This document shows, piece after piece, positions 1 through 64,000 of a stretch of 64,000 nucleotides of DNA (the stretch's first letter is position 1; each line of letters begins with the position of its first letter). The translations under genes and the position numbers were made by a program. The stretch comes from Branchiostoma floridae (lineage: Eukaryota; Chordata; Leptocardii; Amphioxiformes; Branchiostomatidae): NCBI RefSeq assembly GCF_000003815.2, contig NC_049980.1, forward strand, positions 27,468,762 to 27,532,761. Reading direction: 5' to 3'. Under the pieces are notes generated by a model, which was not told the DNA's origin, did not search any database, and saw nothing but the letters and a program-made list of their open reading frames with translations.

Positions 1-3000
1 AGGGCGACCAGTGTGAGCGGTGCGCGATGGGGTACTTCGGGGACGCTGAGGAAGGTACGGCGGCGGACTGTAAGATGCTGGTGCCCTGCATGTGCCATCA
101 GCACGCGAACGACTGCGACGAGATGGGCAGATGCATAGTAAGAACTTTGTCTTCTCTTACATAGCAGCAGATTTTCAGAGAAAATATGAGGGCGTCCTTA
201 AAAAGTGTTATGGACAGTGTCCTAACTTTCTAGTTCTTCTATCTTGCTCCATTTGAGTGATGCTTTAGCTTAAGGAGAAGATGATGAAAAGGAAAGAAAT
301 TATAAAAGAACACCCAGTAAAACATTCTTGATTGTTATTTTTAGTACCATAGTTTGATATATGCATTCTACTGACTTTTTTTCTAGCGATTTAGTCTTTA
401 GTATAATTCTGTTTATTCATGGGTAGATGGTAACGTTAATTGTGATACATGCATGTTGTGTAGAAGTGAGCGCCTTCAGTAATATGTTGTGCAAATAGGT
501 GCTTTCCATAGTTACATATAATGTAAAGTTTATTTGCAAGTTAATGCCCGAAGGCTAATTGCAGGTACAAGGTTGAAGCATAGCAGACATGCATGTGACA
601 ATGTACAGTGATAAACATCATTATAAGAAGAGTCTACTCGAATCCTAGTGGTGGCTATTTCTAAACGGGTTGGGTTCGTCCAACTCTTGTTTGTTCGGTT
701 TTTAGGGCTGTCTCCACAACACAGAAGGCGACAAGTGCGAGCGGTGTAAGGACGGGTTCATGGGGGACGCCACGGAGGGCACGCCTGACGACTGTCGCCC
801 CTCAATCCCCTGCAAATGTAACGGGCACGCCAATGACTGCGACGCCAACGGGAAATGTATGGTGAGTGTTGTGTAATGGCAAAGTACAGGTAGCGGATTC
901 TGTGTGCTTGAAAAATACTTAAATTAGTTTGATGTGTGTGTTGTAGGGCAAACTACAGGTAGACGAATTTGTTTTAGTTAAATGCAGTTAGGCCATGTTG
1001 ATTTGATTATATGGATGACATCCTCCGGGAACTCCAAAACTGATGCGAGCGAGCGAATAAAAAAAAAGTTTGGCCAAAAAAAAAAGTTGCCTTCAGTATG
1101 AAATCAAAGTGGCCAGGAAGGTTGAACATAGGACTAAACACACACAGTATGGTATACCAACAGTTAGGTGTAGGGACCAGTACATCATACGGGTGCAAAA
1201 CATTTTTTTCTTCTTGGACCAATCCGAAAAAAAGACAGACCTGAAACAAACAACAGAGGAACAGGTTTCGCCAATTACAAAATGGACACACTATGTCAGC
1301 AGCCATTTGGGGTCTAACCGGGGGGCCAAGAAGACAACAAGAACGAAGTCAAGTAGAGTTCATAGTCAATTGCACCAAGTTTCTACAGTCAAAGGTACAG
1401 AGACAGTTAGCCTTTATTACATGGAGATGGGATTTCAAACTGCAGTGGGAGTCCAATAATCCACCAAACAGATTCCTTTGTAGCAAAATTGACCAATTAC
1501 CATTGTTTTGAGTATTGCCAGTTCTCAAATTTCCACAGACAATCAGGTCCAGGTCCATGTCCGGACCTGGAAATGATCCTCTGGACCTGAATTTTCTGTA
1601 CTGGTACCTCACAACAAACAACAATAGATTTTTTCTGTCCTTTTACATCTTATTCTTTGACTTTAGGTTTTCTGATACTTTATTTTCAAGCTGCGGAATA
1701 TTTGTGCTCATTTTACAGCTGCTTTGCACAGTTTATTGTGTGGTCGAAAACTTTTTTTTTTTTTTTGGGAAATGGCCGAAAATTGGTGCGAGCGCGGATG
1801 TCATCCATATAATCAAATCAACGTGGCCTTACTTGATTTTCAAAGAGGGAGGTATAGAAACCATACCAAAAACGGCATATTGTTTTATTCTCATCAGTGA
1901 CTGTGACTGGTTTACTGCATTCACTTCTACAAGTCAGACTGATCCTAGTGTTATACGTGTATTTGGCCTGTAGTATACACATGCATGTACCTAACGTAGG
2001 TATAGGTAGAAGCTATATTTCAATTCCAAAATAATACAAAAGTGACTCAAGTATCTGCTGCTATTGTTTCTCAGTGACAGCATCCGCTTTCTTTCGTCAG
2101 TCACTGACAAAAGATGACGATTGTTGTCCGAAACATTTGTTGTTGTTTTTGTTTCTATTTAAGATGTAACTTGCGTAACTTTTGTCTTTGTAACCTGGAT
2201 GACTTTATTTATTTATCATTATCGTTATCGTTATCAACCCACCAACAGAACTGCCTGCACAACACCCGAGGCGAGTTCTGTGAGCTGTGTCAGATCGGGT
2301 TCTACGGCGACCCGTCCAGCGGAGATGTGGACGCCTGTAAAGAATGTCCCTGTCCGCTCACGACCAGGGAAAACAGGTCGGACATGCTTCTTGTTTCTCT
2401 TAATTTCCTTCAAGTAAACTGTTACTCAAGATTTTGAACGACCTAACGAATTCGTGAAATACCCAACAAATGTTGAATTCACATATCACATCGCTATGCA
2501 AATCATAAGTACAGACAAAGACAACGCAATATAGAGAAAAGTGCCGTAACATTTTACACTTTGCAAATTCCGCGCTTCCAACATGCCAACCTTGAATTTT
2601 GAGAAGTGATTTTTTTAGAAGACTTGTGTGACGTGATTCGTCTTTCCGAGGAATTTGTTTTCAGTATCCTTCTCTGTTAACGTTACTATCCTAACATAGT
2701 TTATTTCAAAGACATTTATGTTACATTTTGCCCAAACTTGAAACAGAAAAGTGTTTATAAAAGATAAAAAAACTTGAACAAAGTGTTGATAACAGAAGAT
2801 GTTTTCATGCCACTTAACATTTTTCTCCCTCCAGGTTTGCCGAAACCTGTTTCCTTGACAGCGACAACAAGCCTACATGTAGAAATTGTAGAAGAGGACA
2901 TCAAGGCAGAGACTGCGGAAAGTAAGATACTAAGATCGATCATAGTGTGTGTCTGGAATAACAGGTCGAATTCAGCAGAAGCTAGTCTCTTTGCGAAGAG

Positions 3001-3813
3001 TTACGCGAGTAGATATCATCCTGTTAGAGACTGATTGGTGGAACAATTCAACGGGAAACATTGATAGGGCGAAGCGCTCTCTTGTCTTCTTAGTATTGAT
3101 AAATAGGGGCGATTAAATTCCCTTTGTCATTTGTATTCTGGAAGAACAGAATACCAGAACATTGCCTAGTGTTCTATCGATACTACGATTTGATTGTTTA
3201 CTCTCTGAAAATTTGCTAAGACTTGACCAAACTTGTATTTTTGTCGTGTGAGTGAAAGTTTTGTCGTTTGTGTGTTCCCCTCCCCAGATGTAAGCCCGGC
3301 TACATGGGGAACCCGTTCGTTATGAACGGCGGCTGTGTACGGAGACCGTCAGGTAGGGGTAGACGCAGACATATACGGTACGCTCTTGTTTACCGAAGGG
3401 TTAGCTTTTGTTTTCTACTTTTCTGCATAGCCAGTTATCGTAGTAGTTATACAGCGTCCTTGTCCTTGTAGATCCATCATCCATTCTTTTTTTGTCGTAT
3501 TAAGTGGAAGAAATGGATATTAAGTTAAAAATCACCACTACTGCGAGACAACTACTTTGATGAAACCCCATATCTAACTATTAAAAGGTTTATTTCTGTG
3601 CGCGAAAATGTAAAACGGTAATTCTTCTTATTTAATGATGAGGAGCAATTTTGTAGTATGTGTTTGACCATTTGATGTTTTTTTATACCAAATAGATAGT
3701 TGAATTTTTTTACACGTTAATATCTCTTTTTTATGTCTAATCAAAGAGTTCCTTGTTCTCTTTCAGGGGTTAGGTCGCAACCGAGAAGAATACCAGTCCG
3801 GATCATCCCGTGA
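1..3813 (+). CDS. Gene A: laminin-type EGF protein, 3' part (5' end outside window)
   Basis: This is the C-terminal part of a predicted secreted protein made of laminin-type EGF (LE) modules. Exons read by eye: 1-137, 706-861, 2249-2376, 2835-2921, 3288-3352 and 3767-3813, with the TGA at 3811-3813. All junctions are GT..AG and all phases join, giving about 205 codons. The first three exons show the LE pattern: NC-x-HNTEG, CE-x-C, GF-x-GDA, DC, then CNGHA and CD. The exons at 2835 and 3288 encode FAETC..CRNC..GRDCGKC..GYMGNP, like the final spaced LE module of laminins. The protein ends in a basic tail. The layout matches the end of gene B. There is no transmembrane segment, so secretion is inferred. 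The partner is unknown. Confidence 0.8.
987..1834. mobile_element. TTA-flanked inverted-repeat element in a gene A intron
   Basis: Inverted ends of about 34 bp sit at roughly 991-1024 and 1795-1827. The left end reads GGCCATGTTGATTTGATTAT and continues into ATGGATGACATC; the right end is its reverse complement with one visible mismatch. TTA flanks both ends, the target duplication size of PIF/Harbinger elements. The interior (about 0.8 kb) has only short open frames and no transposase I recognise, so this is probably a non-autonomous copy. Confidence 0.7.
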
Positions 3814-4614
3814 CCTATGACCTATTTTCCCATATTATGATATGATATGATATAATATGACATGATAGTTAGGCGGACCCTATGTTTGTCCTGACGCCAT
3901 ACAAATCAAACCTCCCCAAGTGCAAGGTGCAGTTTGGATATTACCTGTGTCAGAGACCACGTGTTTGATGCTGGACATCTTCAACAGATTGGAGTAACGT
4001 TAGACGTCATGTTTCCCACAATGCATTTCTGTACCACTGGCTGTTCGATACAGAGATCCAATATGGCCGCAAATGTCATTTGCTCAAGAAAACTTAACGA
4101 AAGTTGTTTACGAATGAGTGGTGAAGATTGCACAAATTGCTGACTTCAAAAATTGCACCAACCTTGCCTTGACCCCAGCTTGTGTTCACTAGAAAAATGT
4201 GAATTTCTAGAAAATCTTGAGAGTGAAGTCCCTTGACAATACTTTCACGCTACCCCAATAACAAGTATTGGAACACATCAGTATACCTCAAAATAACGTG
4301 GTGCTTCTTAGTGCACAATTCTAGAATCACATTAATAACATAAATGTATGCCTTCGATGTACATATACCTACTGTTATGTTACAGATGTAATGACAGAGG
4401 TCTGTAGAACACTTGGTGCTGTGTATATACATGTAAGACATTTACTCCCAGATTTTTTTTTTCTTTACGAAATTGCGTCTTATGTATTGTACTTGGTTTC
4501 GAAACATGTCTTACGAACGAAATGTATGTAACGTTTGTGGAACAGAAACCTGTTCATCTAGCCTGTAATGTTTCAAGTGTCCTTTATGTATTGTAGACAT
4601 GTTGTCGCATTTAC

Positions 4615-4620
4615 AATAAA
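4615..4620 (+). promoter_or_regulatory. Candidate poly(A) signal of gene A
   Basis: An AATAAA lies about 0.8 kb after the gene A stop codon. It would give a long but plausible 3' UTR. A second AATAAA at 5271-5276 is followed directly by an ATTC microsatellite and looks like the tail of a retroelement. Confidence 0.35.
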
Positions 4621-5280
4621 TTATAGTAAGCTACAATCATGAATTGCAACATTTTTTTGTATAGATTCTGTGTCATATAAAGGATTCATCTGCCAAAGTG
4701 TGCTCTGTCAATATGCACAACTCACATATAAATCTAGTTGTCGGGATAGTTAGCACTCGGAACATGAAATTGTGCTTATGATATTTTCCTCTTATAGTAT
4801 TTTGCTGTCACCGATTAAGCATGATTCTAATACAGACAGGGAAATGTATTTTAATGAATCGAAAAGATTAAAGATTAAAACTATACAGACCTGCTAGTAA
4901 TATACTCTGACTTGTCTTTCATTCAAAATTGTAATCCCAACAATTACAGAGAATAGAACTTCGTCTGTAACGCAGTATCAACTTTTGAAGTAGACCGTCA
5001 TATACGAGCTATTTTTTTTTTTGCAATTTAGCCGTGTGTGTATTATACTGAAAAATTTACATTCCTCATACAATTAGACAAACCATGTATTCTAAACTCC
5101 ACCTGCAACTAAAATTACAATTGTTTTAAGAAGCGAGAAGAAGTTGAACCTGTGCATACTCGTATACTTTAAACTTTGTAGTATTAGTCATGTATCACAC
5201 CCTACACAATTTGTACTTCACTACTATTCACCTTGACCTGTACTAAGCTTGTCAAAAAGCAAAAACGTACAATAAAGGTC

Positions 5281-5303
5281 TTCATTCATTCATTCATTCA
5301 TTT
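5281..5303. repeat. (ATTC)n microsatellite
   Basis: About five ATTC units follow AATAAAGGTC directly. This is a common form for the 3' end of LINE or SINE copies. Confidence 0.7.
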
Positions 5304-7626
5304 AAAACGCATGGCATGGCCTCTTGCAGGGAGTTTGGAATCTCGTGAACAGTGTTGCCGACATTCCTGCGGATCTGCGGTCTAACACACGGGCTCGTTA
5401 GCCGCGGGTTTCGTGGTGATGGATAATCTTTACAGGCTGCTGAGCCGTCACAGGCAAGGCAGCTTTCAGTGCGTCTGTGAACAGTTAGGCAGAGGAAAGC
5501 TATGTTTCACGTCGCTTATTTTTCTTTATAACAACAAAAATGACATACAGTACACAGTGGTGCCGCACTGATGCGGACTGGCTAATATCAACGGCACCAC
5601 TGGACAAAACATGATACATGACATGTTACAGAAAACATGTAAACGGCAACGTCTTATTTTATTGTAAGCACCGGGAAAATTCCAACTACACATCTTCACA
5701 AAACTGAAGTACTGTCGTATTGTGCGTCCTTAAAAGACAAAGATGTCTTTACAAGGAGTCACTGACGGAGTTCTGTATGGCTATACCCACAACAGACGGG
5801 CCATCATACTGTGTGCATCAAAATGTTACGTCATTCATGTGGCTCAAAGTTGTAGTTTATGTTCACTGACATATTAGATAGTAAGGAGTTGACGGAGAGG
5901 ATAATTCACAATGCTGTCGACTACTTACTTCGGGATTGGGTTTACAAGACGAAACGCTGTATCGTGGAGGAAGTAGTTTTTCTGCTATCGGCTTGGTCTT
6001 GACTCATGATAACGGTATGACATGATTTAGCTAACACCAGAAGGAGAGTTTTTCCAGCTGCGTCGGGGAAAGTGGCGGAGGAAAGGAAGACATCTGCCGT
6101 GCCGAATCCGCCTCAACGACCTTGAAACAGCCCTTAATTGTTCCGATTTCACCGCGGTTATTGATTAAGACAGTTGCGATTGAGTTGTGATGATACAGGT
6201 CAATCAACATGCCTACATTTGCTTATGTCTAAAAAGCAATTGTGGTAATAAGAGTCTGTTGTTGTTAACTTTTGTAAGTGCGCTTAATTGAGAAATGTGT
6301 TGCCGGGGTCAAGAGAATTCCGCTGTTATGTTTACCTACGCCAGAATGGCAGAAGGTTATATTTTGAGCGTGTCGCCTGTCGGTCTGTCTGTCTGTCTTT
6401 TAACAGCACAACTCGAGAAGACTGGGATGGATCCCGATGATATTTGGTAGGTGGGTAGCGGTCAGGAAAGCAAAGGTCAAGTTCGATAATGGGCCCCCTA
6501 GCTGCTTGCTTAGGTACTGCGAAACTTCCATTTCTTTATACTTTTTGTTTCTTCTGTTAAATGCAAGTACAAATGCTGAATACGAAACAACTCAGCAACC
6601 TCCCATGTCAACACCACGAAGTTGTTTTGATGGGCCCTCGAGGTGTTGACCGTTATCGTCTTTCAAGGCCACCAATTAGGCAGCATGTCAAAGATAGAGA
6701 ATAGTACATACTTGTGTGTTTGGTTAGGTGACTTTGGCACCGTTGCCTTGATAGTATGTCAATAACAGGAAATGATTTCATTGCCAGCGAGACACACAGG
6801 AATGGACGGAGTTCCGTATGCAAAAACATGTTGGCATTTTATCATTTAAGAACACAAAATGCCTGTGTGTCCTTCTACATTGTGTATATCTTCAGAGGGG
6901 AGCATTCGCTATGCCTGTACACATCTCCCTTTGCCTCACAGTTAGGGACACGCGCTTTTCACTTTGTTTCCTGTTCCTGAATCCACGGCTGCTGCTCTTT
7001 TTCATCATCTAAATTGATACTAATGCTGGTAATCAAAAACTTGCCCTTGGCGTTACTTTTTTTACAGGATGTTTCTTTCTTTGACTTTGGCTACCAACGC
7101 CATGTTTACCTCAGTTCAACTTTTTTTGGCAAACAGATGCCAAGACCAGCTGTAAAATGTCACACTGATCAGGCCCTGGAATGTGCTGCTTTAATGCGAC
7201 CATGTTCATGATACATGGTATTAGTTATGACTCTATCTGATGGTTTTTGTGTTAATGTCCTTGAGTTCCTTACGTTGAAGATAATGAAGATTTGCTCGAG
7301 TCTTCGTTACCCGCTTATGACAGATATATCGGTCCCCTTGAAGTACGGTAAGGCTGTAATGCCTCAAGATCGCTTGTCACAAATATCCACATAGCTAAAA
7401 CATCTCGTTGAGTCCCATCGGAAATACCAGAATGTCGCGTTAGTACAAGGTGCCCCGGTGAAAGGGAATGCCAAACCTTCCATCTCCGACCGCCACAAAC
7501 GCTGCAAGCGCCGAAAACACACCGCGAACGTCAACAACCAGAAGGCTCCCCGCAGTTTGAAAACCTTGTATTGTACCCATCCCCGCCGGCCGGTCTTCTG
7601 GAAGCGGTGAGGAATTTTTTTCCACA

Positions 7627-9720
7627 ATGTTCCTGAGGATATTTCTCCTTCTGGTCCCGTTTTCGGGGCGGGGACGGGCGCAGGATGTCCCCGGGCAGGA
7701 GGTGTACTTCCCCGGCCGTCCGTGCCACGAGTTCCTGTGCGCTAACGAGGTGTGTGTGTCCAGGAGAGTCGTGTGTAACGGCGTCTCGGAGTGTGGAGAC
7801 AACTCGGACGAGCTCAACTGTCACGGTGAGTAGAAGTCTCATCTCTTAAATTAATGCATAATCTCCATGCAGATCCTACTATGGCATAAGATAATGCTCA
7901 AACTGGCCAAGCAGTGTAGTCAGCCAAGAGGTATATATTTGCCCCGGTAGCCAAACACACTCCAAGGCCGGCTTTACTCGACTCACTCCTCTGGCAGCTT
8001 TCGATACTATCTTATTTTACCGTAGCATCTGCTTGGAGATTATCAATGCATGCTGGGAATGATCTTATCTGTCCGTAACGTCTTCTAATGGGAGAAATTT
8101 GTCCACTTCTGTTTCTTTTCCATTTCGCGGTCTAGACTTAAATGTGATCTTAAGTCTTCACTCGGCGCGTCTCGACATCTTAATCCGAAGCAGACCTTAG
8201 CTGGAGTCCATAGCTGCCGACATTTGCAAAGTACTCTAACACAACACATGTCAGTAGCTGTCAGAGTGGACCTTTAAGTTGGCTAAACCGCAATGAAACG
8301 GATTTGACATTAACCAAATCATCGTTACAACAACACCAGAAATAATTGCATTCAACTTCATCATATTCGTAGCTGAATTGCATATAAAAGTATGTAAGAC
8401 GAGGATAACAAAGCTTAAGGATGTTTACAACATCATTTGATCAATTATCACCTCTACAAACTACGATCTAAAGTCCACTACAGAAATAGCTGCCTTATCT
8501 TAATTAAGAATCCCCGGAGCAAATTCTGGCACCAAAAATACGACAAAGTGGAATGAGACGAGACTAAAATAACAGCCAACCGAAATCTACTACTTCATTA
8601 AGATACCGCCCACTCTACCTGAAAGTCCACAGCTGCAATACACAGTCTTCCCTCCATATGCCCATGTCTAGTTACAACCGTGTGTACTAAGGTTACATGT
8701 ATCTCACATAGGGAATGAATGCTATTTTCAGACGTTTTAACGCTTTTTAAGTGATTGCTCTAGCATATCTGGAACAGTAACTTTTCCTTCCTAAACCATG
8801 GCATACAACTTAAGGTATTACTCATGTTAGAAGGAACTTTATCATTTTGTGTTGTTTAGGTACACCTGGCAACGGGAACACCCAGACCTGTAGGTACTCA
8901 GCACTTCGGACGTTTCTATTTTTTATGATGCATTAATCTGGGAGGTTGTGTGACTCAATTTTGAAACAGTGATGCATCAATGGTCAACTTGTTCTTGTCC
9001 ACAATCAACCTCTGTTGTCAGTAGTTGTAACCGCAGGCAAGGTAGAAATTACGGAGTTCGGATTGGGCGTGCACCGCCGGCGTTTTTTTTCTTTTCCCTA
9101 CATGTACTTATGAAAGGTATATTTCTAACGAGACTTTGAGACTTAATTTCTGTTATACTGAAACTGAAGTAGACAAATGTTATGAGGTAATAGTAATAAA
9201 AAGTAAGCTATTCGTCAGATATAAAATGAAACTAGCATATAATATTGATGATGAAAGTAACCAATAACCCGATGCAGTTTAAATCAATTCTGTAAACGTT
9301 TAATTTCAGACAAGTACAACTGTGTTATAGTCTTTAGCTACAACCCATTCGATCTCCGCAGCCTCTCGCTGTGCGGCGCACCAGTTCCTGTGCAGGGACA
9401 TGACGCAGTGCCTGTACCAGGGCTACAGGTGTGACGGGGAGGCCGACTGTAGGGACGGGTCAGACGAGGTCAACTGTCAGATTGGTGAGAGCCGACCCTT
9501 AGAAATGTGCGTGTTTGTGGTCTGTATGTATGTATGTATGTATGTGTTGGTGTGTCTGTTTTGCATATGTACAATCTCTCTCCCTGTCTCTGTTTCTCTA
9601 TCTGTCCGCATGTTTGTCCATTTGTTTGTCTGTCCGTCCTTCTGTCTCCCTCTGTCTCTCTGTATTTTTTTCTGTGTCTGTCTGTCTCTTTCTCTCTCTC
9701 TTCCCCCTGTGTATGTGAGT

Positions 9721-9761
<41 letters not shown>

Positions 9762-12700
9762 TGTGTGTGTGGGTGGGTGTGTGTGTGTGTGCGAGCGAGC
9801 GAGCGAGAGAGAGAGAGAGAGAGAGGGGGAGAGAGAGAGCGCGCGCGCGCGAGAGAGAGCGTTTGTGTATGTGTGTGTGTGTGTGTGTGTATGTGCTAGA
9901 AATAAACGAACCAAATTTCCGTTACTCTTGCAGGTCCCACAGGTTGCCTTCAGAACCAGCTGCGGTGCGGGAGCGGCGCATGCGTACCAGTGTCGTACCG
10001 CTGCGACAACATAGCGGACTGTGATGACGGTACCGACGAGTCCGGATGCTGTGAGTTTGGTGTTATGTTTCGTTTGGCTTGCAAATGCACGTTGTGGTCA
10101 ATTATTGGCGTTTTTTTTCAAAAATACATGTATGTTCATGTATAAAGCCGTCGGAAGTCAGAAACACGTATTTACTAACCGTTTGGTAACAAAGCTCAAC
10201 CTTCTGCCCACATCATCACGAGCAACACGTTCGCGGTAGACCGAATTAAAGGAGCCTTGTGGAAACCGATGAAAATCACTATCAAATGCTCTAAAGCATT
10301 CCCTGAAAACTCAGAAACTGCAGGTTTTAGATATATATTTTCTCTCCTTCCAGATCGCCCCGTCAACCCCCCTGAGCCGACCAGGGCCCCAGCCCCAGCT
10401 CCGACCCCAGGTACGACGGAAGGGCGCTGTAACGGTCACTCCAACACTGTCGACCAAAGGAACGGACACTGTTTGGTAAATCGAACTTTTATCTCTCCAC
10501 CGGCTTCTTTCATTTACATTCTTTCTGGAACCTCTAAATATTTCTATAGATTCATCAGCACTTCAGTCATGTATTATAGATGTGTACATTTGTAATATTT
10601 TTTTTAACGATTCCCTCATGACCTCAATAAAAAAACGGTTAACAGGCAAAGAAACAAACGAACAAACAAACAGATGAACATACAAACAGACAAACAAACT
10701 TCTCTTTTCAAATCACGACTTTTCTCCTGTCTTTTTGCCGTCTTAAGAATTCTCTTTGTTGTCAAAGATGTAGTGTTGTCGTGGCTAGGATCAGCTTCAT
10801 GTAATTACAGCTCAAATGTAACTTATTTCGGAGCAATTCTACAAGTTTCTATTCTTGATTGCTAAAACAATTTGGCTGTTCGCTGTCGCCCCCAGAACTG
10901 CCAGCACCACACGATGGGACAGCGGTGCGAGACCTGTATCCCAGGGTACACCGGTGACGCGACCCTGGGCACGCCGCACGCCTGCACGCCGGTCATCCAC
11001 GTCTGTCACTGCCACGGACACTCCGGACAATGCGACACCTCCGGGAACTGTCTGGTACGGACAACATGGTTAACTGTCGTCTATGACATTCTTCACGCTG
11101 GTAACATTAATCACTGTCCCAAAGGCAAGGTCAACAGTAGATATATTTATGCCGTACGAAAGGCCCAACTTATCGTTACGCCAATGTTTATTCCATTGAT
11201 GTAACGTTGGTGTTATGGCACAAAGAATTAGAAAAAAAAACGACTCTAGTCTAGACCTTCATTACATGTTACTTGCAACATCAATTACACATCAGTCATA
11301 CTTCAGTATTGTCCATTCATACTCTTGAAGTAAAACAGGAATGCCATAAATAACTCCAATCCAATTTCGACCAATCCAGAACTGCCAGCACAACACCGCC
11401 GGTTCCCGGTGCGAGCGGTGCGCGGAGGGATATTACGGTGATCCGAGGTACGGTAACCCAGACGACTGCAGGCCCCTCAGTCAGGGTCAGGGGCCAACAG
11501 GACAAGGTCAAACATCGCCGGGTCAGCAAGTTCAAGGTCAAACGGATCAAAACCAACCTGACCAAGGTCAAACAGGACAAAATCAGCCCGGTCAAACAAG
11601 TCAAGGTCAAGCAGGTCAAGGTCAGACAGGTGCAGGTCAACAGGAGGAGCTGCCGTACATAGTTGGAGAGCAGTGCAGATGCTACAACCACGCCACGAGA
11701 TGTGACCCGACAAGTTTCAAATGCTTGGTAGGTGATTGCATAACAACAGTTCTTTTAGCCTCCTTCACCGGCGTCTCTGGGGCCTTCGCGTAAGTATTTT
11801 GGGAGTGGGATGGATTTGCGATTTTTAGCCGGGAGTGGGGTCCCGTACACGCTTCCCGGTATATATTTATTTCTTTGGTGTTACTGAATAAACCATCCTT
11901 TGACTTTGTTCAACAAGTATGACGTGCAGTGACTTGTTGTACAGTAGTTGACGATACTAGTAATGATAACATTCACGATTTAACTTGATGTTTCATTTTA
12001 CTCGTACCCTAGAATTGGTTAACTTACCTTCCTCATCGATTCCACAGGACTGCCAGCACAACACGGAGGGTTTCTACTGCCACCGGTGCCAGCCCGGGTT
12101 CCGGGGGAACGCTCTGTACGGCACCCCGCACGACTGCCAGAGGGTCCCGCTGTACTCGGAAGGAGCGTCCCCAGGCACCACCCCTGCTCCGGCCACCACC
12201 CCAGCCCCCACCGTCCGCCCGCACTGCTACTGTCACGGGCACAGCGACAAGTGCGACGAGTCGGGACGCTGTTTGGTAAGATGTCACGATATTCTAAACT
12301 TAGTCAATACATAATGAAGGCTAACTTTTACCTACTACCTTGGTAAGATTGGTAAATTTTATGAGGCTAACATCACATTTCCACAAAGGGACCCAGCCGG
12401 GTAGTCTGGGGGAACGAAAGGTACGATATAAAAGACAATAACTTTTTGAAACACGGACCAAAAATAATTCAAAAGCATGCTTTGTGCATATCATTGGCAT
12501 AAACTTTATTTTTTCGTTTCTACAAACAGCTCGGCCGGGCCAAGGGTAGGAAATGTAACGTAGACCTACACTAGCGCTGAAACAACAACGACAAGAGACA
12601 ACGTCATCGGTTGCCCTTTCTTTTTACTTAACATCACCCCGGGAGACATATAAAAACATGTGTATCTTTCAGAGTTTGTAATCAGCAGATCTCCCTGCCT

Positions 12701-14080
12701 TAGAGTATCAAACCCGGAAGTTATGCTGCAGTACCGTAACGAGCCGAAATCTAATCGTGTCCAGGCCGCATCAAGACCTACCCATATACCGAATAGCAAT
12801 ACAATCCATCCATGTGTTCTCGAGTTATGCTGGTATTCTACACACAAACAAACACATATACACAAACTCTACCCAAAATATAACCTTGGCGAAGGTAATA
12901 ATGCATCATCTGCATTGTTGTCAGGACTGCCTGCACCAGACGGAGGGGAAGCACTGCTCGCGGTGCCAGGCCGGGTACATCGGAGACGCGCGGAAGGGCA
13001 CGGCGGCGGACTGTCAGCTGGCGCATCCCGACTGCTCCTGTCACGGCCACGCCGACTTCTGCGACGTCTTCGGCAGGTGTCTGGTACGGCATGCTTTACT
13101 CTGCTGGCTCTATAACCGTAACCCCTGCTTCTCCTATCGGGCAGTTAGTCCTCAATCTTAATGAGCCGAGCTTGTCTCCTGATTTCTGAGACATCTTCTG
13201 TAGGTGTCTCCCCCAAGTTTTATACTCGTGAAAACTTAACTGAAATAAACAATTACTAGAGTGGGTGTAGGAGTTTGTTTGTTTGTTTTGATGTGTGTTC
13301 GCAGCTATTTGAGTATTATAGAGAAACAGCATGAGATTGGGGTTTGAAGAAAATGGACAAGGCATACAGGATCGTTAATGGGAAAACTAATTTGGTAGAC
13401 TTAAAAAAAGTCACCATTGTACTTTAGAACAATATGGCACCTGCTGCCTTTCCATGGTACTGCAGCAGAACTTCCGGTTTTGATATATCGTGATCTGTTC
13501 TTATTTCTCAGAACTGTCGTGATAACACAATGGGAGACCAGTGCGAGCGGTGCGTCCTGGGTTACTATGGTGACGCCACGAGAGGCACGCCCTCAGACTG
13601 TCGGCCATGTCCCTGTCCGCTAACGGTCCCTTCAAATCAGTGAGTGTCGGTAAAATGTTCCTATAGATATGTATATGTAGATTGGTGATCTTACGTTGCA
13701 TAGTATGGTGCTCTTACGTATACGTCGTGACAGTGATGACCTTTGAACATTCAGTTTTACCGTACTCATTTATTCGGTGATTTAAGATTTAGTCATTTGT
13801 TCGATAGTTCAGTCATTCATTGAAGTACAATGTATCTTGACTTTGTTAAATATTAAACTGAAACTTTGATATGGAACAGTGTTCATCAAATCTTTTCTAA
13901 CTTTGCCCTCCGGTCTGCAGATTTTCTGACACGTGCACGCTGGACATCGATGGCCTGCCCACCTGCACACGGTGTCATCCGGGGTATCTGGGCCGGGACT
14001 GCGGGACGTGTGCAAACGGTTACTGGGGCAACCCGAGAGTGGAGGGGCAGAGATGTGTTCGGCAGGTAGAGAAAGATTAA
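7627..14080 (+). CDS. Gene B: secreted LDLa (x3) and laminin-EGF repeat protein
   Basis: Exons: 7627-7825, 8860-8889, 9362-9484, 9934-10050, 10354-10475, 10896-11054, 11380-11727, 12048-12275, 12925-13083, 13512-13639 and 13921-14080, about 590 residues. Residues 1-19 ([12 protein letters not shown]...) form a signal peptide. Three LDLa modules with six Cys and acidic SDE calcium motifs lie at about 33-65, 80-115 and 122-156. A Pro-rich stalk and seven or so LE modules follow, most on phase-0 exons opening with NC/DC-x-HNT-G. Exon 7 carries a Gly-Gln linker (about residues 284-338). The last two exons ([15 protein letters not shown]...GRDCGTC..GYWGNP) match the gene A end. LDLa plus LE recalls perlecan, but no Ig or laminin-G domain is seen. 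The last exon either reads through to TAA 14078-14080 or splices at 14066 to a TGA after the acceptor near 14655. Confidence 0.85.
7861..8040. mobile_element. Short inverted-repeat element (MITE-like) in gene B intron 1
   Basis: The left end ATCTCCATGCAGATCCTACT (continuing to 7893) is inverted at 8008-8040 as a TATCTTATTTTACCG...GGAGAT end, with a few mismatches over about 33 bp. A related end lies in a gene D intron near 31895-31930 (CTCCAAGCAGATCCTACGG). No coding capacity is seen. Confidence 0.65.
9521..9895. repeat. Composite microsatellite block in gene B intron 3
   Basis: Adjacent tracts of (TATG)n, TCTG-rich, (TG)n, (GA)n and (CG)n fill most of the intron between the second and third LDLa exons. 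Long open frames here encode only low-complexity Cys/Val or Glu/Arg runs and are artefacts of the repeat. Confidence 0.85.
11480..11645. repeat. Coding tandem repeat for a Gly-Gln linker in gene B
   Basis: Degenerate units around CAAGGTCAAAC encode a QGQT/GQNQP-type linker of about 55 residues inside exon 11380-11727, between the two halves of an LE module. The frame stays open through the whole array. Confidence 0.85.
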
Positions 14081-17000
14081 CACTTAGTACACTCACGTAA
14101 ACCTGTGTTTGTATGTGTATCTGTAAAACCGGTATGACATGATCTGCCCCCATCTACTAAGTCAAGTGATCGCGCTGCAACCTCGCTTACTTAGATTTGT
14201 ATAACCCTTGACTTCACAAATGAAACATGCATCGTGCAATATGTCAAAATATGACCGAAAAGACGAGAAAATGAGATTTTTTTATTAATAGAGTCGTTGA
14301 GTACCTTGTCAAATTGTTCGCTTGCACTGGCGGTTACATCGAAGTTGCCGCCCTAGTGCAATGAAGAGTGCTCCAGCGTCGCAGGCGCGCGGCTTGGCAG
14401 TAGCAGGTTGCATTGCACTGAATGGCCTGTCATATGTATTTTTGACGATGACGACTTTAAACAACACCATTATGTCTGATTCAACAATGATGATATTGAC
14501 TCCCCATGAAAAGTTGATGTGGGGGATTTACTGATGTTAACGGAATTTACATTGTCGTGATGTTTTTTACTATCAAGACGTAGCAACTCCATCAGTCTTG
14601 CTACTCTTCAGTCAGAGGCAATAATGAAGCAATACTTTCTTTATGTTTTTACAGTGATATCCAGACACACACATTGGGGAATGACGGTACACTGCCACTT
14701 CGAAGACTCGATCCCCCGACTTTGTGGACAAAAGGATAAAAAAGAAATAGCGACCTATACTTAGATTGCTGTGTTATTGACAGCGATGTTGAATATGTTA
14801 AATGTTATATATCATGGTACTATTCTAATATAATCATGTGCCTTTATTCAACAGTGGCCTGTTTTTTGTAGTTGATTTATATCAGTGCCATATAGTCGAG
14901 CTAAAAGTACGTCTTTGGAGATTTTGGACTTCATCAGCTTACCCTTGATTGTTTTGTGTAGATGTCTTTCCAGCAAGGCTAATGTATATACGTTATCATT
15001 ATTGACGACAAACTTTTATTCTGTCATTGACTGTTATATTACTTGCTGGTGTGTTCTCCGTGAGTCGTATGTATTGTTGTTGGCACATAGTAATTAGATC
15101 ATCGCCATGTAATGTGGCCTCCAGATGCTTCGTGTCAGTCCTAATTAGTGAGCAAGCAGTCTTGTTTACCTAAAACACGTGTCCAAGGACGCACCTAGCG
15201 CACACACGTAGCTTTGGGCAAACCTCTAATCATGTGAAGAATGTTAATCAATTACCGACCATTAAAGAGAATCCAATATTATCATTAAGTTTCAATCGTG
15301 TGCCTTCAACTGATGGTTGTGAGAAAAACAGGCGAGCTCCACATTTCGATATTTAATTGACACTGCTCTAATAATGGATATTTACTTGTTGCCGCGAAAA
15401 ACTCACTTAAAACGACGTTTTGCTAATTCATTTTACATCATAAGGATGCCGAATATACATGTTGCGACATATTTTATTACGACTGTAACGCATAGGTCTA
15501 TTATGAACACCTGGGGGCGGTGCAAAACAATGTATGGGTGTTCCATGTTAGCTCATGACTTAATCTTATGTTATATTTATTCAGTATATAAAGTTTGCAC
15601 GGCGAAGTGATAAACAGAGCAAACCTCTGATAAGCACTTATCAAACTGTAATCTCTCGATGAAATAGTGACGAGGGCAATGGAATAAAATTGGTGTACCA
15701 ACTCTTTTCAAACATATATTTAGTAAAAGTCTTTTTTTTTACATTGCCTTATATTGTTGTGGCTGTTTAGCGTTAATTATTACGATATTTCTGTGACAGG
15801 GTCGCAACTGTTGGAACGGACTGCGTGTCAATGGGACTGGACCTTACGCTGCAACGGAACAATGTGCTTAAATAGGAGGACTTCATTGTTTAACTCCCTT
15901 ATCTAGTCGCCCTATTGTTTGCAGGACCTTCTTTTGGGACAGAGGAGGGGTGATGTACCATGCTACACAGTGACTGTAGATGACCACTGTTGTAGAAAGT
16001 GGGAGGGTGGGATAAACGGACAGATTTTATGATGTTAGTATTGCAGAATATGTCAGAATGAGTCAGCTGAATAGCCTCCAACCGGTTCCAACTGCAGACC
16101 GTGTGGTCTTGTTTAGCTGAAGAAATATAAAATCTAAGAAATAAAATGTCTTGGTGCATTTTGCAGAACGTTGCCTGGTCTGCTCCAAGCGGTGACCACC
16201 TATACAAGTCGACTTCGTGTAGGCTTTTGTATGCACTAAATGCAACGGTTATGGCAATCTACAGAACGATTTTGTTAACGCTAAAGAAGGCAGTACAGCG
16301 GTACAACTTTTTTTTACCAGCTCGTTTGAACATTTAATTGGAAAACTGGTCTTACTTAAACTGGTAACTGATATAACCACAGGAAAGCGGAACAGCCTCA
16401 GATCATTGCAGGACATCCCACGCAAAGTCGACAACAAAAGGTTTGAGTGCTACATATTGGAATAGCTGCGGATCCCCAATCAGTGACCAATGAATGGTTT
16501 CAGTCCTACTAAGACCTGCGGGTCAAAGTACCGCTATTCAATCTGACCACGGCAAACACTTACATTGTCCGCACGGGTTCAAAGTAACATATACCGCTCT
16601 CTGACGTATAATACGATTTTTTCTAACAAGTGTTTCTCGCACACATATGTCAAATCGTCATTTTTGATAAACTTACAAGTTGGATTGTGCCAAGAATGTG
16701 AAGTATGCTAAGAATCTGATTGGAACGACAATCTGCCTGAGTCGACGTGTGACGTCCTTGAGCAGTCCTGATTGATGAAATCGAGCTGTAATGAGGAACC
16801 CTTGAAGTTTTCTAAAAGAAGACAGATGCTTATAAAGAGGATCTTAATCAAAATGTATGGCGGAACTTGAAGCTTAAAATGTGCCCACGATGAGATTAAA
16901 GAAGTCCTTGAGTCCTGACCCCGAGGTCACCATCTCCGACCAGGCCACATGGCTCGTTACTGTTCGCTACCTTGCGCAATATCTTAGGCCACAGCAAATA

Positions 17001-17523
17001 CATTTTACTGATGGCATCAGCGCGCGCATTGATTTTAGTTTCATTTCAAACAAAAAGCACAAGATTTTGTTCCAGGCCTCCGGAGATGGTCAATATGACA
17101 AAAAATTACCAAAATTGGGGAAACATGACGTGTGTTGGCATTGAATGTACTTGAAGGAACAACACTAGAGGGGTAGTCTTGAGTGACGTTATCGACTTGG
17201 TAAATGATACCAGCCTACACTTACCACACGTTTTAGGAATAAAAGACATCGTCACTGCGATACTTGGTTTTATCGCTTCAATTCGTGTTACAAAGGTTTG
17301 GGTGTCTATGTTGAAATGTTGACATCTTTTTTTTTTCTCCATTTTTTTTTCGTCGCTCTTTCGCATGGAATTTGGAGTTTAGAGGATGCATCCATAAAAT
17401 TCATTTCCTATGGCCTCATCAAGATAACAACTCGCCTTTATCTAACGGCGCTGACCACTTCACACTTCCCCCACCTTTCGGTTGATGCTAACTGGGTCAA
17501 TCTCTCCGGAGTACGGAGGCAAC
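14081..17523. other. Intergenic region between genes B and C
   Basis: No exon-like sequence with LDLa, LE or other known motifs was recognised. The region is AT-rich, holds the presumed gene B 3' UTR and the gene C upstream region, and has only short unsupported open frames. Confidence 0.55.
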
Positions 17524-20500
17524 ATGAGAATGTTCTTGGCTGTAGTGCTGGCCTGTCTGGCCGTGCAGGTGTCAGCGGAGGGATGCGATCCCGAGAAGGA
17601 GTTTGAGTGTAAAAACGGGTTCTGTATAGACAACTCCAGGCGGTGTAACGGCATCTTCGAGTGCCTGGACTTCTCCGACGAAGACAACTGTCCAGGTAGG
17701 TGTGTTTGTTCAAGAAGCCGTTGGTGACTTTCGTTACCTTCCTCGCTAAGCAATATATCCAGTGCTTTGAACTTGCCAATCATTTAGTTCATCATACACT
17801 TTTTTCATCACTTTTTGGCAAAATATGATGGAGTAAGGAAATCGCGGTCACAAAGTAAAGGGATCCTTTTAGCTTTCTTATCTTAAAATGGAGTTTATCT
17901 TGCCTACGTGACAAACACCGCATAACATAAAAACGACTGACGAACACTTCAGAAAATGCCACTATGAAGTTTATGATCACAGCTTCATTTAGTCGACACT
18001 TTCCGTTTTTAAGTCCCTTTGAAAGACTAATGCTGTATGAAGAACTAGATCACAAATATTGGACCAAGCTGTGTTTAAATCTGCTGTCCAAACAAAACTG
18101 CTTATCACATCCCAAATCCCCTTGGTAAAAAGAAAGAGTAGTTTTTGAATCTTGTCAGCAAGTTTCAATATTTTAGGACAGGAGTCAGCTGTTCATTATA
18201 CTGTACTTGTGTCGGTGCTGTGTCTCTCGAAGGTATCATGAGTGCGGTATCTCTCAATGTAGTCATCTCTTTTTTTAACCAAACACGACGCCGGCATTTT
18301 CATTCTTTCCAAGTCCTTCGAAAACTTTGAACTGCATCTCGCATGTGCTTCACATTAAGTGCTCTCTCTATAAAAGGGGGTTTTGCTCTTGCTCTGTTGT
18401 AGATTCACGTGTATTGACCATTATCGACCATAAACTCCATTCACAATTGTCTCCAGACTCTCTTACTTACTACCTAGGTCTGACCGTTTCCAAAACCATA
18501 TCCAGTTGCTTGAATAACTACTTTTTGGCGTCTCTTTTACTTACTTATCTATTTATCTACTTTTCACTGGAGGATACGACTGCTGAGCGACCAAAAATTG
18601 ACGGGTTGCTCAAAGAATTTCAAAGATAAAAACGAACTTTTTTCACGTTTTGTGCGTTTTGTTGTCCTTTAAATCATACTTTTACATCGTGCACTATACT
18701 CCAATTTTGGTGGCTGTACAGTCGCTCTACGATTGCCGTTTAGACTTGTGAATATGTTATTTGATGTTTTCCCTTTGGGGACCTCTGCGTAAGATGAAGT
18801 CATCCAGCTGTGCTGTTCAGCATTAAACCAGCATGCACTGCGCCTAACCTGCGGCTATACGTTCTGCTCGTTCTGTTGACTGTTGATCAAAGGTCACGTA
18901 AGATTGGGGTTGACGATAGAGAGCAGCATGGGCTAGCGCTGAGCAAAGTCCGGGCCTTTGTGATCGGCAGATGTCACTTCACTAGATTTTACGAGGGTCC
19001 GTCAAGAAAGTGATGCCATTGGTTTTATAACAAACTAATTTTTCTATCAAATGAGATGAAATTTAGCACTTAAATCTAGGTTACTATGCACGTCAGGTCA
19101 AGTCTCCATGCGATAGAATAAACCTGACGTCAATCACACTTATGAGTTCAGCCAATGAGAGCATCGCAATTATTCGTTCCACAATTGAGAGATGGCTTGC
19201 ATAACCATCAGAATCTTTGCGTTCTTATACTTTCATATTGCATTTTATTTTCGGTCCACCAGCCTTCGGGCAATAATTTGCAATAAACGTATTACTTCTC
19301 ACCCCTTGCCAGTCGCGAAATGCCAGCCAGGAGAGTTCCAGTGCACGTCGGGAGAGTGTGTTTCCGGTGATCTCCGGTGTAACGGGTCCCCGGACTGTCC
19401 GGACGAGTCGGATGAGGCGGGATGCGGTGAGTTCGGCCTTCTCGTTCTTTTATTACCCTCGCCTCGAAGGTTGATATGTTTTCGGTGCGTTTGACTCTCT
19501 TTGTGTGCTTGTGTGTGTGAAACTCTGTGCAAACGTATTCTTAGATTGAAGAAAGCGTTTGTAGTAAACTACTAGTACTGCATTGTACTTTTCTGATAAC
19601 CATCATCTTAAACGTCTCAACAGTGAAGATCCTGTGCCATGGCCACTCCTTCATCTACAACGCCGTCACCAAGACATGCAAGGTAAGCTGTGCTGAACTT
19701 ACTATTGGCAATTTTCTTTCGACTATCTCACAAAATATGGCCGTCATGAGGTCTGAAATTGGCCTTGACCTTCATCTTTCCAAGACCTACCCACATATTA
19801 AGTATCATCAAAATGCACACAGAGATTTATAAAGTTATGCTGATCACAAATATTCGGAACCACACACGTACTCAAACATACATGCAGACTCATCAAAAAC
19901 AAAGTGTTAAGGAATGACACGAGAATGCTGTGCGAAAATAAGTAAGAATTAACAAAAAAATTGAGAAACCTCCCTCTGTTCCAGTCCTGCCAACACAACG
20001 CGCAGGGGCGGAACTGTGAGAAGTGTAAGCCCGGTTTCTATGGTAACGCTAAGATTGGCACGGCCGAGGACTGCAAGCCGTGCGACTGTAACGGCCACTC
20101 CATGGACTGTGACATGGCCGGGAAGTGCGAGGTGAGTACCGTTCTTTTCAAGTATTTAGCCAACGAAGTAAAGATTTAAATTCTTAACAACTAACTGAAA
20201 AGATGATAACTCTACGGCGTATGAAATTTTGGGTTTATAACACAAAACAAAAATATCAGCAATATTTAAAAACGCAAGAAAGATTTACACCTTGAAGACT
20301 TTAATTTTGTATTGGAAATATCAATTCAACTTTATCCTGAATGACTTTCAGAAAGTTTTAATGATAATTACCAAGTGAAATTTACCAAGTGACGTAGATT
20401 GTCATACTTTTGGACTGGTATTAACAGGCCAGCAATAGTTTGATGGCCTGTACTGCGTTACTTAATTGTTGTTAATTAAGGTGGTTTGTAATAACGAGAA

Positions 20501-23500
20501 GACACAAGCGCTTTAAGTTAGCTCCTTCGCAAACTTCTGGTGCGGCGGCGTTTATTTTCGAGATTTCCAGCATGCTCCCCCAAAAATCAACACCAATGCT
20601 CCAGAAGTCTGCGAATGAGAAAGGTTTCAAGTAGTGGTTCTTCTAACTCTTCCCAGAACTGCGGCCACAACACGGAGGGGGAGAAGTGTGAGAACTGCCG
20701 GCCCGGGTTCCGCGGTGACGCCACCAAGGGGACACCAGAAGACTGTAAACCCAACAGTCCTGATAATGACAAGGACACAGATGCGAAACCAAAGCCAACC
20801 ACCAAGCCCGGTCCCGATCCCGACACAGACAAGAAACCCAAACCCACCACCAAGCCCGGTAACCCCACCAAAACCTGCGACTGCAACGGGCACTCTACGG
20901 AGTGTGACGGCGATGGGAAATGTAAGGTGAGTGTTCTCCAGCTAGGCCCCGTTTCCTCTTGACGGCGCTCTCACCGCGCTCTCGCTGCGATGGAAAATTG
21001 GCCAGAGCGTGGTGAGAGCGCAGCGACGCCAGAAAATCTGCTCTAGTGGAATCTCTCCGGCGACCCCAGCGCGCTCTTCCCGCGACGAAGAAAACTCAAA
21101 TGTCAGCATCTTTTTATGAGCTAGGAAAGGTTTGAAAGATTACTCAACGAATTTCAGAGATAAAGAACGAATCTTTTGACGTATAGTGTAATTTCGTAAT
21201 TACGATTTGAGGTCACAGAGAGAGCGCAGTGCGCATCCCCGTTAATAGTTAATGAGAGTGAATTTCAACAAATACGTGGTGAAAGCGTTTAACGTAACAC
21301 TAAGATTGTCCACATCCGTCCAGGATTGCAAGGACAACACCCAAGGCGACTCATGCGATGAGTGCAAGCCGGGTTTCACCGGGGACGCGAAGGAGGGCAA
21401 AGCCGACTCCTGCAAGCCTAACAACTGTGACGCTCTCTGCAACAAGCACTCCTCCACCTGCGATCTGGCCGCCGGCAAGTGCATGGTAGGGGGCAGTTAG
21501 CGTAGGAGGTTTCTCTAGTAGATACGGGCACTGTAATAACATGTGATGATAGTTAGGACCAGACTATAACACATGACATGGCATGACATGACTATCTCTA
21601 ACACACCTGCAAGAGAACCTATAAATATAGAGATCTTAGACTTAGACCCTCATGATGTGTCCGCCCTAGGTTTGGGCAATACAAGATACAATACAAAATA
21701 GAAAGCCCGATGAAAACGACTCTAAAAAAGCCGGGACCTGACCTCTGCTTAGAAAGTATGGCAAGTCACAGTAAAGTTTGCAATGTGGCTCCTCGATGAA
21801 ATACGTGACCCATCGTTAAAATATCTGTTTGTCGCCATGTATACACCACCAGAACTGCGATCACAACACGGAGGGCGACAAGTGTGAGAAGTGCAAGTCC
21901 GGATTCGCCGGTGACGCCACCAAGGGAACCTCTGACGACTGTAAGGAGAGCGCATGCGCCGCCATGTGCAATAACCACGCCACTGAGTGCGACATGAATG
22001 CTAAGACCTGTAAGGTATGTGACGCGAAGTTCTCGGATTGCTTGTTTGCTTTCTAACAAACATATTCTGGCGAAAATTCATAGCTACATCATTACTGTAA
22101 GGTTATCCGTCTACACAGGGCTCGCCAGCAGCCTATGCAATATACACTAGCTGAGGTTTTCACTTTCATTCGCGTGGTGTCTGGAACTGTTAGCTGTTAG
22201 CTGTTAAGTCAATTAGAGAATCGGCTTTACATAAAAAAAACAGTAAGGCTATTACTTGATTGGCTGAACAGCTGGGTTGCGGTCATACCCACAAAAGTGG
22301 AACCTCCACCAATGTTTAGCAGCGTCACCTCAAAATAATGTTGTGAAGGCCGCTGGCAAGGCCCTGTGGGTGAGAATGCAGCAAGGTAAGAATGCGCCAA
22401 TCTAGAAATACGCAAAATGCTTAAGACTAACTCCCACTGGCACCTGCATAGCTTCAGGTTCACTTGCAATGCTTTAATGTCGCCTTGCTCTCTTGCCGTG
22501 CATGCCATTCCCTGCCACGTTCAGAACTGTGCAGACAACACGGAGGGATCAAACTGTGAGAAGTGCAAGGACGGGTACACGGGGGACGCGACCAAGGGTC
22601 CGTGTAAGCCCTGCAGTGAGAAGTGTAACAAGCACAGCGACACGTGCGACAAGGACACGGGGATCTGCTCGGTATGGTACTGCACGCCAGGGGTCGCTGC
22701 TCGCTTCACTCTTTTGTTTGCATGTCTTAATCTATTCTAGCTGCATGACTTGATACATGTAGTTTATTTACGATTGTGAATAGATATGATACAAATCAGA
22801 ACATGTACGTAATGACCACTTGGCCATTGTGGTCACTGTTTAGCAGCCCCACAAAAATATTTCCTATAGACTCAAGCATTACGATTCTGTCAAGTGTTTT
22901 CTGCAGCAGAATGTGATACAGAACGTAACGTTACAAGTATGACTAAAAAGACAACAAAACACCCACTAAGCTTAAAAAGTTGTTTTATCGATGAAATTGA
23001 GCGCACTGAAGCCGCCAGCGTATGTACCGCAGCTTCAGTGAGATAACCCATTTACCTATCTAGATCTAAAATATTGAAATTTGCTTGGTGCTACTCTCTG
23101 GTGGTATACACACGTTGGTATGCACAGGTAAAGGTGGGGTCGCACATGTGTATATATTCAAGTCCGTTTGAGGTGCGTATAACGCTCTTAGTCTCTACCA
23201 GGCTCCACAGGTCGCGGGAAAAATAGTACAAATAGTACAAATTGGACAAATATAGATACATAACATGCCAGATGAGTTAGCTGACCGAGAAGTATGGTTA
23301 GCGACCTAGCTAACTCGTCTGACATGTTACCTGTTTACGTTTGTCCAATTTCTATTATTTTTACAACGACCTGGTGGAGGCAAATACTCCCATGCGCGCC
23401 TCATACGGACTTAAATACATACGCAGGTGTGACCCCACCTTTAAAGACCGAATGGCTTTGTACAGTGGTGAATAGAAAAGACGACCAAGATAACTTTCTT

Positions 23501-25915
23501 GCTTCTCTCTCTTTAAATTGAAATTTGGAATCTGTCTTTTTTTCAGAATTGCAAGGACAACACGGAAGGGAACATGTGTGAAAGGTGTAAGACTGGCTTC
23601 ACCGGTGACGCCTCCAAAGGAACACCGAACGACTGCAAACGTGAGTGTCATCATTTAGTTATGGTCACAAGTGTTTATTTACAGTGGAGACATTTGCTGT
23701 TTTTTTGCGTATGATCGTCATTTCGTAGAAGTGAAAGCTTTTATAATATATGATTGATATATACATCTGCCAACAAATCATCAATTTTTCGTTGAGATAT
23801 CAGAAGAATATCTCAAACAAGGCCACGTGAAGCCAATGATTATTAGAATTAGATTGTTTCGAATTGTATCAATTCGTTACAATGCTAACTGAATATTGAA
23901 ACGAGGACAGAGATCATACAGATTTTGCGTAAATGGCTATTCGATGAATATCAATATGTGCGGTGTGTGTTGGTGCAAATCCTTCTGCTCTGTCGGGAGT
24001 TGGTAATTCACTTCAAATCACCCGGATGGAGGCCTGGCGAACCTCTGTCTCGTATCAGCCACATAGTTAATTACATCATTCACCCGGACGGGAGACCTGA
24101 CGCATCCCCGTCTTCTAATTAGCCAGCGAAAGGGTATGTCACCCCGTAAGGGGCGGTATAACCCCGTCGTGTGTAAGTATGTGCGAACATGTGTGATCAC
24201 GTCGACCGATGATGATGATGATGAGTATGTGTTTCAGTAAAATATTTAACGTATAGTGTCGCCCCTTAACAGCCACTCAGTGCCGCTGCAACAAACACTC
24301 TGACACCTGTCCGGACGGCGTGTGCAAGGTCAGTCCGAACTGTTTACGTCTATTTTCCAGCCAAATACACCTTCTGTTAACTGATACATGTATCATTATC
24401 ATTAAAGTCCTCTTTGGACGGCAATCGTGCTGCGCTCTGCAACATAGTGTGACTGGAAAGACAATAAAACACACCAAGCGTAAAAAGATGCGTTTTCTTT
24501 TTATACAATTTGTTGAGCGATTTGCAAAAATTAGGTCTCTATAACTTCCTTGGATACAGAACGATTTTGACATCGTTTCCGGACGAGACTTTGCATTTTG
24601 TGGACATCAGCTATATTTTATTTCATGCGAGTGTGTGTGCGTGTGTGTGTGTGTGTACAGGATTGCCAGCACCACACGACCGGAGCGTACTGTGAAATCT
24701 GTCAGCCTGGCTACTACGGCATGGCGACGGGACAGACTCCTGACGACTGCAAGAAGTGCCCCTGCCCTCCGTAAGTAACACTGCGCTGCGCTGTGGAGGT
24801 GTGAGTATACGTAGGAAGCAACACTTTCAACATCACAGTGTGATGTCTCGGAGCAGACGGAGTACGCCTTTCTAATATAGCATGGTAGCGCGCGTAGTCC
24901 AGTGGTTAGCGGCCCTGAGATTTGATTCTGTGGTAAAAAAAAGGAGCAGATTTAAGTCATAATTTTCCATTCTTTCCCCAGTCGGACGGTGATGTGTGTA
25001 GAAGTGCCCGGGGAAGCCCAGCCGAAGTGCTTGGGCTGTGAGGACGGCTACACAGGAGACAAGTGCGAGGAGTAAGTACTGTTTGTAACAACTTCTAATC
25101 TATTGTATGATGACAACATTCGACTATTTTCCGGATTGTACATAAATCTCTGGATGGCAAAGAATGAAAATTCAGGCATCTACTGAAGAAATGCTTATCA
25201 AAAGAAAACGGAGCACAGAAAATGGACTCTACGTAATGTGGGTACCTCACTAGAATGCGGCAAGTTGGCTGCGTCGCTGCGTCCTAAATTGGATTTAAGC
25301 TATTCTTGACTTTATGATGGGAATATCATGCAAGACAGACATAAAGACAACAACATGAATAAAAAGGTTAATTTGTGCTTCATCGATGAAATTCGTTGAG
25401 CACTCTGTAAAATCGCCCGAGATACAAGCTGGACAACAACAACATGTCTGCTGTGAAACAAGTTAAACTGTAATTTCCAACACCAAAAATTGACGTACCC
25501 AGATTTCAGACTGAACAGCTCCAGTTTTTGTCAAGGCATGAACAATCCACTGCTGCTGTGACGTCAAGTTATGTAGATAGCACACGTGACTCGGTGAGTA
25601 GTGGATCATAAGTTGCAGGGAGTCTATAGCACCCACCGTCTCTGTTCAGTGATGGTTATAAAGCTCTGATGTAGCTGGCAAAAACGTCTGGTTGTGTCCA
25701 AGATTTTTACTTTATCCAGTGAGACCGAGTGTCCAGGTGACTCTATGTGCATGTGTTGGGATACCTCCGAGGTTGTTGAACTCCGACGTTAAACATATCT
25801 GTTATGTGTTTGCAGATGCGACGCAGTGAACGGGTTCGAGGCTCTGAATGGGGGTCCCACGGCGCCAACCGGCTGTTGCGTCAGGAAGGGCGTGTCCAGC
25901 TGCCCCTCCGGCTAG
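17524..25915 (+). CDS. Gene C: secreted LDLa (x2) and laminin-EGF repeat protein with Cys-rich tail
   Basis: Exons: 17524-17695, 19313-19426, 19624-19682, 19985-20131, 20657-20926, 21324-21485, 21853-22014, 22525-22671, 23547-23640, 24273-24328, 24661-24770, 24982-25071 and 25816-25915. They sum to 1683 nt, 560 residues plus TAG. The start ATG 17524 opens [18 protein letters not shown], a clear signal peptide; an in-frame ATG at 17482 would put a polar leader before it and is less likely. LDLa modules lie at about 21-56 and 61-95. LE modules begin near residue 116. Exon 20657 inserts a Lys/Pro/Thr linker with a duplicated KPKPTTKPG unit. The tail (CPCPP, then GYTGDKCE, then GCCVRKG..SCPSG) differs from genes A and B but matches D. 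Every phase joins. The ligand is unknown. Confidence 0.88.
18566..18735. mobile_element. MITE-like repeat (CTGAGCGACC ends) in gene C intron 1
   Basis: It contains GCTGAGCGACCAAAAAT at the left and a degenerate GTACAGTCGCTC end at the right, around AT-rich filler. A second copy with better ends is at 36252-36400 in a gene D intron. Boundaries are approximate. Confidence 0.5.
20940..21240. repeat. Repeat-derived intron sequence in gene C
   Basis: GC-rich inverted stretches (GGCGCTCTCACCGCGCTCTC against GTGAGAGCGCAGCG) sit beside a GATTACTCAACGAATTTCAG segment shared with other introns and with 39640-39760. It looks like one or two decayed non-autonomous transposons. Boundaries are uncertain. 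Confidence 0.45.
23129..23443. mobile_element. Fold-back inverted-repeat element in gene C
   Basis: The two halves are near-complete reverse complements: AAAGGTGGGGTCGCACATGT at the left against a GTGTGACCCCACCTTT end at the right, and inner matches such as AAATTGGACAAA against TTTGTCCAATTT. The outer ends resemble those of the 2.1 kb element at 58433-60526. The copy could fold into a hairpin of about 150 bp arms. No coding potential. Confidence 0.75.
24885..24955 (+). repeat. tRNA-derived SINE-like fragment in gene C
   Basis: The stretch GCGTAGTCCAGTGGTTAGCG resembles the A-box half of a tRNA-derived SINE head. A B box is not clear, so this is a weak call on a fragment. Confidence 0.35.
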
Positions 25916-28900
25916 CCTCAAGCTTCCCTGTGCGATCAGCTTTGTGGTTATGCGACTGAAGTGTGTTGATTTTACACAGGACAATTTTTTAAGACATTGT
26001 GATTTAAGATATCATTAGGATTAAAATGCATTATACATGATGATTAAAATGTGATAACAGCAGTAATAACGTTTTTGCGGGCATCGGAAACGAATGAACG
26101 ATAGTGGGACCTTTCTGTGTCTGTTTGATCACCTCCCGCTCAGCAACATCGAGATAAAGAAGCTAGGAATATCGGTACATATGATAGACCTGTAGTCTTC
26201 AAACCCTGTGCAAGTCAAGCCTGTACAAGCTTCTAGCTCTACATAAGGACCACCTGACCAACGTGACCACGTTTTGGTGGTCTTTTCCGTTGACTCAAAC
26301 ACTAAGAACCCTACGCTGTTTTTAAAATACTACGCTGGTTTAGTACTTAGTCATTGAACATGATCAAGTGATGTGTAGAATTTATTTGAAGATTGTTTAT
26401 TTATCCTGTCTTAATACATTGCCTAATCAACATGTTATTCTAACATCATTTGCATTGTATTACCGATTAAAAGTCAATGTCTTCATTGCGAAATTATCGT
26501 TTTGATCTGTACAAGTGTTCAATACACATAACTGATAGTTGGTACTTGGTTCCCGTGGTTCTTGCTGAATACTAGGCACGTCATGAAATGTCGTATTGGA
26601 CTGTTGATGCAAAAACACCCGCCATGTTGGAACCTAAATTGTGACGACATCCAAAATGGCGCCGCCATGTGATGATGTAGAAGGTTTACAATGAGGTAAT
26701 CCTCTAAAATTAGAGTTTCTATGATTGATCTTATTGAAAATATTGCAGACAGAATCAAAATTCAGTCCGATATTTTGGTAGGGAAAAATCCGATGAAAAA
26801 TCGGATGGAAAATTACCTGTGTAAGGGGAAAAACTCTATGTCCTTTTCAATAAATTGCATGCACGGACTTACAAGGTGACCCAAGGTTATAATCACGTTG
26901 ACTTTGTTCGAGAGAGACTTCGACACTGGAAAGAGGCGTTCTGGGAAAGGTTAACGTACATAGGAGTGAAATATGTACGGTTGTCGCACATAATAGGAAC
27001 ACAGAGTAGCTCCCCCAAATACATTTAAAAAAATATGGGAGTAACGTTTGCAATCGTAGGTAAACATCGATGGAATATATAACGTGTCCTATGAAATGGG
27101 TGAAAAACACGATTCAGTTACCTAAAGCAAAGAACACTTCTTAGTGAGTGTTCTCTACTTACGGTAACCGCATCAGTTTAGTAACCGCATACCAACGGAT
27201 ATAGTATTCATAACGTTATATCTATCTAGATCTATAGGCATTTTGTTAGTAAGTTATAAACACAACAAAGGTGCAAAAGATACGTTTGATATCAAATCAT
27301 CATGCACACAAGCCACTTTGCCCTCAATTTGGCCTTGCGACAATTAGGACAAATATTTGAAGAACAAGCCGGGCGAGACCACTTCATATGTGACTTTTGC
27401 CATTGTTAGTCAGTCAGTCCGTCGGCACATCGCAGTANNNNNNNNNNNNNNNNNNNNNNNNNNNNNNNNNNNNNNNNNNNNNNNNNNNNNNNNNNNNNNN
27501 NNNNNNNNNNNNNNNNNNNNNNNNNNNNNNNNNNNNNNNNNNNNNNNNNNNNNNNNNNNNNNNNNNNNNNNNNNNNNNNNNNNNNNNNNNNNNNNNNNNN
27601 NNNNNNNNNNNNNNNNNNNNNNNNNNNNNNNNNNNNNNNNNNNNNNNNNNNNNNNNNNNNNNNNNNNNNNNNNNNNNNNNNNNNNNNNNNNNNNNNNNNN
27701 NNNNNNNNNNNNNNNNNNNNNNNNNNNNNNNNNNNNNNNNNNNNNNNNNNNNNNNNNNNNNNNNNNNATTTTCGCGATTTTGTATAATTTAGATATTGCG
27801 TAATGACTTAGTATGACTTAGCAGACAACAAAATACACAAAATGGAAGAAAATTCATTCTTTATCTCTGAAATTCGTTGAGTCATCTACGAACCCCGCAG
27901 TGCCGCACCGGTGTCCCATATGCAGTGAGAGTCCACCTTTAGGTTGCGAACGCGCTGCGATCGAAATTTTGACAGATTACACAACGAATGCCACACGTAT
28001 ACAGATTTTCTTATGTTTAGCTTGTACAGTTGTCTAAATCATACTTTAAAATCTTGCATCATATTGCAATGATGTAAACAAGGGTCAAACAAATCCGATT
28101 GGGCTATCAGAAAGGAAACCTTGTGTAGGCTTGATGTTAACTGAATAGGCATTGGCTATTGGTTGACAATTTTAATTTAAGACGCAATACAACTTAACTC
28201 CACGCGTGTTTTGCATTGTATGAATCAAAGTACATGAAGTCGTCCCTGTTAGCGTTATTTGGCCTGGCTATCTAACGGACTTTGCTACCTTCACACAATA
28301 GCAGTATGCTAACCTTGGGATTTGCACTCATTCTATGTCTCATTATATAGACTACAACCGTCTATTAACCTCTTTGATGTGCTAGAAACACTCGGCCAAG
28401 CATCTTGGTACATTTTAGTAACGTTTAGACGTTTCAGGTACCACTTTCGTGATCACGTATCTCGTTCAGCGAAAGGTAGTGGATGCTACCTCAAACGTCT
28501 AAATGGTTACAGGACCTATCCTGTTACATGTCGATAAAGTAACTGTTACATTGCGTTTAGCATCACCTGGATTTCTTACCTTAATTGATGTCTAATAACG
28601 TAGTTTTGATTAATGTATGAAAGAGCGAGCATCATTATCGCCCCAATGAGTAAGGTACAGATATTGTCGAAAAACCTATTCACAATACGTGCATCAGGTG
28701 TTTTTACCGCAAGTAGCGAGTCCATGTAACTGGTTTACGTCGCGATATCGTGTCCCTGTTTGGCCTTTGTTCCAAGGTCATACCGTGACTGACTGGGCTT
28801 GTTTTTGCTGACACTGGTCAGAATAAAGTCCAGTTCGGTCACATCTGGGGTCAGACACAAGCCCTTATGTTTTTTTATTGTTTATTTTTGCATTGCATGT

Positions 28901-29240
28901 AAAAACTTTGAGGTCAAAGATTCAGGACCTTTCCATGGCTTTTCTCGTGACCACTCCCTAACCGGGGTCAGCGTTGGGTTAGGACTAGACGACTTTTAAC
29001 CACTAGTAGTCAACCTCGTCACCCATACATTACCTTGCTTACGACTCAATCTAAACCATACCCCCGGAGAAGGTCGAAATGCCATGTGCGACAGCTCCTT
29101 CATCGACCGATTACTCAACATATAAAATCTAATGCTAACCGATCGTTCGTTCTGACGTACATGGAAGAGTTGAAAAATGTGATTCTTCATATGTGTACGG
29201 TCCTGATTACGACTATGTACATGTAATTTCTTCTTGTAAG
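25916..29240. other. Intergenic region between genes C and D, containing the assembly gap
   Basis: This holds the gene C 3' UTR (candidate ATTAAA near 26465), a run of N, and a repeat fragment at about 27838-27935 of the family that includes TCTGAAATTCGTTGAG. No LDLa signal-peptide exon for gene D is visible in the sequenced part. Confidence 0.6.
27438..27767. other. Assembly gap (N run)
   Basis: 330 ambiguous bases. By spacing with gene C, where the first exon ends 1.6 kb before the second, the missing first exon of gene D is expected in or very near this gap. Confidence 0.98.
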
Positions 29241-32200
29241 TCGCGAAGTGCAGGCCGGGAGAGTTCCAGTGCTCGACCGGAGACTGCGTCAACGGCATCC
29301 TCCGGTGTAACGGCTCTCCGGACTGTCCCGACAAGTCCGATGAATCCGGATGTGGTGGGTAAATTTTCTTGTTTAATATCACGTCAATTTTCATTCAACA
29401 TTAGTGGATGGACTGCCGATGGTAGACAGAAACCCGTTGTTGTCCGATAGGGGAAAGAATGAACTTTACATTTGGACGTTATGCTGCTTTATATTCATGT
29501 CGGGGCGTATTCTCCTAATTTGCATGCATTTGCATAGAATCATGATGTCCCACCTGGATCATAGACCATCATACCTAAACATTATAATGAGATGTCGGGC
29601 TATCGTTTTATGTCAGTAGACGGTACTAAGGTACGGTGCACTGATGCAAAACCATTTTTTTTTCTTGTTAGGCCGGACCTGAAAAGTCAGTAGACCGGAT
29701 TTTGAGCCGATTTGAAAATGAACAGATTATACCGACAGGCTTTTGCCGTACATGTACCTGAATTGTCTGGTAGCCACCCTAATTCACAGTAAGCTATTCT
29801 GTAATGGAATGCTTTATGTATTATAGAGCGATATGAACTGTATGATGTGATTTGACCGTTATAACTGACCGTTCTTTGTTTTACTTCCACAGTGAAGATC
29901 CTGTGCAACGGACACTCCTTCATCTACAATGTGGTCACCAGAACATGTCTTGAGATAACTGACGAGTCATAGCGGGTATCTCACCGGACAGTGGCACGTC
30001 AGCGGCGTGGCTGTGTCCTAAATTGAATTTGTGTCACTCTTCCCTTTACAATTCATTTCTATCAACATGGTGGGAGTGTCATTCAAAACATACAAGTGCG
30101 CCTTTCGAGACAACAAAACAGGTGAGAAGAGTGAAAAGATTTGTTCTAATCGACGAAATTCGTTGAGCGCTCGGTCAAACCAATTGGCCGCAACAATGCC
30201 ACGAACGTGTCGCATCTTCGGTGAGATAGCACTACGAACTTTCATAATTTTAAAGGAATGTCGAAAAAAAATCCATTGTGTGTGTATGTGTCGTTGAGTG
30301 ATTCTGAAGTATCTTGAGTGAACCGTAAATATAATGAGACCGTCTTTTTTCCAGTCCTGCCAACACAACACCCAGGGACGGTACTGTGACACGTGCAAGC
30401 CCGGTTTCTATGGCAACGCGAAGGTTGGGACGAAGGACGACTGCAAACAGTGCAGCTGTAACGGCCATTCTACCACCTGTGACGTCACAGGAAAATGTCT
30501 GGTACGGAACCTTTACGCTGTTGTCACGCGCATCATCATGTGTCACTCGAATGACACTGCCTAGACCATTTCTGGTTATTCAGTGATAATTGATGTGTCC
30601 AATGGAAAATAACAAATAGGTGACTATGATGTCACAGCCGCCATGTTGGCTTATCTAACCAGTGAAGTGTCAGACCTAAAAGCTTGTCTTTGTAAAGTAT
30701 CATGATCATACTACTCTTATTTCATACACACATGAAAGCAGAAACTTTAAAGGTTTACAGAAAGACTTGACTGTGCACCAGGCCCGGCTACCCGGGTCGT
30801 CTACCTGGACTGGCTATCACGTCAGGCTACTCAGATACCCCGGTTTATAGCTCCATTCTTTTTTCACTCGCACACACTAGTACACTACTTTGGGGCGAGG
30901 CTTATGATAAAGTAGTGTATGCGAGTGGCCTGGCACAAGGCTAGATGGAACACATTACGCATTTTCACAAAAATGTTGTCTTTCTTGTTTGTATCGTTAT
31001 TACCATGGCTTGTTGTTTCCTTGTAGAACTGCGGCCACAACACGGAGGGAGAGAAGTGCGAGAAGTGCCGGCCCGGGTTCCGCGGCGACGCCACCAAGGG
31101 GACGGCTAAGGACTGCCAGCCGTCCAGCACGGGACCCACCACGACGTGCAACACCTGCAACGGACACTCCACCACGTGCGACGCCACCGGCAAGTGTGTG
31201 GTTAGTACATACACAACATATCTACTCTCCTGTTGATTAAAAAATGTGCATGCAAATAGCTCTTAAACTAACCACCGATCAAAGAACCCACCGACAGACA
31301 GACAGACAGACAGACATAAAGGCCGACAGACAGACAGACAGAAATGCCAACAGACAGACAGAAAGACTAATAGAAAGGCCAACAGACAGACAGGATGACA
31401 GACAGACAGACAGACAGAAAGACCGACAGACAGACAGGCTGACTGACAGAAAGACAGAGAAACAAATAACAAACAAATAGGTCTTTTATGTACAAATATG
31501 TTTTTGCAGCTCCACGCGGTATGACATACCCTTTCGTTAGCTAAATACAAGAAGGGAATGCGCCAGGTATCCCGTCCGGTTGAATGATGTAGATCATCTA
31601 CCAGAACAATAAAATAATGTTTTTGGTAAGAACACGTTTGTTAGCGTATTTCGCCGCCGGATACGGTTTTAAACTTTTGTCGGCCCTCCTCAGAACTGTC
31701 AAGACAACACAGAAGGCGACAAGTGCGAGAAGTGCGCCAAGGGTTGGTGGGGAGATCCTACCACAGGGAGTAAGAAGTGTCTGAAATGCGTCTGCAACAA
31801 CCACGCCGCCGACTGCGAGAAAGCAAACGGGAAGTGCATAGTAAGTCTCAAGCAGTAATATAGATGTGTGATTTGGCAGAATAGGCGAATCTATTCTCCA
31901 AGCAGATCCTACGGTAGCATAAGATAGTCTCAAAAGCTGGAAAAGGAGTTTAGCCGGCCTGAGAGAGTGCAGGGGCTTTGGTAGCCAAAGCGCACGCTTA
32001 TTTCGGCGATACTCCTTTGCCTGTGATCAGGATTTTCAATTTTACCGGCAGAATCGGCGATCTTGACAGATCGCAATCTCTACTCTTACATATACATTCA
32101 CAATCTATCTGTACGTGAACTGCAAGAGAACTATCAAAAATCCAAAATTTTATTAGACAGGAAAGACAACTAACGATTTGAACATTTTTCCTCCATCAGA

Positions 32201-32408
32201 GTTGCCAGGACAACACGCAGGGGTTCTTCTGTGACCAGTGTCTGCCTGGTTTTACTGGGACGGCGACGGACGGGAAACCTGACTCCTGTAGGGCTGCCAG
32301 CTGTGACGTTCTGTGTTACAAACACTCCACAACATGTAACCTGGCCACCGGCAAGTGTGCGGTAAGGAACGGTGTGTGTGTGTGTGTGTGTGCGCGCGTG
32401 CGTGCGTG

Positions 32409-32439
<31 letters not shown>

Positions 32440-32481
32440 ACGTGCGTGCGCGCTTGTTTGTATGTATATGCGTGTGTACAT

Positions 32482-32543
<62 letters not shown>

Positions 32544-35500
32544 TGTGCGTGTGTGCGTGCGCACGCGTGTGTGATAGTGTGTGTCTGTCGGTGTCTTTGT
32601 GTGTGTGCGTGTTTGTCCGTGCTATATACAGACCATACCAATCGCCCTACCCTTCACTGAATTTTGACATATCATTTTGCTTCCCGACTATCCTGCTGTG
32701 CTCCCCACCAGAGCTGCCAGCACAACACGGAAGGCGACAGGTGTGAGAAGTGTAAGACCGGATTCACCGGGAACCCGACCACGGGCAGCGCGACCGCCTG
32801 TACTGCGGGGGGAGGGGCGACCACCTGCGCCACGCTGTGCTACGGGCATTCCACCACCTGTAACCTAGCGGCAAAGACCTGCACGGTAAGTCACACCCAC
32901 AGCCACGCTGTGCTATGGGCATTCCACCACGTCTAACGTAGCGGCAAAGACCTGCACGGTAAGTCACACACTAGTCACGCTGTGCTACGAGCATTCCACC
33001 ACCTGTAACCTAGCGGCAAAGACCTGCACGGTAAGTCACACCCACAGCCACGCTGTGCTATGGGCATTCCACCGCGTGTAAACTAGCGGCAAAGACCTGC
33101 ACGGTAAGTCACACCCACAGCCACGCTGTGCTATGGGCATTCCACCGCGTGTAAACTAGCGGCAAAGACCTGCACGGTAAGTCACACCCACAGCCACGCT
33201 GTGCTATGGGCATTCCACCGCGTGTAAACTAGCGGCAAAGACCTGCACGGTAAGTAAAGGCGGTATCCCATTGCACTTGGGGTACTGGTGCCGCACTGCG
33301 GGGTTCGAAAGATTACTCAATATACGGACTCGAAATTTGAATGTATACGGAACGTGTGAACCCGGATTTAGCAATGTTTATTCCTGCCCCGTGCAGAACT
33401 GCGGAGACAACACGGAGGGGACCAGGTGCGAGACGTGTAAGACCGGCTACACCGGAGACGCCACCAAGGGTCCGTGCAAGTCCTGCCTGGACAACTGTAA
33501 CAAGCACAGCAGCACGTGCGACAAGGCCACTGGAGTCTGCTCGGTAAGGAAACAATGGGGCTAGAGAGATAAGCTCCACCATGCCTTTGTATAGGGAGTA
33601 TGGATAGTAGAATTCGATTTGACATTTTGTCACGAGAGTCAGTCTGTGGAAGGGGTATGGTTTCCATCTTGGAATATTGTAGTTTCGCTACATTGTATGT
33701 TATTGAAGTGCACTGATCCATATCCATACACGTACATATTGCGAGGTAATACTTTAATGGATTTGCGAGTGGACCATAACAGCTGACAGGATGATTTCAA
33801 GACGGCTTACAAGAACTGTGCGGGCAAAATCTTAACCTAATAGTATGGTAGCCAAACACCCCCCGCAAAGATTCTGTCCATATCTAGAGTAGTCTGGTAG
33901 AGAGTACTTAATAGAGTTGGGTATGTGACAACAAATTGAAAAGGCAAAAATCATATTTCTAAACAATACTCTGGAGCGGAACCGCCTGAGAATAACCGCG
34001 ACTTCGCCACGATGTTGTCTTGTAGGGATTATATAACATGGGGCTCAGTAGATATCCGTTTCAGCACCAAGGACAGCACCACTGGTGTCGTTAGTTGTTT
34101 TGCCTCTTCTCTGGTCGGTATGATCTATGACCAGTGGCGAACAGACTCTTTCCTCAAACAGCTTGGACTTGGGATATACTGTAGAACAGAATGGTATAGG
34201 AATAGCACTGTCCCGCATATGGCACGTTTGGTCAACAAATAGTCGGGAAACAATCATTTACCTAATGTTGCATGATTTTAGAATTTGTAAGTGAAGTTTT
34301 AAATTGCAAGTTGAGTGGCAAGATTTATTCTTGATGTGTTTTTCTTTAATTCTGTTTTTTTTTCAACTATGTAATGTCTGTACTGCAATTCATCCCATGA
34401 CCATGGGTTTTTGTCGTGTCAATTACTCAATAAACTAATGAAACCACTACTATTATTATGCCAAAAACGTTACTGTCCTTTCACCATAAGAAATGGCTTG
34501 TTCCCCACAGGATATCCGTATGGTTATATCGTTGTCTGCAAAACAAAATTTCAATCGTACATTTTTACACGCCTGTTACATGTAGGCCTGCCAGCATCAG
34601 ACCACTGGGTCGAAATGTGAGAAGTGCGCGGCTGGTTACATCGGTGACGCCACCAAGGGAACATCCACCGACTGCAAACGTGAGTAGGCACAGGCATCAT
34701 GCTGTGAGGCACGGAAAGAATTTGATGTTAATATTAAAAGGTGCAAAGGCAAACTATCAGGACAACTCGTCTGTTGTCTCAATAGGTCGGTGAAAACATG
34801 GTAGAAATTAGCCATTAAGAAAGATAACGTACTACCAAAGAGGTTAGCAAGCCCGGAAGTACAGCTTGCGACCTAAGGCGTCTGATAGAGACTACTTTTC
34901 GATCCTAACGTTGTCAGTAGAACACTAGATGTAGTGTGATGCGCCGCCAAGCATCGAAGGTACAGAAAAACAGTGTTGGCAGTGCCAAGTTGATAATACG
35001 ACAGCCTCGACATCTCAAATACACGCAGTGGTACCTGTGCTCAATTATGGTAACGATGGTAGAAGAGCAGAGAACAAAAACAACACGTTATCGTGTTTTG
35101 TAAAACATTTTGTTTTGCATTTGAGGAAATAATGCTTCGGACTTGTTTGAGATACAGAAAAATACATTATTAACCCAAACTTTAATATTTCCACTATTCT
35201 CGCAGCCACTGCTGGCTGTCCATGCAACAAACATTCCAACACCTGCCCAGGAGGGGTCTGTAAGGTAAGATGATGGGCTTGTTATACGGTCATCTAATGT
35301 CTGTAAATGGAAGAATAGATTTGTATACAACTCTCTACTGGTAGTCTATGTCTTTCTGATCAATATATGCCATGCCTTACACTTTTATATGGTGATTTGT
35401 ACAGAACTGCCAGCATTTCACTACCGGCGTGTACTGTGAGATCTGTGATACCGGGTACTACGGCAAGGCCACGGGAGGGACTCCCACCGACTGCAAGAAG

Positions 35501-36954
35501 TGCCCCTGCTCACCGTGAGTACGAGCGGACCTCGCAATAAAGAGCCTTATCTAAACTGCACAACGTACGATTTAGGCCATAAAACTGAAAATATTCTCCG
35601 GAACAAACCCTTCATGTGTACATCAACATTTTAGCATATTTGCGTCATTATTTCATAGTCCTGGTGTTTCCCATGAACTGTGCAAAACAAGCTGCACAAG
35701 GTCCACTGAATTAGAATCTCCATCCTGAATTAGACCCTCCTGTTTGTTAACAACAGCATGCTGGCCACCGGCAGGTCCCCCGAGTTGTCGTTATCGGCAA
35801 TGATGTCGCAGCATCTCTCCCTGAATGTTGGCATGCAATGCTATAGGGTTGCTTGAGCTGAGGACGTAGTCGTAGAGAAAAAGTGGGAAAAGCTATTGTC
35901 TAAATCTTACGTGGTGCAGCTTTAAGACAAACCAATCTCTACAGCTGGATAAGACAAGAACCAAACATAAAAGCCACCAGCTACCTAGAAGATCTACACA
36001 GGAGGTTAACTCTTAACTGTAACGTTATAGCGCAAACAAATTCTGACGTGTCCATGGATAAATCCCGTCGATGGTTCTCTCTCCAGGAGATCTACCATGT
36101 GCATCCTCCTGCCGGGGAAGACTGCACCGACGTGCATGGGCTGTATCGACGGGTACGCCGGAGATGACTGCAACCAGTGAGTGACACTTATTTTCCGTAG
36201 AAGATTCTACATTTAATTCTTCAACAGCCCTTTTCCACTGGGGGCAACAAATGCTGAGCGACCAAAAATATGACAGATCGTTCAAAGAATTCAAGAGAGT
36301 TGAACAGTGAATTATTTTGAATTAGTTTTACAGTGAACCGTTTTGAGGTCCAAATTATAGTATGAATTTTTGGATGCTGTACGGTCGCTCAGTCATCTAG
36401 TCTAAAAAAAATACAACTTCGACCATATCCGCTAGATAATCTAAACTCATGCTAAGCTTTCGTTCCACAACACGTAAAGCATTAAACAAATTATTAAATA
36501 AATTATCTATTTGTTTTCAAAGCCTTCATCAGGCAAAATGACCAGTTTCGCCCCCCTCCCCACCCTTGAAGGTTTGTTTCTATCATGGCGCGTCAGGTTA
36601 CTCTAGGGAGATTCAATTTCTTCAATATCATATTCTATCACACTGACAGAATCAGAGTATATCATAAGTAGACGATTGAGATGTATTTACGGGCAAACAA
36701 CTATCTGTGATATATTATTGTACAGATGCTTCTACATCTTCAAGACATGACAACACATGATGTGACATGACAAGAAATGTGCCCTTCCTTCAGATAGTAT
36801 GATCCTAATGCACGTTGTTTCTGCGATTCTTGTATGTTATTGTAGGTGCGACGCAGCCAATGATTTCGTTCCTATCGGAGGTGGTCCGACGGCTGCCGGC
36901 GGCTGCTGCGTTAAAAAGAGTGTGACAAGCTGTCCCGCGACTGTTGCGGGCTAG
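29241..36954 (+). CDS. Gene D: LDLa and laminin-EGF repeat protein, paralogue of gene C (first exon missing)
   Basis: Exons: 29241-29354, 29893-29951, 30355-30501, 31027-31200, 31694-31840, 32200-32361, 32712-32885, 33397-33543, 34586-34679, 35206-35264, 35405-35514, 36087-36176 and 36846-36954 (TAG), about 527 residues. The first visible exon (LDLa, [16 protein letters not shown]...) has the same length and phase 1 start as gene C exon 2, so a 5' exon with signal peptide and LDLa1 must precede it. Several exon lengths equal those of C (114, 59, 147, 162, 94, 110, 90). D has one extra LE exon (31694-31840), and its fourth exon lacks the long K/P/T linker. Two oddities: exon 29893-29951 is followed by GAGATA instead of a GT donor, and a second terminal exon lies at 38503. 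Otherwise the frame is intact, which argues for a working gene. Confidence 0.82.
31292..31463. repeat. (GACA)n microsatellite in gene D intron
   Basis: Interrupted GACA tetranucleotide tracts. Open frames of Asp/Arg/Gln or Ser/Val/Cys type across it are artefacts. Confidence 0.85.
32370..32625. repeat. (GT)n microsatellite in gene D intron
   Basis: Long interrupted GT/CG tract starting a few bases after the donor of exon 32200-32361. Its open frames encode only Cys-Val or His-Thr runs. Confidence 0.88.
32829..33255 (+). repeat. 73-bp minisatellite copying an exon end and its splice donor
   Basis: The last 57 bases of exon 32712-32885 plus its donor and the first intron bases are repeated about six times. 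GTAAGT donors fall at 32886, 32959, 33031, 33104, 33177 and 33250 (spacing 73, 72, 73, 73, 73). Use of any later donor would read into an in-frame TAA near 32934, so the first donor is the likely functional one. Confidence 0.92.
34012..34445 (+). repeat. Possible retroelement remnant in gene D intron
   Basis: A short open frame (34012-34242) is followed by AT-rich DNA ending CAATTACTCAATAAACTAATG, a form common at LINE 3' ends. No protein motif is recognised. A weak call based on composition and the tail. Confidence 0.3.
36225..36405. mobile_element. MITE-like repeat (CTGAGCGACC ends) in gene D intron
   Basis: GCTGAGCGACCAAAAATATG at the left is partly inverted as TGTACGGTCGCTCAG at the right, around AT-rich filler. 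It is related to 18566-18735. Confidence 0.6.
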
Positions 36955-38502
36955 GATAGAGTCATGTAGAACTACACGTAGCTTATAGCTCCACAATCTT
37001 TGTGGTTCAAAATTGGAGTCAACTTTACACTGTCGCTGATCTAGCTGTTTTAATTGTTACATTTCCCTGTGATAAAGACGTAAAAACACGGGCTGATATT
37101 CTTCGTACTTCACTCCCCTTTTAGACAAGTTTCAGCTATAGTGTGTACCTTTGTCAGGATAAGAAATCTATATAATGTATCAGTTTATCATCGATTACAT
37201 TGTTTGATTTTTTTACTTTTATCAGTTTAAAAACATATTTTACTTCCGCAGGTGCAGTTTTTGAAGACTTTTTAACAATCAAGCTTGCGCTCTGTATCAC
37301 CATCATACGGCCCGCAGTTAAACTTTGCCTGGTCTTAAGTAATGGATAAGAACTTCTAGATGTCATTATCTACAATGGATTGCGATAATATTAAAAGCTT
37401 CACAAATACAACACTCGGAATAGCAGCATTTGTTTGAGCAGTCGTTGTGTTTGTATAACCTAGAGTTGCGGGACTTCGTCAGATTGAAGTGTTAGATGAT
37501 ACCTCGTCAATAATAACAAACTCAGTAAAACTGATAAAAACACCCACCTTTGATTTCTGCAATTACGCAAAGACTTTTGATCTCAGATATCCCTGGTGTG
37601 TTAAACATTACTTTGACTTACACTTTGATATTCGTTGATACGAATCAATGTCTACACGGCACTGTAAGTGGTAAGCCTCTGTGCACTTTATCACGTGATC
37701 TTTGACATGAAAACAATAACGTAGCAAGTTCAAGGGTCTTGTGTTGGTATGCGTGTATGCTCGTTGACGTAATGGTAGTAGGAATCCTTTCATATCGACA
37801 GATGATGGTAGCACTCTCAAGGTGTCATGACGTGGGCAGCGTCTTGTGTCTGTTGTGTCAGTCCCATATTTGCGTTGCTCAGTTTGGACACATTAGGTAG
37901 AGAGATTCTAGGGCTGTTGTCTTGCACGTACGACGGGAATAACAAGAAGCATGACCGGGGAGGAGTGTACAAAATGGAGAGGTCGGGTCAATCAATGATT
38001 CTCCAATGTCAGGATTGCATTTTGCACCTAAAGTTGAGTTTAAAAGTCCATCTGCGTTACTGATGTTTACTTTTACCCTCAGTGTGCGGCCTAGGACCAG
38101 ACGTGACCACGGTTTAACCCACAACATTTCATTCTGAACCATCAGGTCAACAAAAACACAGCGATATAAAATTCATGTATCGTGATCATTTTCCTACGCA
38201 AAGCCTCGCATGCAGCCTTTACAATATGCCTTTGGGAAGCTCTGCTAAACTGATCTGATGCTTGAACATCTGTGAGGGTGGTCTCTAACTTGTCAGCCAA
38301 ACAAAGAATCGCCTGAATATTTGCCTAAGCTGATTCTCTAATTGGTAAACAGGTGGTTAGAGGCCACGTGCACAAAATTGGAAACCTCGACCCGGCTTAG
38401 CAGAGCCTCCACAAGGTATATTGAGTAGGCCGCAGATAAGGCTCTAAAGAACGATCATGAAACGAAGAGGTTCCTCCGGATTACTACCATTTTCTGTTTC
38501 AG

Positions 38503-38608
38503 ATGCGACACGGCTAACGGCTACAAGTCTCTCGGAGGCGGACCGACGGCTGCAGGAGGCTGCTGCGCCAAGGGCACGGACGTCTGCCCGGCCACTGTCG
38601 CCGGCTGA
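38503..38608 (+). CDS. Alternative (duplicated) terminal exon of gene D
   Basis: A strong acceptor (TTTTCTGTTTCAG) precedes an exon that encodes [19 protein letters not shown], a CC pair, and a CPATVAG end with TGA at 38606-38608. It is clearly homologous to exon 36846-36954 ([19 protein letters not shown]...CPATVAG) and starts in the same phase, so exon 36087-36176 could splice to either. The second ending keeps all cysteines but changes loop residues. It could also be the last exon left from a lost paralogue. Confidence 0.75.
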
Positions 38609-39639
38609 GGCCGCCGAGCCGCGAACAACAAGCCAAGACGCACGGCACACGCTAAATGGCCCTGTTAGAGTAGAAGCCAGTTAATTGCACAGCGGATAAC
38701 CGCACACTTCTGTTAATTGCACGGAATCATAAAATCCAAAATCGGCGAGGGCCAGGTGGATGACTTCAGATTATTGCACAATCCGGATAATTGCACGAAA
38801 TGTGCTGACAAATGCAATTAAATGGCGTCTACTGCATCCTTAAACTTGGCAAAGTAGTCCGCTCAGTTTGTAATGGTTGAGATCTCCTACATAACGCGGC
38901 TTTAGTATGTGTCGGTGATGCCATGTTTTGAGAAAATGCGCCTTTAGCATTTTCTCGGATACATTTTCCGATAAGATATCGGTGACGTTACTTACTGATC
39001 ATTACGTCAATTCGACTGTCGAATGTAGCATTATTGAATGAGTTTACAAGCCTTTTGAAGTCTTTGCTGCCTATGCATGCTTGTCCTCTTGGAATGTATT
39101 CGTCCAACAGTACTTACTTACTTACTTATACACTTACCCTCTTCGTCCTTGTAGAGATGTATGTGTAGGTATTCGTCCAATAGTTGATTTACAAATTTAG
39201 CTCGAACTCGAAGGCAAATAGACACATCTACAATCCTTCATCGTCACTAAAAGTATCTGTAAGCCTAACCATGGATGTTTTTCTGAAGCATGTTTGAACA
39301 TGCGAATCTCGCTGTAAAGCATATTGCATTCACTCATGCTGTTATTTTGCTACCCATTTAAAAACGTTATTTCGGTGTTAGTGCTTCATATCACTCTTGT
39401 AAGCAACCCCCTGATATGTAATTTATTCCAAATTAATGCTGCTAATCATTTTTCAAACATCCAGTTACTGATTAAAGCAAAACAATCTACCATCTGCCTC
39501 AGCCTTCATCATTATTAACAGTTTTCTAGGACAAGAATAAGAGCAGCGCTGTTCGGTCACAGACAACAAAAGCAAGGATAGCGTCATAGCGATGAGGGAG
39601 TCCCGAGCAGCTTAAGCCGTAACGCAGTATTGTAATGTG

Positions 39640-39790
39640 GTATCTCACTGCACTTGGGGCACTGCGGGGTTCGAAAGATTACTCAACAAATGTCAGAGAT
39701 AAAAATCTTACGTTTTGTGTATTTTGTTATCTTCTAAGTCATACTTAATTAAGTCTTAAAATATCAACCTTAACATATTCAACATGACAT
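39640..39790. repeat. Dispersed repeat with GTATCTCACTGCACTT end
   Basis: It starts GGTATCTCACTGCACTTGGG and continues CACTGCGGGGTTCGAAAGAT. Fragments of the same sequence occur in introns and intergenic DNA near 21120, 22950, 24460, 25340, 27840, 30140 and 33280. A decayed non-autonomous DNA transposon family is the simplest reading. Confidence 0.65.
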
Positions 39791-39816
39791 ATTTGTTCAT
39801 AATCGATTAATGCCAA

Positions 39817-40599
39817 TGGACCCTTCCAGCCGAACGCCAAAAGCCCCGCCCCTTGTTCGATGTCGGGTTCTATTTCAAAACCTCGGTCAAAAACGGCGCG
39901 AGTTGCAAAAACATGGCCGCCGCTGCTATTAGGCTGAGGATACTGACTGACTTCGGTTTAGCTTTTGGGGCCTTAAAATCCTCTCAGAACGGGCGACGGA
40001 AAAATGCTATGCATTCTTTGTGGAAGGCAACATCCACTGGGTACAGTCATTTTAGGAGGGGACGTATATAGTTGCGGTAAGGGCGATATAATTTCAGTCA
40101 AAGCGCTGGCGGGAGGCGCTCCATAATATTACCTTGTTAGTGGGCAGGAGTGCCCAGTTTCTGACATGCGGTCGATGCAGGTGTAAAGCTGGGTACGTAT
40201 ATATGTGACAGGTTGTCTACCGCGTTTGTTGCATACATGGCATGTGCATACATGCTCAGGAGAAAAACCAAATTAAGAAGAAAGTAGCTCGGTCAATCGC
40301 GGAGAGGGAGCTTGTACCACGTGTCAAATATAAGACACCACTACAAACTCCGCTAGTGCGGAGTCCCGTCTCTTCTACGAACATTGCTTTACATGCGCAT
40401 CCTGTCCAGGAAGAAAGTAATGCTGTGTAGCGCCTACCCTTCCCATAACAACAATACTCGGTCGGTATAGTCATAAACAAAACAGACATAGCATTTTTCT
40501 TTGCCCATTCCTGTCCCACTATGGCTGTTTTTGACCGAGTATTCGAAATAAAATAGGGGGTTCTATTTGTTCGATATGGCGTTCGGCTGGAAGGGTCCA
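39817..40599. mobile_element. 783-bp inverted-repeat element
   Basis: A perfect 22-bp inverted repeat bounds it: TGGACCCTTCCAGCCGAACG at 39817 and its complement ending at 40599. Inner parts also pair (GGTCAAAAAC against GTTTTTGACC; AAAAATGCTATG against CATAGCATTTTT). Open frames inside match no family I know. No clear target duplication. Confidence 0.75.
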
Positions 40600-40668
40600 T
40601 TCTAAAATTAGCATGTAGTATGAATCAGTCATGCTTCACACCAAGGCCGTACCGAATTATCTATAGAT

Positions 40669-40755
40669 GGTATCTCACTGCACTTGCATTAAGCTTGCGT
40701 CACTTTATTTTCACCTCGCAGTGACCCAAGCGTGACGCAAGTGCAGTGAGATACC
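40669..40755. mobile_element. Palindromic 87-bp MITE
   Basis: Perfect 19-bp ends, GGTATCTCACTGCACTTGC and its reverse complement, with further internal pairing (TTGCGTCAC/GTGACGCAA). The end sequence matches the repeat at 39640. Confidence 0.8.
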
Positions 40756-41405
40756 ACCTTAAGGTTGTGATGCAATACTGCCGAATAAACCAAATCACTC
40801 AACCGCGTATTTACACACAGGAAAGGCAAACTCGACACATCCTATTTACGTCTTTGAACATAAATATGGGGTGTACTTAAACCCACAAGAGCACTTTGTT
40901 ATTCTCCTAGCAGAGTTCGGGTCGCGGGGAATAGTAATGGCCGGAATTTGTACCAGCTCGCTCCCCTCCGTTCCGTTTAGAGGCAGGATTCAGTGAGGGG
41001 AGCGGGTAGGTAAAAATACAGGCCACTACTAATCCCCGCGACCCAACCTCTGTTTGGAGAACTTTGTAACTATAGATATACATGTAAGTGTGTTGCATTT
41101 CATGGCAGAAAAGCTCACTTTCCGTTTACTACATTTCCGTCTACATGGGTTCTGAACGGCTTGAGAATACATAATTTGCTTTGAGGTAACCTAGTACATG
41201 TAATGATGGGTTGCAGTCTGGGTTAACAAACTTTGTTGGTGCACAAATAAATCAATTGATTTAGTAGGGTCTTCTGTGGCACGGCTCTTACGAAGACAAT
41301 AGGTGGCCACATTCCAAGGACCTTTGGTAATACAAACAGTCTCGTGATTCTTACTCAGCGAATGACGTCAACCCGGAAATAAGCGTTAGGGATACAAAAT
41401 AGAAC

Positions 41406-41411
41406 TATAAA
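41406..41411 (+). promoter_or_regulatory. Candidate TATA box of the TPR/NTase gene
   Basis: TATAAA lies 63-68 bp before the chosen ATG (41474). If it sets the transcription start about 30 bp downstream, the in-frame ATG at 41411 would be outside the mRNA, which favours ATG 41474. Confidence 0.45.
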
Positions 41412-41473
41412 TGTCCTTATTCAACTTGCTGTACACGTACAAAGTGCGGAAGACTACGCAGCATATATATAGC

Positions 41474-44400
41474 ATGGCGACTTTTGCAGAAAAACTACAA
41501 GGGTTGGAGTCCCGACTACAGACCTATGACCCAGAAACGGCCTTGGCAAGAACACTCATAGATGCGGTGGCTACTAAAGACTCGGAAATGACAGTGGAAG
41601 CGTTAAAATCTCTTGGCGATCACTACCTAGAAAATGGCAAAAGTACGAAGGTTATGGAAGAGTTCGCGAAGGCGGCAAGGATCTACAATGCGGCTCTCTT
41701 GCGATGTCCTGGGTGTCAAGATGTCGCCGATACGATACAGCATCGCATCCGATACACGGAGAAAATGTCGGGTAGCATATCGGCCAACCACAATGACAAT
41801 TTCAAACACAGGCCTGAAACAAAAGTGGAAGCTTTAGAGACTAATGCCGTCACCAACAATGTCGGAAGAATTGCTGACATTTGCCTACAACTAAAGGCGT
41901 CTTACAAGAAAGACGAAGGCGTCATAGACCCTATTGAAACTGAAAGCTCGTACACCAAAACATTTTTGAGAGCACTTGCCAATGGTGACCAGATACTAGA
42001 GGAAGCCTTGATTCAAGACATAGGGGATCTTTACCTCGATGAAGGAAGAGTCAGATCAGAGCTAACAATGTTGAACAAGGCAACCGCCATGTACGAGGCA
42101 GCCATGACGATGTGTATACAGGGGACAGATAGGTGGGAGACTCTGCAACACCGAGTCAACTATTCACATGAAGTTCGAGAGGCTGTCACAAATGACAAGG
42201 TACGTGGGCTCCTCTTAACTGCCATGCATGGTAACTTGTTTGTTGTGGCCGCAATTAAGCCGGTTTTGTGCTCACGCAGGTGTGGTCACAGCGGAGTGTC
42301 GGTTGTTTGGGTTGGACAGAATAACAAAAAAAAATCATGCCGGTTAGATCTTTGTCCGGGACAAAAGGAGACATTTGAGGATAGAGTTGTGTTCAAATTA
42401 TTTTGTGATTTTTTATTTGGGGGGTTTTATCACGGTAAAATGTCACCAGTGTACGGGAAGTGGTAACCCATTAAAGGCCTCTAGCTTCACGCGAGACAAA
42501 GGATGAGAACCTTGGCTCCGAATGTGGCACGGGTTTTGCAAATACTTCATTCCGGCTGAATTCGGTTTCAGTGTGAATGCCCTATTAGCCGTGCGTGTCG
42601 GAGAAAATAGTAGGGCCTTCAAACTGAAACCGAATCAGCAGGAATCAAGCAGAACGAGCCGGAACGAAGTATCTGCAAAATGCGTGCCACATTCGGGGCC
42701 ATTCGCAATTTGGGTGGGAATTCCAAATGGACCTTATATCCCCTTCACACGGGAAGGAATGAGCACAAATGCCGTCAGAATGAAAATTCTTTTCTATTTC
42801 TGTGAATTCGTAGTGTATTCTAGAAATTCTCACTGCATTCCAGATATTCTTTTGGCCACATTCTGGCTGGATTCCAAGTGGCTTGCCGTTTCGGTTCTCC
42901 ATCGAATGAGATAAGAATGTTTAGAATAATGTTAGAATGCCGTAGAATGCGGTCATACTGCAATTAGAATAGTTAGAATACATTTAGAATCCACTTTGAA
43001 TACCATTCGATATTTCTCCACTTCAAATGCACCTCGACAGTTTTTAACATGTCAAAAACTTTCTGGCCAGCCAAAAGAACGGGCACAATTAGCTGGAATG
43101 CAGTGAGAATTTTCTGGAACACACTACGAATTGCGAGGAATTGCCAGGAATAGAAAATAATTTTTATTCCGACGGCGTTCCGGCTCATTCTTGCTCTCGT
43201 GTGAAAGGGGCTTAAAATGTTACACACGTAGCGGTCACACTGCATAAATGTCCACGGTATATACGGAATATATCATAATGCGTATTGATGGCTGTTGTAT
43301 ATTGTTATTGTACACTATCTGTCTTTGCCCTTTGCCCTTTGGAAGTGCTTACATTCTACGGCATTGTTTTGTTTCGACAGAGAAAACGTAGTGAAACTAC
43401 TCTACCGGCTAACGGGGTGAAACAAACGATCACGGATGTTCTGTTTGGACCGGATGTCTCTCAACTTCCTGGTGACCCTGATACACTGAGGTGAGGTAAC
43501 AGAAACAGCTAGAAATAATAATTATATCTATCTATCTATGTATCTATCTATATCCATCTCTCTCTCTCTCTCAAATATAGTGTATTTGTATGGGTGGTGG
43601 ACATAATTTTCTAGTTCTATCTTTAACATAGTCCACCTACTGAAGATAAAACCATATATTCTGTTCTAGCTTGTTATTCAGTGTATATGTTATGTCTAAC
43701 TGTTTATGTGTGGGTCACAAGACGTACAATAGCTGCATGCGACCTACTTAGTGTATTGTACTGTTTGCAATCTTGAAAATCAATTAAAATCAGTTGAAAT
43801 CAAATCAAATCAAATCAAATAATCAAGTAGAGCTAACAATCGATATGAATCAACATTGTAGACCTAACCACAGTCATCCGGGACATTGGACTGTTAAATC
43901 CTGTTCATTTGTTCATTACCTACTACGTCATTAAATAAATATATTTAGGAGCGGAGCATTGATTGTGCACACAGACAAACTTTATAATAACATTGGAACC
44001 TTATTGTCATGGTTTATCCCTTGAGCGTTATATTCTTTTACAGTTTTTATCGACGCCATGTGTCTGAAGGCGACCGTGCGCTGCGACACGGGGAACTGGA
44101 CATCGCCGAGGAGGAGTTCGCGTCTGCACTGAAAGTCGTGAATGGTGAGAGGAAAAACTGTTTTTAAAGTGTTTTTTTCTAATATGTATCCCTCCATACC
44201 CAATATGTGGGACACACCTGTTTTGCCTGTTTGCTGATGTTTGCAATAAACCCAAAAGGTGTGGATGACCTAGGCTACTATTGAAAACTGCTATAATAGT
44301 AGACATGAAGTTTTGCATCTGTCTATGATAACCAATTACAACTCTTTTTTCAAATACTCCAGATGATATGGATATCTTACCTAGTTGCTATATTGATTTA

Positions 44401-46334
44401 TTTTGCATTATGTAATACTTTACTGAGATGTACGAAGTTTTAATGATGTACCGAATCCTTTAAGAACAGGTCCTCGGTTTAGTCCTTCCGGTACGTTCTG
44501 ATCGAACGGGCGGAAAAAGCTAGCCAGTGCAGCAAACGTTGTTCCACACTACTCATAGAAGATATACTTTTAAAGGTTTACTTCTGTCGATTGTTTCTCC
44601 CAAGACCTAGAATCAAAACAGTTCCGGCTTAAAGTTGAGGCTGAGTGTCTTCAGAAGCTGGGACACGTCTATCTGGAGAGAGGGAAGGTCACAAAGGCTG
44701 GGGGCGACTTCACGAAAGCCGCCGCTCTCTTCAATGCAGTCATGGCCAGGACGGAAGATAAGTATCAGAGAGAAAGGATTATGACTGTCTTACGAGACAC
44801 AGAAAGACTTTTTCTGTATCATACAGCTGGGGTTGACACGGTGCCAAGTAAGTATGACATAGATTTGCCCCATAAAAGGGCCATAAACGAAATGCGCGAA
44901 ACTATTTTCCAACAGTTCCAAGGTATGGATAAAGAAGACAACCCTTACAGATACGATAACGACCATCCTAACGCTAGAGAGGCAGAACTGGTAAGGGCTA
45001 ATGCAATACAGAATCTATGTAAGAAAATAACAGATGACAGAAATAACTTGGTTGAGTTGCTCCTTGTCGAATGTATGGAGAAAGTTGGGCCTCCGCCATG
45101 CCGGCATGCGTTCATTGGTCTCGGATCACAAGCCACGGAACTGGCGACGCCATACTCCGACCTCGAATTCGCGATTTTGATAGAAGAAGGGAAAGATTCC
45201 GATCAAAATAAGCAATATTTTCGAACCCTCACACACTACTTACACATGAAAGTCATCAACCTTGGAGAAACTGTAGTGCCAGCTATGGCTATAACATCTC
45301 TAAATGACTTTTGTTCTGAAGACCCTAGTCGCGACTGGTTCTACGATCGTAACACACCTCGCGGTTTCGCCTTTGACGGGTTCATGCCATGGGCGAGCAA
45401 AACGCCTCTTGGCAGGGGCCAAACGAAGACCAAGCCACCTCTTGAACTCATTCAGACCCCCAGTAGAATGGCCAGTCTCCAAAACGCCGACCTGTCTCTG
45501 TCAGACGATTACAACTTGTCATGGGTGCTGCAGCACGTTTGCTTCATGGCAGGTGACAGAGCTTTAGTTGACGACTATATCGTCAGGGTGACCAAGCAAC
45601 AGTGTCACTCAGAAACGAAAAATACAGTGTCTGTAACAGAAAACATTCGAAACGTCAAAAAGCCAGAGTTGACCGCACAACTCCTAAACGTAAAGAAGGA
45701 AGTCTACCGCCTGCCCACCCTTTCTATCCAGAACATCGCGTCCTTCTTCGGGGTAAAGTCAGGCAGTATATGGGACATGATTGCCGAATTGAAAACCAAA
45801 GGTCACATCAGTATGGAGAACGCCCACCACCTGAAGGTATTGGTAGCTATTTCAGCAGAACTGAGGCTTAGGGCATACTTGGCTGCTGACAGTCAACGCG
45901 AGAGCGTGTCGACTCTTTCTCAGATTGTACCAGAATCCGGCAGTGCCATAACTTCAAACTCTACAATAGAGTCAGTCTTGTACCTTCCAAACAGAGCAAT
46001 ACTGTACAGGTATTATTACACGGCCTACCCTCTTCAGAAGCTCGTGTTGAAGGCTGACCAACAGCAGACATTCTTCCAATGTGAGAACATTCTGTTTGAC
46101 TCATCGCCATACGTGAACGGAATGATGCACATGAACGTGTGCGATTTCAAATCTGCTCAGGAGGACTTTACAAAAGCATTAGGTGATGCTGACAAGTCCA
46201 ACCCTACAAAACGGATGGCAGTACTTGCGGCCCTTGCTGAAGTCTCAGGGTATCTCGGAGATCAAAACAAAGCCAAAAAGTACTGTCAGCAAGGGTTGGA
46301 CATTATGGGTAAATGGGACATTATCAAAGCATAA
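41474..46334 (+). CDS. TPR and nucleotidyltransferase-like protein, N-terminal part of a frameshifted locus
   Basis: Exons: 41474-42199, 43381-43490, 44044-44144 and 44605-46334; 2667 nt, 888 residues plus TAA. The start AGCATGGCG gives MATFAEKLQGLESRL. Three TPR-like helical hairpins share a pattern LGDHYLENGKSTK..EF.KAARIYNAA (near residues 40-80, 190-230 and 320-360). Residues about 480-510 contain GLGSQATELATPYSDLEFAI: a GS turn and a D-x-E pair (D498, E500) that fit the N-terminal nucleotidyltransferase domain of GlnD/DUF294 proteins. A helical segment (SLSDDYNLSWVLQHVCFMAG...) and more TPR-like helices follow. No signal peptide or membrane segment, so it is probably intracellular. The frame ends at 46334 while the TPR array continues in another frame, so this is probably not the natural C-terminus. 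Substrate and biological role are unknown. Confidence 0.8.
42520..42693. repeat. Fold-back repeat in TPR/NTase intron 1 (first)
   Basis: GAATGTGGCACGGGTTTTGC is inverted as GCAAAATGCGTGCCACATTC about 140 bp later, with further pairing (ACTTCATTCCGGCT against AGCCGGAACGAAGT). It would form a long hairpin. No coding role. Confidence 0.7.
42738..43214. mobile_element. Fold-back element in TPR/NTase intron 1 (second)
   Basis: CCCCTTCACACGGGAAGGAA at the left is inverted as TTCTTGCTCTCGTGTGAAAG and GGGCTT at the right. Inner segments also pair (CACTGCATTCCAG against CTGGAATGCAGTG). Typical of MITEs with long inverted repeats. Confidence 0.7.
43524..43573. repeat. (ATCT)n and (CT)n microsatellite
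   Basis: Tetranucleotide tract followed by a dinucleotide tract in TPR/NTase intron 2. Confidence 0.85.
43580..43821 (+). repeat. Possible non-LTR retroelement 3' tail with (AAATC)n
   Basis: AT-rich sequence ends in five or so AAATC units (43797-43820). The pentanucleotide tail is suggestive of a LINE 3' end. No protein is seen. Confidence 0.35.
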
Positions 46335-48612
46335 GAACTTTGGCATTTTTCTGACTTTAATGGGCCTAGCATATGTAGAGCAGGGAAAGTTCAAAGAGGC
46401 AATTAAGTGCTATGAAGAGGCAATGGAGACATTAGATGTTAGTAATGATGATGATGATGAGAACAAAGCCGTACTGTATCACAATCTGGGTGTGGCATGG
46501 GAGCGGCTAGGTCATTACAAGAAAGCTATTGGCTTTTACGAACATGCGCACGAGATCAACGTCATCCTGTATGGACAAAGTGCTGCTAATCCTGGTGTGG
46601 CCTTGACATTGAATAATCTGGGCGGTTGTTGGGCCGAATTGGGTGACGACAACAAAGCTATCGAATTCTGCGAAAAGGCTCTGAACATGTACAAGGGGGC
46701 CTACGGATATGATGCGGCCCATCCTGAAATCGCCATGACCCTCGCCAATCTAGGTGGCTCTTATCTGCGACTGGAAGATTACAAGAATGCCATCGACTTC
46801 TTTGAACATAGCCTCAAGATGAGTAAACGTATCTATGGGAAAGACACACCGCATCCAGTGACTGCCGGCATTCTGTGCAGTCTAGGCTCTTGCTGGAGGG
46901 CAACTGGACAACACAAAAAGACTTTCCTCTTCTTAGAAAAAGCCCTTAGAATGAACAAAACTCTATACGGACACAACGCAGCCCATCCCGATATCGCCAC
47001 GATACTTGTTAACATCGGTACGACTTGGCGTATGGAAGGTGATCAGATGAAAGCAATGGGCTTCATTAAGGCGGCACTGAAGATGTACCAAACTTTATAC
47101 GGCAAAGACGCAGAGCACCCAGATATGGCTAATATTCTTAAGTCTCTGGGGGACTGTTTAGATAGACTTGGTGACCACAAGGAAGCAGTTACCATTTTCC
47201 GAAAGAGCCTAAAGATGATGAGGTTCCTCTATGGTGAAGATGCAGCACATCCTGATATTGCAATGACCCTCAACAGCTTGGGTAGCTCTTTCAGTTCAAT
47301 GGGTGATTATGCCGCATCAGTGGCTGTTTACAAACAGGCTGTGGATATGTACCGAATCATCTATGGCAAAGACCCTAAACCAGACATGTCCAGGGTACTC
47401 TTAAATTTTGGAAAAGCCTTGTGTGATTTGGGCAACAACAGTGGAGCTATAGGCGTCTTTGACGAAGCACTTGAGATACTGCACCGTACATATGGTCAGC
47501 AGGCAGTGAACGGGGACATTGCACAGATTCTCAGCTCACTTGGCGTGGCTTGGAATGCCGTGGGCGATTATAGGAAAGCAGTTGGTTTCTTTGAAAAGAC
47601 GCTCAACATGAATGTAACTTTGCACGTGCAAGATGCAACGCACCCAGATATCGTCATGTCTCTAAACAACTTGGGAAGCACCCATGACTCCTTGGGCGAA
47701 AATCACAAAGCTATAGCCTTCTACGAGCAAGCGCTGGATATGAGCAAACGTATACACGGACCTGACGCTGATCACGAAGACATTGCCTGGTCACTCAGCA
47801 ATATCGGGCATTCCTACGGCGATCTTTACGACGAGAAAGCCATACGGTTCTACGAGCAAGCACTGGAGATGCGGCAACGCATGCATGGAAGGGAGTCAGC
47901 ACATCCCGATATTGCAGAATCACTTCACAACCTTGGGCTAACCTGGAAAGACTTTGGAGATGAAGAGAAAGCTGTTTACTACATCGAACAAGCACTGGCA
48001 ATAAATAGACGAATGTATGAAAACAACTTGCCTTGCCCATACATTGTCAGCATACTAAACACACTCGGGGTATTGTTGAGTAGTCTCGGTGACAAGACTA
48101 GAGCCATAGATCTTTTTCAAGAATCGTTAGCTATTGGCAAACACATGTATGGGGACGGGACAGCACATTTAGACGTGGTAGAGGCAATGGACAATCTGGG
48201 TAATACCTGGAAGGACCTTGGAGATTACAAACAGGCAGTCGACTACTACGACCTGGGTCTGAACATGAAGAAACGTCTCTACGGACACGATGGCGCTGAT
48301 CTTCACATTATCTCTTCGCTCAACAGTCTGGGTATCTGTTGGAGTTCACTCAAGGATCACCACAAAGCATTGACATTTTTTAAAGAAGCGCTGGACATGA
48401 GCAGACGTGTATACGGAGAAGACGCCGTGCATCCCCTCATCGCCTTGTGTCTCCGAAACGTTAGCAAAAGTTGGCACAACTTCGGCAACCAGAGGAAGTC
48501 TACAAAATACTACCTTAAGGCAGTAGCGATGGAGATGAAACTTAGAGACGAACACACAGACATCGAAACCGTCCAGTCCGAACCAAGCGGTGACCTCAAG
48601 ATCATCATCTAG
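46335..48612 (+). CDS. TPR array, C-terminal part of the TPR/NTase locus in a shifted frame
   Basis: This frame is open from 46183 to the TAG at 48612; homology to TPRs becomes clear from about 46325 (HKNFGIFLTLMGLAYVEQGK). It holds 16-17 tandem units of 44 residues with the pattern HPDIA..LNNLG..W..LGD..KAI.FYEQAL.M...YG.DA, the long TPR type of kinesin light chain and nephrocystin-3-like proteins. It overlaps the upstream frame by about 150 nt without an intron or good splice site. The simplest view is one protein of about 1,640 residues with a frameshift near 46300-46334 from sequencing error, a recent mutation or, less likely, recoding. As a separate gene its first downstream ATG would be 46360, cutting into the first TPR. 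The frame is otherwise unbroken for 2.2 kb, so selection acts or acted recently. Confidence 0.8.
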
Positions 48613-49990
48613 CTTCCAAACTGTAATTTAAGCAGTCGTTCACAACCCCACACAGAGCCATATGTTAAGATTTGGATTGGCGAACTTTGTTACATTAATG
48701 CTTTGCATGCATGTCTGTATTCGCTTTTTACATTCTGAATCTGTTTATTAAGTATATGGTATTTACTTTTGTAATATACTTTGTTGATGGCGTCGCGAAA
48801 ATAAGCTGTAAGCTTGCAATTGAGTACGTCGTCATTGTGCCCCGTATCTAAATGTTGCAATAAAAAAACTCATAGCCTGTCTCTGATCTTGAAGTAACTC
48901 TGAGCTCACGAAAACGAACCTCTGAATAAAGGCTTCCCATCTGACCGAGCTTTGTTTTAGCATTCCCCCTTCTCAACTTCTTTATAGAAATTGAAACACC
49001 GCGAAAACAGTATCCGTCTACTGCAAAATAAACCCAACATGAAGGTAAGGGAATTTAAAGTACTCAAAACTCAGCGAGTAATGCTACTGGGGTGTGAAGT
49101 GTATCCAGACTGGGTACACTTCACAAAGAGATTTTTGTACAGTAGGTGCAAGCTGCGTAAGACCAGACTGCAAGGTTTGATCCACTCACATCTGGATGGA
49201 CCCACACTTTCTTGACATGTGTGGTGGGTTCTTTTATGTGCGTTGACTGAGCTAGAATGTAGTAACTAGAAATTGGTACAATACAACCGGGTAGGTATTG
49301 AAAATTTCTAGATTTGTCAAAGCCACTGCTATAATCCATCATTATATAATGCGTTTTTGTACATATGTATCACAACCAAGCATCAAATATTGACACAAGT
49401 TATACATCTAAATCATATGCCTAATTGAAATAAGATAGATAATTCTCAATTATTTACATGTCTGAACTATCAACAGCATGTGTCAAAGATAATAAGCTTA
49501 TAAATATTATGTTAGAAATTTGTTGCTGCCATTTTTGAAAACCTTAAACATAGATGCCTTTACATAAAATGTACTAGCATTTTTTTATATCTTCTGTTAC
49601 ATTAAATACAATATTGGATACTTCGAACAATCTAAATAAGATGATAACGTCATAACGTTACACGTAGTGTTGAGATTATTCTCACTTTTAAAAGCATAAA
49701 AACATAACTGGTCAGAAGTGCCTCACCCTAAATGTAATTATTAAGTAGTAATACAATCTTTCTACTACAATATGAATCATGAACTATCTGTGTACTGAAC
49801 TGGGGTCCTACATGAATTGTTACAAATAAGATGCGTTTTAAGATTATAAACATGTAGATGTAAAACAATATGAATCATGAAAAATCTGTGTGCTCAGATG
49901 CTGAAGTCCTACGCAAAGCGTTACAAACTAGAAGCATTTTAAAATCATAAACATTAGTGGTTAGAATTGCGTTGCATAACAAATATCAAA
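48613..49990. other. Convergent intergenic region
   Basis: 3' UTRs of the TPR/NTase gene (+) and the SLC27A-like gene (-). AT-rich, with a partial direct repeat around 49750-49930 (ACAATATGAATCATGAA twice). No gene seen. Confidence 0.6.
48859..48864 (+). promoter_or_regulatory. Poly(A) signal of the TPR/NTase gene
   Basis: AATAAA about 250 bp after the TAG at 48612, in AT-rich DNA and before the convergent SLC27A-like gene. Confidence 0.6.
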
Positions 49991-52900
49991 CTATAGACGG
50001 GCCTGCTCAATTAAAATCCCACTATAGACTGTTAGATCCAAAGGAATGTAGGATTTCTTGCCATTGTCAATCACAAACAGCGGATCCTTGACTTTCTTGG
50101 GATCGAAACCTTCCTTCACAAGAGTTGTCTTCATGTGCCTGAAGGTTCCCGTGACCTGGATCTCCTGTGTGAGCCGGAGGAAGAGCGGCCGTGCGTAGGG
50201 CGGGAGCTTGGTCGTGATGAACCTGTACCAGCGCCGGAAGTCCGGCTTCTGCCCGGGGTTGGGGACGATAGATGCCATGCCTGCCCGGCCTTCATGACCT
50301 GACGTACAATTATGATTTTCATAAAAATTCAACTCATTCTGGATACTTTTCAATTCAAGAAATGCCTTAGGCTTAGTCCACATTTTCAAACCGGGGCCCG
50401 GCCGGAATGTTTTAAGAAAAATTACATGTATACCTAGAAAGATATACAGTACAAACCATGCCCATGAATCTTGTTTTGACATTTTGTGTATTCTTATGTC
50501 TTTCATACCATTTTTTCGCTCCCGAAAGCTGCCCGATTGGGCCCTGATTAGAAATGTGACCTCATCCTAATCATTATGTGTCACCATGAAAATGTTGATG
50601 AAAGTCTGAGTTGGTTACTTTTAACATGATAATGAATTGGCCAGCTTCTTTCTAGGTGTATATGCTGACATAACGTCTGACCAGTGACCCAAATTCGGCT
50701 GTGTACGCAAACCATTACATCATCGCAGAAACACACACACATCGTTCCTAGGCCTGTACGTATACGTAGACTGTAAACTGCTTTGCACACAAACAAACAC
50801 AGCACAAATACGAGGGGCATTCAATAAGTAATGTCCCTGACCCATTTCCCATAGCAGGAGATTAATGAAACTTGGCACAGTTATTAGTCTTTCTCTTCAT
50901 AAGAACCACCCAGAGTTTTGCATTTCTCCCATCATTTGATGTAGCTCTGGACACCGTTCTTGTAGGACATCCCAGGTTGGTCCTCCGACAGATGCCTCAT
51001 CAATGGCAGAAGAGGGACGACCAGGTCTGGGAGCTGTTTACACAGACTTCCGGCCTTGTTTGAATTCAGGATGCCAGCGTTTTACAAGGTCATATGATGG
51101 GGGCATCATCACCATAAGTTTTTTTCATTTCATCAAAAGTCCCCTTTGGTGTGCGTCCTTTCAAATGCAAAAACCGGATCACTGCGCGACACTCAACTTG
51201 CTCCATTTCACACCTGGTCCATTTCACACCTGACTCAGTTCAAACACCAGTAAATCAGTAACCACAATTAGTTCAGAGCTGTTTTTTGCAACATAACCCA
51301 TAGAGATATGACTCATTACACATGCAAAATTTCTAGATCAGACAACTGGAAGTGGGACAGGGGCATTACTTATTGAATGCCCCTCGTATAGCATCGTGGC
51401 TAGGACCTCATCTGGCACTGTGATTCAGAAAGAAAACGTCAAGAATGTATCCGTAACTCAATCATAGAAAAGTGATTTCTATTTTCAAAGAGTTTCCTGA
51501 CCTGGCACCTTGACCCCGTACACGTTGACCTCCTGCACCCCTTCCATCTCACTGAGAACCTGGGCAACTTCAGTGGTCGCTACATTCTCACCCTTCCATC
51601 TGGGAACACAAAATATCAACATCAGTGGTCGCTAAATTCTTCATTGAATAAAAAGTTGCTCATACTTTCTGCTACTGAGTGATACTTCAGCATGACGGCA
51701 TATCTGAACCTTTCCTACCTGAATGTGTCGCCTAGCCGATCCACAAAGTAGATGAAGTACTCCTTGTAAATCCTCATCAGGTCTCCTGTGTTCAGGTAAG
51801 CATCCCCTTCCTGGAAAACGTTGCGCAATATCTTCTTCTCTGTAAGTTCTGGCTTCCCCAAGTATCCAGAATAGGGAACATCTGTAGATAGTTTATTCAC
51901 AAGAAGGCCAGGCTTTCCTGTAAAGAAGAATGACGATGTATGAGACAAGAATAATTGCATTAATTTGCAAAACAAAAAGAAGAAAAATTCATCTGTGTCC
52001 GCAGCACACTGTGTAGAAAGCTTTACCTTTGTTTGGCTTGACCAAAGTAACTAAATTTAATGTATTATTATAAGAATTCCACAGTTTCACAAGAAGTGTA
52101 TTAGGACTAACCTATTTTGACCTCTGTACATTTTCCATCCTTTCCTCTGATAGGCTCCCCTGTGTCGATGTCGCACTCGATCAGACTAAAAGATTTAGAT
52201 TTCTGTAGATCGTGGTAAAAATGAACAAAAAATACCTACGTCAGTTCAGTACTAAGGCCGCTAAAGGGAACGAATCGGAGGCGTTAAAATGCAACAAACT
52301 TGAGGAGTTTATTTCCAACATGGCTGACTTGTAGCAGTCGGTGGTCGGAACGAACCATTAAACTTAACATAAGGGTGACAGTATTAGCAAATTCTGTATA
52401 GACCAACATAGGTGGTGTGATCTCTTTCCTTCCTTATTTCTATCTCTCTCTTATTACCTTTCACATACTAGCTATAACCATCTATCAACGCAAGTTAACT
52501 TGAGTCTGGGATACCCTATCCATTATGATCAAATAGCTTCTGCTAAATGAGATATATAACATGTTTATCCAAAGTTACTCATATCAAATTGAATAAATAC
52601 AACATGAGTCCTATAACCATAACAAATAAAGTATAAAGCGTATGCTAAATTGACACTCACCCTGTACCGAGGTGAGGCCACCCCCACAGCGCCAACCCTG
52701 TTGTGCACGTTGATTAGTCCCAGGGTCCCCTCGGTCATACCATAGTATTCCACGATCTGCGGAACCCCGAAACGCTCCTGGAACTGCCTCCAGACGTCTG
52801 GGCTGAGGCCGGCTCCCAACACCAGCCGGAGTTTGTGGTCCTTATCATCCGGGCGCTGCGGTACAGAAATCTTAATCAATAACTTGAAAGTTTTTTTTTT

Positions 52901-55900
52901 AATAAAATGGTTAATGTTTTCACTGTAGCATTTTGTCAAGGTACTTACAAAATACTATACCATTAGGCTTGCCAAGTAGTATTGTGTGTGTAGTAGAGTG
53001 AAAAAAATACCAATAAATGTTTTCCTATCGCAAACCTGTAAATGTTCGTATTAGCTGTACAGCTAATACTTTTTTTTATTTTTGCTTGCATGTTCCATAA
53101 CTAACAGTTATTTGGTTGTTAAGGATGTCCAACCTCAGGTGCAGTGCATAAGTAACGCAGCAGCTCTCCTATATAGAAGGTCAAAGTAGCGTTGTAACGC
53201 CTGCAGTCATCCCAAAAATGGCGTGCAGAAAATTTTCTTCTCAGCGCTAATGTTGCACCTACAAAACACAGAATATGAAGTCATCAATTTGATATACACA
53301 TTGCTGGCTCATCACTTTGCACATGTGTTAAAAAGGAAAGTGACCTGAAAAGCTGTTTTCCTCTTTGCGTCGACATTCAGAAGCCTATACCGGGCCTCTC
53401 CCCAGAAACAAGATCGTATGAAATCTTTTTACTCATACATAATCCAATTGAACAAATTTGATAACTGAATTGATTTGAAATCATAACAAGAAGTATCAAA
53501 ATGAATCAGGAGTTACATTACAAATGATAAATACAATATTAATACATAATTTACATGAGTCGAAACTTTGCGAAATAAGTAGCTATATGAATTATTTGTT
53601 ATCAAATTCCAAAGAAAAGGCAGAGCAACGTAGCAAGAAAAACAAACAACATAAGTATATTGTTTGAGTTTATTGAGTATTGGGAAATGTATGGGTATGG
53701 ATTGACAAAAACTAAAGAATGACCACATGTTCTCACCTATAGTCATGGCTGTCCCCAGCCCTATCCCGAGCCCACTGGTGTGGTACAGAGGCAGGGGGAC
53801 GTAGAAGATATCATTTGACTGGACACCCGTAGAAAATACGAGCATGTTGCTATAAGCAGCAAACTTCCCGTGGGTCATAATCGCTGCCTTCGGGAGACCT
53901 GTGGTTGTTGACAAGAAAACAAAAGCAGGAGATTGAATACTGTGCTATTATAGTGCACTTTTTCATGCATTTGTTATCGTATAATGGTGTAGGGGCATGT
54001 ATAGGTGTGAAAAAAAACAAAAACACATCAAAACCAACGTAGCGGACCACAGCAACACCAATTTGGGACCTTATGTGAGGCTCTGGATTCAGCATACACA
54101 AACATTACACAAAAAAGTATAAACAAGAGTTCGGAGACTTCATATCTCCATGAAATATTCTGACTATGCAAATGACTGCACAGCTAGCTTACAGACGTAC
54201 CAGTGGTTCCTGACGTGTAGATGTAACAGAGAGTGTCTCCAGGAGTGATGGAGACCTGGACCGGCAGGGGTTGGACGGATTCTCGCTGGACCGGTCCATC
54301 CCAGGCACACATCCCGGCGGGGGGTAGAGCTGAACCCTGCAGCCAGATGGTCACACCCTCTGCCTGCAGTTTCGACAGGACCTCCGAGGTGGCGTCAAGA
54401 AGTGGTTGTCCTGGGAGTTTATAAGTTTAAGTTTATAAGAAAGTTCATGCCCAGCAGCAATCACTATTATCATTAAACCACACTGGGCAATTTTGCTCGA
54501 ATCTACGTCTGTATTGTTCCTATTGTTGTATTTCTTGACGGTAATACGCTTATGCTGGAGACCATGTTATATATAGTTGTCTGACGTTTTTTTAACACTC
54601 TTTATTCATATTTACAACGCTACCGCGTATGGTTTTCACAGTTTTGACGCTAAAAACTATTATCAACCTTGTCATTTTCCACTCACACCAGGAAGGACTC
54701 CTTTTTTCTATAAGTGTGGTGGGCTTTTTTTACCTTGTCCAACAATGATGTGTTTCGCTCCCACGATCCCAATGCAGTGCAGCAGGGCCTGCTCCCTCAG
54801 GTTGGTGTTGAGAAGCGCCACCCTCACTCCGACTCTCGCCAGACCCAGGAACGTCCAGACGAAGGCGGGCTCGTTGTAGATCAGCAGGGCGACGGTGTCC
54901 CCTTTCTGGAACCTGAACATTGGAGTCAAAATTGTTGTTCTCTTTAAAGTAGATTTTGTAGATTAGAGCTCTAAAAATTGGTTTTCTTGAATGTAACTTG
55001 AGCTCTAAAATGTAACTTGAGCTCTACAAATTTTTGTTCTTGAATGTAACCAAGACCCCGTCCACACTAAAAAAAACAAGTGTCATTGAACGTCGAATCT
55101 GATTAAACCGCAAGGATCCGGATCGGTTTGGATTTTAACCGATTCGGCTCATTTGCAATCCATCCCTGTGAGGTAGTTTAAGACACATATGCAAACAATC
55201 CGCATGGCTCGAATCGCAAATGTAGACGCAATGTGGATAAATTCTTTGTTAATTTCCTATTTGTCCCCAGTTGAAGGTTGTAATGTCAGCTCAGGTACAC
55301 AGGGTCATTGGTTGCGTATTGTGGGAGCTGGAACACATGCCACGCTGACAAGTTTGCTCACGCTCGTCGCTACCTATTTTTGTGCCTATCAAGAATGTCC
55401 GGAAAGAAAAATGCGATATAGGGAAAGACACGTAGGATCGGGAGCAAACGAAGTGTTTGATCGCGTTCTGTTGGAGAGAGGAAACACAGAGCAAGCTCGA
55501 AAAATCCACAAACAGCAAAGACATCTTTGGGTAGATTTTCCTCGGAATTATGATAAAAGAGTGGGTTTGAGAAAACTTACAAATAATGATCGTAATCAGC
55601 TTGGATTGTGTACGGTTAATCAGATTGTCTGTAAACGAGTATGAACGCATTTAAAAAAATAGGATTGCAAAAGTCTGATCCTTATCATGATTAGGCTAGA
55701 TTAAAATCTAGCCTGGGTACGATCTTTTTTCTACTCGGTCCTTACACTCACTACTCTAAAACTCGCTACCATATAAGGAGTCAATGACTAACCATACCAG
55801 TACTGTATACAGTTCTGGTGGGGACATCAGTGAAAACATTACACTCGAGCCACCTGTACGGCTGAAACCCAAGCTTAGGGGACAGTGTTTAACCCTCATT

Positions 55901-56544
55901 CCATGCATCCAATCCTAACCCAATATACTGTTACGACGGATCTTACCGTATGGGTTCCTATTTGGACCCCATTATGTTTTGTCCATGGATATTTCTGGGG
56001 GCACTTTTTGTCATTACTATGTATTTACTATTACTCCAATCTATGGAAAATATTTTGACAAGATTTAGCGTCAGTTACTGATGCACTTTATCATAATTTA
56101 TGCAGAAACTGAGGAGAAATAAACCACCTTTTGCCCTAAAAATCTACCATACTCAAAACGACCGTAATATTTTGTATAAAGAATGCCACCGCCCCTGAGG
56201 CGTCTCCAACAAACAGGCGTCCATACCCTAAATTGTACTTTAAGAAATGCTACCAACCCTCGGTTGTGGAAGAAGTTGGCCACCCTGTTGGCCACGGCGT
56301 CCACCTCTCCATAGGTGTGGGCCTCGGTACCGCACAGGAGGAACGGCTTGTCGGGGTGACTCCTCACGGCGTCCGCCAACTGCGTCAGGACAGAGCCGCC
56401 AGCTTCCAGCAACTTTCCTAACTGTGCTTCCAAGGCTTGCCCCGCCTCAATCAGCGGGCTGTCCCGCCGATCTGCTGCGGCCGCAGCGGCATCGATCGCC
56501 GCCGACCCCGCCACTTCATCCCGGGAACGTCCGTCTGGCTTCAT
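49991..56544 (-). CDS. SLC27A-like: Long/very-long-chain acyl-CoA synthetase, fatty acid transport protein (SLC27A) family
   Basis: Members activate fatty acids to acyl-CoA with ATP and help their uptake, usually at ER, peroxisome or plasma membrane. Ten minus-strand exons: 56258-56544, 54734-54912, 54201-54410, 53737-53898, 53134-53258, 52661-52855, 52112-52202, 51719-51917, 51502-51599 and 49991-50298; 1854 nt, 617 residues, close to the usual 620. Landmarks in order: [10 protein letters not shown] (about 63-72), [17 protein letters not shown], the AMP-binding loop [18 protein letters not shown] (218-235), [31 protein letters not shown] (358-365, where relatives have YGATEGN), [27 protein letters not shown] (474-493), GHEGRAGMA (516-524). 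No clear N-terminal membrane helix; the first residues are Ala/Asp-rich, so an upstream exon or alternative start is possible. Exons 1 and 5 use GTTGG donors. The exact paralogue group cannot be set by eye. Confidence 0.93.
50811..51386. mobile_element. mariner-like non-autonomous element in the SLC27A-like gene
   Basis: Inverted ends of about 29 bp, CGAGGGGCATTCAATAAGTA at the left and its complement at the right, are flanked by TA on both sides (50809-50810, 51387-51388), the Tc1/mariner target. At 576 bp it is too short for a full transposase. The minus strand has a decayed segment reading [16 protein letters not shown], like the linker after the mariner helix-turn-helix. Confidence 0.85.
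55054..55680 (+). mobile_element. Dispersed repeat with an open frame in SLC27A-like intron 1
   Basis: It begins GACCCCGTCCACACTAAAAA. About 320 bp are related to 60826-61130, so it is a mobile repeat. A frame of 151 codons (55189-55644) is open and has a basic segment [21 protein letters not shown] cannot assign a superfamily; a remnant of a DNA-transposon protein is possible. Confidence 0.5.
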
Positions 56545-58432
56545 CTAAGTTTTGAGGAGTAGGAGGACCTGCTTCAATGACGAACTCTAGTGTCCAGTAG
56601 GAGCTCTAAAACGTGAATGTCGTTGCCGAGAAGCTTAGGCAGCTTCAGGTTTGTAGACTCACTCTCGTAGGTCTTGCGTTAAGCATTCACGTTAAGCACT
56701 TCTTAATTCTCACTGTCTTGTCTTAAACTCGTTAATAATTTTAGCTTCAAATATAAGCGCTGCACAGTGGTAACTGTAAAGTGAGCTTACAGCTGCGACC
56801 CTCTAGTTTCCAGCTAGGACCGCATGCACTTTAGACCAGCTGCAAATAAAGTCTCTAGCATTAAACTTTGCTTCCTTAATGACCTTTGGAATTATATTCA
56901 TAGCTGACATATGTTAATTTTACTGTCAAAAGTACAATTAGAATGTTCAACGAATACATACAGTGTCCCGGTTACGAAGTCCATCAACTCGTCTGATTAA
57001 CATCCATTATGAATGATATAAACATTTAAGAAGTAATTCTGCAACCAAGAAGCAGACCATAAAGTATTACCTCACGTTTTACACATTTTACTCTCACTTG
57101 GAGAAAAAGAGTGTTATTTGCAAACTGTCAACGATATCTACGGTACCAGAACCGTGCCAAAACGAATTTACGATAAGGCCACAGCGAGTGAATACTACGA
57201 ACGTCATCTGCAGACTGCAAAAACTAGTGAGATAGGACGAAAAAAAACAAGATGAGTAAAAAAACAAACAATGGTATGGTCAATGGTATGGTCTTGGGAC
57301 AAAATAGTAAACATTTGGACCTGCATACCGCTCGGTTCTGCTTTTGTATCTTGTAATGTTTACATAAATAAGCACGGTATGGACCATACAGGGGCGACGG
57401 TAAAGAAGGGATGGGTCGAATACCTTGTGTGCAAATGGCGGAGCAGGGCGTCTATCCTGCCACGGGGAATCGAGTGTTACTACACGATAGGAACACATTT
57501 CCTTTAGACCTCCTTCTGATTTAATTCTAGCAGTTTCTTCATTACTACATTTATGATATTGATGATAAATTAGAAGTAATTTAAAGGAGCTGATATTGTC
57601 TTTATCAGTTATAAATGAGATACTATGTGGAACGCCGAATGAACTTGCATAATGATAAGCTCCTTGCCTGATTTTGAATACCCAGATCCAACAGATACGC
57701 CTGTAGGTGACTTCTCCAGCACTGATCGGATTCTCAACCGGATTCTCCTGTCAATAGTTTGACAGACGAGCAGGCAAACAGGCACCTGCCGATGTGGGTT
57801 CGGTGACCTGTTTGTCTGACCTACACATGACTTTTCAAGGTGATGGATAGGAGTGCAAATCCTGCACTGATAATGATTTGTTAAACAAACGGACGTGCCG
57901 TGAATATTATGAGTGCATCGACCGTAAAGGCGCCACTGGATCATAGACTGCCGTGCAGCTCACTTGTCAGAGGTTTTAAAAAGTAAAGTACAAGATTGTC
58001 TTGTACCTGCCTAAGTTCCTAGGCCAGGGACTGGCCCCTTGCTCCCCTCCGTAAGATTTTTCCAGAATGCACGATTCTTCGCACTCGAGGTCTTGTACTG
58101 GAATAATAGTGAATAACGTTAGATGTTGTAAGACATGTATACAAACAAACAAGTTCAATAGAAGAATTTTTTCTCCGATGAAACATGGCAGATACGAATA
58201 TACGCCTGGAGTCCAAAAGACCCCATACGGTCAGATTGGGGTCAAAACTTATCATGGGCGCACCTACACAGACGCCTAAGGCTAAGGGCGTGCAAACACG
58301 GGTAGTCTACGTGCCAAGACGTGGGCAATCTTTTGTGATCCGCCACGTGGTAAGTGGTAAGTACCGCCTCCGAACGAACTCGTACGGAATCCGACGGATT
58401 TGGGAGCACGCAGACACGCCGTAGACCTTTAA
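56545..58432. other. Upstream region of the SLC27A-like gene and repeat-flanking DNA
   Basis: It contains the likely promoter or 5' UTR of the minus-strand gene, without a TATA box I would trust. Short open frames on both strands have no motif support. Confidence 0.5.
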
Positions 58433-59007
58433 GGTGGGTTTACACCTGCGTATATTTTCATGCCGCATGAGTTCCGTTTTGACATTTTTCGACATTTTGA
58501 CTAATTTCTTCAATACGCGGCCGCACGCACAAGTCGCACCTCTATCGCATCTGAATCGTCTTTAGAAAGTTTCACGTACGCATGCAAACGAAAATATACG
58601 CCCAGTTCGTCTGATAGTTTTGGACATGCACAAAACTATCATTCGTACGCAGTTTGGTGCCCAAAACGTTATGGATGCGCAATACAGTGGTCCCACGTCG
58701 GTCGATTGCGCTATGAAGACGCTACATGTTTGCGCTTTACACGCAGTAATACACGGAAATCGCGGTAATGCGAGTTCATAGCGTTCTTACAGCGCAGACA
58801 CAACGCACCATGAGCGACCGTATAACGAATGCACACATAGATCACGATTTAGTACCGTGCGTTCTGCGATCGCTTTGCGCATACTACGCGTACTGATGGC
58901 GTGATCGACGCACACTCCAGATTTGGAATAAATACGAAGGTGCATCTGACTCCAGACAAAAAAATCATCTCAAGATGTATATAACTTTATTGCACAACAA
59001 TTGTACG

Positions 59008-59082
59008 AGGTACAAAGTATGGTATCTACATAACTACAGTGCTTATAGCACTGTAGTTATGTAGATGCCATACTTTGTACCT
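59008..59082. repeat. Near-perfect hairpin inside the 2.1 kb element
   Basis: Arms of 35 nt (59008-59042 and 59048-59082) with one mismatch and a 5-nt loop. It starts AGGTACAAAGTATGGTATCT. Possibly a separate tiny fold-back insertion, or a chimeric join at the end of the LINE fragment. Confidence 0.85.
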
Positions 59083-59147
59083 CTTAACTTTAGTTAAGGC
59101 TTATCTAACTAATACAGGAGTTGTATTATGGGATAAGTTTCTTACAA

Positions 59148-59440
59148 TCATTGGAGGCTTTTACAATCATTTGTGGAATTTCTAATGTCTAAACCTTCTT
59201 TGACATATTTTCCTATATCTGCCATGCAGGGATTGTCACATGTCATTGTGTATTTGAATTTGCACTTCAGGTCCATTTGGATAAATCCTTGTGTACAAAA
59301 TGACAGCCTTCTGTATAAAGAATTGCGTATATCGGAATATTTGGGACATACAACCATAAAGTGATATTCGTCTTCTATTAGCTCTGGACAGAATGGACAA
59401 ACCCTCTGGTCGATAGGGATTTTTTGGAATCTTCCGGTTT
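59148..59440 (-). pseudogene. Non-LTR retrotransposon C-terminal fragment
   Basis: On the minus strand an open frame reads FQKIPIDQRVCPFCPELIED, then EYHFMVVCPKYSDIRNSLYR, and ends in a stop at 59148-59150. The C-x2-C..H..C pattern with EDE-HF and CPKYS-x-R is typical of the zinc-binding tail after the reverse transcriptase of LINE proteins. About 95 codons are left and the reverse transcriptase itself is missing, so it is a dead fragment captured in the 2.1 kb element. Confidence 0.75.
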
Positions 59441-60825
59441 ATGATGTCAGATCCAGGCCAGGACCGACGAATTTGTAGCGGGGGCATGGAGAGATGGTCA
59501 CAACTTGCAGGACACCATGAATGCAGAACACTGGTCCCAACAGAGCCTCCAGGGACGGGAAGATGTAGAGGAACCTGCTCAAGCACTGGGTCAATTTGTG
59601 TGACACACGTGCCATTTTGTGTAACAGATATTTGACTTAATTTGCTGATAATGGCACTTTTTTTTGTGTGTAGAACCACATGATATAAAGGTGCAATATA
59701 GAGCCATTATAGTGGACGAAGTCATGGTGCCCCAACGACCCACACAGAGGTCAAGGGATAGGTGAGGTGAGGTGAGATAGAGCCATATTACAACTTTGAA
59801 AGAGGGCGTAAGGTTTTATAATTGTTTAATTTACGTGTTTGATAAAGATCTTGAATACGTTTTGTGGTGTGTATGAGTGTGATTTTTTATAGTAGTTGAA
59901 ATACTAAGATGATAGGGGAAATCATTAAGGACAAAGTGAAAACAAACACAATCTTAACAGTGCACATAATTTCTTAAGGTAAATGATGGCCCACATTTCT
60001 GTAAAAGCACAGTGTCACTGCTTTACTGCTTCGCAAATGAATTAAAAAAAAACCTCTTCACTGTTTACTTGTCAATGTTCTACTTGCACTGCCTGTAAAC
60101 AAAGGCATACGTAGTACAAAGGGTTCCTCTACCAAAAATACTCTATTTGCAATGCTCGCAAACAAAAGTATATGTAACACAAACTGTTCCTCTGACACAC
60201 CTGAAATGCGTTTGGAATGCAGTTAGCACCAGGTGCGTCAGGCATGCGGTCGGTAGACGTTGTGTGCGTCCGGAAAACACCCAACATACGTACCCCATAC
60301 GAATCTATTCGCAGTACGGAAAATTTTGTTGCGCATTTCAGTTGCAATCATACGCATCTCATGCGAAATGAAAACGCTGAAGTCGAAATTCAAACGCCAG
60401 ATGGGCTCGACGTACAATTTAATTTATTCCAAAAAAATTCCAAATGTTGGGCGTTCGGCCGCGTATTGACAAAATTTCATGCGGAACTCACGCGCACTTG
60501 AAAATATACGCAGGTGTAAACCCACCTTAACGTGCAGCCAAAACTTTGCGTGCCATCGGGCTGCGAATTCGACCAGTACGGGCGACGCGCCAGCCCTGTG
60601 CAGCCTGAACGTTTTCAGAAATACGTGGCGGACGTGGCCTTCCAAAAAACAAATTGCACGTATATGGCGGGCTGTGCCCTTAGCTTAAGGTCGAGAAAAA
60701 TTCCTATGCTGTACGCTGAAGAAATTTTGTCTACTAAGTGAATTAGCTTTTTAAGAACCAGACATATGCAGGGAAGGACAGAAAAGTGTCGGTAGTTGTT
60801 TATGCTAAAGCGGGTCTCCGCTTTG

Positions 60826-61130
60826 AGACCCCGTTCACATTAAAAAAAGCAATCGGATTTAGCGTGCAATCCGATTAAACTGCAAGGATGCGGATCGGTC
60901 TTATCTGGATGCTCCAATCGGCTTAGATTTTCACCGATCCGGCTCGTTTATCCCCGCAAGGTAGTTTGAGACACTTGCGAACAACGTTAACGTGGATAGA
61001 TTCTATGCAAGTTTTCGATTTGCCCCGAGTTGGAAGTTGTATATCTAGTTAGACGGGGTCAAAGTTTGCGTAGTGCGGGAGCCGAAACACACGTCACACT
61101 GACAGGTTTGCTTAACGCGAGTTGATATAG
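60826..61130 (+). repeat. Second copy of the GACCCCGT dispersed repeat
   Basis: Starts GACCCCGTTCACATTAAAAA and is alignable by eye with 55054-55380, including AAACTGCAAGGATGCGGATC against AAACCGCAAGGATCCGGATC. This copy lacks the long open frame. Confidence 0.65.
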
Positions 61131-62150
61131 CTTAGAGGTGCTTGTGGTACCGTTTGTTTGCATTCTAAATTCTAGAGGAGGCCCGATATTAACAAAGAAA
61201 CCATTGGATTTATCACAGATTTCCTTTTATTCTCGGTAGTTTAATTACCAATTTTATTTGGACCAGGTGTTTTACTTTTGTCACGATTTCGCATGTAAGA
61301 TCTATTTTTGTTCTCGTCAAGTGGTGCGTCGGGGCGCCGTTTATTGACTATTCAACCTGAAATAAATCAATAAAAAAGAACTAAACTACTTGTATAAATG
61401 GCTGACTGAATTAAATAAGCTGGGATCAATTTGATACAGCTTTTATTTGTAGCTATAACAGAAAAAAAGAAGTTTACTACAATACCTCTGACAGGCATAC
61501 GGTATAGAGATCCTACCATGGTGTACTGAGTAATACGCTCCACAGGTCTGGGGATCCTGACAACTAATAAGTTACAACTACACACAGTACTGCATTTAAG
61601 TTCGCGGAGATTTAATTTCGCGGCAGAAGGAAAATGGACTTTTCGCGGTGGTTTTAATTTCGCGGTAGCACCATGCCCTGTAGTCTATTACTGCAAAATT
61701 TGCTCAGTTTAGCAGTTTAGGTGGCACGCAGAAGGATTTTAGTTGTTGTGTCACATTGGTGGTATCAGGAGAAATCTGGGGTCAAAGGTGAGGTTTCTTT
61801 CATAGAGCGGAGATTCCTCGGAGTTTGAGGTGGTTATCCTCTGTTTTCTTTTAGTTTTTACAAAGATGACCCTTGTGGCTGTCTGGTGGAGAATTTTTGT
61901 TAAGATTGAAATTGGGGTTAGCACTTTTCTGAAGCCTTGTTTTAGTGTATTTTATAATGCTTTCCTATGGAGAGGTCCAACTGTAATGTCAGCCCTATAA
62001 CCCGGTCCCTTCTGGAATCTGTCCCAGTAAAGAGGATGCGTGACGACAGAGGGGGAGAACATTCAAGTCAGGCCAAGCCACGGGACCGGAAATCAGAAGA
62101 TAGTTGTGTACACCAGGCCAAACAGCACCACAAACCGACCCGTAGAAAAG
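61131..62150. other. Upstream region of the last LDLa gene
   Basis: Nothing coding is supported. The tract near 61600-61670 has three TTTCGCGG-like motifs (TTCGCGGAGATTTAATTTCG...), a local repeat of unknown meaning. Confidence 0.4.
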
Positions 62151-62361
62151 ATGCACGAGTCCTCTGTAGGAACAGTTATCCTGTGTGTATGGACGGTTCT
62201 ACTCACCGACGCTGCGTGCCCGGATACAGCGTTCTCCTGTAATGACGGGTTCTGTATAGACCGGTCCCTGCGCTGTAACGGAGTCACCAACTGTTTTGAT
62301 TCTTCAGACGAGCTGGACTGTCCCGGCGGGGGCGGTAACTCAGGGAACACTGCTCCCTCAC
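62151..62361 (+). CDS. Gene E: signal peptide and LDLa exon, 5' end of a further array-type gene
   Basis: ATG 62151 opens MHESSVGTVILCVWTVLLTD, a signal peptide, followed by an LDLa module CPDTAFSCNDGFCIDRSLRC..CFDSSDELDC and a Gly-rich spacer. A GTGAGT donor at 62362 ends the exon in phase 1, as in the first exons of genes B and C. The LDLa is closest by eye to gene C LDLa1 (shared NGFCID/DGFCID core). No second exon is evident before 64000, so the gene runs out of the window or is a remnant. Confidence 0.7.
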
Positions 62362-62700
62362 GTGAGTACAGGCTTCAAGGTCACCATTATCAGATTCCAT
62401 CGGACAGCAAACACGAAGGGGGTGCACTGTGGGTGGTGGGTGGTGTAACCACGTCATTTTTACAAGTGACAACCTGGGGGTATACTATTACTAACACTTG
62501 TCCTTTTGGCAACTGCAACGATGTCAGGTTTAAAACCAGGTATGTAGTTACCTCAAATTCAAGGATTATACTTTTCATCGTTGTGGTTTGACGACGATGT
62601 CACCGCACACGTGTACGTACATGTTATAGTACATGTTCAAGTATCATAGTGACTTTGAGCTCCCGTAGCAAGTTTCGTGGACTCGAAGGGCTCTTGTTTT

Positions 62701-62790
62701 GCTCATAATATGTTCGGTTTTCTGATTGTGGGTAACTTTTGTTTTGTTTTTTTTTGCTCATAATATGTTCGGTTTTCTGATTGTGGGTAA
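62701..62790 (+). repeat. 35-bp direct repeat
   Basis: GCTCATAATATGTTCGGTTT plus 15 further bases occurs twice without visible change, 55 bp apart, with a T-rich spacer. Confidence 0.9.
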
Positions 62791-63155
62791 GGGATGTTGG
62801 GAAGTGGGGAGGGTGTTGGGAAGTGCGGAGGGTGTCTGCATAAACAACATAAACAACCACAAACGACCACAAACGACCACAAACGACTCTGATATGCAGT
62901 GTATATGGGGCAATGACCTTTTGCGACGCTCTAGAAACATTGTTTATACATTTATTAATTAAAACAACGCAGCAACTCCTACGTATTCACCAGTTATTTC
63001 GAGTTATTGGAGTTCCGGGTTTCAAGATCAAAGCAATTCTTGGCCTGACCATGTAGGATCTCGTGTGTTTGCATTTGAGGCTGAAAAACACTTACTATAC
63101 AAGTTTTAGAAGCTGACAATGATAGGATTGCGGTATGAACCAACAGCTTCCATAG

Positions 63156-63377
63156 TTTTATCGCCCTGTCGTCTATGGAGCCGAGGAAGGTATCGAGAAC
63201 TTCCCCATGCAGACTCCTAGCACGGGCGATCTGGACAACATGGCGGCTGAATTGCTCGAGAATACTATTTTGCCTCGCAGGGATATCGATCTCGGAGATT
63301 CAAGGACGAAGCTTGAAAAGAAAAGGGGGAGTAGTGTAACAGTGGTACTGCCTACCGTCCTTGCCAAGGAGCTCTGA
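63156..63377 (+). other. Unassigned open frame ending at TGA 63375-63377
   Basis: A frame of 73 codons opens just after an in-frame TAG that overlaps a possible acceptor (CCATAG). It reads VVYGAEEGIENFPMQTPSTG and ends VVLPTVLAKEL. Balanced composition looks protein-like, but there is no family match I know and no start codon context. It could be a terminal exon or a retroelement piece. Confidence 0.3.
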
Positions 63378-63383
63378 GCTTTT

Positions 63384-63450
63384 GTGGCGATAGCGGTAGC
63401 GTGCTTGCTTTGTTATCTGAGCACCTAAGGTTCGATCCCGGGTGTCGGCA
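63384..63450 (+). repeat. tRNA-like sequence, probably a SINE head
   Basis: It has an A-box-like TAGCGGTAGCGTGC and a good B box GGTTCGATCCC (63429-63439). The acceptor stem does not pair well, so a working tRNA gene is unlikely; a tRNA-derived SINE is more likely. Confidence 0.5.
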
Positions 63451-64000
63451 TCATTTCTGTTTCTTTCTGATCCTACTCGCCCCTCTGAATTCTTACAGTG
63501 TGTAATCCCTCACTAGTAGCGTATACAAATTACACACACTGTCTGGAACTCGCCTGCAGAGTGATTCCCGAGTTATAATAACACGCACCAAGGAGAACCT
63601 CCTTGCACCATGACAACGTGTACTCGATCCCCACACTGTGTATTTGGTTAAACGGATACACGCACTTGGTGCCAGACCGGACCGGGCAGCCAAGGCCAGG
63701 GCAATAATTGCCCGGCAAAAATTAAACTCCCGGGCCAAGGAAGTTATTGGGCTCTATCTCCCCGGAGCGCAAAATTAGATTGGCGGGCAGGCTGCATTTT
63801 ACTCCACCTGGGTGTCGTCTGGTGCCAGGATAACTTGTTATTTGTTAATAACCCCTTTGCTCCTTTTTGTTGCTAAATTCCCTTCTACTGCCCTGAACTG
63901 CTCTTGTAGTCACGTTGAAAATGTGACCCGGATAACTTGTTCAACTGAAACTTGTTCAATGACCGTGTGCCTCAAAACCCCCATATAGAACCATGTCTGC

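Follow-up and report, generated by a model that had tools for sequence, protein, structure and literature searches.

The window, a stretch of 64,000 nucleotides of the Branchiostoma floridae genome (contig NC_049980.1, positions 27,468,762 to 27,532,761), carries on its plus strand, at positions 41474-48612, a gene in which a predicted nucleotidyltransferase is set between TPR-like helices and a long array of tetratricopeptide repeats (TPRs). To the reading that we favour we give about an even chance: the gene would be one copy of an animal family, large and in part clustered, of GlnE/DrrA (DUF294)-type protein nucleotidylyltransferases that are guided by their TPRs, diversify in recognition and plausibly serve innate defence. 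Exons were placed from splice signals and reading frame, and the features are as follows:

41474..42199, plus strand: exon 1 (spliced residues 1-242), which carries the start codon and the first two TPR-like units; supported by its GT donor and open frame
43381..43490, plus strand: exon 2; AG acceptor, GT donor and frame
44044..44144, plus strand: exon 3; AG acceptor, GT donor and frame
44605..46334, plus strand: exon 4, the enzyme frame, with the third TPR-like unit, the nucleotidyltransferase, the helical domain and the first TPRs, to a stop TAA at 46332-46334
44985..45275, plus strand: stretch matching Pfam DUF294 (30.2 bits, cut-off 21, E 4.6e-07)
45123..45167, plus strand: G-X11-D-X-E motif (G486 at 45123-45125, D498 at 45159-45161, E500 at 45165-45167)
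45375..45377, plus strand: third acidic residue, D570 (in RGFAFDG)
45510..46061, plus strand: helical DUF294_C-like domain (model residues 302-485), aligning with the helical domains of DrrA and GlnE
46332..46334, plus strand: frame break, where the enzyme frame meets a stop; from 46333 the array resumes one frame over
46333..48612, plus strand: TPR array of about 17 units of 44 residues, up to the stop (TPR_12 E 1.6e-109; TPR_10 in 16 stretches)
48859..48864, plus strand: AATAAA, a possible poly(A) signal

The spliced enzyme-frame part amounts to 888 residues. Three TPR-like units precede the enzyme, of which the one at spliced residues 303-361 resembles exon 1 (41% identity, E 1.4e-05); the TPR_12 match within exon 1 is weak (19.2 bits, below the Pfam cut-off of 30.1). 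Behind the enzyme, the array holds its 44-residue period across 760 codons. This anatomy agrees with the initial annotation, which had placed the nucleotidyltransferase between TPR-like helices and a TPR array, and the array fits the 16-17 further repeats counted there. A scan of the gene start for bacterial promoters returned none, a result irrelevant to an animal gene.

The GS...SDLEF motif that had first drawn attention to the gene lies at 45123-45170 and is real: given the DUF294 score of the stretch and the sole strong match of the exon-4 frame among plasmids, in Neochlamydia sp. S13 (E 9e-41, with 27.8% identity across 97% of its length; at E <= 1 there were matches in 4 of 72,556 records), the observation of a nucleotidyltransferase is not one of chance. 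D570 supplies the third acidic residue, which had been left unplaced; G486, D498, E500 and D570 are invariant in all 12 rows of alignment A3, and the residues matching G486, S487, D498, E500 and D570 are kept in every one of the 38 paralogues read, where the acidic triad had been proposed as a check. Structure prediction, likewise proposed, returned protein adenylyltransferases as the closest folds throughout, with more than 10 Z units between the two halves of GlnE and the first unrelated fold. At Foldseek E <= 0.001 only four solved chains were matched, all of them protein adenylyltransferases, and DrrA is the nearest both by sequence profile and by fold. A nucleotidyltransferase fold with a complete triad is supported by this model, in which the helical domain is predicted with pLDDT 77-93 in blocks 311-330 and 361-430 but with low values (36-53) in blocks 331-360 and 431-460, and the region of the third Asp with low confidence (block means 37-66, residues 221-280). 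The window protein gives no match to Pfam DUF294_C (cut-off 22.5) at E <= 1 even though its fold match spans that domain; the same cut-off is passed by L014, L015 and L016, missed narrowly by L002 (22.1) and missed clearly by L009 (18.5). The profile search of the PDB was limited to the enzyme region, as TPR matches otherwise swamp the result. The window sequence alone matched no PDB chain; in single-sequence controls, which gave weak results, one Neochlamydia protein matched DrrA only (E 0.033 and 0.047) and one Parachlamydia protein matched 12 entries, DrrA being absent, and DrrA was equally absent from the best 60 of 152 rows obtained with a generic rhizobial DUF294 protein.

Comparison with other families set further bounds. 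The presence of a single nucleotidyltransferase, with HD and ACT domains absent from the enzyme frame and from the best 25 of 48 Pfam families for the array frame, is not the composition of GlnD or GlnE proper; GlnE is not known to have a TPR array. No Pfam or PADLOC model of Mab-21, OAS or CD-NTase matches the enzyme frame, nor do these folds figure among the structure matches listed, a ranked list in which absence does not exclude a fold. The NCBIfam model of the antitoxin MntA scored 18.3 bits against a cut-off of 60. For the exon-1 and exon-4 frames, at a limit of E <= 10, and among the best 25 of 48 families for the array frame there was no Fic, NACHT or NB-ARC domain (the latter two of the NLR/STAND type), and NACHT and NB-ARC were absent as well from the matches listed for six paralogue ORFs. 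The complete Pfam lists for the exon-1 and exon-4 frames contain no F-box at E <= 10.

The gene is one of many. Counting family members in the genome (513,431,437 bases, 431 contigs), as the initial annotation had advised, located the module at no fewer than 81 separate places, the window's among them, spread over 20 contigs; this figure, obtained from 83 rows after merging the two split rows on C1, is a lower bound because 81 of 318 candidates were scored. Forty-two of the 81 places fall into 14 clusters within 150 kb, the largest, on C7, comprising eight. Rows other than the window's are 41-55% identical, save two short ones at 37%, and stops interrupt the match at three of the at least 81 places. 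Thirty-eight of the 80 other copies were read as paralogues, 20 with flanks and 18 over the enzyme stretch only; one of them, L056, has stops. Enzyme and TPR array share one open frame in all 20 flanked paralogues, which extend 336 to 966 residues beyond the module (about 8 to 22 units), and Pfam reported DUF294 above cut-off together with TPRs in all six paralogues submitted to it.

The window copy departs from this pattern. What had been read as a single continuous gene is in fact interrupted by the stop at 46332-46334 and then changes frame, whereas the corresponding junction is open in 20 of 20 paralogues read with flanks. An intron does not convincingly account for the break: with donors sought at 46240-46335, acceptors up to 46480 and lengths of 30-250 bases, each of the GT-AG pairs that restore the frame either takes out a portion of a TPR or yields unusual residues. 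The stop, the frame change and the open junction elsewhere suggest that this copy is a pseudogene, functionless here in a family that would otherwise be functional, a reading that we place just short of an even chance. We note, however, that a single lesion was seen, in a copy whose triad and 760-codon array are otherwise undamaged; a recent allele or an error of assembly is therefore equally likely. The window copy may be a pseudogene or be misassembled.

Across the family the enzyme is constrained and the TPR surface is variable. Among seven close paralogues dN/dS was 0.25 for the enzyme and 0.45 for the array, and within the repeats it was 0.18 at core positions versus 0.93 at positions 2, 5, 9, 12 and 13, which we take from the TPR literature to be those facing the ligand; only 3 of 2000 random five-position sets were as diverged. 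This comparison was not blind, since the five positions were chosen after viewing the per-position table of the same seven genes. Five further paralogues formed a second set, its positions not inspected beforehand, and gave 0.19 for the enzyme, 0.34 for the array, 0.18 for the core and 1.18 for the five positions, with none of 2000 random sets as diverged; the two sets are not fully independent because members of both neighbour each other in the tree. The window copy is in neither, its closest paralogue among those read being only 50% identical. Three non-overlapping pairs yielded a dN/dS of 1.02 at the five positions (bootstrap 0.62-1.81). These values suggest positive selection at ligand-facing positions; as a ratio near 1 is not significantly greater than 1, they are also compatible with relaxed constraint at exposed positions. 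Nor is the variation confined to the ligand side, since helix-B positions 17, 18, 21, 22, 24 and 31 vary too, some as much as the five positions, and position 5 itself varies little in the first set (0.256). In that set dS (Nei-Gojobori) was 0.234 for the enzyme, 0.313 for the array and 0.477 for the five positions, so that repeat exchange or misalignment may add to the signal; silent-only differences per codon were similar (0.116 enzyme, 0.113 array). For the second set the five positions had a dS of 0.666, below that of the rest (0.806), though anchor spacing is irregular there.

The family has relatives in bacteria. Thirteen TPR or DUF294 proteins from the Neochlamydia sp. S13 plasmid were compared with the window gene, and 11 of them match its nucleotidyltransferase part (RS10005 being incomplete); RS10010 matches the later part of the gene only, and the 117-residue RS10335 the TPRs only. 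The NEX2 proteins of Neochlamydia and the window gene are collinear over about 560 residues, the best match reaching 28% identity over 582 residues (E 5e-46). A scan of 84,980 bacterial and archaeal species genomes, seeded by two motifs and thus bound to miss other relatives, found relatives in 15 of 93 seed-motif stretches, corresponding to 14 loci in ten genomes, which by title are: three chlamydial, three of Rickettsia(ceae), one of Amoebophilaceae, one of Cytophagales and two of unplaced Alphaproteobacteria. Seven of the ten bear the names of groups with an intracellular way of life. DUF294 exceeded its cut-off in seven of seven bacterial proteins (three from Neochlamydia) and then in five of six, L013 falling just short and L012 figuring in both sets; an F-box was found in two of the three Neochlamydia proteins, the result for the third applying to the best 25 of its 28 matches. 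A viral source was considered and set aside: two seeded scans found no viral contig encoding a relative, no phage record matched at E <= 1 and no BFVD fold matched at E <= 0.001.

A first tree with a wide outgroup could not place the window. The second, unrooted, comprised the window and 19 of the 38 paralogues read and omitted the outgroup and L019 (long branches) as well as four of ten Neochlamydia rows; both trees omitted L017, L020 and the incomplete RS10005. In the second tree a single branch (100/100) separates the 20 amphioxus rows from all others, and these rows group with those of Neochlamydia (96/86) to the exclusion of the Parachlamydia, alphaproteobacterial and Bacteroidota rows. 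Holding the Chlamydiae together cost 3.6 log units and was not rejected (AU p 0.11). Neither tree serves as proof of the direction of transfer. The natural reading of these sequence relationships is that the module may have been exchanged, in either direction, between eukaryotes and intracellular bacteria.

The expectation of an undescribed system held only in part, as the same DUF294-TPR architecture has been published as the Neochlamydia family NEX2 (PMC4209131). NEX2 is described there as 50 proteins with an F-box, sometimes an OTU domain, DUF294 and TPRs, under purifying selection (dN/dS 0.29); the members tested bore type III secretion signals, but only two were predicted to be secreted. 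The text consulted contains no mention of animal homologues (PMC4209131). Like the window gene, these proteins carry DUF294 mid-protein followed by a TPR array and stem from a lineage-specific expansion; they differ in their usual N-terminal F-box and occasional OTU domain. The window gene lies in an animal genome, has introns and carries three TPR-like units where NEX2 has the F-box. In the Legionella Rab AMPylase DrrA/SidM, the place of the TPRs is taken by a GEF and a lipid-binding domain (PMC12409994), and GlnE, the glutamine synthetase adenylyltransferase, combines two nucleotidyltransferase halves with a regulatory domain (PMC12663964). SidL was discarded as a model on account of its different fold (PMC13431035). 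FICD/HYPE, in which TPRs help to recruit the target of AMPylation, offers a working analogue (PMC8097203), but has the unrelated Fic fold, is a single gene in most metazoans, carries one or two TPRs and resides in the ER. Bacterial CBS-DUF294-DUF294_C proteins share the catalytic and helical domains (234 aligned columns in one rhizobial example), but they lack TPRs, bearing sensor regions of the CBS and cyclic-nucleotide type in their stead, and are far less similar. We recognised no report of an animal DUF294-TPR family among the papers listed from the open-licence literature (30 of 354 in one search), outside which most subscription papers lie.

In the mechanism that we propose, the TPR superhelix would bind a protein target through its ligand-facing side, and the nucleotidyltransferase, with metals on D498, E500 and D570, would transfer AMP (or a different NMP) to one of its hydroxyl groups, in a manner that may be likened to DrrA acting on Rab1 and, with an unrelated fold, to FICD and its TPR-guided targets (PMC8097203, PMC12409994). 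Catalysis, AMP as the donor, protein as the acceptor and an immune role are what we infer. Copies differ in binding surface and repeat number but share a constant enzyme, so that each would tag a different protein. A constant enzyme with a variable binding surface in a large, partly clustered family resembles, by analogy, systems of host-microbe recognition, and the family would most likely act in innate defence, either directly on intracellular microbes or by controlling the host proteins that such microbes attack. The immune role is plausible, and the conflict-type setting suggested by the initial annotation finds support in a large, partly clustered family with a fast-changing recognition surface and relatives in intracellular bacteria.

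Of the two roles that had been envisaged for the protein, modification of proteins is favoured by the fold match to protein adenylyltransferases, and production of a nucleotide second messenger is not. The nucleotidyltransferase superfamily does include second-messenger and small-molecule enzymes, and a constant enzyme with a variable sensor is also the layout of cGAS-like receptors; the TPRs would then sense a ligand, upon which a cyclic or linear nucleotide would be made or a metabolite tagged. We regard this as improbable, given that the nearest folds and all solved-chain matches are protein adenylyltransferases, well separated from unrelated folds beyond the GlnE halves, and that no CD-NTase, Mab-21 or OAS model matches the enzyme frame. 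The fold does not reveal the direction of the reaction, since the N-terminal half of GlnE removes AMP, and the family might accordingly strip AMP or another NMP from proteins, undoing the tagging by microbial effectors; this seems a shade more improbable still, as the forward enzyme DrrA is the closest by profile and fold. An ordinary cellular family of protein-modifying enzymes without a defence role, in which TPR variation would reflect new host partners of duplicates or relaxed constraint, is unlikely, though not to the same degree: it would account for a dN/dS at variable positions not significantly above 1, but sits poorly with at least 81 places, 42 of 81 of them clustered, with array lengths that range from about 8 to 22 units over 20 copies and with kinship to host-facing families of intracellular bacteria.

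Beyond TPR-guided nucleotidylylation in likely defence, a more far-reaching version, somewhat unlikely as a whole, would be an innate system of amphioxus, over 80 genes strong, whose receptors each read a foreign or manipulated protein with a diversifying TPR superhelix and inactivate or mark it by nucleotidylylation. This would be a third class of animal AMPylase beside Fic and SelO, and horizontal transfer would explain why effector families of chlamydiae, Rickettsiaceae and Amoebophilaceae, all intracellular, share its core. Two AMPylation reviews name FICD and SelO as animal or eukaryotic AMPylases, and the bacterial GS-ATase and DrrA as those of nucleotidyltransferase fold (PMC8097203, PMC12409994). 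If the proposal is true, animal protein modification would gain an enzyme class in the form of a large chordate-lineage family of DrrA/GlnE fold whose triad is intact and whose binding surface varies, and it would become testable whether animals and their intracellular bacteria wield the same tagging enzyme against each other.

Where the enzyme gives way to the TPR array, the sequence of the window copy is interrupted by a one-base frame break (46332-46334), and the same enzyme-TPR junction is open in all 20 paralogues of this genome that were read with their flanking sequence. A search of the genome further identified three other family members carrying stops within the matched enzyme stretch:

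contig C7, position 18019919, family member with an internal stop
contig C11, position 15702991, family member with an internal stop
contig C204, position 208951, family member with an internal stop

Judging from these stops, some copies of the family are decaying or misassembled.

Intron 1 of the window gene contains inverted repeats (42513-42701 and 42746-43201; 45 nt with 89% complementarity and 64 nt with 77%) resembling small mobile elements. Elsewhere in the window, LDL-receptor class A domains occur in open frames at 9400-10014 and 62040-62591.

Among the bacterial relatives, locus L011 (2-8230), whose bin bears a doubtful-looking Rickettsia typhi label, has open frames of >2,700 residues, one of which includes parts of two module copies. 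In Neochlamydia (locus L002, 4372-8152), RS10005 adjoins RS10010; since sequence comparison matches the former to the first part of the module and the latter to its later part, the two neighbours may represent one split gene.
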